Positions 1-64,000 of a stretch of 64,000 bases of DNA are shown here, piece after piece (within the stretch, counting starts at the first letter, position 1; each line of letters begins with the position of its first letter). Position numbers and translations under genes: made by a program. The stretch spans positions 62,001-126,000 of the forward strand of contig JACFNZ010000001.1 of NCBI GenBank assembly GCA_019454605.1, read 5' to 3'. Under the pieces are notes generated by a model, which was not told the DNA's origin, searched no databases, and saw only the letters and a list, made by a program, of their open reading frames with translations. This DNA comes from Candidatus Altimarinota bacterium. GTDB lineage: Bacteria; Patescibacteriota; Gracilibacteria; BD1-5; UBA6164.

Positions 1-118
1 TTAAGAAATATTATAAAAGTATATTATACAATATTTTTATTTTTGCAAAATTTTTAAAATTAACTTGAAGTTACAAAAAAATTAATATAATAAATCAAAT
101 ATTTATTAATTAAAACTT

Positions 119-664
119 ATGTTAGACAAAGTAAAAAATGGTATTACAAAAGCATTAAATCATCTTGAATTAGAATTTTCAAAATTACAAGCTTGAAGAG
201 CAAGCCCAGCTATGATCGAAGATATAAAAATTGACAGTTATTGAAGTCTAACTCCTATAAAAAATACTGCTTCAATAAATATACTTGATAGTCAAACATT
301 GTCTATTGTTCCTTGGGATAGAAGTCAAATTCACTCAATAGCAAAAGCAATAACTGATGCTTGAATATGATTAAATCCTCAAACTATGGCAGATAGTGTT
401 ATGATTAAAATCCCTCCTGTTACACAAGAAAAAAGAATTGAATTATGTAAAATAGCAAAAAAAATGACTGAAGATGCTAAAGTATCAATAAGAAACTCAA
501 GACAAGAAACTTTAAAAGATATAAAACAAGCTAAAGATGAAAAAAATATTACTGAAGATGATGAAAAAAATTTTAATAATCAACTACAAAAAGAAATAGA
601 TGATGCTTGAAAAAAAATAGATGAACTTTTAAAAAAGAAAGAAAATGATTTAATGAAAATTTAA
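119..664 (+). CDS. frr: Ribosome recycling factor (RRF)
   Basis: 181 residues, against about 185 for the family. RRF with EF-G splits the post-termination ribosome in the cytoplasm. The N-terminal helix carries the family signature ELEFSKLQAGRASP (residues 17-30), in which the invariant Gly is TGA. The C-terminal half is the usual charged helix ending in KKKENDLMKI. Three or more glycines are TGA, so a standard-code reading leaves only the last 74 residues. The start is the first ATG in frame; no Shine-Dalgarno is visible. The EAL gene follows 28 bases downstream on the same strand. Confidence 0.97.
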
Positions 665-692
665 TTAAAATTAAAATAATTGTAAATATAAA

Positions 693-3623
693 ATGAATAA
701 AAATATAGGGGAAAAATTTAGTATAGAACAAAGAAATAATCCTGATTTTAATAATTCTATAGATAGTTTTACTACAGAAAATAAATCAAAAGCATTAGTT
801 ATTATAAATGAAAATTTTTGACAAAAAATTGATGAGATTAAAAAAGAATTTTTTTTATGAGTAGATATTAAGGAAAAATATAAATCTAATTTTCAAAATC
901 TAGATTTTTTAGAAAATTTAAATTCTTATATTTGAAATAGTTTTTGAAAAATAGCAGAAAATAATAATTTAAATTCTTATAATGAAATATATTTTTTCTT
1001 ATATTTTTTTTCAATAAAAGAAAAATTAGATATTTATGATAGTTGAGATATTTATGATGAGAAAAAACTTTTTAGCCTTTTAAATAATTATTTTGATAAA
1101 ATAGTAAATAGTTCTGATTTAAACAATAGAGAATCAATTTTAAATTTAAATTCCTATTTAAAATTATGTTGATTATGTAATATAATTTGTTTATTAAATC
1201 AAAATAACTCTTTAAAAAAAGATTTTATATACTTAATTATTGATTTTATAACAGTAAAAATTAATTCAATATTACCTTTATTAGAAGAAAAGTTAGATGA
1301 TAAAAATATTATAAATTGATTTAAATATATACTTTGATTATTTGAATTAAACTACAGTTATATAACTTATGTCAATATAGATAAAAAGGATCAATTAGAT
1401 ATCTTTTTAGAAGAAGAAAAAAATATCTTATTAAATACAATAGCTTGATATAATAATTGTAAATCTTCTGATTTTTGATGAAATTTAGAAAAAAAACAAA
1501 TTATAGATAGAGTTTTTATCATAAATATAACATATATAATAAGTTTGTTAGATTTAAAACTTATTAAAATAAACCTAACAAAACAAGATTATGAAAATAA
1601 TACTAAATTTATTGAAATTATAAATTTATTTAAAAATGAACTAATTAATTTATGATTAAATATAAATTTAGATAAAAATCTAGCAGATATATGTAATTTT
1701 ATATTTATAAAAAACTATAAATGATTTAATAAATTAAACATATTAACTACTTTTGAAAAAAAAATTGATATTAATGATTTTTTATCTCAATTTTCTTTTT
1801 TAAATTTTACAAATAAAGTCGATGATTTAGAGCTTATTCATCATATACTATTATTTAATACTAATATAAATAATGAGAATATATATAATATATTATATAT
1901 ATTAGTAAATCAAAATGCATCAACAAATTTAAACTATGAAGTAATACGTTTAAGAATATTAAATATAATTTTAACTAGACTAGCTCCTTTAAAAGATGAA
2001 AAGTTAAAATACTTATTAAATAAAACTTTAAATTATGTAGATAAAAATAAGGTTTTTTCTCATCTACTTTATACATATTCACTAATGTATGCTTCATTAT
2101 CTTATTGTTATTCTTTTTTTGATGATGAAGAAAGTCAAAATAAAACACTAACAACTTTTGCGAAATTTAAACAAATAAATAATTGAGACTTTATTTTTGA
2201 TAAATACGGTATAAATACAAAATTATTTTTTAGTAATATGTGATTTAAAAAATCATTAAAATATGGAATAATAGATAAAGTTTGTTATGAAAATAGACAT
2301 AATAGTAAAAAAAGTTGCCCTAAATGCGCTGATTTTAATTTTGAAAATATTGTTAAAATATGAAGATGATATTTAGAGGAGTATGCTATATTGTATAGAA
2401 ATATTAAAACATCAAAAATAATTAATGATTTAGATAGTTTTTTAATTAATAATAAAGATAGTTCATGATCTATTGATACTTTAAAAATACATCTTGAAAA
2501 AATTTTTAAAACTCTTTTTCATTGAATAGTTTCTATAGATTTATTTGATGATTCTTTAAGTAAAAATAATAAAATTTTAGATAAATATAATGATTATAAA
2601 GATATTGATTTAATAAATTGATATATATTAAGATTAATTTACCCTATATCATTTAAAACTGATTTTGATTGATTATATTATAATTACTCAGAAAAATCTA
2701 TATTAGAATTTAGTGACAATATTAATAAAGAAAATTGATCTATAATAAATGAAATTCTAATAAGATTAAAAAATTTTTTAGAAAGTTTTAATGAAAAAAA
2801 TAAAATAACATTATCTTTAGTTTCAAATTTTGAAAAAGCACTAGAAGATGACAATATTTCTTTAATGTTCCAATGAATTCATAATTCATATTGAGATATA
2901 TCAAAATACGAGGTATTATCTAGAATAAATATTTCACAAAACGATTTAAGTAAATATAATATAAGAGATTATATAGATGCTATTATTAAATTAAAAAGGG
3001 GGGATTTACTAAAAAAATTAATAAAAAATAATATAAAACAATCAATTGATATAATTAATAAATACTCTCACATAAATCTTTCTATAAATATAGAATATAA
3101 TGATATAATAAATGAAGATTTAATATACTATTTAGAAGACCTTGCAAAAAATAATATAAATATAGAAAATATAACTTTTGAATTAATTGAATGAAAATGG
3201 GATGATAATAATATTGTAATAAAAAATTTAAAAAGATTAAAACATTCTTGATATAAAATAGCTATGGATGATTTTGGTAGTTGAGAATCAAGTATAAATA
3301 GGTTATTAAAATTATTTGAGGAATGAATTGTTGATTATGTTAAAATAGATTGAGAAATTATTAAAAGACTAAGTTTTGAAGAAAATAATAATAATAAACA
3401 ATCTTTATTATCAATATTTAAAAAAGATAATAAAAAAAGTGATTGAGATATAATAGCTATTATAAAAATGATTGTAGCTATTTGTAAAAATCATAATGTT
3501 AAAATTATTGCTGAATTTGTAGAAAATAAATTTTTATTTGATTACTTATCAAAATTATGAGTAGACTTATTTCAATGATATTATCTTAGCAAACCATTGC
3601 CAGAAAATGAAATATTAAAATAA
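693..3623 (+). CDS. EAL-domain protein, probable c-di-GMP phosphodiesterase
   Basis: 976 residues. The last ~270 residues (about 705-975) form an EAL domain, the family that hydrolyses cyclic di-GMP to pGpG. Catalytic and metal-binding positions look intact: the signature Glu in YEVLSR (~740), Asn in LSINIE, Glu in FELIEG, the Asp pair in MDDFGSG (~859), Lys in VKIDG (~885), Glu in AEFVEN and Gln in FQGYYLSKP. No GGDEF domain is seen. The first ~700 residues are helical, very rich in Asn, Ile and Leu, and not recognised; a CPKC pair lies at 542-545. Many glycines are TGA. The 28-base gap to frr suggests cotranscription. No membrane segment is evident, so it is probably cytoplasmic. Confidence 0.9.
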
Positions 3624-3626
3624 ATA

Positions 3627-3655
3627 TTGACAAATACTAAAATATATGCTTTAAT
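3627..3655 (+). promoter_or_regulatory. Sigma70-type promoter, first copy of a repeated promoter module
   Basis: TTGACA (3627-3632), a 17-base spacer and TTTAAT (3650-3655), starting 4 bases after the EAL stop codon. The whole module is nearly identical to the one at 18664-18692. Only about 85 bases separate it from the terminator at 3736, and that interval has no ORF beyond a five-codon one, so it may drive a short RNA. Confidence 0.55.
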
Positions 3656-3735
3656 ATATTTACTTTAATATTTAATTGTAGATACATGGCAGGATGATAC
3701 TAAAATAATTTTATAAAACAATTCATTTTTTTAGG

Positions 3736-3771
3736 GTTTAAACAAAAAAGTTTGTTTAAATCTTTTTTTTT
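3736..3771 (+). terminator. Rho-independent terminator
   Basis: An 11-bp stem, GTTTAAACAAA with TTTGTTTAAAT, has a four-base loop and is followed by a run of ten T. It ends the EAL transcript and/or the putative short RNA from 3627, and insulates the PAS gene downstream. Confidence 0.85.
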
Positions 3772-3823
3772 GCTTTTTTAAAAATTTTATATATACAATA
3801 AGTGTTTTTTATAAGTTAGTTTT

Positions 3824-3831
3824 AAAAAGGA
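3824..3831 (+). promoter_or_regulatory. Strong Shine-Dalgarno of the foreign PAS gene
   Basis: AAAAAGGAG lies 6-7 bases before the ATG at 3838. Most neighbouring native genes have no recognisable Shine-Dalgarno (rpsU is an exception), so this site adds to the foreign character of the PAS/MCP pair. Confidence 0.6.
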
Positions 3832-3837
3832 GTTTTT

Positions 3838-4272
3838 ATGAAAAACAATGGCCCACTTACTGGAAGAGAAAAAGTATTTGATGAAAATAAAATACTTGTT
3901 TCAATTACAGATTTAAAAGGAAGACTTATTTATGTAAATGAGGATTTCATAGATATTTCTGGTTTTTCAAAGGATGAATTAATAGGGAAAGCTCATAATA
4001 TAGTTCGTTCTCCTGATATTCCATCTGAAATTTTTCAAAATTTATGGGATTTTCTAAAAAATGAAAGAAATTGGATTGGTATAATTAAAAATAGATGCAA
4101 AAATGGAGATCATTATTGGGTTGAAGCTTTTGTTAGTCCTATGTATAAAAATAATGTTTGTATTGGTTTTCAATCTGTTAGAGTAAAACCTAAAGAGGAA
4201 GACCTAAAAAGAACATTAAAAATTTATGACAGACTAAAAAATGGGAAAAAAAACTCTCTATCCATTTTTTAA
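3838..4272 (+). CDS. PAS sensory domain protein, N-terminal half of an Aer-like receptor
   Basis: 144 residues forming one PAS domain: [22 protein letters not shown], then [10 protein letters not shown] and [19 protein letters not shown]. This is the Aer-type (redox/oxygen) PAS common in Campylobacterota chemoreceptors. All glycines are GGN and Trp is TGG; there is no in-frame TGA, unlike native genes here. The reading frame overlaps the MCP gene by 32 bases at a run of eight A (4244-4251). In related receptors the PAS domain and signalling domain are one polypeptide, so this looks like the front half of a frameshifted gene. Confidence 0.85.
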
Positions 4273-5347
4273 CCCTAAAATGTGGAGTATTAATACTAAA
4301 TTTTTTAGTATTAATTTAATACTTTTTTTATTTTTATTTTATATAAAAGGATTTATTGATAATACTTTTAATAACAATCTTACAAGTAACTTTATTTTTG
4401 GAATATTTTTTTTTAGTATTTTGTTTGTAGTATCACATTTTTTTTGTAAAAAAGTGGTTTTATTAACAAAAAAATCTAAAGAATATGTTAACAACCCTAT
4501 TTTGACACAAATGTTTATGGGAGGATGTGATGAGATAGATCAAATTAATTTTGAAAATAGATTTATAAAAGCACGTAATCGAACTGCAATAGGACGATTA
4601 AATGAGCTTTTTTCTCAAATGCACCAGGATATTGAGAAAGGTAGCAATGAAGTATTAAAAATTGAAAAAAATGTTTCTATCTTAGAAACTAATACTCAAG
4701 AAGTATTGCATTCTGCTCAAAATCAACAATCTAGTGTGGTTTCTACTACAATAAGTGTTGAACAAGCCAAAAAAGCAATAGACTCTATTTTACAACAAAT
4801 TACTATATTAGTAAGTGATGTAAATAAAGCTTGTGAGGAAATTTCAAATGTAAAAGCTTTTTCTGACAATATTTCATCAATAATTTCTCAAATTAAGGAG
4901 ATATCTGACCAAACAAACTTACTTTCTATAAATGCAGCAATTGAAGCAGCTAGAGCTGGTGAATCTGGAAAAGGATTCAATGTTGTTGCTACAGAAGTAA
5001 GAGGACTTGCAAGAAAAACTAAAGATTCTTCAGCACAAATAGAATCAATAGTTAAAAAATTGCAATTAGGAATAAATCTTGCTTTTGAAAAAATGCATCA
5101 TACTTCTTCAAAAACAAGTGAGGTAAATAAACAATCTAGTGAAATACAATTCTCTATTGAAAATATAAAAACAAATATAAGTCAAATTAGTGACTTAGCA
5201 AACTATGTTAGAAAAACTATTGAAACTCAATCAGTTATGATAGTGGATTTAGTTTCAAATGTAACTAACATATCTCAAACACAAACCCAAAATCTAGATG
5301 TTGCAATATCCATCTATGAAGAGGGCAAAAGTTTAGAAAAATCTTGA
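4241..5347 (+). CDS. Methyl-accepting chemotaxis protein, signalling half of an Aer-like receptor
   Basis: 368 residues ending at TGA. Two hydrophobic segments (about 20-40 and 50-72) are followed by a coiled-coil signalling domain. The highly conserved tip, [20 protein letters not shown] and then [13 protein letters not shown] (about 221-258), would contact CheA/CheW. There is no internal TGA. Read strictly in code 25 the frame runs 16 residues on through the terminator hairpin to TAA at 5393-5395; the TGA is more plausibly the donor's stop. The ATG at 4241 lies inside the PAS gene. No che genes or flagellar genes are in this window, so whether it signals is unknown. Confidence 0.85.
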
Positions 5348-5361
5348 TTCTCTAAACTAAA

Positions 5362-5393
5362 AAATCTAAAGGCAAAGCCTTTAGATTTTTTTT
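5362..5393 (+). terminator. Rho-independent terminator of the PAS/MCP unit
   Basis: A perfect 12-bp stem, AAATCTAAAGGC with GCCTTTAGATTT, has a three-base loop and a T-run, and lies 14 bases after the TGA that ends the MCP gene. Its position argues that this TGA was the functional stop. Confidence 0.9.
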
Positions 5394-5435
5394 AATTTTA
5401 TTATTTTGATTTTATATAAATATATCTTATAATAA

Positions 5436-5828
5436 ATTGTAATTTTACAATATATAAAAGTACCTGATAATAATCAAACTTTTAGTAAAATAGACTGGTG
5501 AAAACCAAATAGTGATTTTACTATTACTTCTGTAGCAAAAATAACTTGAGTTGTTGATGATTGAACAGGTTGTGAGTTTTGATATATAAGTACATGAATT
5601 TATAATACTCCTACGATTTTTTCATCTTATAGATATAATTTATCAAGTAATGACTTTAGATTTATGGGTTGAGATTCAAAACAGAGTGTAGTTATGTGAG
5701 ATAATTGGCTTGAAGATAAATTTGAGTATCTAACATTTTCTAAATCATGAAATTTACTTACTTTTTATATTAATGGTAATAAAAGTTTAGATATTTCATT
5801 ATTAGAACAAAAATATTTATGAAAATAG
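5436..5828 (+). pseudogene. Headless code-25 coding remnant, C-terminal part of a surface-type protein
   Basis: An open frame without an ATG, about 130 codons with seven or more TGA glycines, ends at TAG (5826-5828). It reads KIDWGKPNSDFTITSVAK and later FEYLTFSKSGNLLTFYING, a beta-rich composition resembling the C-terminal part of an extracellular or pilin-like protein. A TAA directly upstream closes the frame. It sits right after the foreign PAS/MCP island, so it may be what is left of a native gene truncated when the island arrived. The family is not recognised. Confidence 0.5.
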
Positions 5829-5944
5829 AATATAAAGATATTTTTGATAAAGATTTATCAAAAATAAGAGATAATATTTTAATAAAAAAAATTTTTGAAA
5901 ATATTGGTATTATAAAAAAATCTTATGAAATTATATGATTTTAA
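5819..5944 (+). CDS. 41-residue ORF resembling the N-terminus of a RelE-type toxin
   Basis: MKIEYKDIFDKDLSKIRDNI and so on. The pattern of a short strand followed by F-x-KDL-x-KI resembles the first 40 residues of RelE/ParE-family toxins (about 90 residues), so it would be truncated and inactive. It overlaps the preceding remnant by 10 bases. One TGA glycine. It may equally be a chance ORF. Confidence 0.3.
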
Positions 5945-6107
5945 GTATATTGCCCCTGGAGTTTTACTTATTTAACTAAAAAATAATAATTTATGTATTT
6001 ATAGTTGATTATATAACTTCGGGATTTTTATTTGTTTAATCTTTTTTTTGCATTGATTTTTTTTTAAATTTAACTATATTAAAAATAGTTAATAATTTAT
6101 AAAATAC

Positions 6108-7568
6108 ATGAAAACATACTATATAAAAACATTTTGATGTGAGATGAATCATGCAGATTCAGAAAAGGTAAATATGATTTTATTACAATCTTGATTTAAA
6201 AAAGTTTGAAATTATAAAGATGCTGATTTGATTATTTTAAATACTTGTAGTGTAAGACAAAAATGAGAAGATAGAGTTTTTTGATTACTTCATGAAGTTG
6301 AAAAAATAAATAAAATAAGACTAAAAGAGTGAAAAAAAGAAATTCTAACCTGACTTACTTGATGTATGGTAAGAAAAACTTGATTAAATAAAAAACATAT
6401 CTTATGAGAGTTAAATAAAAAAAAGGCTCAAAATATAACTTATTTAGAAAATGAATCTTGAATTTTCAACTTTGATGATAATTTATTTTCAAGATTACCA
6501 AACCTAGATTTTACTTTAAGAATTGAAGAAATAAAATATCTTAATTTTATACTAACTCATTTATATAAAGAGAGAATTTGAAGTGATGATAAATTTGATG
6601 ATTATTTAAAACAAGTTCAATTAAGAGAAAATAAATATTCAGCTACTGTAATAATTCAAAAATGATGTGATAATTTTTGTACTTTTTGTATTGTTCCATA
6701 CACAAGATGAAGAGAAGTTTCAAGAAGTATTGAAGAAATAATTGAAGAAATTAAAGAACTTGCAAAAAATTGAACTAAAGAAATAACTTTAGTTGGGCAA
6801 AATGTAAACTCATTTTGAAAACAAAAAAATCTAAAACTTTGGGATGAAGAAAAATCAAAATGGAATGATTGAGTTTGAAAATCACCTTTTAGAGAATTAC
6901 TTGAAGAAATAAATAAAATTCCTTGAATAGATAGAGTAAGATTTACCTCATCAAACCCTCATGATATGACTCAAGATATACTTGATGCTCATTTTGATTT
7001 AGATAATACTTGTAATTATTTGCATTTAGCTTTGCAAAGCTGAAATGATAGAATGTTAAAAAAAATGAATAGAAAACATAGTTATAAAGATTTTAAAGAT
7101 ATGGTTTTATATTTAAGAGAAAAAGATCCTTTTTTTACAATTTCAACTGATATAATTGTTTGATATAGTTCAGAAACTGAAAGTGATTTTTTAGATACTA
7201 TAAATGCTATTAAAGAGCTTGAAATTGATTTTGTATATATTGCAAGATATTCAGTTAGACTTTGAACAATTGCATCAAAAGCTTTTCCTGATGATGTTTC
7301 TGATGAAATAAAAGCAGATAGATGGCATAGATTAAATGAAGTTTTAGAAGAAAATGTTAAAAAAAGATCAAAAAAAATGATTTGAAGAATTGAAAAAATA
7401 CTTGTTTCTTGAGTAAAAGATTGATATTTATTTTGAAGAACAAGAAATTTTAAAGAAGTATTTTTTGACATAGTTTCTTGAATAAAAGAATGAGATATTG
7501 TCGATGTAGAAATAACAGAAATTGATAATTGGGTATTAAAAGGAAAGATTTTAGAACAAAAAAAATAA
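6108..7568 (+). CDS. miaB: tRNA-2-methylthio-N6-dimethylallyladenosine synthase (MiaB family)
   Basis: 486 residues. A radical-SAM methylthiotransferase acting on A37 of tRNAs reading U-starting codons. The order is an N-terminal UPF0004 domain with cluster cysteines C11, C47 and C86; a radical-SAM CxxxCxxC at C187, C191, C194 (KGCDNFCTFCIVPYTRGRE); and a C-terminal TRAM-like segment. Glycines before cysteines (FGC, TGC, KGC) are TGA. An insertion around residues 120-175 is longer than usual. Other methylthiotransferases (MtaB, RimO) fit less well because of the VPYTRGRE motif and overall layout. Its 3' end overlaps a terminator. Confidence 0.93.
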
Positions 7569-7590
7569 AAGTTTTGCTTTTATTTTTTTT
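7564..7590. terminator. Bidirectional terminator between convergent genes
   Basis: Stem AATAAAAG with CTTTTATT and a five-base loop, with T-rich flanks on both strands. It overlaps the stop of miaB and the stop of the small minus-strand gene. Confidence 0.6.
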
Positions 7591-7744
7591 GTTTAATTAA
7601 AGAGTTAACATTTGTTTTTACATCTCATCTTAATGAAAATATACTTTTTTTATCATTAAGTCTTTTTCTTTTTTCTTCAAGTTCTTTTTGTACTTCTTTT
7701 AATGAGTATCAAATAGGCCAACCTCAAGGTTTTTCTCAAGTCAT
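7580..7744 (-). CDS. Small protein of unknown function (54 aa)
   Basis: It begins MTGEKPGGWPIGYSLKEVQK and continues with a charged helix (EELEEKRKRL) and a short tail. Three TGA glycines plus GGT and TGG give a composition like real genes here. Convergent with miaB. It may be cytoplasmic, as it has no hydrophobic segment. Not recognised. Confidence 0.55.
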
Positions 7745-7812
7745 AATTTTTAAATTTATTAAATAATATAATTAAGAGTTATTAACTATACATATTATTT
7801 AATAATTGCAAA

Positions 7813-8325
7813 TTATTTTTTTAATTCAAGCTCTAGAAGAGAAAAAAATAAAAACAATCTATTTGCTTTTTTAGGTAAAGCTATATCTTGTGGGTGTTTT
7901 GAAGTAATATTTTCAAAAATATAATCTGAAACTATTTTAGATGCTTTTTGATTAATTTCTTCTTGTTTTTCTTTTGAGTAATTAGATAGTTTTTTATTAT
8001 ATTTATCTAAAAAATTATTTATAACCTTTTGATCTTTTTTTGATACTTGTTTTAATAAATGGTTATAAAATCAAAAATCATTATTTGATAATTTTGTTGT
8101 ATTTTCAACTTCATTAATTAGCATAATTCAAGAATTACTTAAAGTATTTGGAGTTTTTATTTCTTTATATTTTATATTTTCATCTAAAGGTGCTGAGATA
8201 AGCATAATCCAGTTATTTTCTAAAGTAGAATGAGTTTTTACTTCTATATATTTTACTTCATCATTTGCAAAAGTAATATTTAAAGATATTAATGATAAAA
8301 CTCATAGAATAAATAATTTTTTCAT
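7813..8325 (-). CDS. Secreted protein of unknown function (170 aa)
   Basis: A Sec-type signal peptide, MKKLFILGVLSLISLNITFA, is followed by a small exported protein. The mature part contains two similar strand motifs, TLENNWIMLISAPLDEN and TLSNSGIMLINEVENT, suggesting an internal repeat. A helical C-terminal part is rich in Lys and Asn. Both TGA and TGG are used as expected for code 25. It lies downstream of hflX on the same strand with a gap of about 105 bases. Function unknown. Confidence 0.7.
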
Positions 8326-8430
8326 ATTTTTATAAAAGTTAATAAATATTTTTGGAGATTTTAAAATAATTTAAAACCTCCTAAGGCTTTAGTAATTATT
8401 ACAACTATAAATTATTTTAAAAGTGACAAA

Positions 8431-9609
8431 TTAAATCTTTTTTATAATAATTTCTTTTAACTTATCTATATTTTTATTTTTATAAGTTGAAATAAAAACC
8501 GGAGATAAATCAATAAATTTTTCTTTTAATTCAAGTAATTTTTCATCACTAATTAAATCAATTTTATTAAAAACATATATTTTATCTTGAGTTGCATTTA
8601 TTTTTTTTAAAACTTCTTCAACTACCTCAATTTTTTCTTCAATTTTTGGGTCACTTGCATCTATAACATGAAGCAAAATATTTGCCTCAATACTATCTTC
8701 TAAAGTTGATGAAAAAGATGCTATCAAACTTGGTGGCAAATCTCTTATAAATCAAATTGTATCATTTACTAAGATATCTTTTTTAGGTATAAAAATTCAA
8801 TTTTTATCATAAGAATTTTCTATATACATTTTCCCTACGGAAGTTCATAAAGTAGCAAAAAGTTTATTTTCTGCTAAAACTCATTTTTGAGTTAAAATAT
8901 TCATTAAACTTGATTTTCAAGCATTTGTATATCAAACAATTCAAACAGTTTTTAATCATTTTTTTTCTCTTGATTTTCTATGCTCTTTTCTTGTTTTTTC
9001 AAATTTTTTTAACTCTTGTTTAATAAATTCTTCTCTTTTTAACAAATGTCTTTTCATTATTTCAGTATTTGTTTCTCATTTTCATCTACTTCATTTATTT
9101 CATCATGATCATTGACTTCAAAGCTCCTCAGACATCCCAAAAATACGAGGTCACATATGCTTAATTGAAGCAAGTTCTATTTGAAGTCTTGATTCATCAG
9201 TTTTTGCATTTTTTTCAAATATTTTTAATATCAAATCTACTCTATCCCAAGCTTTCGCTCAAATTTCTTTTAATTTTTCATTAATATTATGTATTTGAAT
9301 AGGTTTTAATATATTTCCTAAAATAAGTAAATTTGCATTATTTTCTTTCATTTCAGAAATTATTTCATCTATTTTTCAAGTTCAAATATAGTTTTTATAA
9401 TCAGGAGTTCCTCTCTTTTGGATATGTTTTAAAATAACAATTCCCCCATAAGTATTTACAAGATTTTCAACTTCTTCTAATCTATCTTGCATATCTACTT
9501 CATTCCTATTTTCAATTGGCAAAATATCTGCAATAAATACTCTTAACTCATTGTTTTGATATTCTAAATTTGATTGTAATTGTTCAAGTTCTCTTAAGTT
9601 TTTTGACAT
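8431..9609 (-). CDS. hflX: GTPase HflX
   Basis: 392 residues. A ribosome-associated GTPase that rescues stalled or heat-damaged ribosomes. The N-terminal HflX domain includes GIVILKHIQKRGTPDYKNYIG and the conserved GPRIFGMSEELG region. A coiled linker follows, then the G domain with G1 GYTNAGKSS (~residue 221), G3 DTIGFIRDLP and G4 NKID. The Gly of both G1 and G3 is TGA. The C-terminus ends soon after G5 and lacks a long extension. Confidence 0.95.
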
Positions 9610-9630
9610 ATTTTTTAAATTAATAAATAA

Positions 9631-9655
9631 AACTTTTACTATTTTAGTAAAAGTT
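9631..9655 (-). terminator. Hairpin terminator upstream of hflX
   Basis: A 10-bp stem, AACTTTTACT with AGTAAAAGTT, is followed on the minus strand by TTTATTTATT. It probably ends the transcript of the AbiEi-like gene before hflX. Confidence 0.6.
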
Positions 9656-9764
9656 ATTTTTAGATTTTTTCTAAATTAAAAAATTGTCTTCATTTCGATT
9701 ATATAAATATTAAATTAGTAGAATTATAATATTTTTTAATATTTTTTCAAATTTTAATATACTT

Positions 9765-10541
9765 TTAAATCCCCCTCTTCCCTTCTCCTATAAATAATCA
9801 TCAATTTTGTTTTATAATATCTAAAAATACTTCATAAAGATTTTTATCAATATTTTTTGACAACTCTTTTAATCTATTAAAAGCCATAATATATTTAAAC
9901 TTACCTATTTTATAAAATAAATCTTTATCAAAAAATTTTGAGTATTTTTTTAATGTTTTTGAAAGTAAATCAATTGGAATTCACTCAAAAGTATCTTCAA
10001 TTAAAGCACTTTCAATTAAAGAAAGTTCTAAAGATGATATTTTAAAATTAATTCATTCAATTTGAGTAGTTTTTGTAAAGTTTGATAGTTGACTGTATAA
10101 GTTTTTTTTATTTCAAGTAATAGTTTTAAAAATAATTTGATAGTTTCAAATAAGAATTCTTTTATTTATTTTCCTGTTTACTACTATAAGTTTTTGTGGA
10201 ATTGTATAATTTTTGTGATGAATTTCAAGTGATTTTTTCCCTGAAATAAAATACTCACTTCAAACCTCTTTGTTTATAATTTTTTTACAAAATTCAAAAT
10301 AATACTTTTCAATTAAATCAATTTCATTTAAATTTTCATCTCAAGGCTTTGGAACAACATACATACCATTTTTTATTGGTATAATTATTTTTTGAGATTT
10401 TAATTTATAAATAATTTTAGAAACTATGCTTTTATTTCTTTCTTGTAATTCTGGGTCTATGATTTCAAAAATATCTTCTAAAAAAATTATCTTTCATCAT
10501 TTCTTTAACATTTTATTCACAATTTTGTCAAAACTTATCAT
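9765..10541 (-). CDS. Possible AbiEi-like winged-helix regulator
   Basis: 258 residues. The N-terminal part (about 10-70) looks like a winged helix: LEDIFEIIDP, SKIIYKLKSQKIIIPIKNGM. Then comes YFISGKKSLEIHHKNYTIPQ, reminiscent of the AbiEi antitoxin/transcriptional-regulator family, in which a helix-turn-helix precedes a domain of this type. No partner AbiEii nucleotidyltransferase toxin lies next to it. The C-terminal ~60 residues are helical. An alternative is an unrelated regulator. TGA glycines confirm native coding. Confidence 0.45.
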
Positions 10542-10773
10542 ACCTAGGTTAGGTTATTAATTAAATAAAATTAAGCTATAATAATAGTATATTTTTTGCT
10601 ATAAAAATCAAATATTTTTTACCATAAAAATTATATAGTTTTTATGTAATACTTTATTTATTTATATTTATTTTATTTTAAAATACAAATAAAAAGTTGG
10701 TAAAAGTTTTTAACATTTTATTATTTAAAAATAAATCTATAATTTTAAATGTATAAATTAGTATAAAATAAAA
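10542..10773. other. AT-rich intergenic region, no gene seen
   Basis: It holds the upstream region of the AbiEi-like gene. There are several similar A-rich blocks containing TATAAAAATCAAATATT or CCATAAAAATTATAT, which could be operator half-sites, but no convincing ORF on either strand. Confidence 0.4.
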
Positions 10774-10804
10774 CAAAAAAAAAGAGCTTTAGCTCTTTTT
10801 TTTT
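10774..10804. terminator. Terminator of the M23 peptidase gene
   Basis: Stem AAAGAGC with GCTCTTT and loop TTTA, flanked by A-run and T-run so that it can act on either strand. It lies just beyond the stop of the minus-strand M23 gene. Confidence 0.85.
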
Positions 10805-10810
10805 GTTTTA

Positions 10811-12844
10811 TTATTTTAATCTAAATTCAAATTTATCATCTATATGAGTATCTTTTAATGCACTCAAACATCTTACAATATTATTTTGCCAATTTATAGG
10901 AGATGATGCATAAATACTTCCATCTTTATTTCAATATCTTGAAAGCTTATCCATAGTAGTATATTTTCATAAAAATTGATTATTTAAAGTCTTCCCCATC
11001 CAATAAACTCAGTTTCTTGGATTATCAAAATCCCAAGTTCCACCTGAATCAGTATTTCAAATATTTCAAACATTATATGAAGTTTTTAAATTTCTTCCTA
11101 GTCAACTTTCAGCAAGTCATATACACATCATAAAGCTTGGATCTATTTTAGCATCAACCGACTCCTCAACCCACATATCCCAATTATTAAAATCAGAAGT
11201 TGCATATTTTGAAAGTAAATCCTTTTGTCTTTCTATTTCAGTATCTCAAGTAAGTTTAAATACAACTAAATTATTTAATAAATTTCCTTTATATTCATCT
11301 CAAGTATTTTCTTTATAGTCTTCAATATATTTATAAGCATATTTTTGTTCTTTTGGTATAAAAATTTCTTTTAAATGTGTTAAATCAAGATAATTTAATG
11401 GGTCTACATATTCTTTATCTTTAAAAACTTCAAAATGTAAATGTGGTCAAGTTGTCATAGGTCAAGCTCAAAAAGTTCAAACTTCACCTCAACTTTTTGC
11501 TATTACATCTCAAGCTTTTACCATATCATATTCTTTTACTAAAGCTTCATTTATATGTCAATAAACAGTTACAAATCAATTAGCATGTTTTAATACCATA
11601 TAAGCATATCATTCATCTGTTGGTGCTTTTAAATAAGTTACATATCAATCAGCTGGAGCTATTATTTCAGTTCATTGAGGTGTTCTAATATCAATTGCAT
11701 CATGAGTAGATCAAACTTCTGTAGTATAATCTTTATCTCTGTAATAAGCACTTAATCATCTTTTTGGTTCAACTGGCCATAAAAATACATTTTTTTTATT
11801 TTGAGAAAATGGTTTTAGTTTTCCCTCCAAAGTTAATATTTTACTTAATTTTGCACAATTATTATCTTTTTCATCTCAAAAATCGACTATTTCATCTGAA
11901 TTACTCAGTAAATTTTCATCTATATATTTACAATTATATTTACTTAGTATTTCATTTTTTTGGTCTTTTAATTTCCTATTATTTTGAATTATTTTTATCT
12001 TTAAAGATATATCTACATTCATTTTATCTTTTAAGTATTGAGTAAATAATTCTTCTTGTCATTTTGTATAATCAAGTATTTTTTGTTTAAAAATCTTTTT
12101 TTCTTTTAATGATTTTTTCTTGATTTCTTCTTGCTTCTTATTATTTTTTTGTTCTTGTTGTTTTTTTTGTAGTTCAAGTTTTTTTACAAACATTTCTTTT
12201 ATAAGTTTTCTGTATTGTTCAACAAGTGATTGTCATGTTACTTCAAGTAATGTAGAAAAATGCAATTCAGATAATATATCTCAAAGTGTTCAGTCAGATA
12301 ATAATGCTGTTTTTAATGAGTCTATATCTTTATCATCTGTTGCATATAATGTATTTTGTTTTTTATAAATATGAGAAATATAATCAAGTAATACTTTTTT
12401 ATTTTCATAAATTTCTTGATTTTTTTCTTCTATATCATTTTTTGTCTTATTAATATCCATTTGCAATTCTACTATTGCTCTACTTATAGACAAAATTTCT
12501 TTTTGATTATTTTCTATATCTTCATCAAGTAATGCTAAAGTTTCTTCTAAATTATTAACTCTTGAAGTTAAAGTAGATTTTTTTGTATCTAATTCTTCAA
12601 TTTTTTCATTATTTTTAGATCTAATAGTTTCAAACATCATTATTTTATTTTGAGTTTCAAAAAAATTAACATCCTCTTTTAATAAATCATTTCATTTATT
12701 ATATATATTATTGTATTGTTCTTTTTTAAAGTTATCCATTATTTTTCATCTAATTTGCTTTGAGTATTGTAGTGAAGCAAATGTATTTAAGATACTAGAA
12801 TTTAATAAAAGTATAAGAATAATTAAAGAAAATATTTTTTTCAT
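10811..12844 (-). CDS. Secreted murein hydrolase, EnvC-like coiled coil with M23 domain and C-terminal lysozyme-like domain
   Basis: 677 residues. A signal peptide (1-25) is followed by a long coiled coil with a Lys/Gln-rich stretch (about 50-320). The LytM/M23 metallopeptidase domain is at about 360-490, with HDAID (~380) and the HLHFEV zinc motif (~468). The C-terminal part (about 530-677) contains MCIGLAESGLGRNL, GNIGNTDSGG and GVYWMGKTLN, resembling a glucosaminidase/lysozyme-like fold. Exported; probably cuts peptide cross-links and perhaps glycan during cell separation. The fusion of both activities in one chain is unusual for EnvC-like proteins, which are often catalytically dead. Confidence 0.88.
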
Positions 12845-12891
12845 TTTTTAAATTTTTATTTTTTAAGTTTTTGTTTTTTTATTACTCTTTA

Positions 12892-12920
12892 ATTATAGCA
12901 TATAAAAAATATAAAATCAA
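12892..12920 (-). promoter_or_regulatory. Promoter of the M23 peptidase gene
   Basis: On the minus strand TTGATT, a 17-base spacer and TATAAT lie 48 bases before the ATG. A good sigma70-type match. Confidence 0.7.
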
Positions 12921-12960
12921 AAAAGTTTCTTGACTTTATATTTTTTTATGATTTATTATT

Positions 12961-14490
12961 TTAATCATCTTGTTTCCTGTAACTTAAGCTTTCTGCTATA
13001 TGATTTATTTTTATATCTTCACTTTGTTCTAAATCAGCTATAGTTCTTGATAATTTAAGTATTTTATAATAGCTTCTTGCTGATAAATTCATAGTTTTTA
13101 CAGCACTATTTAACATATTTTCACTTTCTTTATCTAGTTTACAAAACTCTTTTACTTGATTTGATGACATTTGGCTATTATTTGTAATTTTTAATTTTTC
13201 AAATCTTTTTAATTGTATATCTCTTGCTATTTTAACTCTTTTTAAAATATCAAAACTCTTTTCTGATTTTAAATTTTTATTTTGAGCAAAATCCTCAACT
13301 TTTACTTTAGGGACCTCTATCATAATATCAATTCTATCAACCATAGGTCAAGAAAGTTTTGAGGCATATTTTTTAATTTGATCTAAAGAACAAACACATT
13401 CTTTATCAGGATCTGTAGCATATCCACAAGGGCAAGGATTCATAGCTCAAAGTAGTATAAATTTAGCTGGGTAATTGTATGATGAATTAACTCTATTTAC
13501 TGATATAGTTCAATCTTCAAGAGGTTGTCTTAAAACTTCTAAAACTGTTTTTGGAAATTCTAAAACTTCATCTAAAAATAAAACTCACTTATGTGCTAAT
13601 GAGATTTCTCAAGGTTTTGCATTTCTTCATCATCAAATAATTGATATAGAACTAGCAGTATGATGAATAGTTCTAAAAGGTCTTTTTATAATAATTGGGT
13701 TTTCTTTACTTAAAAGTCATGATATAGAATAAATTTTTGATACTTCTATTATTTCATCTAAAGTCATTTCTGGTAAAATAGTTGAAAAAGTTTTTGCAAG
13801 TAAGGTTTTTCAACTTCAAGGAGGTCAAGATAAAATAATATTATGCATTCAAGCAGCACTTATTTCAAGAGCTCTTTTTGCTTGAGTTTGTCATATTATA
13901 TGAGAAAAATCATATTTATTTTCTAAATTTTTTTCAATAGAGTTTACATCTATTTTTTCTGGTATTTCTAAAGTTCTATCTCAAGCTAAAAATCAAACTA
14001 ATTGTTTAATATTTTTTATAGCAAAAATATTAATTCATTCAATAATTGATGCTTCAAAATAATTATCATATGGTATAAATATATTTTCAAATCACATTTC
14101 TTTAGCTCAAATAACACTTGGGAGTATAGAATTAATTCATCTCAAACTTCAGTCAAGGGATAATTCTCATAAAAATATAGAATTTTTCAAATATTTATTT
14201 TCTTCTATAATTCACATATGATTTAAAATTCAAATTGATATTGGTAAATCATATGAAGGTCATGATTTTTTTATATCTGCTGGAGCTAGATTTATAGTAA
14301 TTTTTGATGGTGGTAATGGCATATAAGAAGATTTTAAAGCACTTCTAATTCTCTCTTTTGACTCTTGAACAGAAACATCAGGGAGTCAAACTATAGTAAA
14401 GTTTGGTAATCAATTATTTATATCTACTTCTATTTCTATCAAATCACTTTCAAGTCAATTAACTCAAATACTATAAATTTTTGAAATCAT
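12961..14490 (-). CDS. comM: YifB/ComM family Mg-chelatase-like AAA+ ATPase
   Basis: 509 residues, the usual family length. ComM is a hexameric branch-migration helicase used when transformed DNA is integrated. The N-terminal ChlI domain includes [20 protein letters not shown] and the SYDLPISIG motif. The AAA core has Walker A LSGPPGSGKT (~residue 219) and Walker B FLDEV. A cysteine-rich insert, [17 protein letters not shown], is typical of the family, and the C-terminal domain ends SYRK. Its presence fits a small-genome cell that takes up foreign DNA. It has its own upstream region, divergent from gmk. Confidence 0.95.
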
Positions 14491-14629
14491 AAAATATTTT
14501 TATACTATAAATATATACTAAAGTATATTAATTATTTTTTATATTGCAAATATTTTTAAAAAATAAAATTTTACAACTAAAAAAAACTAACTATAATTAT
14601 AATTAACTTTTAAATTTTAAATATTAAAA

Positions 14630-15214
14630 ATGGGGCATATATTTTTTATAATGTGAATATCTTGAGCTTGAAAATGAACTTTAATTAAAAATTTAAAGGC
14701 TTTGAATTTAGAGAATTTATTAATTCCCCTTTCTTATAAAACAAGAAATATCAGAGAAAATGAAATAAACTGAGTAGATCGATATTTTATATCAAAAGAA
14801 AGTTTTTTTTCACAAGTTCAAAATTGAGAATTTTTAGAGTATGCCAAAGTACACGATTTAGATTTTTATTGAACAAAATTTGAAGATATTGTAGATAAAT
14901 GAATAAATTTATGAAAAATAGTACTAAAAGAAATTGATATAATTTGACTTAAAAAGTTAAAAATAAATCACCCAGAACTTGATTTAAAATATACAACTAT
15001 TTTTTTAGATATTCCTATTGAAATACTAAATCAAAGAATAGAAAAAAGATGAGTTTTTATGTCTGATAGTGAGTTTGAAAATAGATTAAATAGTGCAAAA
15101 AATGAAATTTTTGAATCAAAAAATTTATGTGATTTTATAATTGATGCTTCTAAAAATGAAACAGAAGTTTTAAACGATGTTTTAAGTATTATAAAACCTA
15201 AAAACTACTCATAA
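14630..15214 (+). CDS. gmk: Guanylate kinase
   Basis: 194 residues. Phosphorylates GMP to GDP with ATP. P-loop GISGAGKGTL (residues 9-18), in which all the glycines are TGA. GMP-binding region LSYKTRNIRENEINGVDRYF and lid/Arg region RIEKRGV follow. Slightly divergent: the usual SxTTRxPRxGE motif reads SYKTRNIRENE. A second ATG lies seven codons downstream, but the first gives the family's usual N-terminal strand. The last 10 bases overlap the stop of ftsQ, a convergent overlap. Confidence 0.9.
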
Positions 15215-16164
15215 ATACTTTTTAGATTTAATTTACATTGAAATTCATCACTTTTTGGACAATATATAATTTTTTGATTAATTCTCAAATCAATATAAAC
15301 TATTCAACTTTTTATAACAGATAAATGTTTTTTAAAAAAAATATTTAATTTATCAAATTGGACTTTTGGTTCTTTTGTTAAATCAAAAATAATAACAATT
15401 CCATCTTTTGTTGTTAAATGAAGTTCTTGTTCTTTTAAAAAATAAACTTCTTTTTCTATTTCTATTAAAGATGTGTTTTCTAAAATTAAATTTTCTATTT
15501 GTTTAATATTGTTAATATAATTTTTATTTAAAACTTGTTTATAATCTAAAAACAATGAATTATTTAATCAAATAATTTCTATTTGTTTAGTATTTTTTGA
15601 TTCCTTAGATGGTATAAAAACTCAATTTTGAGTTATTGTATAATTTTTTTGATTTATTTTTGTATCAAAAAAACTATCATAACTTTTAAGTATTATTTTT
15701 AAATTATCTGGAATAATTTTTTTTATATCTACTACTTTTATATTTGGCTGGTGAGAAACTAGTGCTTCTGAAACTAAGTTTTTATCCAATGTAAAAAAAG
15801 ATTTATATCTATATTTTTCTATAGATTTATAAGCTAAATCTATATTTATAAGTTCATCTTCTTTTATTATATCAATTGATTTTATAGTAAAATAGTGTGA
15901 AAAAGCTATCACATAAACAGTTGATAAAATCAAAAAACTACCTATTAAAAAATAATAGAAATTAATTTTTTTTATATCAGGAAATGTATTTTCAAACTCT
16001 AATTTTGTTTTAAAAAGTTTATACTTATTTCTTTTTGAAGTATATTTATTTTTACTTTCTATTTGAGAATATAGTTTTATTTTTTCTTGTTTTAAATTTC
16101 TTTTAAAATTTTTTGAAGAAAAATAATTTTTATACTTTTTGAAAATATTTTGCAAAAAACTCAT
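15205..16164 (-). CDS. ftsQ: Cell-division protein FtsQ/DivIB
   Basis: 319 residues. A basic cytoplasmic N-terminus of about 65 residues is followed by one membrane segment, YYFLIGSFLILSTVYVIAF (about 70-88). A POTRA domain starts FTIKSIDII and ends IPDNLKIILKSYDSFF, and the FtsQ C-terminal domain has KVQFDKLNIFF and SGIVYIDLRI. Part of the divisome, linking FtsA/FtsZ to septal peptidoglycan synthesis. Lies 2 bases after rbfA on the same strand, so probably one transcript. It is very low in TGA, but native by context. Confidence 0.85.
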
Positions 16165-16166
16165 AA

Positions 16167-16508
16167 TTATTCTAGTTCTAGTGAATTAATTTTTTTAAGT
16201 AAATTTGTAGTAAATTCCATTTCATCTCTATATCTAAATCTTATTATTGGCATTTTTCTTAAAACGATATTTTTATTTATTGAAACTTTTATTTCTTGAG
16301 CATATAAAGCAAGTTCTTTACACAATTTATCTTGATTTGTTATTGAACTAACAAATATATCTAAATAAGATAAATCAGTAGCAAGATTAACTTCATTTAC
16401 AGTAATTAATCAAAATTCTTTTTGCATTTCAATTGTATGATTCAATAAGCAATTTCATACTATTTCTTTAAGTTCTGAATTATATCTATTAAGTCTATTT
16501 TCTTTCAT
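16167..16508 (-). CDS. rbfA: Ribosome-binding factor A
   Basis: 113 residues, the usual size. A KH-like 30S maturation factor needed for 16S rRNA 5'-end processing. Opens MKENRLNRYNSELKEIV, then VNEVNLATDLSYLDIFVSS and IRFRYRDEMEF, matching the LxxV..V..S.DL..A.V and P.L.F..D patterns of the family. TGA encodes two glycines. Next to ftsQ downstream and divergent from rpsU. Confidence 0.85.
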
Positions 16509-16613
16509 TTATTTACTATTTATTATTAACATAACACATAATAATAAATAGTTTAAATTTGACAAATTTAATTTTTAAATAAAATATAATCACTTTAATA
16601 ATAATGCCTTAAG

Positions 16614-16620
16614 GAGGTAG
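16614..16620 (+). promoter_or_regulatory. Strong ribosome binding site of rpsU
   Basis: AAGGAGGT (about 16611-16618) lies 8 bases before the ATG, complementary to the usual 16S 3' end. It is one of the few clear native Shine-Dalgarno sequences in the window and fits a highly expressed ribosomal protein gene. Confidence 0.8.
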
Positions 16621-16625
16621 AAAAT

Positions 16626-16826
16626 ATGATATACGCTGTTAGAAATGAATGAGAAACTAATGATAAATTAATTTTGAGATATAAAAAGTTATTCTTCCAA
16701 TCAAGAATTTCAAATAAACTTAAAACTGAAAGATACGTAGTTAAAAATGAAACTAGAAAAAAAAGAAGAGAAAAAGCAATCATTAGAGAAACTTACAGAA
16801 GTCTACAAAATAAAGTATATTTTTAA
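16626..16826 (+). CDS. rpsU: Small ribosomal subunit protein bS21
   Basis: 66 residues. MIYAVRNEGETNDKLILRYK, then a basic helix (ETRKKRREKAIIRETYRS) and a short aromatic C-terminus. Typical bS21 length and charge. Exactly one TGA, at the conserved Gly of NEGE. A TTGACA lies at 16559 and a TATAAT at 16585, but their 20-base spacing is too wide for a confident promoter call. Confidence 0.93.
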
Positions 16827-16827
16827 T

Positions 16828-16856
16828 AAAAAAATCCTATTTAATAGGATTTTTTT
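16828..16856. terminator. Bidirectional terminator rpsU/ung
   Basis: Stem AAAAATCCTAT with ATAGGATTTTT and a three-base loop. It lies between the two convergent stop codons and has T-runs on both strands. Confidence 0.9.
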
Positions 16857-17526
16857 ATAACTTAAAATCAATTTCTTTTTTATTATTTTCTCTAAAATAA
16901 TTATTTATTTTAGAGAAGGGTTTTGATCAAAAAAATCAGTTATGTGCAGAAAAAGGTGATGGATGAACTGATGAAATAATAAAATGTTTATCTTTGTTTA
17001 TTAAATCCATTTTTCATTTAGCAAAATTCCCCCACAAAACAAAAACTACATTTTCTAAATTATTTGAAATATATTTAATAACATTATTTGTAAAAATTTC
17101 CCACCCTATTTTAGAGTGACTACCTGGTTTATTTTTTTCAACAGTTAAAATAGCATTTAAAAGTAAAACTCAAGAATCAGCCCAATTTTCTAAATTTCAA
17201 TTTTTAGGTAATTCAACACCTAAATCACTGTTTAACTCTTTAAAAATATTTTTTAGACTAGGTGGAATTTTTACTCATGGTAAAACAGAAAAAGAAAGTC
17301 AATGAGCTTGAGATTCATTATGATATGGATCTTGACCTAAAATAACAACTTTTACATCTAAAAAATCAGTTTTTAAAAAGGCATTAAAAATATCTTTTTT
17401 TTGTGGAAAAATAATTTTATTATTTTCATATTCTTTTTGTAAATATTTTTCTATTTCTAGAAAATACTCTTTTTTAAATTCATTATTTAAAAAATCACTC
17501 CAATTATTGTTTATAGTATTTAACAT
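16855..17526 (-). CDS. ung: Uracil-DNA glycosylase (family 1)
   Basis: 223 residues. Removes uracil from DNA. The catalytic water-activating motif GQDPYH is at residues 64-69 (Asp66). Then [35 protein letters not shown] and the C-terminal [13 protein letters not shown] motif carrying the catalytic His. Length and motif order are standard. TGA supplies several glycines downstream of residue 75. Confidence 0.96.
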
Positions 17527-17630
17527 AAAAAAATTATTTAATATAATTTATTATAATTTTATAAATATATTTGTCTAATAATTTATTTTTATTAATATTT
17601 TAATAAAGTTAAAATTTAAATAATAAAAAA

Positions 17631-18053
17631 ATGTTTGTAGAAAATCAGTTTTCCCTACCGCTATCAAATGAACTAAAACTTAATAAAAAATTAACTATAA
17701 AAAAAGATATAATAATAGATAGAAAATCAAAATATACTTTAGTTTGATATTATTTAGAAGATGAAAAAGATATTAAAATATTTTTAAAAGAATTAAAAAA
17801 AGACAAATATTTTTTAAATGCAACTCACAATAGTTATGCTTATCGTATAAAACAAAGTAATTGAAGCATAATTGAATGAAAAAATGATGATTGAGAAACT
17901 TGAGCTTGAATGTGTATTTTAAGAGAAATTAAAAGAGTAAATTGAGTAAATATGTTAATTATTATAACAAGGTATTTTTGAGGAATAAAATTACAAACAG
18001 ATAGATTTAAAAATGTAATTGATGCTTGTAAGATATTTTTTAAAGAACTTTAA
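17631..18053 (+). CDS. YigZ/IMPACT N-terminal-domain protein
   Basis: 140 residues. Matches the UPF0029 (IMPACT/YigZ) N-terminal domain: IDRKSKYTLVGYYLEDEKDI, then NATHNSYAYRI, EGKNDDGETGAGM and IIITRYFGGIKL. The motif D-x-GE-x-x-x-x-G and R-x-FGG-x-x-L are the family hallmark; five of these glycines are TGA. The usual C-terminal DUF1949 domain is missing, so the protein is shorter than YigZ (~200). Proposed roles in translation or stress control are not established in bacteria. Confidence 0.85.
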
Positions 18054-18590
18054 TTAATTTAAAATTTTCTTTATTTTATATACTACCCATGTTTTAAAAT
18101 TTTCTACTCCTTCAATTGGTTTAAAAACTAAAATTTCTTTTAATACAGATTCATTTATATATTGTTTTAAATTATTATTTTGATTTAATTCAATATTTTG
18201 ATTTTCAAAAATTGCTCTTCTTCATCATTTTATTTTTACAAATTTTATTTCTCAGCTAAATAAATCACTAGTTGTATTGTCTATATTATTTTCTATTAGA
18301 AAATATCAACTTATTTTAAAAGAATATGATCTATTTATATAAAATTTTATATAAAAATTGATAGGTTTATCTTTAATATATTTTTCAAATTTTAATAGTA
18401 AAATATCTTTCATTTTTAATTTATTCCACTTATTTATATTTCAATCAATATTATTTAATTCAAAACTTTTATATCTATTATTATCTAAAAAATAATTTGA
18501 TTTTAGCTTTTTATTAAAATCTTCCAAATTTAAATTTTTATCTACTACTTCAGTTTCTTGGTTAAAAACATCTGTTTTTCTATTATTCAT
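18054..18590 (-). CDS. Protein of unknown function (178 aa)
   Basis: No signal peptide or membrane segment. It reads as alternating strands: INFYIKFYINRSYSFKISGYF, FSGEIKFVKIKGGRRAIFEN. It ends with a basic TWVVYKIKKILN. It uses TGA glycines and TGG tryptophans. Stop codons of this gene and the YigZ-like gene abut (convergent). Possibly a small beta-rich, nucleic-acid-binding protein, but no family is recognised. Confidence 0.6.
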
Positions 18591-18601
18591 AATAATTATT
18601 T

Positions 18602-18626
18602 AAAGTTAAGTTATTAACTTAACTTT
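18602..18626. repeat. 25-bp palindrome
   Basis: AAAGTTAAG, seven-base centre, CTTAACTTT; symmetric apart from the central base. With the palindrome at 18641 it lies between the divergent 178-residue gene and the promoter at 18664, a position that suits an operator. Confidence 0.5.
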
Positions 18627-18640
18627 AAAATATATTTTTA

Positions 18641-18666
18641 CAAATTTAAAATATATTTTAAATTTG
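18641..18666. promoter_or_regulatory. Perfect 26-bp palindrome overlapping a promoter -35
   Basis: The sequence is identical to its reverse complement over 26 bases (CAAATTTAAAATA and its mirror). It overlaps the TTGACA of the promoter at 18664, so a bound dimer could block the polymerase. Confidence 0.55.
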
Positions 18667-18692
18667 ACAAATTCTAAAATATATGGTTTAAT
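18664..18692 (+). promoter_or_regulatory. Sigma70-type promoter, second copy of the repeated module
   Basis: TTGACA, 17-base spacer, TTTAAT. Nearly the same as the module at 3627-3655, including the spacer. No protein gene lies downstream on the plus strand before the terminator at 18906, so an RNA product is likely. Confidence 0.6.
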
Positions 18693-18837
18693 ATATTTGT
18701 AATACTTATTGATGGTAATTTAAATATTACCGAAAACAAATAAAAAACTTGTAAAAAACAAAAACAAAAAATAATTAAAAAGTATAATAAAAATTCTTCC
18801 AAATTATATAATATATTAATTATATAGTATAATTTTG

Positions 18838-18962
18838 TGAAGCAAGGCTCCAAAATTCCCCTTGTTAAAAACTTAGGAAAGATAAGTATTACATTAAAAA
18901 ATAAAGCTCTATACAATTCCAAAATCAACATGCATTGGGAATAAAAGTATAGAGCATTTTTT
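18838..18962 (+). ncRNA. Candidate structured small RNA of unknown class
   Basis: A TATAAT at 18828-18833 precedes three successive hairpins: GCAAGG/CCTTGT (18842-18865), ACTTA/TAAGT (18871-18887), and a long one GCTCTATAC/GTATAGAGC with inner ATTCC/GGAAT (18906-18955), followed by a T-run. No SRP, tmRNA, 6S or RNase P signature was recognised. The transcript could also start at 18664 (~270 nt). Inferred from structure only. Confidence 0.45.
18906..18962 (+). terminator. Terminator of the candidate small RNA
   Basis: A 9-bp stem (GCTCTATAC/GTATAGAGC) extended by a 5-bp inner stem, followed by ATTTTTTG. GC content is well above the surroundings. Confidence 0.7.
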
Positions 18963-18975
18963 GTATTTTTTTATT

Positions 18976-19010
18976 AAAAAAGTAGGTTTTTTTAAATTTC
19001 CTACTTTTTT
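18976..19010. terminator. Terminator of the DEAD-box helicase gene
   Basis: Perfect 11-bp stem AAAAAAGTAGG with CCTACTTTTTT. On the minus strand it follows the helicase stop at 19029 by about 20 bases; it may also act on the plus strand. Confidence 0.8.
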
Positions 19011-19028
19011 AATTTATTTGCATAATTT

Positions 19029-20774
19029 TTATTTTCTAAAATCGCTTCTTCTTGATGAATTCCTATTATCTCTTCTTCATCATCTAAAAGAATCTCTTCT
19101 ATCATCTCTTCTATCAAAATTTCTTGGCCTACTAAATCATCCTCCATCATCCCTTTTTTCTTTAGCACGAACTACTAAAGGTTTTACTGGATTTTTTTCT
19201 TTAAATACTTTTAAAACTACTCTTCAAATATCTTCTGGTAAGTCAACATATGAAAAATTTGTTAAAATATCAACCTTTCAGGCACCTAAATCTCAAAGTC
19301 AAGATTCATTTGCAATAAACGATAATAACATTCAAGGATTTGAAAAATTATCCATTTTTCATTTTGCAACAAAAACTCTAATCATTCAATCATCTCTTTT
19401 TACAAAACCTCTTTCACTTCTCTCCCCTCTTTCTCATCTTGAATTGAAATCTCTTGAATCTTTAGACATAAACTCTCTATATGATTCTTTTTTAAAGTCA
19501 TCTTTATAAAATTTTTTCAACATTGCTCATACAATAACTTCAGGATTATGAACTCAAAGTATTTTTTTTGCAATATCTAAATAATCAACTTCTCAAGATG
19601 AAATGATATTTTCTATATCTGTTTCTAGTCATTTTATTTTATAATTAACAACTTCTTCTCAAGTTGGAATTATTTCTTTTTTAATTTTAGCTTTTATATG
19701 TCTTTCTATGAAAAATAATTTTCTAGAATCTGCATTTGAAACTATAGATATAGCAGTTCAAGTTTTTCAAGCTCTTCAAGTTCTTCATATTCTATGAGTA
19801 TAGCTTTCTGGATTATCTGGTAAATCAAAGTTTACAACATGTGATAAATCTTGAACATCTATTCATCTTGCAGCTACATCTGTTGCAACTAGAATTGAAA
19901 CTGATCTTGATTTAAATCTTCAAAGCACTTTTTCTCTCATATTTTGTTCAATATCTCAATGAATTGCTTCTGCTAAATATCATTTAGATGATAGTTTTGC
20001 TGATATTTCATCTGTTTCGGCTTTTGTTCTACAAAATATTATTCAATAAAAATCAGGAGTTATATCTAAAATACGACATAAAACTTCAAATTTATATCAT
20101 CTTGGTGCATCAAAATATATTTGTGTAATATTTGAATTTGTTAATTCTTCTTTTTTTATTGCAATAGTTTCATAATCTCTCATATAGTTTTTTACTATAT
20201 TTGCAATAAATGGAGGCATTGTTGCTGAAAATAAAAATACTCTTTTTTCAATTGGAGCAAATTTTAAGATTTCTTCTATTTCTTCTCTAAATCAAACATT
20301 TAACATTTCATCTGCTTCATCTAAAACAAAATACTCTATTTCATCAAGTTTTAATCTTCATTTTTGTAAATGATCAGTAACTCTACCTGGAGTTCAAACT
20401 ATTATTTTTGGATTATTTCTTAATTCAGACATTTCATTTCTAATACTTTGCCCTCAGTAAAGTAGTGATATAGAGACTTCTTTATATTTTGAAAAAGATT
20501 TTAATTCTTGTGCTATTTGTATAGCAAGCTCTCTAGTTGGAGTTAAAATAAGTGCTTGAGTTTTATTTAAAGAAATATTTACTTTATCTAAAATAGGTAG
20601 TCAAAAAGCTGCTGTTTTTCCTGATCAAGTTTGTGCTTGTCAAACAACATCTTTTTTTGTATCTAAAGCTATTGGTATAACTCATGCTTGAATTGGAGAT
20701 GGTGTAATATATCCTTTTTCTTCAATTGCTTTAAGTATATCTTTAGATAATCCTAAAGATTCAAAATTATTCAT
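19029..20774 (-). CDS. deaD: DEAD-box RNA helicase, DeaD/CsdA type
   Basis: 581 residues. Unwinds RNA in ribosome assembly and mRNA decay, often at low temperature. The Q-motif region GYITPSPIQ, motif I AQTGSGKT (~47-54), Ia PTRELA, II VLDEADEML, III FSATMP, and V/VI VATDVAARGID and HRIGRTGRAG are all present. A DbpA-type RNA-binding domain (about 470-535) follows, then an Arg/Gly/Ser-rich tail (FDRRDDRRDS, SSRRSDFRK). Motif I and motif VI glycines are TGA. The long leader upstream suggests post-transcriptional control. Confidence 0.95.
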
Positions 20775-21111
20775 AATAATATGATAAAAAATTAAAATTT
20801 TATAACAAACAAAAAATAAGCATTTAAGACTTTAAAAGGTCCAAATTAAATTAACTTATTTGTTTGTTAATATTAATTTGAGTTTAGTTTATCCCTTAGT
20901 CGCCTACATACTTATTTTTAATTTAAAAGTATTGATGATAATAAATTTTTTAAAAAACTCTAATTAAAATTTAACAAGTTTTGTTATTAAGTTACATTAT
21001 ATGATTTTTTTTTAAAAGTAAAAGTTTTTTTTGATTTTATATAAAAAAATTTGCATTAACTTTTTTATATAGTATAATTTCAATACTTTATAAATATAAT
21101 TTTTAAAAATT
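20775..21111. other. Divergent promoter region and long leader of the helicase gene
   Basis: No gene seen. A minus-strand TATAAT at 20996-21001 would give the helicase mRNA a leader of about 210 bases. A plus-strand TTGCAT (21051-21056), 16-base spacer and TATAAT (21073-21078) sits 33 bases before the next gene. The leader includes the only moderately GC-rich patch here, ccttagtcgcctac, around 20893-20906. Long leaders are typical of cold-shock helicase genes. Confidence 0.5.
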
Positions 21112-21753
21112 ATGGATAAATATAAAAAAATATGACTTGTAACTTTTTGAATGTTACTTTGAGTAATATGATCTTTATATGCTGCTTGAACTACCATAAC
21201 AAATTTAACTCAATCAGTATCAGATGGTGATATAATCTCAGCATCTTATTACAATAGTCTAAATGGAACAAAAGCAGATTGAAAAGCTTGTAAATATTCT
21301 TGATGAAAATTAGTTTGTATAGATGATTTAAATTCATGATGATCATCATCTTCTTCTTCAAGCTCTGGATGAGGAGAAACAACACCTATGAATAAAACTA
21401 CTTTTATGGCTCCTAATAATAGTGATAATTTAACTCCATCTCAATGGCAAGAAAATGTAGATGCTTGGAATGCTATGGTTCAAGAAACAATAGATAATTG
21501 GACTCAAATAAATTGAGCATGATCTGATTTTATGAATAAAATACTAGAACCAGGATGATGGAAAGAAGTATGTACTATGTCAAATACTACTTTTACTCTT
21601 CCAGAAGCAGATATTAATTATTTTAATCTTTGTTCATGAAACATTTGTAGCGTATGAAAAAAATTATGAGCCTCTTTACAACGAACAACTCAATGTTGAG
21701 AATGAAACCCAACTTGCTGAAAATCTAAATGGTATCTTACTTGTATGCATTAA
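21112..21753 (+). CDS. Exported or surface protein with Ser/Gly linker and cysteine-rich C-terminus
   Basis: 213 residues. An N-terminal hydrophobic segment, GLVTFGMLLGVIGSLYAAGT (about 7-27), is followed by TNLTQSVSDGDIISASYYN. A poly-Ser/Gly linker (residues ~74-86) precedes a C-terminal domain with Trp repeats and cysteines (EVCTM, NLCSGNICS, TTQCGEGNPTCGKSKW, LTCMH) that probably form disulfides. The N-terminal pattern is pilin-like but lacks a clear class III site. Most glycines are TGA. Similar Ser/Gly-linked surface proteins are common in Patescibacteria; function unknown. Confidence 0.65.
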
Positions 21754-21775
21754 AATAACTATTTAATAAAACAAT

Positions 21776-21807
21776 AAAAAACTTATTTTAAAAAATAAGT
21801 TTTTTTA
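21776..21807. terminator. Bidirectional terminator
   Basis: Stem AAAAACTTATTTT with AAATAAGTTTTTT between the convergent surface-protein gene and trxB; T-runs on both strands. Confidence 0.8.
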
Positions 21808-22713
21808 TTGTTTTATTAAATCTTCATGCACAGAATTTGCTGCTAAACAACCTTCAGCAGCTGACATAATAGTTTGTTTAAATTTATTTGAATTAGTTGT
21901 TATATCTCAAGCAGCATAAAGTCATTTTAATGAAGTTTCTTGTCTTTGATCAACTATTAGACATCCATCTTTATCTTTTCCTAAATCAAAACTATCTACT
22001 ACTTTAGTATTTGGATTACTTCATATAGCTACAAATATTCAATCTGCTTTTAGTATTTTTCAAGATTTTAATAAAACTTCTTCTAAAAACATTCATCCTG
22101 ATATTTTTTCTACTTCTTCATTTAAAACAAATTCTATATTTCCTCTTTTTTTAGCCTGTTCTACCCAAATATCTTCTGCCCTAAAAGAGTCATTCCTATG
22201 AACTAAATAAACTTTTTTACATATGTCTGCTAAATAAAGACTTTCAGTTAATGCAGTATTTCATCATCAAACAACTACAACATCTAGATTTTTATAAAAA
22301 CTTCAATCACAAGTAGCACAATAAGAAACTCATTTTCATAAAAATTCTTCTTCTCAAGTAACTCCTAAATGTTTATAAGAGTTTCAAGTTGCTATTATAA
22401 CATATTTAGCTTGAAATTCTTTTCAAGAACTCGTTTTTACAATAAATAAATCATTTATCTTTTCTATGCTAGTAACAAAATCATGCAAAATTTCACTTCA
22501 AGAAAGTTCTGCTTGCTTTTTAAAGTCATCCATTATAACTACTCAAGGAGCTGAGATAACTCAAGGCCAATTTTCTACTTTATGAGAAGTTGCTAGAGCC
22601 CCCCCGTGTTGAGCTCAAATAATTAAATTTTTTATTTTATATCTTGATGCATACATTCAAGCTGGATATCAAGCACTTCAAGCTCATATAATTATTAAAT
22701 CATATTTTTCCAT
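21805..22713 (-). CDS. trxB: Thioredoxin reductase
   Basis: 302 residues, the usual size. Transfers electrons from NADPH through FAD and a redox CxxC to thioredoxin. FAD-binding IIIGAGSAGYPAGMYASR at the N-terminus, NAD-binding VVVGGGNTALTES, redox-active SYCATCDGSFY (cysteines ~131 and 134) and GLYAAGDITT near the C-terminus. GAGSAG glycines are TGA. Not in an operon; tRNA genes follow on the other strand. Confidence 0.95.
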
Positions 22714-22803
22714 ATTTTTTAGTTAAATAATACTATACTTTTGTATAGTATATATATTATATTTTATAAATCAAATTATTTTTTTAAAAAAATAAAAAAA
22801 ATT

Positions 22804-22831
22804 TTGACTTTATAAAAATTTTTAATAAAAT
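22804..22831 (+). promoter_or_regulatory. Promoter of the tRNA cluster
   Basis: TTGACT, 16-base spacer, TAAAAT; the -10 ends 18 bases before tRNA-Gly. Confidence 0.65.
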
Positions 22832-22848
22832 ACTCAAGCTTTAAATAA

Positions 22849-22925
22849 GCGGGTGTAGCTCAATTGGCTAGAGCATCTGCCTTCCAAGCAGAGGGTTAAG
22901 GGTTCGAGTCCCTTTACCCGCTCCA
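22849..22925 (+). tRNA. tRNA-Gly (anticodon TCC)
   Basis: Cloverleaf with acceptor GCGGGTG/TACCCGC, anticodon loop CTTCCAA, T loop GGTTCGAGTCC and encoded CCA. It reads GGA/GGG. A separate tRNA-Gly with anticodon TCA is needed for TGA codons and is not in this window. Confidence 0.95.
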
Positions 22926-22937
22926 TTAAGTAAGCAA

Positions 22938-22969
22938 TTAAAAGTTAGGAAGTTTTTTCTAACTTTTAA
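22938..22969 (+). repeat. Hairpin between tRNA genes
   Basis: Perfect 11-bp stem TTAAAAGTTAG with CTAACTTTTAA between tRNA-Gly and tRNA-Ile. No T-run follows, so it may be a processing site rather than a terminator. Confidence 0.5.
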
Positions 22970-22978
22970 TATATAAAA

Positions 22979-23055
22979 GGGTGTATAGCTCAGTTGGTTA
23001 GAGCGCAGCACTGATAATGCTGAGGTCGGTAGTTCAAATCTACCTATACCCACCA
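22979..23055 (+). tRNA. tRNA-Ile (anticodon GAT)
   Basis: Acceptor GGGTGTA/TATACCC, anticodon loop CTGATAA, T arm GGTAGTTCAAATCTACC, encoded CCA. Reads ATC/ATT. Confidence 0.95.
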
Positions 23056-23072
23056 TTTTATAATAATATTTT

Positions 23073-23149
23073 CGGAGACTGGCGCAATTGGCTAGCGCAC
23101 ACGCTTTGGGAGCGTGGGGTTGTGAGTTCGAGTCTCGCGTCTCCGACCA
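23073..23149 (+). tRNA. tRNA-Pro (anticodon TGG)
   Basis: Acceptor CGGAGAC/GTCTCCG, anticodon loop TTTGGGA, T arm GTGAGTTCGAGTCTCGC, encoded CCA. The antisense strand is covered by the 3' end of the recombinase reading frame, so this gene may mark an integration site. Confidence 0.95.
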
Positions 23150-24855
23150 TTAACGTCACAAACTCACCCTACATGGGTGTTTTTTTGATTGTTAATACCT
23201 TTACTGAGTTGGGGTAAGTCCATATTTTCTTCAACTTTTTCTGCCTCGAACCTGAAAAAAATATCAATTTTTATACTTTTATCTGTGTTATCATTTAACT
23301 CATTTTGTTCATCTAAATGAATTACTTTATCAGTAGTTATTTTTTTTACTAAGATCCTTTGAACTAATATATCTATAATTCTTCTTTTTTCTTTAAATGA
23401 TATTTTATCAACTTTTCACATATATTGTTCTGATATTTTCTTTAAAACATCTAATCAAACTACTATTTTAGATATATTATTTAAGATTTTTTCTTGAGCT
23501 TTTTGTTCTTTTAGTAACTTTTTTATTTTTAAATTAGATTCTTCTAAATATTTATCTCTTTTCTCTTCACTTATTCATCATTTATAATAATCCTTGTCAA
23601 CATTTTCTTGAAATATTTCTTCTGATTTTATATTCTGAACAATAATATCTAGTTCTTCTTTTATATCTGCTATATTTCATCATTTTTCAGTTTCTAATAA
23701 ATATTCTTCATGAAACTTTTCTGGATTGTTTATAAGATTTAATATTTCATTCCAAACATATTCTTCTAAAATTTCTCATGGAAATTCTATATTTCAATAA
23801 GTTTTTCATTCTTTTGTTGTGTATTTATCTCTTCTATAAGTTAATTTATTATCTTTAGTTCTAAGCATTCCATAAAAATATTTTTGAGTATCAATATCAA
23901 ATATTTTTCATGTTAATAAATATACATTATCATTATCACTACTTTTTGTAATTCAGTTTTGATCTAATTCTTCTAATCTTTGTTTTGCAGCTATAAATAA
24001 TTCCTCTTTGATAATTTCATCAACAGGAATATCAATATAAATAGTGCTTCCATCTTCTTGTTTAAAACTTTCTGTTCTATATCAACAATAAGTAAAATTT
24101 TTTAAAATTCTTTTTATTGTTGTTTGATTCCAATCAGTATTGACAGCATCCTTTTTTGCATTTTTTCATTTTCCTATTCAAAGTTTATTCAATTTTTTAG
24201 CTATATCATTAGGTAATAAACCTTTATAAATAAACCAATTAAAAATATTTTTTACTATTTTAGCTTCGTCCTCTATTTTTTTCAATTTAGATCATTTTCA
24301 TCATTCATTTGGTATTTTATCATATCAATATAGTATCCCACTTCATATATAATTTCATGCTCTTGCTGATGCCATCTTTCATTCAGTGGTTCTAGTTTTA
24401 ATCATATTTCTTTCAAATTCTGACAATGCTCAAAATATTTGAAATGTTAATTTTCAAATAGCTCATGAGAAATCTATATTTTCTTTTAGTGAAAAAAATG
24501 AAACTCAATGATCTTTTAATTCCTCAAAAGTTTTTAATAAATGAGTTAAGTTTCTACTTAATCTGTCAATCTTCCAAACTGCTACTAAATCAAATTCTTT
24601 ATTTCTTGCTTTTTCAATAAGTTTTTTAAATGCAGGTCTATTTAAATCTCATCAACTATATCATCAGTCAATAAATAACCACTCATCTTTAGTTATCCAT
24701 TTAGGACTAAGTGTTGATCTATATTCAACTAGTTTTTTTAAATCATGTTCTTGGTATTCTAATCAATATCAAGATTTACTTTGATCTTCTGTACTAACGC
24801 GAAGGTATAGTGCAACTCTAAGAACCTCTTGTTTTTCTTGTGTATTTTTTTCCAT
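23092..24855 (-). CDS. Large serine recombinase (integrase)
   Basis: 587 residues in code 25. Catalytic resolvase domain at the N-terminus: VALYLRVSTEDQS with nucleophile Ser21, then FIDGGYSGGDLNRPAF, VWKIDRLSRN and ALSEFERNMI. A recombinase domain (about 170-290) and a long coiled-coil region (about 400-540) follow, the layout of phage and ICE-type large serine integrases. The frame runs on from KGINNQKNTHVGG through the tRNA terminator into tRNA-Pro and stops at TAG there; the last ~40 residues are therefore probably a by-product of integration. Many TGA glycines show adaptation to this code. It is the likely mobiliser of the cargo to its right. Confidence 0.93.
23163..23187 (+). terminator. 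Terminator of the tRNA cluster
   Basis: CACCC, five-base loop, GGGTG, then eight T; begins 14 bases after tRNA-Pro. It lies inside the recombinase reading frame on the other strand. Confidence 0.85.
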
Positions 24856-24884
24856 AAAAAAAGAGTTAAATAATAATTTAACTC
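24856..24884 (-). promoter_or_regulatory. Terminator-like hairpin abutting the recombinase start
   Basis: On the minus strand GAGTTAAAT, a four-base loop, ATTTAACTC and seven T end directly at the ATG of the recombinase. It has the form of a rho-independent terminator for the 61-residue gene upstream, or of an attenuator that limits recombinase expression. Confidence 0.55.
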
Positions 24885-24918
24885 AATTATATACATTTTT
24901 TTAAAAAGCCCATTTTTT

Positions 24919-25104
24919 TTAAACACTAAAAACTCCAGCATTTCATAAAATGTTAGCTATTAATCTATCTTGTCATTCTTGTTTTCATATATAATGACTT
25001 GTTATTATTAAGTTTGAGCCTCTTTTATCTCTTGCTCTAACGATATATGGTTTACTTGAATAAATTACTTTATCCTCTAAATTGGTAATATTAAAATTAG
25101 ACAT
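24919..25104 (-). CDS. Small protein upstream of the recombinase (61 aa)
   Basis: It begins MSNFNITNLEDKVIYSSKPY, is mostly strands, and ends GQDRLIANILGNAGVFSV. Basic and Gly-containing, with three TGA. It lies 63 bases upstream of the recombinase on the same strand, so it may be a recombination directionality factor or regulator by position only. Not recognised. Confidence 0.5.
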
Positions 25105-25166
25105 AATAATTAAAAATTATGTCTTTAATGCATTAAAGATCTTGAAATAAAATTGAAATAGCCTAT

Positions 25167-25189
25167 TTAGAAGGTTCATCACCTTCTAA
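25167..25189. promoter_or_regulatory. Perfect inverted repeat between divergent genes
   Basis: TTAGAAGGT, TCATC, ACCTTCTAA; lies midway between the 61-residue gene and the 144-residue gene, which diverge. Likely operator or leader hairpin of the element. Confidence 0.5.
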
Positions 25190-25214
25190 TAACTTTATTA
25201 TATTAAATTTTAAA

Positions 25215-25649
25215 ATGATTTTAAAAATAATTTTAAAAATAAAAAAATTGATAAAAAATCAAGTCTCATTTTTAGCTATTAATTCTATAAAAAATAGGTC
25301 AAAATATTTGAAAAAAGTAAATATATATGATAAACTAAATAAAAATATAGAAAAATTGAAAATTAACCTTATGAAAGATGAATTAATAAAAATCCTTATA
25401 TGACTTCATGATAATGATTCTTGGGATTTAGCAGAGATATTTGCAAAGTGATTATATAATAACACTTTTAGAGAATCATACATTGAATCAATATTATGAT
25501 TTTTAACTATTGCCTCAAGACTCACACAAGATACCACAAAACAAGAAAACCTAAAAAATGCTATAACAAAATTACAACAACTAAGAAAGCAGGAACGACA
25601 AGAAAAAGAAAACGAAAATCCCGATGAAATGCTAAAAGAACTATTTTAA
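25215..25649 (+). CDS. Protein of unknown function, mobile-element cargo (144 aa)
   Basis: A basic N-terminal half (KIILKIKKLIKNQ) is followed by a helical region, GLHDNDSWDLAEIFAKGLYN, and a charged coiled-coil C-terminus (LRKQERQEKENENPDEML). No hydrophobic segment long enough for a membrane span. It is 23 bases upstream of the 882-residue gene and probably cotranscribed. Could be a chaperone or adaptor for that protein; not recognised. Confidence 0.55.
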
Positions 25650-25672
25650 AATTTAATTATTTTCTATTACTC

Positions 25673-28321
25673 ATGTCAAATCTAGAAGTTTTATGATTAG
25701 AGCAGTTTGATACAAACAAAGACAAAGTTCTCTCTTTACAAGAAGTAGAGAATATTTTTGCGAGTTGACAATGAGAAACTTTTAAAAAAATGCTAAATAG
25801 AACACCTGATAATCCTAAAGACAAAGAAATATTAGATACAGCATTTTCAAAAATTGCAGATGATTTTAAAAGATTTATAATAGATGGTTGAACTATAGAC
25901 AAAACAAATATTTGAACAACTTATGTAGTTCAAATGATTTGAGTAGTAAGATGAACTTATTCAAAAGATAACTTTGATTGAAAATGGTGAGCAGATACAG
26001 AAAAAATTTTTCAAACAAGTTTTTCTCCTGAAGAAAGAAGTAAATTAAAAATAATTTGAGAAGTAAATGTTTGACCTCACAAACAATTAAAAGAAACAGT
26101 CCAAGCAAATCAAACTGAAAAAGTAATGGAGTCTGAAAATAAAATCGCAGTAGTATTAAGAGAAAGATTAGAAAAATTATGAGTAAGTCCTGAACTAATG
26201 ACACAAATCAGTGAAAATGCAGATAAGTTTAAAAAAGTATTTCCTGAAATTGATTTATATTTATCTCAATGAAAGATTTGAGAAGCAAGAACTTTTTTAG
26301 AAAAAAATTCTGATAGATTAAAGGATATAAAAGATGAAAAATTAACACAAATATTTCAAGTTATAATTGATGCTTTAAAAATTGCTGAAATAGTTGATAA
26401 TCCTGAAAAAGTAAAATTATTAAAAGCAAAACAAAAAGTTCAAATAGTTCTAGATAATTTTGAAGTAATAAATAGTGATGATAGTATTATATGGTTGAAA
26501 AATGAAAAAAGTTTATATTATGACTTTCAAGCAAAAATAGAAAAAATCATACAAAATCCAGAATTAACACCTAAAGAACTAATATCACAAATTAAAAAAG
26601 AAACTTCAAACTTTGAAGAAGAAGTGAGAATATTTGTATATAAACAAAATCCACTACCAAAGTGAGACCCAAGATATGATATACATTACAGGGATACAGT
26701 AATGATAAATGATAAACATATTGCAAGAATACAAGCAAGATTTACAAAATTTTGACAAGTTCTTGATAAAGTTAGTAATGCATCAAATCTAAATTCAAGC
26801 GAACAAATAGCAACTTTAAGTTTAAATTCATTTGTAGATACAAAAAATGATAGTCCTCTTACAAACAAAGACTTAAGATTTGCTAGTAAAGAAATGACAG
26901 CAAATTTAAGAGAAAAAATGAGAAACAATTTTAGAACTTTATATGATGTTGAATTTAATACTGAAGTTTCAAATAAATATTCTAAAGAACAATTAAAACA
27001 AAAAGTAGAAGAGGCAAAACAAGAAATTACAAAAGCAAATCCAAATATCAAATGAAAAGAGTTAGAATTAAGAGCATTATATTACACTCAAAAACAATTA
27101 GAACAAGAATTTGAAGAAAATATATTTACAAAACTTTCTAAAAATCCAAATATTGCTTGAGAACAAAAACAAGAATTAAATAAATATATAGAATTATTTG
27201 ACCCTAAAAATGAATTTTTTAATATTTGAATTGATTGAAAAAACAATATACTAGAAGAAACAATATCACTTCCACTGACAGCATTTGCAATTTGAAGAAT
27301 ATCTAAGGTATTATTTTGAGCAACTCAAGCAACCTTAAAATGAGCATTTGCAGTAGATTTTATAGAGTGAGCATGATTTGAGTTAATAACAAGATTAAGA
27401 CAAAATAGATTTGATATGTCTAGTTATACTACAAAAGATTTTGTTATTTGAAGTACGATATGAGCAGCTCTATTTTGAGTAATGAAAATAGATAAAATAC
27501 CTTTAAAATGATGATGAGAAATACCATTAAAATTTTCAGCAGATACATTAAAAAACAGATGAGCAAATCATTTGATTGAGGCAGGAATGTTTACTTGAAT
27601 AGAATGGATTTGAACTTATTTATGATACGATCAAAATATATTTGCATGAGAACAAGCAGAGAAAATACTTAATAATATCTGAATATTATATCTTGTAAAA
27701 CTTTGATATTCTCCTAAAGAACTTTGATGAGTATTACCTCAAAAAGCACAAGAGATGAGAGAAACAAGTCAAGTAATTAGATGAAAAGAATCACCAGCAA
27801 AAATGAAATGAGTTTGAGCAACTTCGTGAGATGGATGAGTAAGTATATGAATTAAAGATGCTTTATGAGGAAATATAGAAAATGTAATGAACTGATTTAG
27901 ATGAACTGATAATCAAATAAATGCAGAGTTTCAAAGATTATTACAAAGTTCAAAAGATTCATGAACTTTAAGACTTGAAGCAAGTTGATTAATAAAAAAT
28001 GTAGTTGAAACAAGAGTAAGAGAACTAGAATTACAATGAGTAAGAGTAAATACACAAGCAGAACTTGATTATATAGCAACTTATAAACTTCAAAGAATTG
28101 CTGAATTTAACAGACTGATTCAAGAAAAAGAAAGTCTATGAAAAATACCAAAAGAGATTGATATGAAGTTAGAATGATTTGATAAATGAAAGGATTTAAC
28201 TTGGAAATTGAGGTTAGAAAATCCTGATAGAATGGATAGAATTTTAGGAGAAGCATTAGAAAGATTTAAAAGAGAGAAAGAAAGAAGAGATAAAAATAGA
28301 AATAAATTAATAACAAAATAA
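25673..28321 (+). CDS. Large EF-hand-containing protein of unknown function (882 aa)
   Basis: The N-terminus carries one canonical 12-residue EF-hand loop, DTNKDKVLSLQE (residues 13-24), with acidic or Asn ligands at 1, 3, 5 and Glu at 12. Residues ~85-110 (VVRGTYSKDNFDGKWGADTEKIF) resemble a peptidoglycan-binding-type repeat. A long helical Lys/Glu/Asn region follows, then a Gly-rich hydrophobic stretch (about 525-600: LTAFAIGRISKVLFGA, GSTIGAALFGVMKI) that could be membrane-associated. No signal peptide. TGA glycines are very dense in the hydrophobic part. It is cotranscribed with the 309-residue gene 3 bases downstream. Function unknown; the size and placement recall structural or conjugation proteins of elements. 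Confidence 0.6.
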
Positions 28322-28324
28322 TAT

Positions 28325-29254
28325 ATGTGAGCATTAGATTTACAACAACCTGCAATAATACAACAAGTTTCTTGAGAACAAAAGAGTCATCAAGAGGTTT
28401 TAAATAGTGCAGTAGAACAACAAAGACAAACTATTATTGAATGAATGAAGCAAGATGTAATAAAAGATTTATGACTTACTAAAAAAGAAGTAAGTATGTT
28501 AAAGTTTGATGTTGTTTGAAATATTTGAATAATCACTAATTCAAAATGAATTATAAGTTTTTTTTATAAATATTCAAAAGAAAATTGAGTTGAATTCTAC
28601 ACAGACCTTCCTGATATAGAAAAAGATGAAGATTTACCTTTTGCATTAAAAGAGACATGATATATTTTAAAAGAAGGAAAATTATATATATGATGAAAAG
28701 AAATACCACAATTTTTATCACATTGACAAGTAAATCCTGTATTTGTAAGATGAATTGATAATATTAATTTTTATACAGAAGTATGATCAATTCTTTGATT
28801 AAGGAAAACTATTGAATGATGAAAAAAATTAACAGAGTTTGATGCTGATTCATTTTATTTTTCAATTTTAGCAGGAGTTACTCGTATAAAAGATGTAATG
28901 TATTTTGCATGAAAATGATATATACCTAAAAAAGAAGATGTGCTTAGATTATTAAAAAGAGCAGTTGAAGAACTTCCAAATCAATGTAGTGATATGAGAT
29001 TTGTAAAAAATCCTAAATGACAAGAGGTTTGAATGGAAGTAACCAAACAAGAACTCGATGAATACTTACATCCTACAAAATGAACACCATTAATCACTCA
29101 AAAAATGTATGATGATTGTTTGAGAAGAATTGAAATAAGAGATAGGAAAATTAATGAAACGAATTTAGTGAAAGAACAGTCAAAGACCGAAAGAAAAATT
29201 GAATGAACTAGAAATTGATTTGTAGATAGAGTAAAATGAATTTTATGATTTTAA
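28325..29254 (+). CDS. Protein of unknown function, partner of the 882-residue protein (309 aa)
   Basis: It starts 3 bases after the previous stop. No signal peptide. N-terminal helix rich in Gln (LDLQQPAIIQQVSGEQKSHQ), then a mixed strand region (IGIITNSKGIISFFYKYS; GYILKEGKLYIGGKEIPQFL) and a helical, basic C-terminus. The tail NGFVDRVKGILGF may be amphipathic. Tight spacing implies a functional link with the 882-residue protein. No family recognised. Confidence 0.55.
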
Positions 29255-29379
29255 TAATTATTTATTAACTTTCAAAAATGTATGAATTTATTTTTTAAAA
29301 TATTTTTTTAAAATAGTTGAAAAATAATGTGTTTATATATAATGAAATTGTTTATTTAATAATTTATTATATATAAAAT

Positions 29380-30294
29380 ATGAAAGATATAATACCTACT
29401 TATGCTTGTGTAGTAGCAAAAGAAATAGATAATAATTTCTATAATAATAAAATTTATATAATGTTTGAATCAACTTATGAATCAAGAAAAAAAAGTATAG
29501 ATGAAGCTGAAGCTATAATAGTATGACCTTATTTAAAGCAACAAAAATATATAAACCCTAATTATATTTGAAAAATTAAGTCAAAATGAAAATATAATGT
29601 TATATATAATGAGGAAAATAAAAAGTTCGATATAGATATTGTATCAAAATCAGTAGAAGATTTAGATGATGACTTTTTAAAAAGATTAACAGAAGTACAT
29701 GAAATTCAACAAAAATATTTTAATGAAAAATTTGATCATTTATCATCAAAAAATAAATATTATTTTATAGAGGTTCAAAAAATCAATCCATATGATCAAT
29801 GCGATGCTTGTTTTAAAGAAAAAACTTTATTTTATTTAAATGAATATTTTGAAAAAGATTGAACTTTAATTGATAAATTTGATAATTTTAGATATTTTAA
29901 ATTTAATACAGATACAGATTTCTTTTATGATATTAAAAAAGAAGTTTTTATTTTAAAGTGAAATGAAGAAGAATTTTATTTTAAAAGTCCAACTCACAGA
30001 GATAATTTAAATAAACTAATGAGATTATTAATTAAAGAAAGAGAAAGAATTTTAAGTAACAATGAAATATATAATAACTTAGGTATTAAAATAGAAAAAA
30101 AGACTAGTTCAGATAAATTAGCTGATTTAAAAAAATATATAAGTAAATTATTTAATCATGATTTATGATTTTGAGATGATATAATTGAAAATCAAATATT
30201 AATGATGAGATGACATGATTGATTTAAAATTATATGAAAATTGATTACAAACAAAGAATTTACTGAAATAAATAATACTTCTGAAGAAAATTAG
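29380..30294 (+). CDS. Possible winged-helix regulator (304 aa)
   Basis: The first ~200 residues are not recognised; they include the cysteine pair CDAC. The last ~100 residues have the layout of an OmpR/PhoB-type winged helix: LNKLMRLLIKERERILSNNE, then IYNNLG, LADLKKYISKLFN and the wing MMRGHDGFKIIGK, comparable to VRGxGYxL. No receiver domain (no DD/D/K set) is seen, so this would be a stand-alone regulator. A strong terminator lies 87 bases downstream. Confidence 0.5.
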
Positions 30295-30380
30295 AAATAT
30301 TCCGAAATATTTATTTGGAATTATAAAGAATTAGAATATTTTTATACATAAAAAATAAAATTCGCTTATTTAAAGAAAGA

Positions 30381-30415
30381 AAGTTACTCCGATTTTTTCC
30401 GGAGTAACTTTTTTT
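30381..30415 (+). terminator. Strong rho-independent terminator
   Basis: Perfect 11-bp stem AAGTTACTCCG with CGGAGTAACTT, eight-base loop and a seven-T tail. Stands out by its GC content. Confidence 0.92.
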
Positions 30416-30501
30416 AAAAATACTTTTTCTCGTTATTATGTATCATGTAAAAACTGCAGTGATTACAAAACAATAATTATATTTTTTAATTTATAAAGTT
30501 T

Positions 30502-31212
30502 ATGATAAATATGTTAAAAATAAATAATCTTTCTTGATTATATTTTCACAAAAATAAAGTTGTTATGTTTTTATCAAAATATGAAGATTTCAAACAATTA
30601 ACTTCAACTCAAAAAATCTTAGATGAGTTATTAAGTAATTATAATGAAAAGTTTTTAGAAAAAATGTGACTTAATACTACTAAAAGAATAAAAAACTTTT
30701 TAATAAAAAATGAAATTGAAGTTGTAGATGTTATAGCTTATTTTGAAAATAATAGAAAATCAAAACCTATTATTCATCATCCTCATACTTTCTATGAAAA
30801 TGCTATGGAAGTAATAAATACTCATCTAGAAACCTGAGATGATTCTCTATATGATAATTATAGATTAAATGAATTAATAGGATCAAATATAATAAATAAT
30901 ATTATTAAAAATTGAAAAGAAATTACTAAAAAAGTAAAAATAGCAATATTAGAAGGACTTGATAAAATATATGAAGATATGAATAATAAAGATGTTCAAA
31001 ATGACTTAAAAAGAGAAATTGAATATGTTGATAGGATTAAAAGAAAATTTAGTTCTGGAAAAAATGAAGAAAATCTTCCTACAAATATTATGAGAATGCA
31101 TAATAAATGGAAAGAAGAAATAACTCAAAAAGCAATAGAATCTTGTCCAGATATTAATAATATTTTCAATATTATTAATGAAAGTAAAATTCTGGAAGAA
31201 AGTGAAGCATAA
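30502..31212 (+). CDS. Protein of unknown function (236 aa)
   Basis: Predominantly helical and charged. Contains SKPIIHHPHTFYENAMEV (about 89-106) with a His-rich turn, and ends NIFNIINESKILEESEA. Only a few TGA; the C-terminal 77 codons have none. No membrane segment. First of four consecutive small genes on this strand. Not recognised. Confidence 0.55.
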
Positions 31213-31333
31213 CTTTTTTAATATAGAAAAAATAAATTTTAAAACAAATTAATATAATTATTAAAAGTGGAAATGAACTCATTCACTATAATTTTGAATT
31301 CAAAAATATTTTATAATTTAATTTTAGATAACT

Positions 31334-31948
31334 ATGATAACTTGAAATAATGTAAAATTTTATAATCATTCTCTTTTAATAAAAGATGATACAATTAACC
31401 AACTTAATACTTCTTGAGTGTTTGCTTTTGATCAAAAAGTACACAAAGATAGAAATCATTTTTCTTATGAAGATTGAAATCTATATATCTACTTAGAAGA
31501 GAATTTTTTGAATAGAATATTTTCTAATATAGATAATATCGAAAATGAAAAAGAAGAAATTGAAAAAATATTAAAAACTCAATCAATAAATCTAGATTGA
31601 AAAAAGTTTTATAAATATAAAGTTGAATCAACTAATTCATTAGATGATAATGATAAAAAATGTGATATTTTTGATTTAAAAAAATATTACCTTACATCAT
31701 TTAGTAAAATAAATGAAAAAAATATTTTTAAAATGGGATCTTTTGAAATTTTTAATTCAAATAAAGAATCTGTGTGAGCTGATGATATATTTTTCATTAA
31801 AAATAATTCTTGAGATGAAATATCTAAGTTTGAAAATGCTTGTGATATTAAAAATGAAATTATATGAGAAATCAGTATTGTTCATGATGATCTACCTTTT
31901 TGAGATGGAGTTCTTTATTGAAGTATAGTATTATTAAGAACTATTTAA
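31334..31948 (+). CDS. Protein of unknown function, paralogue of the gene at 32264 (204 aa)
   Basis: Contains YEDGNLYIYLEENFLNRIFS (about 45-64) and, after an acidic helix, ILKTQSINLDGKKFYKYKVE. The same order of motifs occurs in the 176-residue protein at 32264. C-terminal part: GEISIVHDDLPFGDGVLYGS. No signal peptide. TGA glycines present. Function unknown. Confidence 0.5.
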
Positions 31949-31974
31949 TTAACTTACTATTTAACTTATTATGA

Positions 31975-32241
31975 ATGTTTAAAAATATATATGTAAAAAA
32001 AGTCTATTTTGAAATAGGTTATAATGACTTATTGGACTGAATTAAATCTAAAACTATTAATTGTTTAGTTTTAGAAAATTGAAAAATATTAGATTTAAAA
32101 AATAAAAAACAATATGAAGAAAATAGAGATTTTATAGAAGATTTTTATAAAAACTTTATTAATAAGCCTAAGGTTATAGCCTTTCTTCATTACTTAAGTT
32201 TGATTTGTAAAAACAATCAACTAATTGAACTTACTATATAA
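31975..32241 (+). CDS. Small protein of unknown function (88 aa)
   Basis: Starts MFKNIYVKKVYFEIGYNDLL, then KTINCLVLENGKILDLKNKK, a strand-rich pattern, then a helical C-terminus with two cysteines overall. 26 bases after the previous gene and 22 bases before the next, so probably one operon. An alternative upstream ATG at 31971 meets a stop after three codons. Confidence 0.5.
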
Positions 32242-32263
32242 TTACTAATAATATAAAAAATAT

Positions 32264-32794
32264 ATGACAACAAAAGAAAAATTCACATATTCTCTTTTAT
32301 TAAATGATGAAGAGATGAAAATATATCCTGAAATTTTAGAAAAATTAAAATCAGGTGAAAAAAAGCTAGATTCATATTTTGAAGAAGAAAATTGAAAATT
32401 ATATTTATACCTTGATGAATCATATTTAAAAAGACTTTTTAATAATATGGTAAATAAAAGAGGTTCAAAAAAATTACTTAAAACAAAAGAAATTTTAAAA
32501 AATGGTGAGATTTTGTATAAATATGAAGTTATACCTTATAAAAAGTCAATCATTGAACCTGAATTTTTTACACCGAAAGATTTCAACTTCCCTTTCTTTT
32601 CTGATATAAATGAGCATAAAATGTTTAGCATTAATTTTAATGTAAAAAATTTAGGGCAATTTATATTATGTGATTTATCAATTTTAAGGTTATGATCAGA
32701 AAATTATGGTGATATTTTTACAAAATGATGACATATTGATCTCTATTCTACTTGGTCTCCACTTTATAAACATATAACATTAAAATTAGTATAA
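32264..32794 (+). CDS. Protein of unknown function, paralogue of the gene at 31334 (176 aa)
   Basis: Contains EENGKLYLYLDESYLKRLFN (about 41-60) and KTKEILKNGEILYKYEVIPY, aligning with the 204-residue protein two genes upstream. The C-terminal half, GQFILCDLSILRLGSENYGD, is different. Four TGA glycines. Cytoplasmic by composition. The operon appears to end here, before the terminator at 32917. Confidence 0.5.
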
Positions 32795-33005
32795 AATTAA
32801 CTAAAAATTGTGGATATTTAACATCGTTTTCATTAACGAAAATTATATTAACTTAATCAAAATCACAAATGTGTCGTAAATATAAAATAAATAAGAGTTT
32901 TCAAAAGATTCAAAAAAGAACTTAAATAATATTATAATAATACTATTTAAGTTCTTTTTATTTTAGGTATTTTTCATCTAACAATAAATATGATATTAAA
33001 ATAAT
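32795..33005. other. Convergent intergenic region
   Basis: No gene seen. It holds the terminator at 32917 and a short imperfect repeat, TCGTTTTCATTAACGA (about 32824-32839). Confidence 0.5.
32917..32960. terminator. Bidirectional terminator
   Basis: Stem AAGAACTTAAATA with TATTTAAGTTCTT and T-runs on both sides; separates plus-strand small genes from the minus-strand phosphoesterase. Confidence 0.85.
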
Positions 33006-33914
33006 TTAGTTTCCATATCCATAATATCATAAAGCATTTGTTATGTACTTTATTCAATTAATTTCTTCACTTCCCTTATAATGAGTATGTCAGTAAATAG
33101 CATATTTAACTCAATATTTTTCATATATTTGAGATAAGTTATTATTTAGAAAAAATGCATTTCAGTATAAAGTTTCAAGATTATATTCTTTAACTCACCT
33201 ATCCTTATTTTTAATAATTTCCTCCCATAATTCTTGTGAGTATTCAATAAAAAACTTTGAATCTTTTTCTAATTGATTACTAGGTTTAACATGAGAAACA
33301 GCAATAATTTCATAATTATTATAATACTCTTTTAGTTTCTCAAGTCTTTCTATTAATTTATCTTCTAGATACTTAGAAAATTCAAGATTTCACTTAATTT
33401 TATCATTAAATTTTATATAGTTTTTATCATTATAAATAGAAAATCAAAAACTCATTTTATCGAAATTTACTTGAAAGTATTTTTCAAGGTAGAATTTGTC
33501 TATTGGATTGATTGTGTAGTTATACCACCCCATGTTTCAAGTTATGATTTGTTTAGTTTCTTCTATAATAAAATCTTCGACATCAACAACATGAATTTTA
33601 TTCTTATAATTATGAAAATATTTGCATAAAAATTCATATTTTGATATTGAATCATTTATATTAAAATCCTCATCAAAAACTTTAAGTTCCCGAATATCAT
33701 GATTTCCAAAAGTTATAATAATTTTTTCATATGTTGTATTTTCTATAATATCATCTAAAGATATTTTTAATGTGTATATATTTTCATTTATATCACCAGC
33801 AATTATTAGATATTTTCATGTTTGAGTTAAAACTCAATTAGTTCAATAAATATCTTTGAATCATTTATAAATAAAGTCTGTATGAAGATCTGAAGTTATG
33901 TCTATATTTTTCAT
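33006..33914 (-). CDS. Calcineurin-like metallophosphoesterase, copy 1 (302 aa)
   Basis: All signature blocks of the superfamily are present: ITSDLHTDF (Asp9, His11), IIAGDINEN, ITFGNHDI, AVSHVKPSNQ and YAIYGHTHYKG. It would hydrolyse phosphoester or phosphodiester bonds with two metal ions; substrate unknown. It has the same length as, and extensive identity to, the protein at 56294 on the other strand, for example DDIIENTTY and ITGNMGWYNYTIN in both. No signal peptide. Glycine is mixed TGA and GGN; GNHD uses GGA. Confidence 0.88.
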
Positions 33915-33927
33915 AATTTTATAGTAA

Positions 33928-33959
33928 AATAATAATGGCTAATTATAGCCATTATTATT
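33928..33959. repeat. Perfect inverted repeat upstream of the phosphoesterase
   Basis: A 14-bp stem (core TAATAATGGCTA with TAGCCATTATTA) and four-base loop, 14 bases before the phosphoesterase ATG on the minus strand and after the 159-residue gene. May be a weak terminator or an operator. Confidence 0.55.
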
Positions 33960-33989
33960 AGGAAGCCAAGTTTAATTAAAATATTTTTT

Positions 33990-34469
33990 CTAAAAATCAA
34001 AATATTCTCTTTTATTATCTATAAGAGGATTTCAATACTTTTTATAAATACTATCTATAAATTTGTTTGCTTTTTTTAAAATCTTTTCCTCTAATTTTTC
34101 TGTTTGTTTTTTAGTTAAATCATCATCATTCAAAATATCATAAATTGCATTATTAATAGAATTATACATATTTCATGATATTGCCTTTTGATTTTCATAA
34201 TAAGCTATATCCTCAAAAGGTATATAATAATCTTGTATTTTCTTTTGATCTATTGGGCTCAATATTTCCCAAGAAATAAGTTCGATATCATCATCAAGAT
34301 TTTCTTCTAAATGCATATCATCAATTACAAAATAATCTAATGAATAATCTTCATGCATTTTTCTTAATTCTCACAATGTAATAATATTGTTTTTATTTAC
34401 ATCTTCTAGATCTGGAAAGTCACTTTCTATATTCAAATAATCATAATATTCTTTCAAGTTAAAAACCAT
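33990..34469 (-). CDS. Acidic EF-hand-like protein of unknown function (159 aa)
   Basis: Contains one EF-hand-like loop, DVNKNNIITLGE (residues 23-34), with ligands at 1, 3, 5 and Glu at 12, then a very acidic segment (DDMHLEENLDDDIELISWEI). The C-terminal half is helical and basic. Lies 74 bases after hamB on the same strand. Its start region shares the string ATAGTAAAATAATAA with that of the phosphoesterase. Function unknown; could be a small accessory of the defence cluster. Confidence 0.55.
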
Positions 34470-34543
34470 ATAATAATAGTAAAATAATAAATTAGTAATT
34501 GTTATTATATTAAAAAAATAAAAATTAGATTTTTAAATATTTT

Positions 34544-37500
34544 TTAAATTAATTTTCAATAAATTTTATTAAATCATTTTCATTCTTCAATTCTAGTTAC
34601 CTTTATTTGGTAATTCGAAATATTTAAATCAATGTCCAGACAAATATCTTTTGCTAAATTTCTTGGAATATATCATAAAATAATATTATTATTTTTAACT
34701 AATATTGCATAAGGGTCATATTCATTTTTAAGTTCTCTTTCTATTTGTAATATATTTCATACTAGTATTTTTAATGACTCCTCTTTTCTAGTAATATCAT
34801 AGTAAGTTCATACTATTCTAAATATCTTATTTTCCTCACCACTATTTTTTCTAGGTCTTAATTTTAATGAAGTATTATTTATATTTTGTTTTTCATATTC
34901 AGAAATACTTAGAGAATTAATAAGCTCGTAATTAATGCTAGAAATATATATTATGAAATCATTATAACTATCTGATCATCATGTAATTTTATATTTTTTT
35001 AGCAAAATATCTGCTACTTGATTGCTTCAGATTCATATTGATCTTGCGATACAAATAAAAGGATTATTTGTTCAGTATTTCATATATCATACAAGATTTT
35101 TAATATTACCGGGGAAATCTTGTATTTTTTTATTTAATACAAATGCTAACAAAGTAATAAATGCCGAAATTCACCAACTAAATTTATATTTAAATCAATC
35201 TGAAATTAATTTAAATAAATTTATAATGGGGTCGTTTTTATTTGTAGAATTATCTATTTTTTTCCGCTCATCTCTTAATTCGTTATATGAAATTCAATTA
35301 ATCCATTTTTCTAAAATATCATAATAAAATGAATAATCACCTATATTACTTTCAAATTGAATTTCTACTAAATTCTCTTTATTTTTGCTAAAAAAATCAA
35401 ATATTGATTTTAATAATCAAAAATAATTATCATTATCTAAAAACTCTTTATATTTAGCAAAATTATCATTTATTTCATTAAAAATTATATCATTAGTATT
35501 TAGTGAAAATCATGTCATTCAATATACTTCTAATTTATCTGAACTAACCTTTTCTGTTATTCTATTATAAACTTTATTTAATCAACTACTTATAATAGAG
35601 GTATCAATATTTGATTCTTCAATTTGAACTTTAAATAAACTATTATCAATAATTTTTAAAATTAACTCATCTTGAGGTATAGATTCCTCAATTAGTAAAT
35701 CAAATAAATATGATTCTGATAATAGATTTAAATAATTATTAAAAGTTGTATCACTAATTCTTTTATTGATAAATGATTTTAATACATTAAAAAATAAACT
35801 ATTGGCTGGAACTAATTCTCATTTAACTTTATTGTATTTTTCTTTATCTAAAAATATTATTTTTCATTCAGTTTCCATTCAAGCTCTTCATGCACGACCA
35901 ATTAAATTTTTAAAATCATTTTGATTTATTTTTAACTTAAAATCATCTGAATCAATAAGTACACTATGTACTATAATGTTTTTAATAGGTAAATTTATTC
36001 ACTGTGAAATAGTATTTGTAGAAATAATACTTTTAAGATTTCATAATCTAAAATCATTCTCAATAGATTTTCTTAATATTTCAGGTAAATCTCCAAAATG
36101 AATTCATACTCATATTCATAAAACTTTAGTAACTATATGATCTTCTCAAAATAAATTTTTTGAGTGAAAATATGATTCTGTTTGTATTATAGAAGAGTTT
36201 CCTATTAACTCATTGTAATAAATAAATTTTTTTGCTATTGATAAAGCCCGAGAAGGTATAAGGGTAAAAATTAGAGTTCATCATCAAATGCTATTAAAAT
36301 AATTACATAATTCAACTATTGTTTGTCAATCATCTTTTTTATTAGGAAATTTCTTACGTCAATACTTGTTAACATTTATTATTCATTGTATAAAAGCATT
36401 ATTCTTTTCTTTAGTTTTTTCATCTTCAGATATAATTTCATTAAAATCGATTCTACCTTTTTCTCATTGCCATGAAAATATTCATATTATTTTTTGTGTT
36501 GGCTCCCATTGTTCTTCACTTCATGCGGTTTTATTTTTTAATGCACGAATAACATTTCATCTATCTCAAGTATTTAACCAAGCCGAATATTGTTCAGCAT
36601 TAATACTAGGCATTACAGCAGAAATAAATAATATTTTAATATTATTAAATTTTATTTTCAATCTAATTATTAAAAATTCTAACAGACTAGCTCTAGTAGA
36701 AATTTCTGATACAAGGTGTCATTCATCAATAACAATATAAGAAATATTATCAAAATAATTTTTATTTATTCTAAAAAGTAAGTCTATTTTTTCAGGAGTT
36801 GTAATTAATACATCAGATTCCTCAACTAAAACATTTTGATACTCATCAATTTCATAACTTCAAGAAAGAGTTGAAACTGAAAATCATAATTTTCATAAAT
36901 TTTTATTTAACTCTTCTTCTTTTTCATTAGTTAATGCTTTGAATGGTGCAATATAAATACATTTTTTTCATGGAAATTTTAATAAGTAATTCAAAATTGA
37001 AATTTCAGCAATAAATGTCTTTCATGCACTAGTCGGCATTTGAATTATAAAGTTTTTATCTTCTGTAAGTAATCATGCTTCAATTGCTCTTAATTGTGAT
37101 ATCCATAATTCAAAAATAGATCTTTTTTTATTAATATCTTTCAATTTATTATTATCATAAATATCATTAGTTAATAACTTTATATATTTTTGCCATATGG
37201 GATTTTTTTTAATTTCATCAGAATAATTTAAATTTTTCCAAATAGATCTTTCTAGGTATTTATGAAATCTTGTTTTTAATAAAAGTAATAATAGGCTTAT
37301 TGGAATATTATAATCTTTTAAAAAATATTTATATGATTGATCAAGATTACCTATAATATCAGACTCATTTCAATCCAATATATTTTCGTAAATAGATTTA
37401 AAAGCTAGATTAACTTGATAAAATCAAATATTATTATTGTTGTTTATTAATGTTTGAGCTTTTGGTATATTTTTAAGTAAAATTAGTTGAATATGTTTTA

Positions 37501-37930
37501 TTATATAATTATCTAATTCTAGATTAATATTTTCATCAGTACTTTCAAAATTATATTCAGATGTTAATTTTTTAATTAAACAATAAGCATTAGCTTGATA
37601 TCATGATAAATCATAACATAATGCAGATAATATTAAACAAAAATCTTTATCATACTCTTCACTAATTTCAGCTAAATCTTCATAAGTTTTTCAACAATTT
37701 TTTAAAACTTCTATCGTTAAATCTTCATTGAATCATTCGAGTAAAAGTGTACATGAGTTTGTTGTTAAATATAATAGTTGATTCCATAGTTTTTCTTCAT
37801 TATAGGTTTTATTAAATTCGCTTCATAATCTCTTTGCTGTTAATTGTTTCCTCCAATTTCAAAAGAGATAACTATCATTTATCTCTTTTATAGATTTTTC
37901 AATATATAATAAATATTCTTCTTTATCCAT
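34544..37930 (-). CDS. hamB: HamB-like DEAD-box superfamily 2 helicase (Hachiman system)
   Basis: 1128 residues. An N-terminal helical region of about 280 residues precedes an SF2 core: motif I MPTSAGKTFIAE (~298), Ia APFKALTNEKEEEL, motif II VIDEGHLVSE (~403), III SAVMP, IV-V ISTNTISQGINLPIK and VI LIGRAGRAG (~672). The C-terminal ~400 residues are not recognised. Motif layout is Ski2/HelY-like, as in HamB. It follows hamA by 9 bases. In Hachiman, HamB is thought to sense phage-related DNA and release HamA nuclease activity; here that role is inferred. Many glycines are TGA. Confidence 0.8.
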
Positions 37931-37939
37931 TTTAAATAA

Positions 37940-38764
37940 TTATTTAGTGTAAACAATTTTTTCAGCATCAATTAATACTTTATTTCTTAAATCATCAACT
38001 AATCATTTAAATCAATCAATTAAAATAATAGTTACATTTAAAGGTTTTAAATCAGGTGAAATATTTTCTAAAGCTGTAATTATATCATCTTTATAAGTAC
38101 TAGTTTCTCAAATAATAAAAATTTCATAATTTTTATTAATAATTTTTGATCCATCAGCTATATCTAAATAAACTTTAGATTTATCATAATTTTCCTTCAT
38201 TTCATAAAGTTTTCATAAAAATGTAGCTATAGCACCCGAATTTTTAGATAAATCATTTTTTAATCAATCATAAGCAACAACTGTAATATATCTAGGATTT
38301 CATGTAATTTTATAATCTTTTTTTAGTAAATCTTGTTTAGTTTTTATTTCATAATAATACCAATCTTTTATATCTTTTCATTTATTATGAGATATCATAT
38401 CAGTTCAAAATACAGATTTATCTTTATTTGTCTTAAGTTTTAATTTTGTTGCTGGTACTTCTAATCAAAAAAAATATGAAACTAATAATTTAGAAATAAT
38501 TTCTCATAAATCTCATTGCCAAACTCTGTAGAGTTCTGATTTGGATGGTAATACATTATTTTCTAAGAAATCAATTAATACTTTTTTATCTTTAGTAGAG
38601 TAATTTCTAATTAATGTATCTATTCAAATATATGAATCTAAAATTTCTTTATTTAAGAACTCTTTAATTTCATCATCACATATATTATTTTCTCATATTT
38701 TTATTACATTAAAATGAGTTTTTGTATCTATTTTAGGGTCTTTAAACCATTTTTTAATTACCAT
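37940..38764 (-). CDS. hamA: HamA-like nuclease (DUF1837) of a Hachiman-type system
   Basis: 274 residues. The core reads QGDLGEIISKLLVSYFFG, then ATKLKLKTNKDKSVFGTDMI and WYYYEIKTKQDLL. Glu88, Asp122 and Glu139-x-Lys141 fit a PD-(D/E)xK nuclease and the DUF1837 pattern GE...K.....GxD. The C-terminal half (IFIIGETSTYKDDI, NVTIILIDGFKGLVDD) is typical of a regulatory part. It lies 8 bases after hsdR and 9 bases before hamB, so translation is coupled. Assignment as HamA rests on motif and helicase partner; an RM-associated relative is possible. Confidence 0.72.
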
Positions 38765-38772
38765 AATTCTTT

Positions 38773-41700
38773 CTAATTAATAAACCTCTCAAAATCATCA
38801 CATAATTGATTTATAATATCCTGAGTTTCTCTAACAAAGAAATCTCATACTTCTACTCTATTTCTTCTAATAAATTTTTTATATAGCACTTCAAAATCCT
38901 TATATATTTCATCTTCAGTAAATGCATTTCAGTTATCTTTTATTTTTGCAATTAATCTAGTTCAATTTTCTGGAAGTAATATAAAGTTAAATAATAATTC
39001 TATTTTCTTTTCGAAATCTTCAATTAATTCATTAACTTTTTCTTCTTCTTCATTTCTTTTTTGAATAACTTCAAGAATATTAAATCTATATTGATTATTT
39101 TCTGAATTAGTTGACGAAACTTTTCATTCTTTTTTCTTTTTATTTTCATCCTCTGATCAATCTTCTCATTTAAATCAATCAATAATTCATATTTTATTAT
39201 CAAAATACACAATAACATCATCAACAACTTCTTCATCCTTATTTACATTTCTATATTCATTATTAAATCTTCTCCAAAAATCTAGAAATACTTTTTCTGT
39301 ATATCTTTTTTCTATTTCAATAACAAACTCTATTAAATTTAATAAATAATAATATTTATTTATTTTTTGTTTTAACTCCTTAGAATGTTTAGGATTATTT
39401 TTTGTATAATTAGAAAATCAATTCTCAATATCTAATATTTTATGAGTATCACTATTTTCTTTGATACTTTCATCATAAAATATTTTAAAATATTTACTAT
39501 AAATATCACTTTTTATTAAATCATCATAAATAGTTCATAATAGTTTTTCATCTCAAATTGGATCAAAATCACTAACCACAACATTACTAAAATGATCAAA
39601 TGCTTTCTTAATATTATTTACATTTACATTTTTATATGAAAAATCGATTATTTTACAATCATTTTTATATTTTGTAGTTCTATTAACTCTTGATATAGTT
39701 TGAATAGCATTAATTCAATTGATTTCTTTATCTAAAAACAAAGTATGTAATTTAGGCTCATCAAATCAAGTTTGAAGTTTTTCAACAACTATAATTAATC
39801 AATTTTTAGCTAATGCAAATTCTTGTAATACCTTTTCTTCATTCATTCAATTATTCAAAATATTAGAGCTTGTATGATCTTGTGAATCAGAACTATAAAC
39901 TATAAATATGGGAGCTTCTTTGAATCTTTCATACTTATTTTCTTTAACAATTTCTTTATATAATTTATCAATATTTTCTTTATATTTTATTGCACTTTTG
40001 ATAGAAGTAACAGCTAACATGGCTTTTCAAGTTCATCTAATTTTATTATAAACTGATGTAACTAATCTATTAACAATAAATTTAGATATAGCCTCAATTC
40101 TTTCATTATTTTCATAAATATTCTTTTTTCTGATTGCATATTTTTTTCAATCTTCATCAATTCAAGTATCAGTTCAATCAGGAATTACTTCTTTAAAATA
40201 TCCTAAATCATTTTCAAATCATTCAATTTCACTTTCAGGTTTTTCAAAATACATTTTTGCAGAAACTGGGACAATTCATCTTAAAGGATTTAAAATATAT
40301 CAATCTTCAATAGCTTCTTTCATAGTATAACTATCAAAAGGAACCCATATTTTTTCAGCTTCAGCATATTTATTAAATTCTCAGAATCTTGCTAATGTAT
40401 TATCGCTTGGAGTTGCTGTAAATCAGATAATTAGATTTTTCTTTTTCTTTTTTTCTCAATAACTATTATCAAATGAATTTTGTAATTCATCGAAAAGATT
40501 AACCATTTCTTCATGTTGAGCTCAACTATTTGAGCGATGTATTTCATCAATCAAAAAAGCAATTCTTAATTTTGATAATTTATCAATTACCTCATCATTT
40601 AAAATTCATTTTATAGTTCAGAATTTTTGAATATTTACAATTACAATACGAGTATCACTTTTTAATGCTTCTAAAAAACTAGCTTTGCTATCAGCTTCTA
40701 TGAACATTTTATTATTAACATTCATATTAAACATTTTGTTTCAAATTTGATCTCTTAACTGAATACGATCAACTATAATCATTACTTTATCATAAACATA
40801 TTCATTATTTCTTCTTATATCTTTTAATTGTAGAGTAGTCCAACCAATGATATTTGATTTTCAGAAACCAGCTGCATATTGCAATAAAAGAGAATAAACA
40901 TTTTTATTATTCTGATATTTTTGCCTTTTTGATATTAATTCATTTCTTTGGGATTCTCCTAAATTTTTTAATTGCTCCTTTAATTTATTTAAGAAATAAT
41001 CATCATCATTTTCATGTTCTAAAAATTCATCTATTTTACTTATAATTTTATCTGTTCAGAACTTTTGTTTTGGTCTTGGTGATATTAATCTTCATTTTTC
41101 ATTTTTTGTTTCTTTTTTACTTCATTTTTTTACAACTTCTTTTTCTATAAAGTTATAATATAATATTTCTTTTTCAATCATTTCTTTTGAATATAGAGAT
41201 TTAAAAACCTCTTCAAATCTTTCAGTTTTATCAGTATTATTATGTAATAATGGGTATGATTTAAAATCTTTAATTACTTTTTTATCATATTCATCAAAAT
41301 CATATTTTCACTCATTATATAAAGATTTAAGTTCATCAAAAAAAATAGTAATATTTCTTATTACATAAGTATCATTTATATCAGTAGTAGTTATATGGAT
41401 CGCTTTTTCAAAAAACTTCAAAAAGTCTTTTCTTATTGTTTGAGAAATATCATTTCAATCTGCAATTTTTAAATATTCTAAAACAGCTTTTTTATAATCA
41501 TTAACTACCTTTTTTCTTCAATTATCTTTTGCATTTTGATTATTATAATTTGATTTTAATTCACTATATCATAAATAAATCCCATTCATAAAAAATGTAA
41601 TATCAGGTCTAAATGAATAGATAGTTTTTCATTCATGTTTAAAAATATATGGTAATTCTTGAACTACAGAAAATATATTTTCTTCAAATAATTTATTTCA

Positions 41701-42048
41701 ATGTACTTCTGATCAGCTAGGATAAAATAAGTGTAATTTAACTCATTTAAATGTAACTGTTTTATTGTTATTTATAAAAATTGCCATATTTGTAGAATCT
41801 TTTATTCTCTCTTGAAGAAAATCCACAAATTCAGACATTAATTTATTTTCATCATTATTGAATTCTTTTAATAATGATTTATATGAGTCCTTGTTTAATG
41901 AAGTTTCACTAATAAAAGACTGTAAATCTCATTCAACAAATAATTTATCAGAAACTGTATTAGCTTTAGCTTCTTTATATTTTAATCAATCAGCTTTTTC
42001 AGTAAAAAAGTGAATTAAATATTTATCTTGTAATTGTAATTCCTTCAT
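38773..42048 (-). CDS. hsdR: Type I restriction enzyme, R subunit (HsdR)
   Basis: 1091 residues. N-terminal endonuclease domain with SFRPDITFFMNG and SELKS (Asp149, Glu163-x-Lys165). SF2 translocase: LQYAAGFGKSNIIGWTTLQL (~393), AFLIDEIHRSNSG, NLIIGFTATPSDN, AMLAVTSIKSAI, VEKLQTGFDEPKLHT and QTISRVNRT. Cleaves unmodified DNA after ATP-driven translocation in complex with HsdM2S. The Walker A region AAGFGKS differs slightly from the usual SGSGKS. 13 bases after hsdS. The helical C-terminal tail would bind the methylase core. Confidence 0.95.
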
Positions 42049-42061
42049 GTTTTTAAAATAA

Positions 42062-43381
42062 TTAAATAACTTTTATTTTACCCGTAACAGTATCATTTAT
42101 TAATACTTTTTTATATTCTTTTAGTCTATCAATATTTTCATCAATTGTTTTTACAATTTCATCAATTTTTGATGTTTTTTCATCTAAATAATTAGCAATT
42201 TCAATTTGCTCTTCTTTTGGAGGTTTTGGAAGTTCTAATCACTTAAATAAATTCATATTAACAGCTTCTCTTATTTCAAGTATTCAAGTTGCTATTTTTC
42301 TTAAACTTTTTTGAAATGCTTTTACTCTAAATACATAATCATAATATCTTGGAGAGCAATCTGCTTTTGTAATAAGAATAATATAAACAACACTTAGTGC
42401 TCAAAATTCTTTTGAGATTCAAACTGATCATATTATTACATTCATTTTATTTACAACTATATCATTTGGATGAACTATTTTATATCAAGTAATATCTTCA
42501 GACATTTTATTTCATACAAGTCATTTATCTCTATGATTTATAACTCAAATATCTTTCATAACAGATAAAATATTTGTAGTTATAGGCTCTCAAGTTTGTT
42601 TATCTAAATTTCTTACACTTCTTTCATTAAATATATTTTTTAATCTATCTTTGTACCAATTTTCAGGTATATCTCAAACCCAATTAATTCAACTATCTTT
42701 GAAACTAGCTTTATTTAGTCATTTAGTAACAGCTTCAAAAATTACTCTTTGTCTTAATTCTAAATAATTATTTTTTTTAGCTTCTAATAATTCAATAGTT
42801 TCATCAATTTTTAATGTACTTTCTTTTAAATAATCAGCAATTAATTTCTGTTCATAATCTCAAGGCAAACAATAAATAAATCTTTCAAAAACATTTTGAT
42901 ACAAATGTTGAATAGTTGATCCATTTTTCATTTCATCAATAAAATCTGTAAAAACTTTTGAGTATAAAAGCCAATATAAATAATAATTATTATACTTATT
43001 TTTTAGTGGTCTGCTAACAAAAACTCAACTATTTAGAGTAGTTTTTTTAGGTAAATCATATATTAATGCAATTTTTCAAATACTTCAATCTTTTGTAATT
43101 AAAAGGTCATTTTCTCTTAATTGAATAAATTTATCTTGCTCATATCTGAATTTATCAACAAAGTAACAATTTTTCCAATCAATTTTTCAATTTGAAAAAT
43201 CAGTTCAAGTAACACAATAATAATTTCAATTATCTAAAAAATCATCATTTCTAAGTCACTGCCATCCTATTCTTCATTTCAAGTAAGTATAATCTTTAAT
43301 TCTTAATAAATCCCAATTTTGTGGAATTTTTCAAATATATTTTATTCAAGTATCCTTATATTTATCATATTTTTTAAACAT
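42062..43381 (-). CDS. hsdS: Type I restriction enzyme, specificity subunit (HsdS)
   Basis: 439 residues with two halves, each a target-recognition domain followed by a conserved helix. First half opens KDTGIKYIGKIPQNWDLLRI, second half FKDSGINWVGDIPENWYKDR. Helices are LIADYLKESTLKIDETIELL and IEIANYLDEKTSKIDEIVKT. Two recognition domains imply a bipartite asymmetric target. The start overlaps the hsdM stop by one base (TAATG). No inverted repeats indicating phase-variable shuffling were seen next to it. Confidence 0.94.
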
Positions 43382-45447
43382 TATATTCAAAGGTTAGATT
43401 CTAAAAATTTCAATTTATCGTCTAAATCTTTTATTTCTCAAATAATATCATTTATATCTCTTAATTCCTCAGGTTTATAAAAAACTTTATTAAAATTAAT
43501 TTCAACTCAAATTACATTATCACCATATTCAAAAGGTTTATTTATATATTTATCCAAAAATTCAGTTATATTTCTTTTATTTTGTTCTTCATCTTTGCTG
43601 TAAGGAATTATTTCATAATCTTTTTCATAATCAGGAGTTAATTCAACTGTTATTTCAATACTTGCTTCTTTAGTTTTTGTAGCTTTTTTATAAGATGATT
43701 TTATAACTATTTTTCCACATCATAATTCTTCTATTTTTCAATTAGTTTCTTTTATAATTGTATCTTTTTCTTCATCATAAAAATAAATTGATTCTTTTGT
43801 AACAACTTTTAATTTTTTTTCTTTATAGTCTAATTCTGAAAGTAAATTTTTTATATAATTATCATTATAATCTTTTAAATCTGTATAATTTGAATCATTA
43901 AAAGTAGAAATATTTAAATTATCAATAATTATATCTTCTTGAATTATTTTTATAGTATCTAATTTAATTGATTTATCTCTTTTTAATTCTCAATCTTTTC
44001 ATTTTTTTAAAGGAATAAGATCTTCAATACTTTTTCAGTTAATATCTTGATTTGTTAAAACTATTGATTGTTTATTGTAATAAAAATATTCTTTATCAAA
44101 TATTTTTGCATAATCATTATCTTTATAATTTTTTAAAGTTTCTATTATATCTAATCTACTTTTTTCGTCTACTTCTTTTCTCTTTTTACCTTTATTTTTC
44201 TTTAATAATTCATATTTATCAACAGCATTTATAAGCATTACTTTATCTTTTCTTTCATCAGATTTATTTTTGTTAAACACCCATAAATATGTAAAAATAT
44301 TTGTATTGAAAAATTCATCAGTTGGTAATTGAATAATTGCTTCTACTAAATCTGATTCAAATAAATATCTTCTAATTTCGCTTTCTCAACTTCATGCATC
44401 TCAACTAAATAAAGTTGATCAATTATGAACTACAACTGCAATTCATTCATTATCTAGTTGTGAAATAATATGTTGAGTAAATAAAAATTGTCCATCAGAA
44501 ATAGAAGGAAGAGCTTTAAATCTACCAGTTTTATCATTTTTAATATCTTTTTCATATCATTTCCAATCAACTCAGTAAGGAGGATTAGCTATTATTACAT
44601 CAAAATTTTTATCACTAAATCTTATATCAGTTAATGTGTTTCAATATTTTATATAAGAATCTTCTCTAAAACGACTTTCTATTTTTGCAAGAGCATATAA
44701 TGCATCATTCCAGTCTTGTCAGTATGTTGCAGTTGGTCTTGTAAATTTTTCTTTTATATAATCTTCAACTCAAAAAAGCATATTTCAACCTCAACAAGTT
44801 GGATCATAAATAGTTAAATATTCTTTTCAATCTTTTATATGAGATGAAACAATTTCTGAAATCAATGAAATAACATCATCAGGAGTATATTGTTCTCAAG
44901 CAGTTTCAGCAGATATATCAGCCCATTTTCTTTTTATATGTTCTTCAAGAGTTGTGATTTCACTATTGCTGAAAGGTTTTAAGTCTATTTCACTCCATGC
45001 TTTTACAGTATCAAATAGTATTTTTTTCTTAACTAATTGTCATGCTACTCATGAAATATTTAAGAACTTTTCTTCTTCGTTTCACTTATCAACTCAAAGT
45101 AAATTTTTTGTTTCAGGATCAAATGATTTTAAATAAGAATAAAAATCTGTATCAAATGATTTATCATTTTTACAGATATCTTTTAGTGATTTATTATTTC
45201 TTAAAATAAATTCATTATATCATTGATTTCTATCTTTTATTTCATCTAAAAAATCTTCAATTTCATTTTCTTTAAAATCTCATCTTATTTCATCAGCCAT
45301 TCTTATTAATCTACTTTCAACCATTATTAAGGCAAAAAAAGGCATCATAAATTTAGGAAAATCACTTTGTTTAATACCTGCTCAAATTAATAAATCTGCT
45401 GTTTTCCAAACTTTAGATTCATATTGTAAAATATTATTATTTGTCAT
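43381..45447 (-). CDS. hsdM: Type I restriction enzyme, N6-adenine methyltransferase subunit (HsdM)
   Basis: 688 residues. SAM-binding motif YDPTCGGGNMLFG (215-226) and catalytic IIANPPYGVDWKG (286-297). Methylates adenine in the sequence chosen by HsdS. N-terminal helical domain opens MTNNNILQYESKVWKTADLL as in the family; a C-terminal extension of about 230 residues is Lys/Glu/Asp-rich. Glycines in GGGN are a mixture of TGA and GGN. Two bases after the XRE gene; the stop TAA overlaps the hsdS start. Confidence 0.95.
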
Positions 45448-45449
45448 AT

Positions 45450-45677
45450 TTATTTTTCATCATTAATTAATAAACTTTCAATTGTTACATCAAATGCTTT
45501 TGCAATTTTAGCAACAGTATAAACTGATGGATCTTTTATTACTCATGTTTCAATTTTTGTTAAACTTGTATAAGAGATATCGGCTTTTTTAGATAACTGC
45601 TCTTGTGTCAACTCTAATTTATTTCTTAATTTCTTGATATTTGCTCATAAAATATTTTTATCTTTTTCTTTATTCAT
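45450..45677 (-). CDS. XRE-family transcriptional regulator, probable controller of the defence operon
   Basis: 75 residues, just a Cro/C1-type helix-turn-helix: IKKLRNKLELTQEQLSKKAD, ISYTSLTKIETG, AKIAKAFDVTIESLL. Size and position match C-proteins that time restriction relative to methylation. It is the first gene of the operon hsdM-hsdS-hsdR-hamA-hamB. A palindrome with repeated half-sites sits 12-41 bases before its start. Confidence 0.88.
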
Positions 45678-45688
45678 AATCTTTCAAA

Positions 45689-45718
45689 ATAGTGATAGTT
45701 TATAGTGCTTTCACTATA
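45689..45718. promoter_or_regulatory. Probable operator (C-box) of the XRE regulator
   Basis: TATAGTG, CTTT, CACTATA is a perfect palindrome (45701-45718), and a further half-site ATAGTG lies 13 bases away at 45689-45694. Direct position before the XRE start and spacing of tandem half-sites fit autoregulation. Confidence 0.65.
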
Positions 45719-45871
45719 TATTTTTTTGAAAAATTTTCAAGTTAAATTTCTTATTTATTCCCAACAGCACATTTTTAACTTTCGCCAAGTTCTTTTTAGC
45801 TATTTTAAGCTGACTTTTTAAAATTAGCGAATATAATATAAAGTATATTTTATTTCTTAACTAGTCACATT

Positions 45872-47206
45872 ATGAAGCCAAATGAAGAAGAAATAAATAA
45901 TACTAATGAAAATAGTATTAACGCAGATATAAATTTATTGTTAAGAGATGAATTATTTAAGATTCCTGAAATTTATAAAATAGATTATAGATGAAAAACT
46001 CATGAAGAACAAAAACAAATGATAAAAGATTTTATAACTAAATACTCAAAAAAAGACGAAAAAAAGGAAAAGAAAAAAGAGAATAAATTCGATGATATCA
46101 TTGAGTTTTGAGAAGTTCGGTTTAAAGAAGTTGATAAATGAAATTGAGAAATAGAATACATAGAAGGAGAAAAACCAAAACATATTAAACCCGATAAAAA
46201 AATTATTGATGAGAGTTTATACTCTTTCAAGATAGAAGAATTACTTGAATTAGAAAAATATTTAAAAATCAAAATTCTATGACAAAATCATATAATTGAT
46301 CAGTATATAAGCAATTTTATGCTTAACACTTACCGTAATGAGAATAATGACAAAAATTTATGAGTTTTTTTCAATTTCTGACCTTCATGATCTGGTAAAA
46401 ATTACATAATGGAATTGATAGCTGAAAAATTAAACTTTTGATATTATATAATTGATATGTCCCAATATCATTTCGTCGAGATAAATTCGCTTCTTTGAGC
46501 AACAGACTGATACTCAAGTAATGATAGTATTATGGAAAATATCAATAATATTGCAGAGAAATATGGTTGAAAGTTAATTCTGATTTTTGATGAAATTGAG
46601 AAATGAATGAATACTGAAAATTGAAATATAAACACATTTTTTACCACTATAATGAATATTATAAATAATAAGGAAGTTTATACCAAAAATAATAGCACAA
46701 AAGTAGATTTATCAAACTTCATTTTCGTATTTAACTCAAATCTTTGATATGATCAATATGAGAATAAAGTTATGAATAATTATAATAAAATATGATTTGA
46801 TTTATGACAAAATAAAAAGACTAAAACTGAGAAAAAGAAAGTAGATTCAGATTTTATAGAAGATTATTTCAAAAATAAATTAAAAATTAATATAAGTGTA
46901 TTTAACCGTTTAAAAAGGTGAAATAATTTTTTCTTTTTTAATCCCCTAAAGAGCTCTTTATTCAAAGAATATTTTGAAAGAGAATTCAGGAATTTAAAGA
47001 TTGAACTTTGTTATAATTTTGATATAAGTTGGGAAAAATTACCAAATTTAGATAAATTTAGTGATAAAATTAAAAGTTTTGATTATACTCAGTGATTTAG
47101 ATGAATCAGAAACATTATTTATATTGAAATAAAGATTTTCTTAATGAAAAACTATATTTTCAAAAGTCATTTTAAAAAATGAAAATTAGTGTGACTTAGA
47201 AAGTAA
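45872..47206 (+). CDS. Clp/ClpX-like AAA+ ATPase with atypical Walker A (444 aa)
   Basis: An N-terminal ~130 residues, charged (KKDEKKEKKKENK), precede one AAA_2-type domain: LKIKILGQNHIIDQYI (~131), FFNFGPSGSGKNYIMELIAE (Walker A 170-177, ending GKN instead of GKT/S), IIDMSQYHFVEINSLLGATD, Walker B LILIFDEIEKG (Asp240-Glu241) and FIFVFNSNLG. Most similar in layout to the D2 domain of ClpA/ClpB. A C-terminal winged or helical part carries the sensor-2 like FRGIRNIIY. No peptidase-binding loop was recognised. Transcribed divergently from the restriction operon and flanked by its terminator. Possibly a defence ATPase that partners with neighbouring enzymes. Confidence 0.75.
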
Positions 47207-47238
47207 AATAATATTATAGTAATGCTATATTCATTAAT

Positions 47239-47275
47239 AAAGAGAGGATTTTTTCTAGGACTCCTCTCTTTTTGA
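47239..47275 (+). terminator. Terminator of the AAA+ gene
   Basis: AAGAGAGGA with TCCTCTCTT and a T-run. Flanked on both sides by a direct repeat TTCATTAATAAA (47230 and 47279). Confidence 0.85.
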
Positions 47276-47385
47276 GTTTTCATTAATAAAAATTATAAAT
47301 TAAAATCATTATAAATGACTAATTTATTGTAAATATTTCAACTAGTTTTTAATAATGAAAATGATATTAATATAATTAATTTTAG

Positions 47386-47417
47386 AAATGTAACTATTTT
47401 ATAGTTACATTTTTTAA
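47386..47417. terminator. Terminator of the McrBC-like operon
   Basis: Stem AAATGTAACTA with TAGTTACATTT. It lies just after the last gene of the minus-strand operon; A-run and T-run flank it. Confidence 0.75.
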
Positions 47418-47424
47418 TGATTTT

Positions 47425-49575
47425 TTAATATTTATTATTGAGATTTTGTTTTTCTAAATTTTCTAGTTCATTTTTTAAAATAGTTTTTATATAATTTTTT
47501 ACTTTTTCATCTTGGTTTAAATAAATAGGAATTAAAAGCATATTATAAGAACTTTTTATAGTATTATTTAAAGAGTTAAACTGCACTAAATCTTTTTCTG
47601 AAATATTTCAAGGATAAAGTATAAAAATAGTATCTATAAAACTTTTAAATTCTCAAGAAATATTTTTATCATAAATTTTTCTATATTTATGTAATTCTTC
47701 TTTAAAATAATGTGGATTTGGATATTCTAAATCTCAATACCTAAAAACAGAAAATTTTGAATCAAAAATTATTTTTTTCTTTAATTTTTTACCTTTTTTC
47801 TCATAAATATCAATTGAGATATCAGGAGTTAATTTTTCTGATCACATTTTAAAACTTTCTCAGAGAATATTTTGAAAATTATGATCTTTAAAATTATTAA
47901 AAGAATCTCTATTGTTTATATAATCTAATCTTTTTTTATTAAAATTATGAGTTAAAATATCTCAAAATATATATCTAATTTTATTTTCATTATTTTCATA
48001 TTCAAGATAACATTTTTTATCTTTATATTTAACTTCTTTAAAATTACTTATTCAATCATATTTATTTTCATATTTCAATATGTCATTTTTATTTTTATCT
48101 TCATTTTCATAATAAAAACAGTTTTTAAAATCATCTTTTGTTTCATATCAAATATCTTTTAATACATCATCTAAAATATCTTTTAATTCTAAATAAGAAT
48201 ATATTTCAAAAATATCATTTACTGATTTCATAAAATCAGACTCATGTTTATTTATTAGATTAAATGATAGAATTAAATCAGTAAAAAGTTTTTTGTATAA
48301 TTTATGAATTTTTCAATAATAAATATCATATACAAACTTATGAGTAATTTCAAAATCATGTATATCTGCAACTTCATATAGATATGTTTGTAAAAATCTA
48401 TTAATTCTTGATATTAGTTTCTTTTTAATATCTTCACTTCTAATAATAGATTTTTCATTATTTAAATTCTGTTTTAAGTTTTTTAATAATACTTTTAAAG
48501 CTCTATTTGTTTCATTATCAATACTTTCTCTTACATCCTCTGAAATAATTTTTTGATTTCAGATATTTTCTAATTTTCAAGCTGTTTTATTATAAAAATC
48601 TATTATAGTTTTTGGAGTTAAATTTTTTATTTGATGAATATATTTTTCTTCTGTTTGTATTGAAAATTCTTTATGTATATTATTTTCTAAGGCACTAAGA
48701 GTTTTAGTTATTTCTTTTAATATTTCCTCATCAGTATAAAAATATTTTCAATGATTTTTTTCTTCTTTTTTAATTGTAGATTTTTGGTTATTAGAATTTA
48801 ATCAATAATCTATCTTTTGAAACATTGCATTCAAAAAATCTTTTTTAAGTCAATAAGAAGGATAAAAAACTACATCTAAATTTTTTTTATCAAATATTTT
48901 TGTATTTCAAATATGCAAATCTCATCATTTAATTGACTTAGATTCTATTATTTTAAAATCTTTATCTATTAAATGATAAGTTCATCATTCTATAAAAAAA
49001 ATTGGTATAATATCTAATCATTTTTTAATATCTTTAAAATCTGAATCAAGTAACTTTAATAATCATTCATTTAATTTAGTATTATTTCAAAAAATAAATG
49101 GATGAATTATTTTATTTAGAGTTATATATGATACAGTTCAATCAAAATTACTTATAATATTTGGTAGTTTTTCTCTAAAAGTTTCTTCAAATTCATAAAC
49201 ACTATAATTTTTTTGAGAAAAACTTCAGTTTCAAGATAAAGGGAATTCTGGTTTTTTAATTTTGTCAATTTCTATTTTATTATCAGAATATAATAATTTA
49301 TAATTATTTTCTAATTTTTTTTCTATTTCTTTTAAGTTATGAAAATTTAATCAAATTGAAATTTCTAAATTATTAAAATCTATATAATAAGTTTTTATAT
49401 TATTATCATAATTTATAATAAAACAATCTAACTTTTTTCTGTCCTTCTTTATATAAAAATTTTCAAAATAAAATTTTTCTAAATCTCTAACAACATAAAA
49501 AACTTCATCTCATTTTTGTAATTTTAAAGCAATAGGAATTTGTTCATTTTTTTCTTTTATTTCTGTTTCAGTCAT
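47425..49575 (-). CDS. DUF2357/McrC-like nuclease subunit
   Basis: 716 residues, last gene of a three-gene operon and 5 bases after the McrB-like gene. The N-terminal 300 residues are mixed and unrecognised; the middle is helical. The C-terminal part has KLTPDISIDIYEKKGKK followed by KIIFDSKFSV (~590-605), a PD-(D/E)xK pattern as in McrC and DUF2357 proteins. The expected role is DNA cleavage directed by the AAA partner. The DUF2357 assignment is from the partner and this motif; a definite profile match was not possible. Confidence 0.65.
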
Positions 49576-49580
49576 ATTTT

Positions 49581-52500
49581 TTATTTCCAAAAAGTAATAT
49601 AATCTTTTAATATTTTATTATCTTTGATTCAAGCCATTTTTTCTAGTTTTTTTACTGATCTTTCATAAGGTTTAATTTTTTTATATAATTCTTCTATATT
49701 TTCTTTTAAATCTTCTGAATATCACTTAATTTTTGGTAAAATTTTTTGTTTAAGAGAGTAGTCTAGAGCAGTTTTTTCGTCTCATAAAAATTCAGAAATA
49801 TATTTTTGTATATCTCATACTACTCTATGGGAATATAGTCATAATGTATCATTAATATCTATGAAATCTTTTTTTAAAAAAATAATTTCTTCATTATTTT
49901 TTAATACTATATTTCAAATCAATGATTCAGCTAATTCTAAATTAATATTTTTTTCCTTTATTATTTCTCTAAAAATATAAATATTTAGTAACTTATTATT
50001 TATATTTAAAAATAATTTTATATCGTTTTTATTTATATTATGTATATTATTTTTAATATCATTAATTATTTCACTATTATATTTTGTTCATAATAATATT
50101 GATCTACATAAGTTTAATTTTTCATCATCATTTTTATTATTTTTATAAATATCATAGATTTTATTTATAGCTTTAATATTTTTTGTTCATCTTAATCCTC
50201 TTAATCATTTATTTATAAAATTTTTATCATCTAAATATTTTATTAGTTGATTTATTATTTCCTCATTTTCAATATCTTTCAAATAATAAGATAATGGAAT
50301 TAATTGTTCTTCCTCAAAATCATCTTTTCTTTCAAATATATCTATTAAATATTCTTGTATTTTATCATTATCTCATATTAATTCAAAAATAAAACCAATT
50401 ATATATGCTTGTTCATTGAAATCAAGTCCTGGTATTATAGACAATATATCTTCAATAAAATCAAAATTATTTTTTAAATAATTAATTAACTCAATTAAAT
50501 CACTTTTCAAAATACTAATATCTATATCTCATTTTCTTGAAAAAATTAATTCTTTTAATTTTTTTATTGCCTCTTTTTCTTTATCTGTTCAAATTAAAGC
50601 ATTTATAGATAATAATTTTAAATTTAAATTATTTGAATTATCTATATTATCAAACAATTCTCTGAAATATATTTCACTGTTATAATTCTTTAAAATTTTT
50701 ATAACCTTAATTTTTACATCATCATCATTAGTATAAATATAATCCAGTAAATCATCTTTAAACTGAGGAAATAATCATAAAGTACTAACTAAAAAATAAT
50801 TTTCCTCTTCAGTTTTTACTTCGTTTTTTAATAAGATATTTTTTATGTATTCAATTAAATTATTTTCCTCATTTTTTTCTTTTGACAATAAAGAAAAAAT
50901 TTCTGATTTAATATTTAATTTTTTTATTTTTTTATTTAAACTTATTATTTTGAAAATTATTTCTTCATTACTAATAATATTAGCTAAAATTAGTCATTTT
51001 TTTATATATTCTTCATCTTCTTTATCTAATAATTCAAGTATATATTTTTCAATTTTATTTTTATACTCAGTATTATTTAAATATTTCAATATTTTAATAA
51101 TATTTTCTTCTTCATCTTTATCAATATAAGTTATATCTATAATTTTTTTATACAAAAAAGAATTCAATTTTATATTATAATCACTAAAATTTATTACTAA
51201 ATCAAAACCTCACTCAATTCCATAATCATTTTTTACTTCTACTCCATAATCATTTTCTATCTCAATAACACTACATCTATCAAGTACTTTATTTGAAAAT
51301 CCGTGAGTAGTTTCATCTATATTTGCAGTACCTACAAAAAATACATTTTTTGATAAAATATATCAAACTTCATATTTATTTCATCTTTCTCTTAATAAAT
51401 AATTATTTTCTTTTATACTATATAGTATTTTTTGTTTAGACTCTAAATTATTTTTTATTATTAAATCATCTTTAATTAAATTATCAGTATTCATTAATTT
51501 TTCTAACTTTTCTTCTTCATTACTATTTATTAAATCACTCTTATCTATTTCATAGAGAGGTATAAATTTAGTAAATCCTTCATCATCAAAATCTCCCATG
51601 TGACTCAAAATATCACTCATATAGTATTCAACTCTTGCAAGATTTATTTCATCAAGTAATACAAAAAATGGTTTATCTGGATTTAAAAGTGCTTTATTTA
51701 TAAATTCATTTAATTCTCCATTTACATATTCTTTCGTAAGTGGATTATAGTATCAAAAAAGAGCAGTATTGTCAGTCCAGTTTGGTTTTACAGCTATATG
51801 TTTATAAAAAATTTCATAATTATTTCCATAAATAGCTTTTGCGATCTGTTTTACTCTTAGCGATTTTCAAACTCAACTGATTCAAGTGAGAATTACAAAA
51901 GGTTTCACTTTTAAAGAAGTCATTATGTTTAGTGTATCTAGGTCATCAAAAGAGTATTTATCTTTTTCTCTTGTATTTTCTAGAATTATTTTTAGATTTG
52001 TTTCTATATTTGCTTCTATTTTTCAATTTTTTAGTTTATATATTTGTTTTTTTTCATCTAAAATATATCAAAGTTGTTCTATAATAGATTTTTCAGTTTT
52101 TATTTGATCTTTTTCTTCTTCATTTAAAATTTCTTCTTCAACTTTTTTTTCTATGTCTTTTTCGTTATATCATTCTAATAATTCATTTGAAAAATGATAA
52201 ATATGTTTTTTTTCTTCATTTAATTGATTTAATTCATTGTAAACTGTACTATAATTTTTATATTCTACATTACTTTTCTCACAAATTTCTTTTATTAACT
52301 TTTCGCTAAAAATAGGTAAAATTAAATTATTATTATCATATAAGTAAGCAATTTTCCATTTATACATTGGAGATAATAATGTAATTTTATTTATTTCTTC
52401 TAGATTCTCATCTTCAATTAATTTTTTGATATTTAATATTGTTTTTTTAACTTCTTTAAATACTTCTTCTTTATTATTTCATAAACTTGATTTCCATGCA

Positions 52501-53831
52501 TAGGTTCAATCATTTTCATAGCTTTTAGCCTCGGATCCAATTTTATAAATTCAAAATTTTATAGAAGTTCATCATCATTTTATATTTCAAAAATCACTTA
52601 ATAAATTTTCTATTATATATGTAAATGTATTTATGTTTTTTGTATCTGTATACTCTTCTAGTTTTAGGGAATCTATTTTTTTATCATCAAAAATATTTTG
52701 AAAATAGTTTTTTATATCATCATATAATTCAGTTGAGTTATTCTTTCTAAATTCATCAACTTTTTCATGTAATTCTTGGATGGTATAAGTAGTATCATTT
52801 TTATTCATAGAATTTTTTATCATTTTTTCATATTCTTTAAATCTTTTACTTACATTTATAACAGTTCATCTGAAATTAATTTTATCTTCATTTTCTTTAT
52901 CATAATCCTCATCATTAATTTCTCATCATAGATTTATAAAACCTTTTTGTTTTATTTCCCATTTCACCTCTATTGCAAATACTTTTTTATCATTGTATTC
53001 ATTCTCTAAATTAAATACATCTCATTCAGTTTGATTTTTTTCATCTATAAAAATTTCTTTTATTACTACTCAAATTCAAAAAATTTCTTTTTGAGAATTA
53101 GCTACTATAATTTTATTTCATATTTTTATATCTTTTAATCTTAATAAAGTATATTCTCATCTACTTGTAATATTAAGTTGTTTTTCTGTTAGTTTTTTAT
53201 CTGTTGAATTCTCATTTTTATTTTTAAATAATTCTATAATTTTTGATTTTTTTATATCTTTAGTACTATTTATTTCAAGTCACCATGTTCAAATATATAA
53301 ATTAGAAGTTTCTCAAACATTTTTATTTTTTAAATCTTCTTTTAAATTTTCTTTTAATAATTTTTGGTTTATTAGGTAATGGTTAATTATTTTTGTTTCA
53401 TCCAATAATTCTTTATCTTCCCATATAACACTTTTTAAATTATAATTATCTTTTATTTCAGAATCATTAACAAAATTGTATATTTTTTTATCTAAACTGT
53501 TTAAATTGAAAATATCTTCGCCTATATGTGCTATATTTTTTTTTGTATCATATGGATACTTTTTATAATCATTTTTTTCATTTTGAAAATATTGATTAAT
53601 TTTTTGATTTAAAAATACTATTTTAGTATTATCTTTTTTAAAATAATTTAAGAATCATTTGAAATAAGATTCTAACAGTGCTCTTTTTCAATATGCTTTA
53701 AAAAATAGATGTTCTTCATATGAATTTGACTTTATAGTTTCTCATCAATAATTAACAGGTAATATTTCAATATCATTGATATAAAAATTCTTTTTATTTA
53801 TAGTAGGAACTTTTACTTTATTATTAATCAT
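49581..53831 (-). CDS. McrB-like AAA+ NTPase (1416 aa)
   Basis: AAA core in the middle: Walker A ILTGISGVGKSLRVKQIAKA (~646), FYKHIAVKPNWTDNTALFGY, Walker B FFVLLDEINLARVEYYMSDI (~724) and the sensor region VGTANIDETTHGFSNKVLDR (~833) with TANID aligning to the McrB NTAD motif that marks GTP use. The N-terminal 640 residues include a possible DNA-binding/PUA-like part (LRLKDIKIGNKIIVANS); the C-terminal 500 residues are helical and Ser/Lys/Ile-rich. Second gene of the operon, 24 bases after the membrane protein gene. Together with the DUF2357 gene it resembles McrBC-type modification-dependent restriction. Confidence 0.8.
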
Positions 53832-53854
53832 TTTCCTAAAATTAAAAACTAAAA

Positions 53855-55372
53855 TTATTTAATTATTTCTTCTTGAAATATTTTCTCTAACTTTCACATA
53901 TCTATTTTAAATCATATTGGTAATTTTTCAGCATTTTTTTCTAATAAATATTTTTTTGTAATATTATCATTTAACTCATTTTTTCTATTTTGTGAAAAAT
54001 TTATTCATTTTTCTTTTAAATATTTATCAAATATATTATTTGTCATATTCCATAAATATCAATCATTTCAAACTTCTAAAGTGATTCATGAAAAATATAA
54101 ATTATCATTACTAATTAAAATTATTTCTTTTTTGTTTAATAAATTAGTATCATTTACAGATGATTTTATATAATTAGAAATATTTACTCCGTAAATATAA
54201 CTTAAAGTTAATAATATTCAAAAACAAAATGATAAAATACTTATTACTTTTTTTGATTTTACAAAATTATATATTTTTTCTTTATTTTCAGATTTTATTA
54301 GCTTATTTCTTTCTTCAAATTTTTTATTAAAATTTTTATATTCATCTTCAAATTCTTTAAAGAATTTTTGAGTATAATATCATTCCATATCATTTTTTGA
54401 AACAATATAAATTACAACATATTTTAATATTCTATAATTATTTGTATCTATAAAATTATTATCAAGATTTTTAATGATTTTTCTTATAATGAACCCAGAA
54501 AAAATTGATAAGAAAGTGCTTGAATAAATAGAAACAATAAAATCCTTTATTTTTATATATTCTAATATAACTTTTTTTCCTTCTACTTCTTTTAATATAT
54601 TATCAAAATAATTTAATGAAGATTTTTTAATATTATCTTTTTCATTATTTATCTTATATTCTATATATTCATCTACTATATTTTTAATTTCTTCATTTTT
54701 TAATAATTTAATAATATTTTCATCTTTTAATAAATCGTTTATTTTATCTTTTTCAACTTTTATAGAACTAATTTCATTTATTTTATCAAAATATGTTTTT
54801 CTCTCATCTCTAGAAGTATTTTCTCAAGCAAGATTAAGATTTATAATATTTTTAAGTTCTTTTTCTGCTTTATATTTTTCTTTAATTTTTTTTATTTCCT
54901 CATTAGTTAAATCAATTTCTCAAGATTTATTTAAAATTAATTTTTCTAATTTTTTATCCTTATCTTTAGACTTATAATAATTAAATATAGTTATTGTCTT
55001 TTCTATATCATTAAAAGAAAATAAATCAGGATAATCTTTTAAAATTCATTCTTTAAATGTTTGTTTAATCCATTTTATAGATTTATTAGAATTAAATAAA
55101 TTATCTATTTTTTTCCTTTTTTTTATTTTTTTATCTTCTCAAAATAAATCATATAATATTCAATATTCATTATTAGATTCTAATTTATTATCAAAATTAA
55201 TACTATTAACAAAACTATTAAAACTAGATGATATTTTATGTCATTCGTTTATAATTGTTAGAAAAATAGAAAAAAAGTTTTTTCATTCTATTTTCTCTAA
55301 TATTGTAAATATATTATCTTTTGTTAAAGTTTCAGTTTCAGATGCTTTATTTTTTATATCATTATTTTCCAT
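53855..55372 (-). CDS. Membrane-anchored coiled-coil protein of the McrBC-like operon (505 aa)
   Basis: Mostly charged helices (for example LTNEEIKKIKEKYKAEKELK), with two hydrophobic segments, DFIVSIYSSTFLSIFSGFII (~285) and VISILSFCFGILLTLSYIYG (~390). No signal peptide. The C-terminal ~100 residues would then lie across the membrane from the bulk of the middle part. First gene of the operon with the McrB-like and DUF2357 genes. No enzyme motif recognised. Location suggests an effector or membrane tether for the McrB-like complex. Confidence 0.6.
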
Positions 55373-55422
55373 ACTTTTTATTTTTATTTTATAAATTTTT
55401 ACTAATTCTATCATACATTTAT

Positions 55423-55448
55423 AAAAAAAGCCAAGAATTACTCTTGAC
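55423..55448 (-). terminator. Terminator containing a stop codon in its loop
   Basis: On the minus strand TCAAGA, loop with TAA, TCTTGG, then a run of seven T. The TAA in the loop is the stop of the 262-residue gene. Confidence 0.65.
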
Positions 55449-56226
55449 CTTTTATATAATTGTTATAGTAATTATTTACTATTTTTTTAATCTTTTCTAA
55501 AAATCTTTTTCAATTTTTTCCACATTCAATATGTTCACCAGTCATATATTCATGAATTTCTTTCACCAAATATTTATATCATCCTCCATAATTCATAAAA
55601 CTCATAAATCCTAAACGATTGAGAATACTAGCTGGAAAATATTCAAACATTTTGTAAGTATTTTCTTGTTCATCCACAAAAATTGGTTCTACATAATATA
55701 TTTTTCATCTTTCTTCATCATCTATTTCATAAAAATCAATCACTATTTTTCTTTCATTTCATATATCATAACTTGCCGTATAATATATTCTATGATTAGT
55801 AAAAAAAGCTAAAGTATCAACAATTTGAACTACTTGATAATCAAAGATACTTCCATTAGGACAAGCAGTATTTTCTATATAATGAAAAAGATTTCTCCCC
55901 GTATCATGATAATATTTCTTATATACTTTCAGCTCATCTTTTACTCAAGAAAGTATATTTTTAAAGAATGGATTTTTCTTATTTAAAATATTTTTTAATT
56001 CAGTTTTATTATCAAAACAAAGTTTTTCCAATTTTTGTAATATTTTTCTTGAAACAAAATAATTTCCATCTAAAAAATTATTTTCTACTTCTTTGTAAAT
56101 AATATCAAAAGAAAAAAGATCAAAATTCATACTTTCATCAGGAGTTACTTTTATTTCTTGAAAACTTATTTTCAGATAAAACTCTCAGTCAAGTGAAAAT
56201 ATTTTTCTTATTTCATTATTTTTCAT
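55438..56226 (-). CDS. Protein of unknown function (262 aa)
   Basis: No signal peptide or membrane span. Opens MKNNEIRKIFSLDGEFYLKI; the middle has YYHDTGRNLFHYIENTACPN and HRIYYTASYDIGNERKIVID; the end is a basic helix (KRFLEKIKKIVNNYYNNYIK). Uses more GGN than its neighbours. Convergent end with no gene; upstream it diverges from the second phosphoesterase, the two starts 67 bases apart. Not recognised. Confidence 0.6.
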
Positions 56227-56293
56227 ACTCTTGATTAATCAAATAAAATTATATAATCAATATAATAAAATATATAAATAATCAACTTATGCT

Positions 56294-57202
56294 ATGAATA
56301 TTGACTTTACTTCTGACCTTCATACGAGTTTTATATATCAAAGAAATAAAACTATTTTTTGAAAGAACTGAGTTTTAAAACAAAAAAATGATTATCTTAT
56401 CGTTGCTTGAGATATTAATGAAGATATTGAAATACTAAAAAAATCTCTTGATGATATTATTGAAAATACTACTTATAAAAAAATTATCATCACTTTTTGA
56501 AATCATGATATTTGGACTCACCAAAAAGATGCTATTTTTTGAATTACAAACTCCATAGAAAAATATAGTTTTTTAAAAGATTATTTTCATAATTATAGAG
56601 AAAAAATTCATGTTATTGATGTAGAAGATTGTATTTTAAAAGATGAAAATATTATAATTACATGAAATATGTGATGGTATAATTATACTATAAATCAAAT
56701 AGATAAATCATATTTAGAAAAATATTTTGATGCCAATTTTGATAAAATGAAATTTGGTATCACTTCATATAACGATAGAGTTTACATTGATTTTTGAGAA
56801 TATTTCAAGAATAATATTGATTTTGCAAACTTTTTAGAACAAGAACTCATAGAAAGACTTGAAAAAATACAAAATAATCCTGAATATAAAACCTATGATA
56901 TTTTTTCTATTTCTCATATTAAACCATGTAATCAGCTCGAAAAGAAATCCCCATTTTTCAAGGAATATTCTTGCGAAAAATGGGAAGAAATTATAAAAGA
57001 AACTGGAAATATTATATGAAAATACAATTTAGAAAATATTTATTGAAATGCTTTCTTTCTAAATAATCATTTGCATGAAATATATAAAAAATATGGTGTA
57101 AAATATGTTATTTATGGTCATACTCATTTTGTTTGAAGGAGTTATATTGATGGAATAGAATATATTTCCAATGCATTAGGATATTATTGAATGAAAAATT
57201 AA
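56294..57202 (+). CDS. Calcineurin-like metallophosphoesterase, copy 2 (302 aa)
   Basis: FTSDLHTSF (Asp8, His10), IVAGDINED, ITFGNHDIW, SISHIKPCNQLEKKSP and YVIYGHTHFVG carry the two-metal site. Same length as the copy at 33006 and clearly homologous over the full length, but on the opposite strand and with numerous substitutions, so the duplication is old or the genes came separately. Glycines are mostly TGA, including one in GNHD where copy 1 uses GGA. No signal peptide; substrate unknown. Confidence 0.88.
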
Positions 57203-57221
57203 TTAAACATGTGTATAAATA

Positions 57222-57536
57222 CTATTTTAAATATAAAACCCAAGAATTATATGACATAAAAATCAGAAAACATAAAATAAAAAATGATAATATTCAAAAA
57301 ATAATTAGCATAATTTTTGATAAATTTATTTTCTCATTTTTCAAAGTTTTATATTTAAAAATAAAATAAATTCATAAAAATATATTCCAAATAAATATTA
57401 CTCATAATAATGCTAAAAACATTTCTAGATTAATAAATGAGTCCAATAAGTAATTTACTCAAGTAAATAAAGCCAAAAATATATATGGAGTGAAAAACTT
57501 AACGAGAAAATCTTGTTTTGAAGTAAGTATTTGCAT
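57222..57536 (-). CDS. Small membrane protein (104 aa)
   Basis: Three or four hydrophobic segments: TPYIFLALFTGVNYLLD, MFLALLGVIFIWNIFLGIYF and MLIIFGILSFFILCFLIFM, separated by basic loops (KYKTLKNEKINLSK). Four TGA glycines in the segments support real coding. It starts 22 bases after the stop of the exported coiled-coil gene on the same strand, so both may be cotranscribed. Family unknown. Confidence 0.6.
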
Positions 57537-57558
57537 AAAATTATTAATTAAAAATTAA

Positions 57559-58800
57559 TTACTTTGTTTTATCTATTTGATTTAAAATATTAATTTCTTC
57601 TTTTTCTAAAAAGATTTTTAATTCTCTAAAAAGTATTTTTTTTTGAAAATTTGTTTCATTTACAAATTTTATGTCTATTTTTTTCAATAATTCAACAACA
57701 TAACTATGCCTTTCTTGTAAATCTTTTATTTTAGCTAACATACTTAATATTTGTTTTTCTAATTTTGTAGTAAGGTATATTTTACTTTTTAAAGTAATAT
57801 GAGAAAAATCTCTTCATTTTGTTGAAATAATTGTAATTTCATTATCTAAAAATTTTCTTAATTCTTCCTCCTTTCATTCTATAATATAGTCTTTTAAAGA
57901 TTCTAATATTCAATCAATAGCATTTTTTCTTGTTTTTTCATCAAGAGATCCATAATTTTTTATATATCTTTCTACTCATTCACTTACCCAAGGATAAATT
58001 ATAGAATTATAAACATATGAAATATCATTTATATCTTTTTTTAAGTACAGATTAAAAATACTTCATTTTTCATCATACATTGCTTTTAATTGTAAAAGTT
58101 GTAATTCTCTATTTGATTCTTCTAATTCTTGTCTTGTCTTTTTCTTTTTATAATCTACATAACACATTTTTAGTTTATTTTCATCACCTGATAAACTATG
58201 CAAATGACACAATCAATAATGATTTCAAAATAATAATTTTAATCATAAAATTTGTTCTCAAATAGTTTGTGCTTGAATTTTTAAATCATTATTTGATTTA
58301 TCTTTTTTTAATTTCAATGCAATTGCTTTTAAAAGTTTTTCTCTTTTTTCAATTTCTTTTACTACTTTATCAATATTTTTATCTAATTCTTCTCAAGTAT
58401 AATTTTCAAGATTTTTTAAAGGATCTCATAAAAAAGTTAATTTATAATTTTGAAAATTTTTATAAACATTTGTTTTATCAAAAGATATATAATTTTTTTC
58501 ATTTCAGTATCACCATATAATCATGTTTAGATTTTCATAAGGATCAACAATCATTCTTACATAATAGTCGCCATGGGGAAGATAACCAGATTCTAAATAT
58601 GTTTCTTCATTTTTATATCAAAATTTTTCCCGATATCATCAAGTTTTATTTACTTGGGTTTCTTTTTTTTCTTCGTCTTCAGTTCAATCAGTAAGCAAAC
58701 ATCAGTTTGTTTCTGGATCATAAGATATACATTTTCAATAACTATTTTGTATTTGTGTAAATAAAATTACAAAAAGTATAGTAAGTAATATTTTTTTCAT
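57559..58800 (-). CDS. Exported coiled-coil protein of unknown function (413 aa)
   Basis: Signal peptide MKKILLTILFVILFTQIQNS, then KCISYDPETNGCLLTDGTED with a cysteine pair. A Tyr/Trp/Gly-rich region (HGDYYVRMIVDPYENLNMII) is followed by long coiled-coil helices to the end (ILSMLAKIKDLQERHSYVVE). Likely periplasmic or cell-surface. Five bases upstream ends the uracil-glycosylase-like gene, so translation may be coupled. Not recognised. Confidence 0.6.
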
Positions 58801-58804
58801 AGTG

Positions 58805-59551
58805 TTATTTGTTAGGATTTAAAATTATTTTATTTATAATATCAATAGGTTTTTGTTTGTTTCTATTTAGATAATTTGGATGAGAAATATGATATATTTT
58901 ATTAAATTTATCTACATTTATATAATCATTTATAATACTGGAAGGAAAATTAGAAGAAATAGTATTTAAAAGAATTTTATTATAAATAGTATTTTTATCT
59001 TTTTGTTTTCATAATATTATAATTTTTTCTGGGTTAATAAAATTTATTTCCTTGTTTAATATTTCGGTATGTTCTTCTATAAACTTTTTTCATAATTTTT
59101 TAATAATATCTTCGTCAATTCTTTTTCAATTTATATCAAACTTTATTAAATTAGACCAAATTAAGTTATATTTTTCTCTTTTATATTGTTTTCTTAACTC
59201 TTTTAAAAAATTCCAAAAAGGGCTATTGAAATGTTTTTGAATAGATTTATCAATATTGATCAAATCAGGAAAATCAAAAAGTTTATAACATAAATTATTT
59301 ATATCTATACAATCCTTAAAATTATAAGTATTATCAAAATATAAATTTTTATTATTTGTTTTAATTACCCAATGTTTTGATGGATATCAAAAAGTTTCTT
59401 GTCAATAAACTAAAATAGTTTCTTTTTGGTAATCATAGAAAGCATTATCAAAACTAAAGAAAAAAGGAAAAGATTTATTTGTTTCACTAATACTTTTATA
59501 ATAGTCAAAATAATCTCCATATAAATTTTCTATTTGTGTTTTTGTTATCAT
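58805..59551 (-). CDS. Uracil-DNA-glycosylase-superfamily-like protein (248 aa)
   Basis: Motifs resemble a little-studied family with a UDG-like fold: ILVYGQETFGYP (compare GQExxGW), SPFWNFLKELRK, YNLIWSNLIKFD, HTEILNKEINFINPEKIIIL and GKQKD. The classical GQDPYH of Ung is absent, so glycosylase activity is doubtful. No signal peptide, although the neighbours on both sides are exported. Function unknown; the family assignment is from memory of motif order. Confidence 0.5.
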
Positions 59552-59644
59552 GATCTAAAATATAAAATAAATAAAATATAAATTAAAACTAAAAATAGTA
59601 ATAAATCTCTAAAAATGATTTTTTCATAAAAATGAAATTAAAAA

Positions 59645-60562
59645 TTATTTTAAATTTAAAAGAAATAAAAAAGAGTTATTAGAAACATTATTATATTTTT
59701 CTCATAATTTATCTAAATATTCTTTTATTGTAAAATTTTCTAAGTTATTTAATAAGCTATTAGAGATAGTAAAAAACTCTTTAATAGAAGAAATCCCTTC
59801 AGCTCAAAAAACATAGTCTATTTTTTGTGGAGCTTTTTCTAAAGAAACTTCTTTTATTAAATAAACATCTTGAAAATAAAAATTATCATTATACCTTATC
59901 AAATCTATTTGTTTTTGAATATTTCAAGATTTAACAGAACTTCATCAATCAGGATAAGAAAAAACAAACCCTTTTTCTTCTGTATTATAAACTTTTTTAT
60001 CATTTCAAAAACTTCCAGCTACTTTTATGGGAGTTTTATTTTTATTCATTTCTTCATAATATTCATCACTTTGTAAAAAGTACCAATGTCAGTTAAATAA
60101 AACTTTTCATTCTTCATAAATCTTTGTTGAGTCTATAAAAGCAAGTCATTTTCAATAATAATTTTCTATTTGAGTTTGATATTTTTTATCATTGTAATTT
60201 ATTTCAGTTGCATTTTGATTTATTGTGTCATTTTTGTTATTTTTACTTCAAGAACTTGAATTTTGTTCTAAAATAATTCAAGAAGAAGTTTTTTGATTTG
60301 AATTTTTAGTTTTTTTTGGAAATTTTTCTTCTACTTTTTTATATATATAATTATATGCTTCTTTTTTTGCTTCACTAAAATTAGATTTGTTTATATTATC
60401 TATCTTTTGTAATATTTTTGGAGCATTTTTTTCAGTTACTTTTTTATCAACTAAAATATCTATTTGTCTTTTTAGTTTTGTTTGTAATTCATATCAAATG
60501 CCAGTTTGAGTAAAAAGAAAAAATATTAAAGTAATTCATAAAATATATTTTAGTTTGTTCAT
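59645..60562 (-). CDS. Exported or membrane-anchored protein of unknown function (305 aa)
   Basis: N-terminal hydrophobic segment KYILGITLIFFLFTQTGIGY, then a basic helical domain (KKVTEKNAPKILQKIDNINK), a Ser/Asn-rich linker (NSSSGSKNNKNDTINQNA) and a C-terminal domain with WHWYFLQSD-type aromatic content (TPIKVAGSFGNDKKVYNTEE; FSYPDGGSSVKS). Likely anchored outside. Same strand as the two preceding genes. Not recognised. Confidence 0.6.
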
Positions 60563-60712
60563 AAAAGTAAAAGTTAAAAATAAATTTTTAGCAATTATAT
60601 ATATTTTTATAAACATATCAATTATTTCAAAAGTAAAAAAATCCACATTTTTTCAAAAAAATCAAAATTTCATTATATATAATATATTTATTATTACTTA
60701 ATTACTTAAAAT

Positions 60713-61024
60713 ATGGAAAAAATTATTAAATGAAAAATATATTATACAGAAAAATCTCAATTAATTACTAATTGCTGAATTCATAATTTAGAACTTAATC
60801 TAGATGAACTAAGTGAATTATTATACAAAACAAAAAATTGAGAATACTTCTTATATAGCTATGTTTGTAACATAATAAATTGAGAAAATAAATTATGAGA
60901 AGATCTAAAAATAGTTGATATTTTTGAGATTATGAAGTGGTACGAAAAAAGACAAAAACATTTTGATGAGAATGAGAAAAAGAAGTTCTTTAAAGAGTTT
61001 TGAAGATTTTTCATAGAAGCATAA
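60713..61024 (+). CDS. Small protein of unknown function (103 aa)
   Basis: Starts MEKIIKGKIYYTEKSQLITN. Acidic middle (LNLDELSELLYKTKNGEYFL), then a basic, aromatic helix (KWYEKRQKHFDENEKKKFFK). Six TGA glycines. Isolated between divergent and convergent genes, with its own terminator. Not recognised. Confidence 0.55.
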
Positions 61025-61054
61025 AAAAACTGAAGATTAATCTTCAGTTTTTCT
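61025..61054. terminator. Bidirectional terminator
   Basis: Perfect 14-bp stem AAAAACTGAAGATT with AATCTTCAGTTTTT and no free loop; lies between the 103-residue gene and moxR, which converge. Confidence 0.88.
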
Positions 61055-61060
61055 ATAAGT

Positions 61061-61960
61061 CTAACATATTTTACTCTTAATTTCTTCTACATATTTTTTC
61101 AAAATATCTTTTGATGATAATTCAATAACATTATCATTTTTTGGAACAATTTTATCTTCAAAAACATTTTTAATATCTTTAAATAAATCCTCTAAAATAA
61201 CAATATCTCTTCAATTTAAATAAGCATTTGTTTTAACATATTGAATATATTGCAATCATGCCCTTATACTTGGTCAAACAAGTATATTTTCTTTTATGAT
61301 ATCAAATTTAGAAAATCTTGGATCTAAATTATCAAAAATAAACTCAATATTATCAAGTATTTTATCAGAAATAAGACTATTTTTTTCTTTAGATAAATAT
61401 ATTTCTTTTAAAATTTTTTCTTGTTTTTCAATTAGAACTTTTACTCAAAATCTATCTTTTATTGCTTCTGGTAATTCATAAACTCCTGAATTATCTAAAG
61501 GATTTTGAGTAGCTACTATCATAAAAAAATCTGGCAATTTCATTACATGTCAATTATCATCAACTATTTTCTTTTCTGCCATAGCAGAAATAAGTCAAGA
61601 TAAAGACTTAGATGGAATTCTATTTATTTCATCAACTATCAGTATATTAGTAAAAATAGGTCATTTTTTAAAAACTCAATCTTTTCACATATATCAAATG
61701 ATATCTTGAGGCATTAAATCATTAGTTCATTGGATTCTTTTTATATCAACTCAAATACTATGAGCAAATACATTAACAAGATCTGTTTTTCAGTTTCACG
61801 GATATCATTCAACTATAACATGCTCTCAATTTAAAAAAGATTTAATTATATAGTCTTTTGCTTCATTAAGTCATTTTATACTTTTTTCAAAGTTTGCTTT
61901 AATTGTAGGAATATATTTTAGTTTCTCTTCTAAAGAGATATTATCAACAATATTTGTCAT
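61061..61960 (-). CDS. MoxR-family AAA+ ATPase
   Basis: 299 residues, typical size. Walker [17 protein letters not shown] (52-59 core), [17 protein letters not shown], Walker [21 protein letters not shown], and [20 protein letters not shown] with Arg finger region DRFGV. MoxR ATPases act as chaperones for von Willebrand or DUF58 proteins encoded next to them. Here the upstream gene (7 bases away) encodes a transglutaminase/DUF58-like membrane protein. All Walker A glycines except none in GGN are TGA. Confidence 0.9.
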
Positions 61961-61966
61961 AGTAAT

Positions 61967-64000
61967 CTAGATTATTCAAATAAAATATAAATTTTTAAAT
62001 TTATTTTTGTTTTTTAAAGTATTATTGTTATCTAATCATAATTTAGTTAAATATAGTTTCTCAATAAGAGTTTTATATTTATTATCATTATAATCAATAT
62101 AAGTTCATCTTGTCTTTATATCAATAAAATCAATACTTAGATTTTTAATAAATAAATCTATTATTTTTAAAAGATCTTTTTTCTTTCAATATAGTTTTTT
62201 ATATAAAATAATTTCTCAATTTTTTACTATATAGACTTTATTGATTTTTATAACATCAGGTAATGATGTGAATTGATTAAGAAACAAGTCGGTATATAGC
62301 ATATAAGGATTTATTAGTATATCTGTTGATATATCTTCCTCATTAGTATTATAAATTTTTACTATATCTATTCATTTCTTTATTGATTTTTTAATATCAA
62401 TCTTATTTATAAAATTAGTATTATTTAAAACTTCAAATCAAGAAATTTCTTTTCATCATTTAAAACTAAGATTATTCTTTGAACTAGATTTTAGTGAAGA
62501 TACTAGTTTTTTACTCATTCAAATATTTATAATTTCTTCTTTATGAATAACTTTATATCTAACTTTAAATATCTTTAAAATAGTTTCTGATATATTTCAA
62601 ATATTTACATCATAAAAATTCTTTAAATTATTAGAAAAATTATCAAGTTTCTTTAAATACAGTATTTGTTTTATAAAATCAAATACTGAAAATCACTTAT
62701 TTTTATATTTTGGAAGAAATAAAAATATAAAATAATTATAAAATTTATTTATATTAATTATTTCACTATTAATATCTATTCATAAAGATTTTTTTATATT
62801 AGTAATTAATATATCAATTTTTAATAAAAAATATTTATTTAATAAATATGAATCAAGTATTAAAATTATTAAATATAAGATGAATAATACTACCATTATA
62901 AATAACAGATAATATTTCAATCAACTAACATATGTAAAAATTTTATTTCAGAAATAATTATAAAACTCTATGCTTCAATAAGTAGCATTAAACAAATCTT
63001 TAAAATAATTATTAAATCAAATATTTATTATTCAATTAAAAATATGAAATAACACTCAAATTAAAAATAATAAAAATACTATATTTGATATAAATAATAA
63101 GTATTTTCTTGCTTTATAGGTATTTTTTAAAATTATATAAAATAATACTGAATTTATAACTATAAATAAACTAATAATAATTAAAATTATTATGATTAAA
63201 ATATTATTTATAAAATTATAAATATTTCATAACCAAGCTAAAATAATTATTATAAAAATTATTCATGAATTAGTATAAAATGCTGCTTTTAAAAAATGTA
63301 TATTTAAAATTTTTCATACTAAAATAACAAATAAAAACAATAAAATAAAGGAAGTTAGTAATATAGAAGAAACAATACTTCTTTCATATTTATAATTATA
63401 GTCTCATTTATTTAAAATAGTATTAGTAAGTCATGCTGATATATTTCAAGTTAGATATTTTAACAAATATTCATTTCAATTATCAAATATGGATTTATAA
63501 TTCGTATTATTATCAAGAGTAAAATTTTTAATATCTATATTTTCAGATTCTTGAATTCTAGTTTTATCAATATATTTTTTTATAAAGGTTATATCATTAT
63601 TCAAGTATCAACTATTGTAAAAATTTTGCTCTAATTGATTTTTTACTATATATTCATATGTTTTATCTAAATCTTGTTTTTGCTCCAAATTATTTACTAA
63701 ATAATCATTTATATAGTCAGAAAAATTTTCATCATAAATATTATTTTTAAAAACTTCTTCAATTCTTGATTTTATATCTAAAACTAAATCTACTTTTAAA
63801 ACATCATCAGTATTTACATAAAAATCTTGCTGATTTCAATCATTAAATCAAAAATCAACTCAAGAATCATTTCAATTTGAAGATGTAGCATCAAAAAAAT
63901 ATACTTTATCAAAAATTTTTACTTCAGTCCATTGGTGTCAAACTCATCAAATTACTCAATATCAACTTTTATTTTCACTTCATAAGAATCAAGTTATTTT
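61967..64000 (-). CDS. Membrane transglutaminase-like protein with DUF58-like C-terminus (partial)
   Basis: The gene enters from beyond position 64000, so the N-terminus is missing; 677 residues are visible. The first part has GHQWTEVKIFDKVYFFDATS, the His-Asp part of a transglutaminase-like core. Next come helical segments and a multi-span membrane region (SSILLTSFILLFLFVILVGK; IIFIIIILAWLGNIYNFI; LFIVINSVLFYIILK). The last ~200 residues (SFKGGKEISGFEVLNN, DIKKSIKKGIDIVKIYNTN) faintly resemble DUF58. Cluster with moxR matches MoxR-TgpA/DUF58 operons thought to act at the cell surface. Confidence 0.7.

Follow-up and report, generated by a model that had tools for sequence, protein, structure and literature searches.

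An aer-type chemoreceptor gene, probably captured from a standard-code bacterium, in a Gracilibacteria genome that reads TGA as glycine

Results

Gene content between the EAL and miaB genes

Our analysis concerns a window of 64,000 nucleotides, corresponding to bases 62001-126000 of the 302,669-base contig C6 in a Candidatus Altimarinota genome (G000; 1.0 Mb, 99% complete). In 385 kb sampled from this genome and comprising 323 ORFs, TGA accounts for 5,576 of the 6,631 glycine codons (84%), and this heavy in-frame use of TGA in native genes fits NCBI code 25, the code of Gracilibacteria and Absconditabacteria. Near its left end the window holds an EAL-domain gene and a miaB-type gene, both native-coded, which adjoin each other in sister genomes and are here separated by additional DNA. 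The features of the region, in window positions, are the following.

693-3623, plus strand: left flank, native code-25 gene of 976 aa with an EAL domain (PF00563, E 2.7e-37); 32 TGA, 5 GGN
3734-3773, plus strand: hairpin resembling a terminator, 3' of the EAL gene (RNA fold -11.3 kcal/mol, z -3.4)
3774-6030, no strand: inserted stretch with approximate ends; G412 and both G535 copies lack it at the EAL-miaB junction
3827-3832, plus strand: Shine-Dalgarno-like AAGGAG, recognised from the sequence
3838-4272, plus strand: first part of aer, ORF of 144 aa with a PAS domain (PAS_3, E 9.1e-15), ending at TAA
4241-5347, plus strand: second part of aer, ORF of 368 aa with a membrane segment and an MCP signalling domain (PF00015, E 2.8e-33), running to the TGA at 5345-5347
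4243-4253, plus strand: G3A8 tract with one base more than the G535 homologue, which breaks the reading frame
5359-5391, plus strand: intrinsic terminator directly 3' of the aer TGA, with a 15-bp stem and a T run (-16.6 kcal/mol, z -4.7)
5457-5825, plus strand: native-coded 3' gene fragment of 123 aa with 9 TGA and no start (PF13385, E 0.0019, below cut-off)
5819-5944, plus strand: short ORF of 41 aa
6031-6051, plus strand: right near-direct repeat TTTGTTTAATCTTTTTTTTGC, before miaB
6108-7568, plus strand: right flank, native code-25 miaB-type gene of 486 aa; 28 TGA, 2 GGN

One aer-type gene divided by a frameshift

A sequence-only reading of this DNA had described the two central ORFs as an Aer-like PAS/chemoreceptor pair. 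The likeness to Aer was borne out, whereas the supposed pair proved to be a single frameshifted gene. When one A is deleted from the G3A8 tract, the ORFs fuse into a reading of 502 codons that matches plasmid-borne, single-chain Aer-like receptors from end to end (residues 1-501). Such full-length matches to single-chain proteins show one ancestral ORF rather than separate PAS and MCP proteins, the first ORF stopping at its TAA because of the frame change. In a genome of the same genus (G535) the homologue is an intact single chain of 510 codons, and the site of the frameshift reads GGGAAGAAATCG there as opposed to GGGAAAAAAAACTC in the window. The order PAS, membrane segment, MCP is thus contained in one chain in G535 and is preserved in the window, split by a single base.

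A receptor pair of the kind formed by CetA and CetB, the bipartite energy-taxis system of Campylobacter jejuni (PMC2628428), was also considered. The window resembles that system in having a PAS reading frame beside an MCP reading frame, but its split is a one-base frameshift within one gene whose nearest homologue is a single chain. With both the plasmid Aers and the G535 copy matching as one chain, a CetA/CetB-type pair is ruled out at this locus.

The best PDB match of the PAS part is E. coli Aer (8dik, E 1.8e-30). In that protein FAD is contacted by His53, Asn85, Arg57, Trp70 and Arg115 (PMC9668731), and all five residues are kept in the window and G535 copies in an ungapped alignment to E. 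coli Aer (1-137); as far as can be predicted from sequence, the PAS pocket of both copies has the residues for FAD binding. The window gene shares this set of residues and the domain order with E. coli Aer and with the Aer-like receptors of gammaproteobacterial plasmids and phages. It is nevertheless only about 32% identical to them overall, and its PAS part is 48-50% identical to the plasmid Aers and 36% to E. coli Aer. Pfam detects HAMP (PF00672) in E. coli Aer, but neither in the window gene nor in its G535 counterpart nor in a Vibrio plasmid Aer; a diverged HAMP-like stretch in the window gene is possible. Since this match is missing, we use "Aer-type" as the safe name and do not speak of an E. 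coli-type Aer, from which the window gene differs further in its broken frame and in the lack of CheA and CheW matches in its genome (see below).

A TGA-free island in a code-25 genome

Both ORFs (3838-4272 and 4241-5347) are open in the standard code. It had been claimed from the letters alone that some 500 codons contain no in-frame TGA but the last, and the 502 codons between 3838 and 5347 indeed contain TGA solely as the terminal codon. The further claims that every glycine is GGN and that a Shine-Dalgarno sequence precedes the first ORF are likewise correct: the joined reading has 21 GGN among 21 glycine codons (13 GGA, 5 GGT, 1 GGG and 2 GGC), and AAGGAG stands upstream of the ATG at 3838. 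If TGA encoded glycine here as often as in the surrounding window (0.83), the probability of finding no TGA in 21 glycines would be about 1e-16, and even at the lowest rate observed among the strongly expressed genes examined it is about 1e-5. By our arithmetic, 0 of 21 means that, at the 95% level, fewer than about 13% of the glycines have been converted, as against 84% at equilibrium. The gene also retains a foreign stop in addition to lacking internal TGA, for its TGA stands before an intrinsic terminator, which probably came along with it; read in code 25, the second ORF would continue for 16 residues past this TGA to the TAA at 5393-5395.

Glycine codons aside, codon usage is not conspicuously foreign, as GC3 of the window gene (0.12) is barely above that of native genes (0.09, s.d. 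0.03). Of the sampled ORFs, 268 have eight or more glycine codons, and three of these are free of internal TGA, namely both parts of aer and one ORF on contig C5 (L100; 11056-11580, minus strand; 12 GGN, no TGA). The latter encodes a glucosaminidase-domain protein (PF01832, E 9.8e-17), adjoins rlmN and lies between native-coded genes; it may represent a second foreign standard-code gene or island.

Missing TGA codons could in principle reflect strong expression of a native gene, and such avoidance does exist in the family: the EF-Ts, S2 and S1 genes of another member (G376, L062 13699-16938) are TGA-free, suggesting that some family members avoid TGA as a glycine codon in an expression-linked manner. 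In the present genome, however, strongly expressed genes still use TGA for 40-65% of their glycines (24 of 39 codons in EF-Tu, 28 of 43 in AtpD, 6 of 14 in S2 and 6 of 15 in L4), and the sister genomes have no such gene at this site. With 323 ORFs tested, we regard strong expression as ruled out as the cause in this genome, and a native gene shaped in this way as scarcely credible.

Empty sites in sister genomes

The gap between the EAL gene and miaB measures 2,485 bp in the window versus 202, 223 and 211 bp in the sister copies (G412 and, twice, G535), so that aer is absent from the orthologous site in close relatives. The G535 assembly seems to hold two strains because two miaB genes of this kind are present in it; the sister-species copies are 72-73% identical to the miaB-type gene of the window. 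Directly 5' of miaB, the sister gaps retain a hairpin terminator. In the window, a similar hairpin follows the EAL gene; its 3' half (TTTGTTTAAATCTTTTTTTTTGC, 3751-3773) forms the left member of a near-direct repeat pair bordering the insert, and the right member stands before miaB. The native-coded fragment behind aer is weakly like a concanavalin-A/laminin-G (lectin-like) domain and has no copy or homologue elsewhere in the genus, and no phage or mobile-element gene was recognised within the insert.

We also weighed an assembly chimera or contamination. The assemblies are MAG-like, their junctions are known from the assembly alone rather than from reads, and bins in this set can include a contig that does not belong to them, as illustrated by contig 26 of G532, which shows only a standard-code reading and looks foreign. 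Against such an artefact, the window lies on one 302-kb contig, its native-coded flanks are neighbours in sister genomes, a native-coded fragment with nine TGA sits within the insert itself, and a second assembly independently shows a homologue that is precisely inserted. Taken together, the native coding of the flanks, the empty sites with their conserved EAL-miaB order and the fragment inside the insert make a chimera very unlikely. The G532 contig (C26, L078) is short, carries an MCP end, a PAS protein and a transporter-like gene, all in the standard code, and is probably a bin contaminant.

A second aer insertion in the genus

According to the sequence-only reading, closest homologues in other code-25 genomes would refute transfer. 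Taken literally this is the situation observed, because the closest homologue among the sampled sequences is the aer of G535, with 72% identity to the window copy in the PAS part and 56% in the MCP part; that copy is, however, itself a TGA-free foreign insert located elsewhere. It adjoins tex, on a different contig from the EAL-miaB locus. The tex proteins of G412 and G535 are 90% identical, and the flanks of aer that are 1.7 kb apart in G535 correspond to points only 4 bp apart in G412, a clean empty site and a second case of absence from the orthologous position in a close relative. None of the 34 glycines of this copy is encoded by TGA, the ORF ends in TGA, and its GC3 (0.35 versus 0.18 for native genes) is foreign. 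As the G535 copy is TGA-free, compositionally foreign and at another site, its existence strengthens the case for transfer.

A comparison of glycine codons between the two genomes bears on when the copies diverged. Among 241 glycines shared by native orthologues, 74 are TGA in both, 139 are TGA/GGN, 7 are GGN/TGA and only 21 (9%) are GGN in both, while the aer copies have GGN in both at 19 of 19 shared glycines although 40% of their residues differ. This points to divergence of the aer copies under the standard code, and the simplest reading is that there were probably two acquisitions from related donors.

Since the nearest known homologue resides in a code-25 genome, a single ancestral acquisition followed by movement and by selection against TGA has to be weighed as well. 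Under vertical inheritance of this sort, the ancestor of the genus would have gained aer once, in line with the finding that the two copies are each other's nearest kin among the sampled sequences (100/100 support). The copies nonetheless occupy different positions, each empty in sister genomes; their shared glycines are uniformly GGN despite the extent of protein divergence; and their GC3 values, 0.12 and 0.35, are far apart. Moreover, receptors evidently tolerate TGA, as native-coded MCP-domain proteins are known with 47 TGA in G536 and 21 in G514, which renders a general selection against TGA on receptors unlikely. We therefore judge vertical inheritance improbable.

Donor and route

A tree of PAS domains, from a sample outside which Campylobacterota chromosomes lay, joins the two copies as sisters (100/100); a long stem leads to the pair, which groups with Aers of gammaproteobacterial plasmids (90/88). 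These are also the nearest outside relatives in that sample, at 48-50% identity in the PAS part. The sequence-only reading had likened the proteins to Campylobacterota receptors, and a sample of this scope speaks neither for nor against an origin there. A search of genome contigs, viral contigs, plasmids and phages yielded no relative closer than about 50%. Given the nearly native GC3 of the window gene, the donor must itself be AT-rich if the transfer was recent.

Codon statistics, the empty sites of sister genomes and the patchy distribution of the gene all support the claim that it arrived recently by horizontal transfer from a bacterium with the standard code. We consider it highly probable that an aer-type gene was captured from an AT-rich, standard-code bacterium, was inserted between the EAL gene and miaB, and is now most likely non-working and in an early stage of decay. 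In the proposed sequence of events, a single gene equipped with its own ribosome-binding site and terminator would have entered a lineage that reads TGA as glycine, landing at the terminator that separates the EAL gene from miaB. In the donor, the FAD-bearing PAS domain would have sensed how reduced or oxidised the respiratory chain was, and its signal would have travelled via the membrane segment to the MCP tip and on to CheW and CheA. Here, with the frame broken at G3A8 and neither CheA nor CheW detected, the captured gene would be in early decay.

The DNA was perhaps taken up from prey or host. Phages P1 and SJ46 carry Aer-like genes, and a phage is a conceivable, if unproven, route. Phages compatible with both codes have been proposed to infect Gracilibacteria (PMC10746230); like the present locus, these bring TGA-free genes into the surroundings of code-25 bacteria and may represent a vehicle.

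Signalling partners and fate of the captured gene

Aer passes its flavin redox signal to CheA and CheW (PMC9668731). Profile searches that gave matches in control genomes revealed no CheW in any tested genome of this family, the one studied here included; nor did they detect the dimerisation domain of CheA in any of ten genomes from the order, again including this one. The window receptor thus lacks a canonical partner, and the broken frame combined with the missing CheA and CheW makes it most likely that we are dealing with a decaying, non-functional captured gene and not with a working receptor.

The main rival to this conclusion is a gene kept functional by polymerase slippage on the A8 tract (or by a +1 ribosomal shift), which would yield some full-length Aer acting through an unrecognised partner, e.g. 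type IV pili. Slippage at homopolymers is reportedly able to compensate indels elsewhere. One indel aside, both frames are intact, leaving room for expression, native genes are rich in A8 tracts (203 A8 and 9 A9 in 313 kb of coding sequence), and three related code-25 genomes (G376, G453 and G351) have intact MCP ORFs while likewise lacking CheA. On the other hand, neither CheW nor the CheA dimerisation domain was found in the genome, the G535 homologue requires no slippage, and no ribosome-binding site is evident before the second ORF. We regard such a rescue as unlikely and retain decay as the preferred interpretation.

TGA-free chemotaxis genes elsewhere in the order

Only 16 of the order's 77 genomes encode MCP-domain proteins above the Pfam cut-off. 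In the code-25 genomes G453 (PAS and MCP), G376 (four MCPs) and G351 (two MCPs and CheW), nine more chemotaxis genes, flanked by native-coded genes, proved free of TGA. Adding both aer copies brings the total to eleven such genes, spread over five code-25 genomes, and every one of these genes has a GC3 above that of its host; empty sites are shown for the two aer copies only. For the G376 genes, foreign origin is less firmly indicated, since EF-Ts, S1 and S2 are also TGA-free in that genome.

In G351, a code-25 genome of a sister family, the TGA-free CheW and MCP genes have elevated GC3 (L108 10130-10627, L064 9855-11483, L065 8922-10643), and no CheA dimerisation domain was found. Other genomes of family f132 with TGA-free MCPs (G404, G457, G445, G347, G342, G506 and G511) were rejected as further cases as they are read by the standard code; only G351 uses code 25. 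G376 (1.4 Mb, code 25) has five MCP genes (L060, L062, L063, L076, L061) without CheA or CheW, and three adjacent ORFs on its contig 50 (619-4250) are nearly TGA-free. In G453 (L059 9837-11772) and G376 (L061 8694-10497), which belong to two genera, TGA-free PAS and MCP frames overlap as two genes with no evident frameshift and look more like a CetB/CetA-type pair than the window locus does.

None of the five code-25 genomes that carry the eleven TGA-free chemotaxis genes yielded a CheA domain. One might imagine that code-25 epibionts, themselves without cheA, repeatedly capture standard-code chemoreceptors (in G351 also cheW) and keep them TGA-free because their products act on or in a standard-code host, for example by interfering with its chemoreceptor arrays after transfer; we deem this highly improbable.

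Conclusions

Whether TGA recoding isolates such bacteria from gene exchange is debated (PMC8080830). For the code-25 predator Vampirococcus lugosii, 126 laterally acquired genes have been reported (PMC8080830), and like these the window aer is a foreign gene in a bacterium of the same class that reads TGA as glycine; unlike them, it combines a codon signature, empty sites and the original TGA stop, which allow the event to be read directly. That code-25 predators acquire genes laterally is already known, and the window provides an unusually clear case. In such genomes the altered code serves as a time stamp, since an incoming foreign gene contains no TGA for glycine and the TGA that originally ended it has lost its function as a stop. 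Within one genus, members of one gene family have been inserted at two different places, each of them empty in a relative, and this shows that inward transfer into these bacteria is not blocked.
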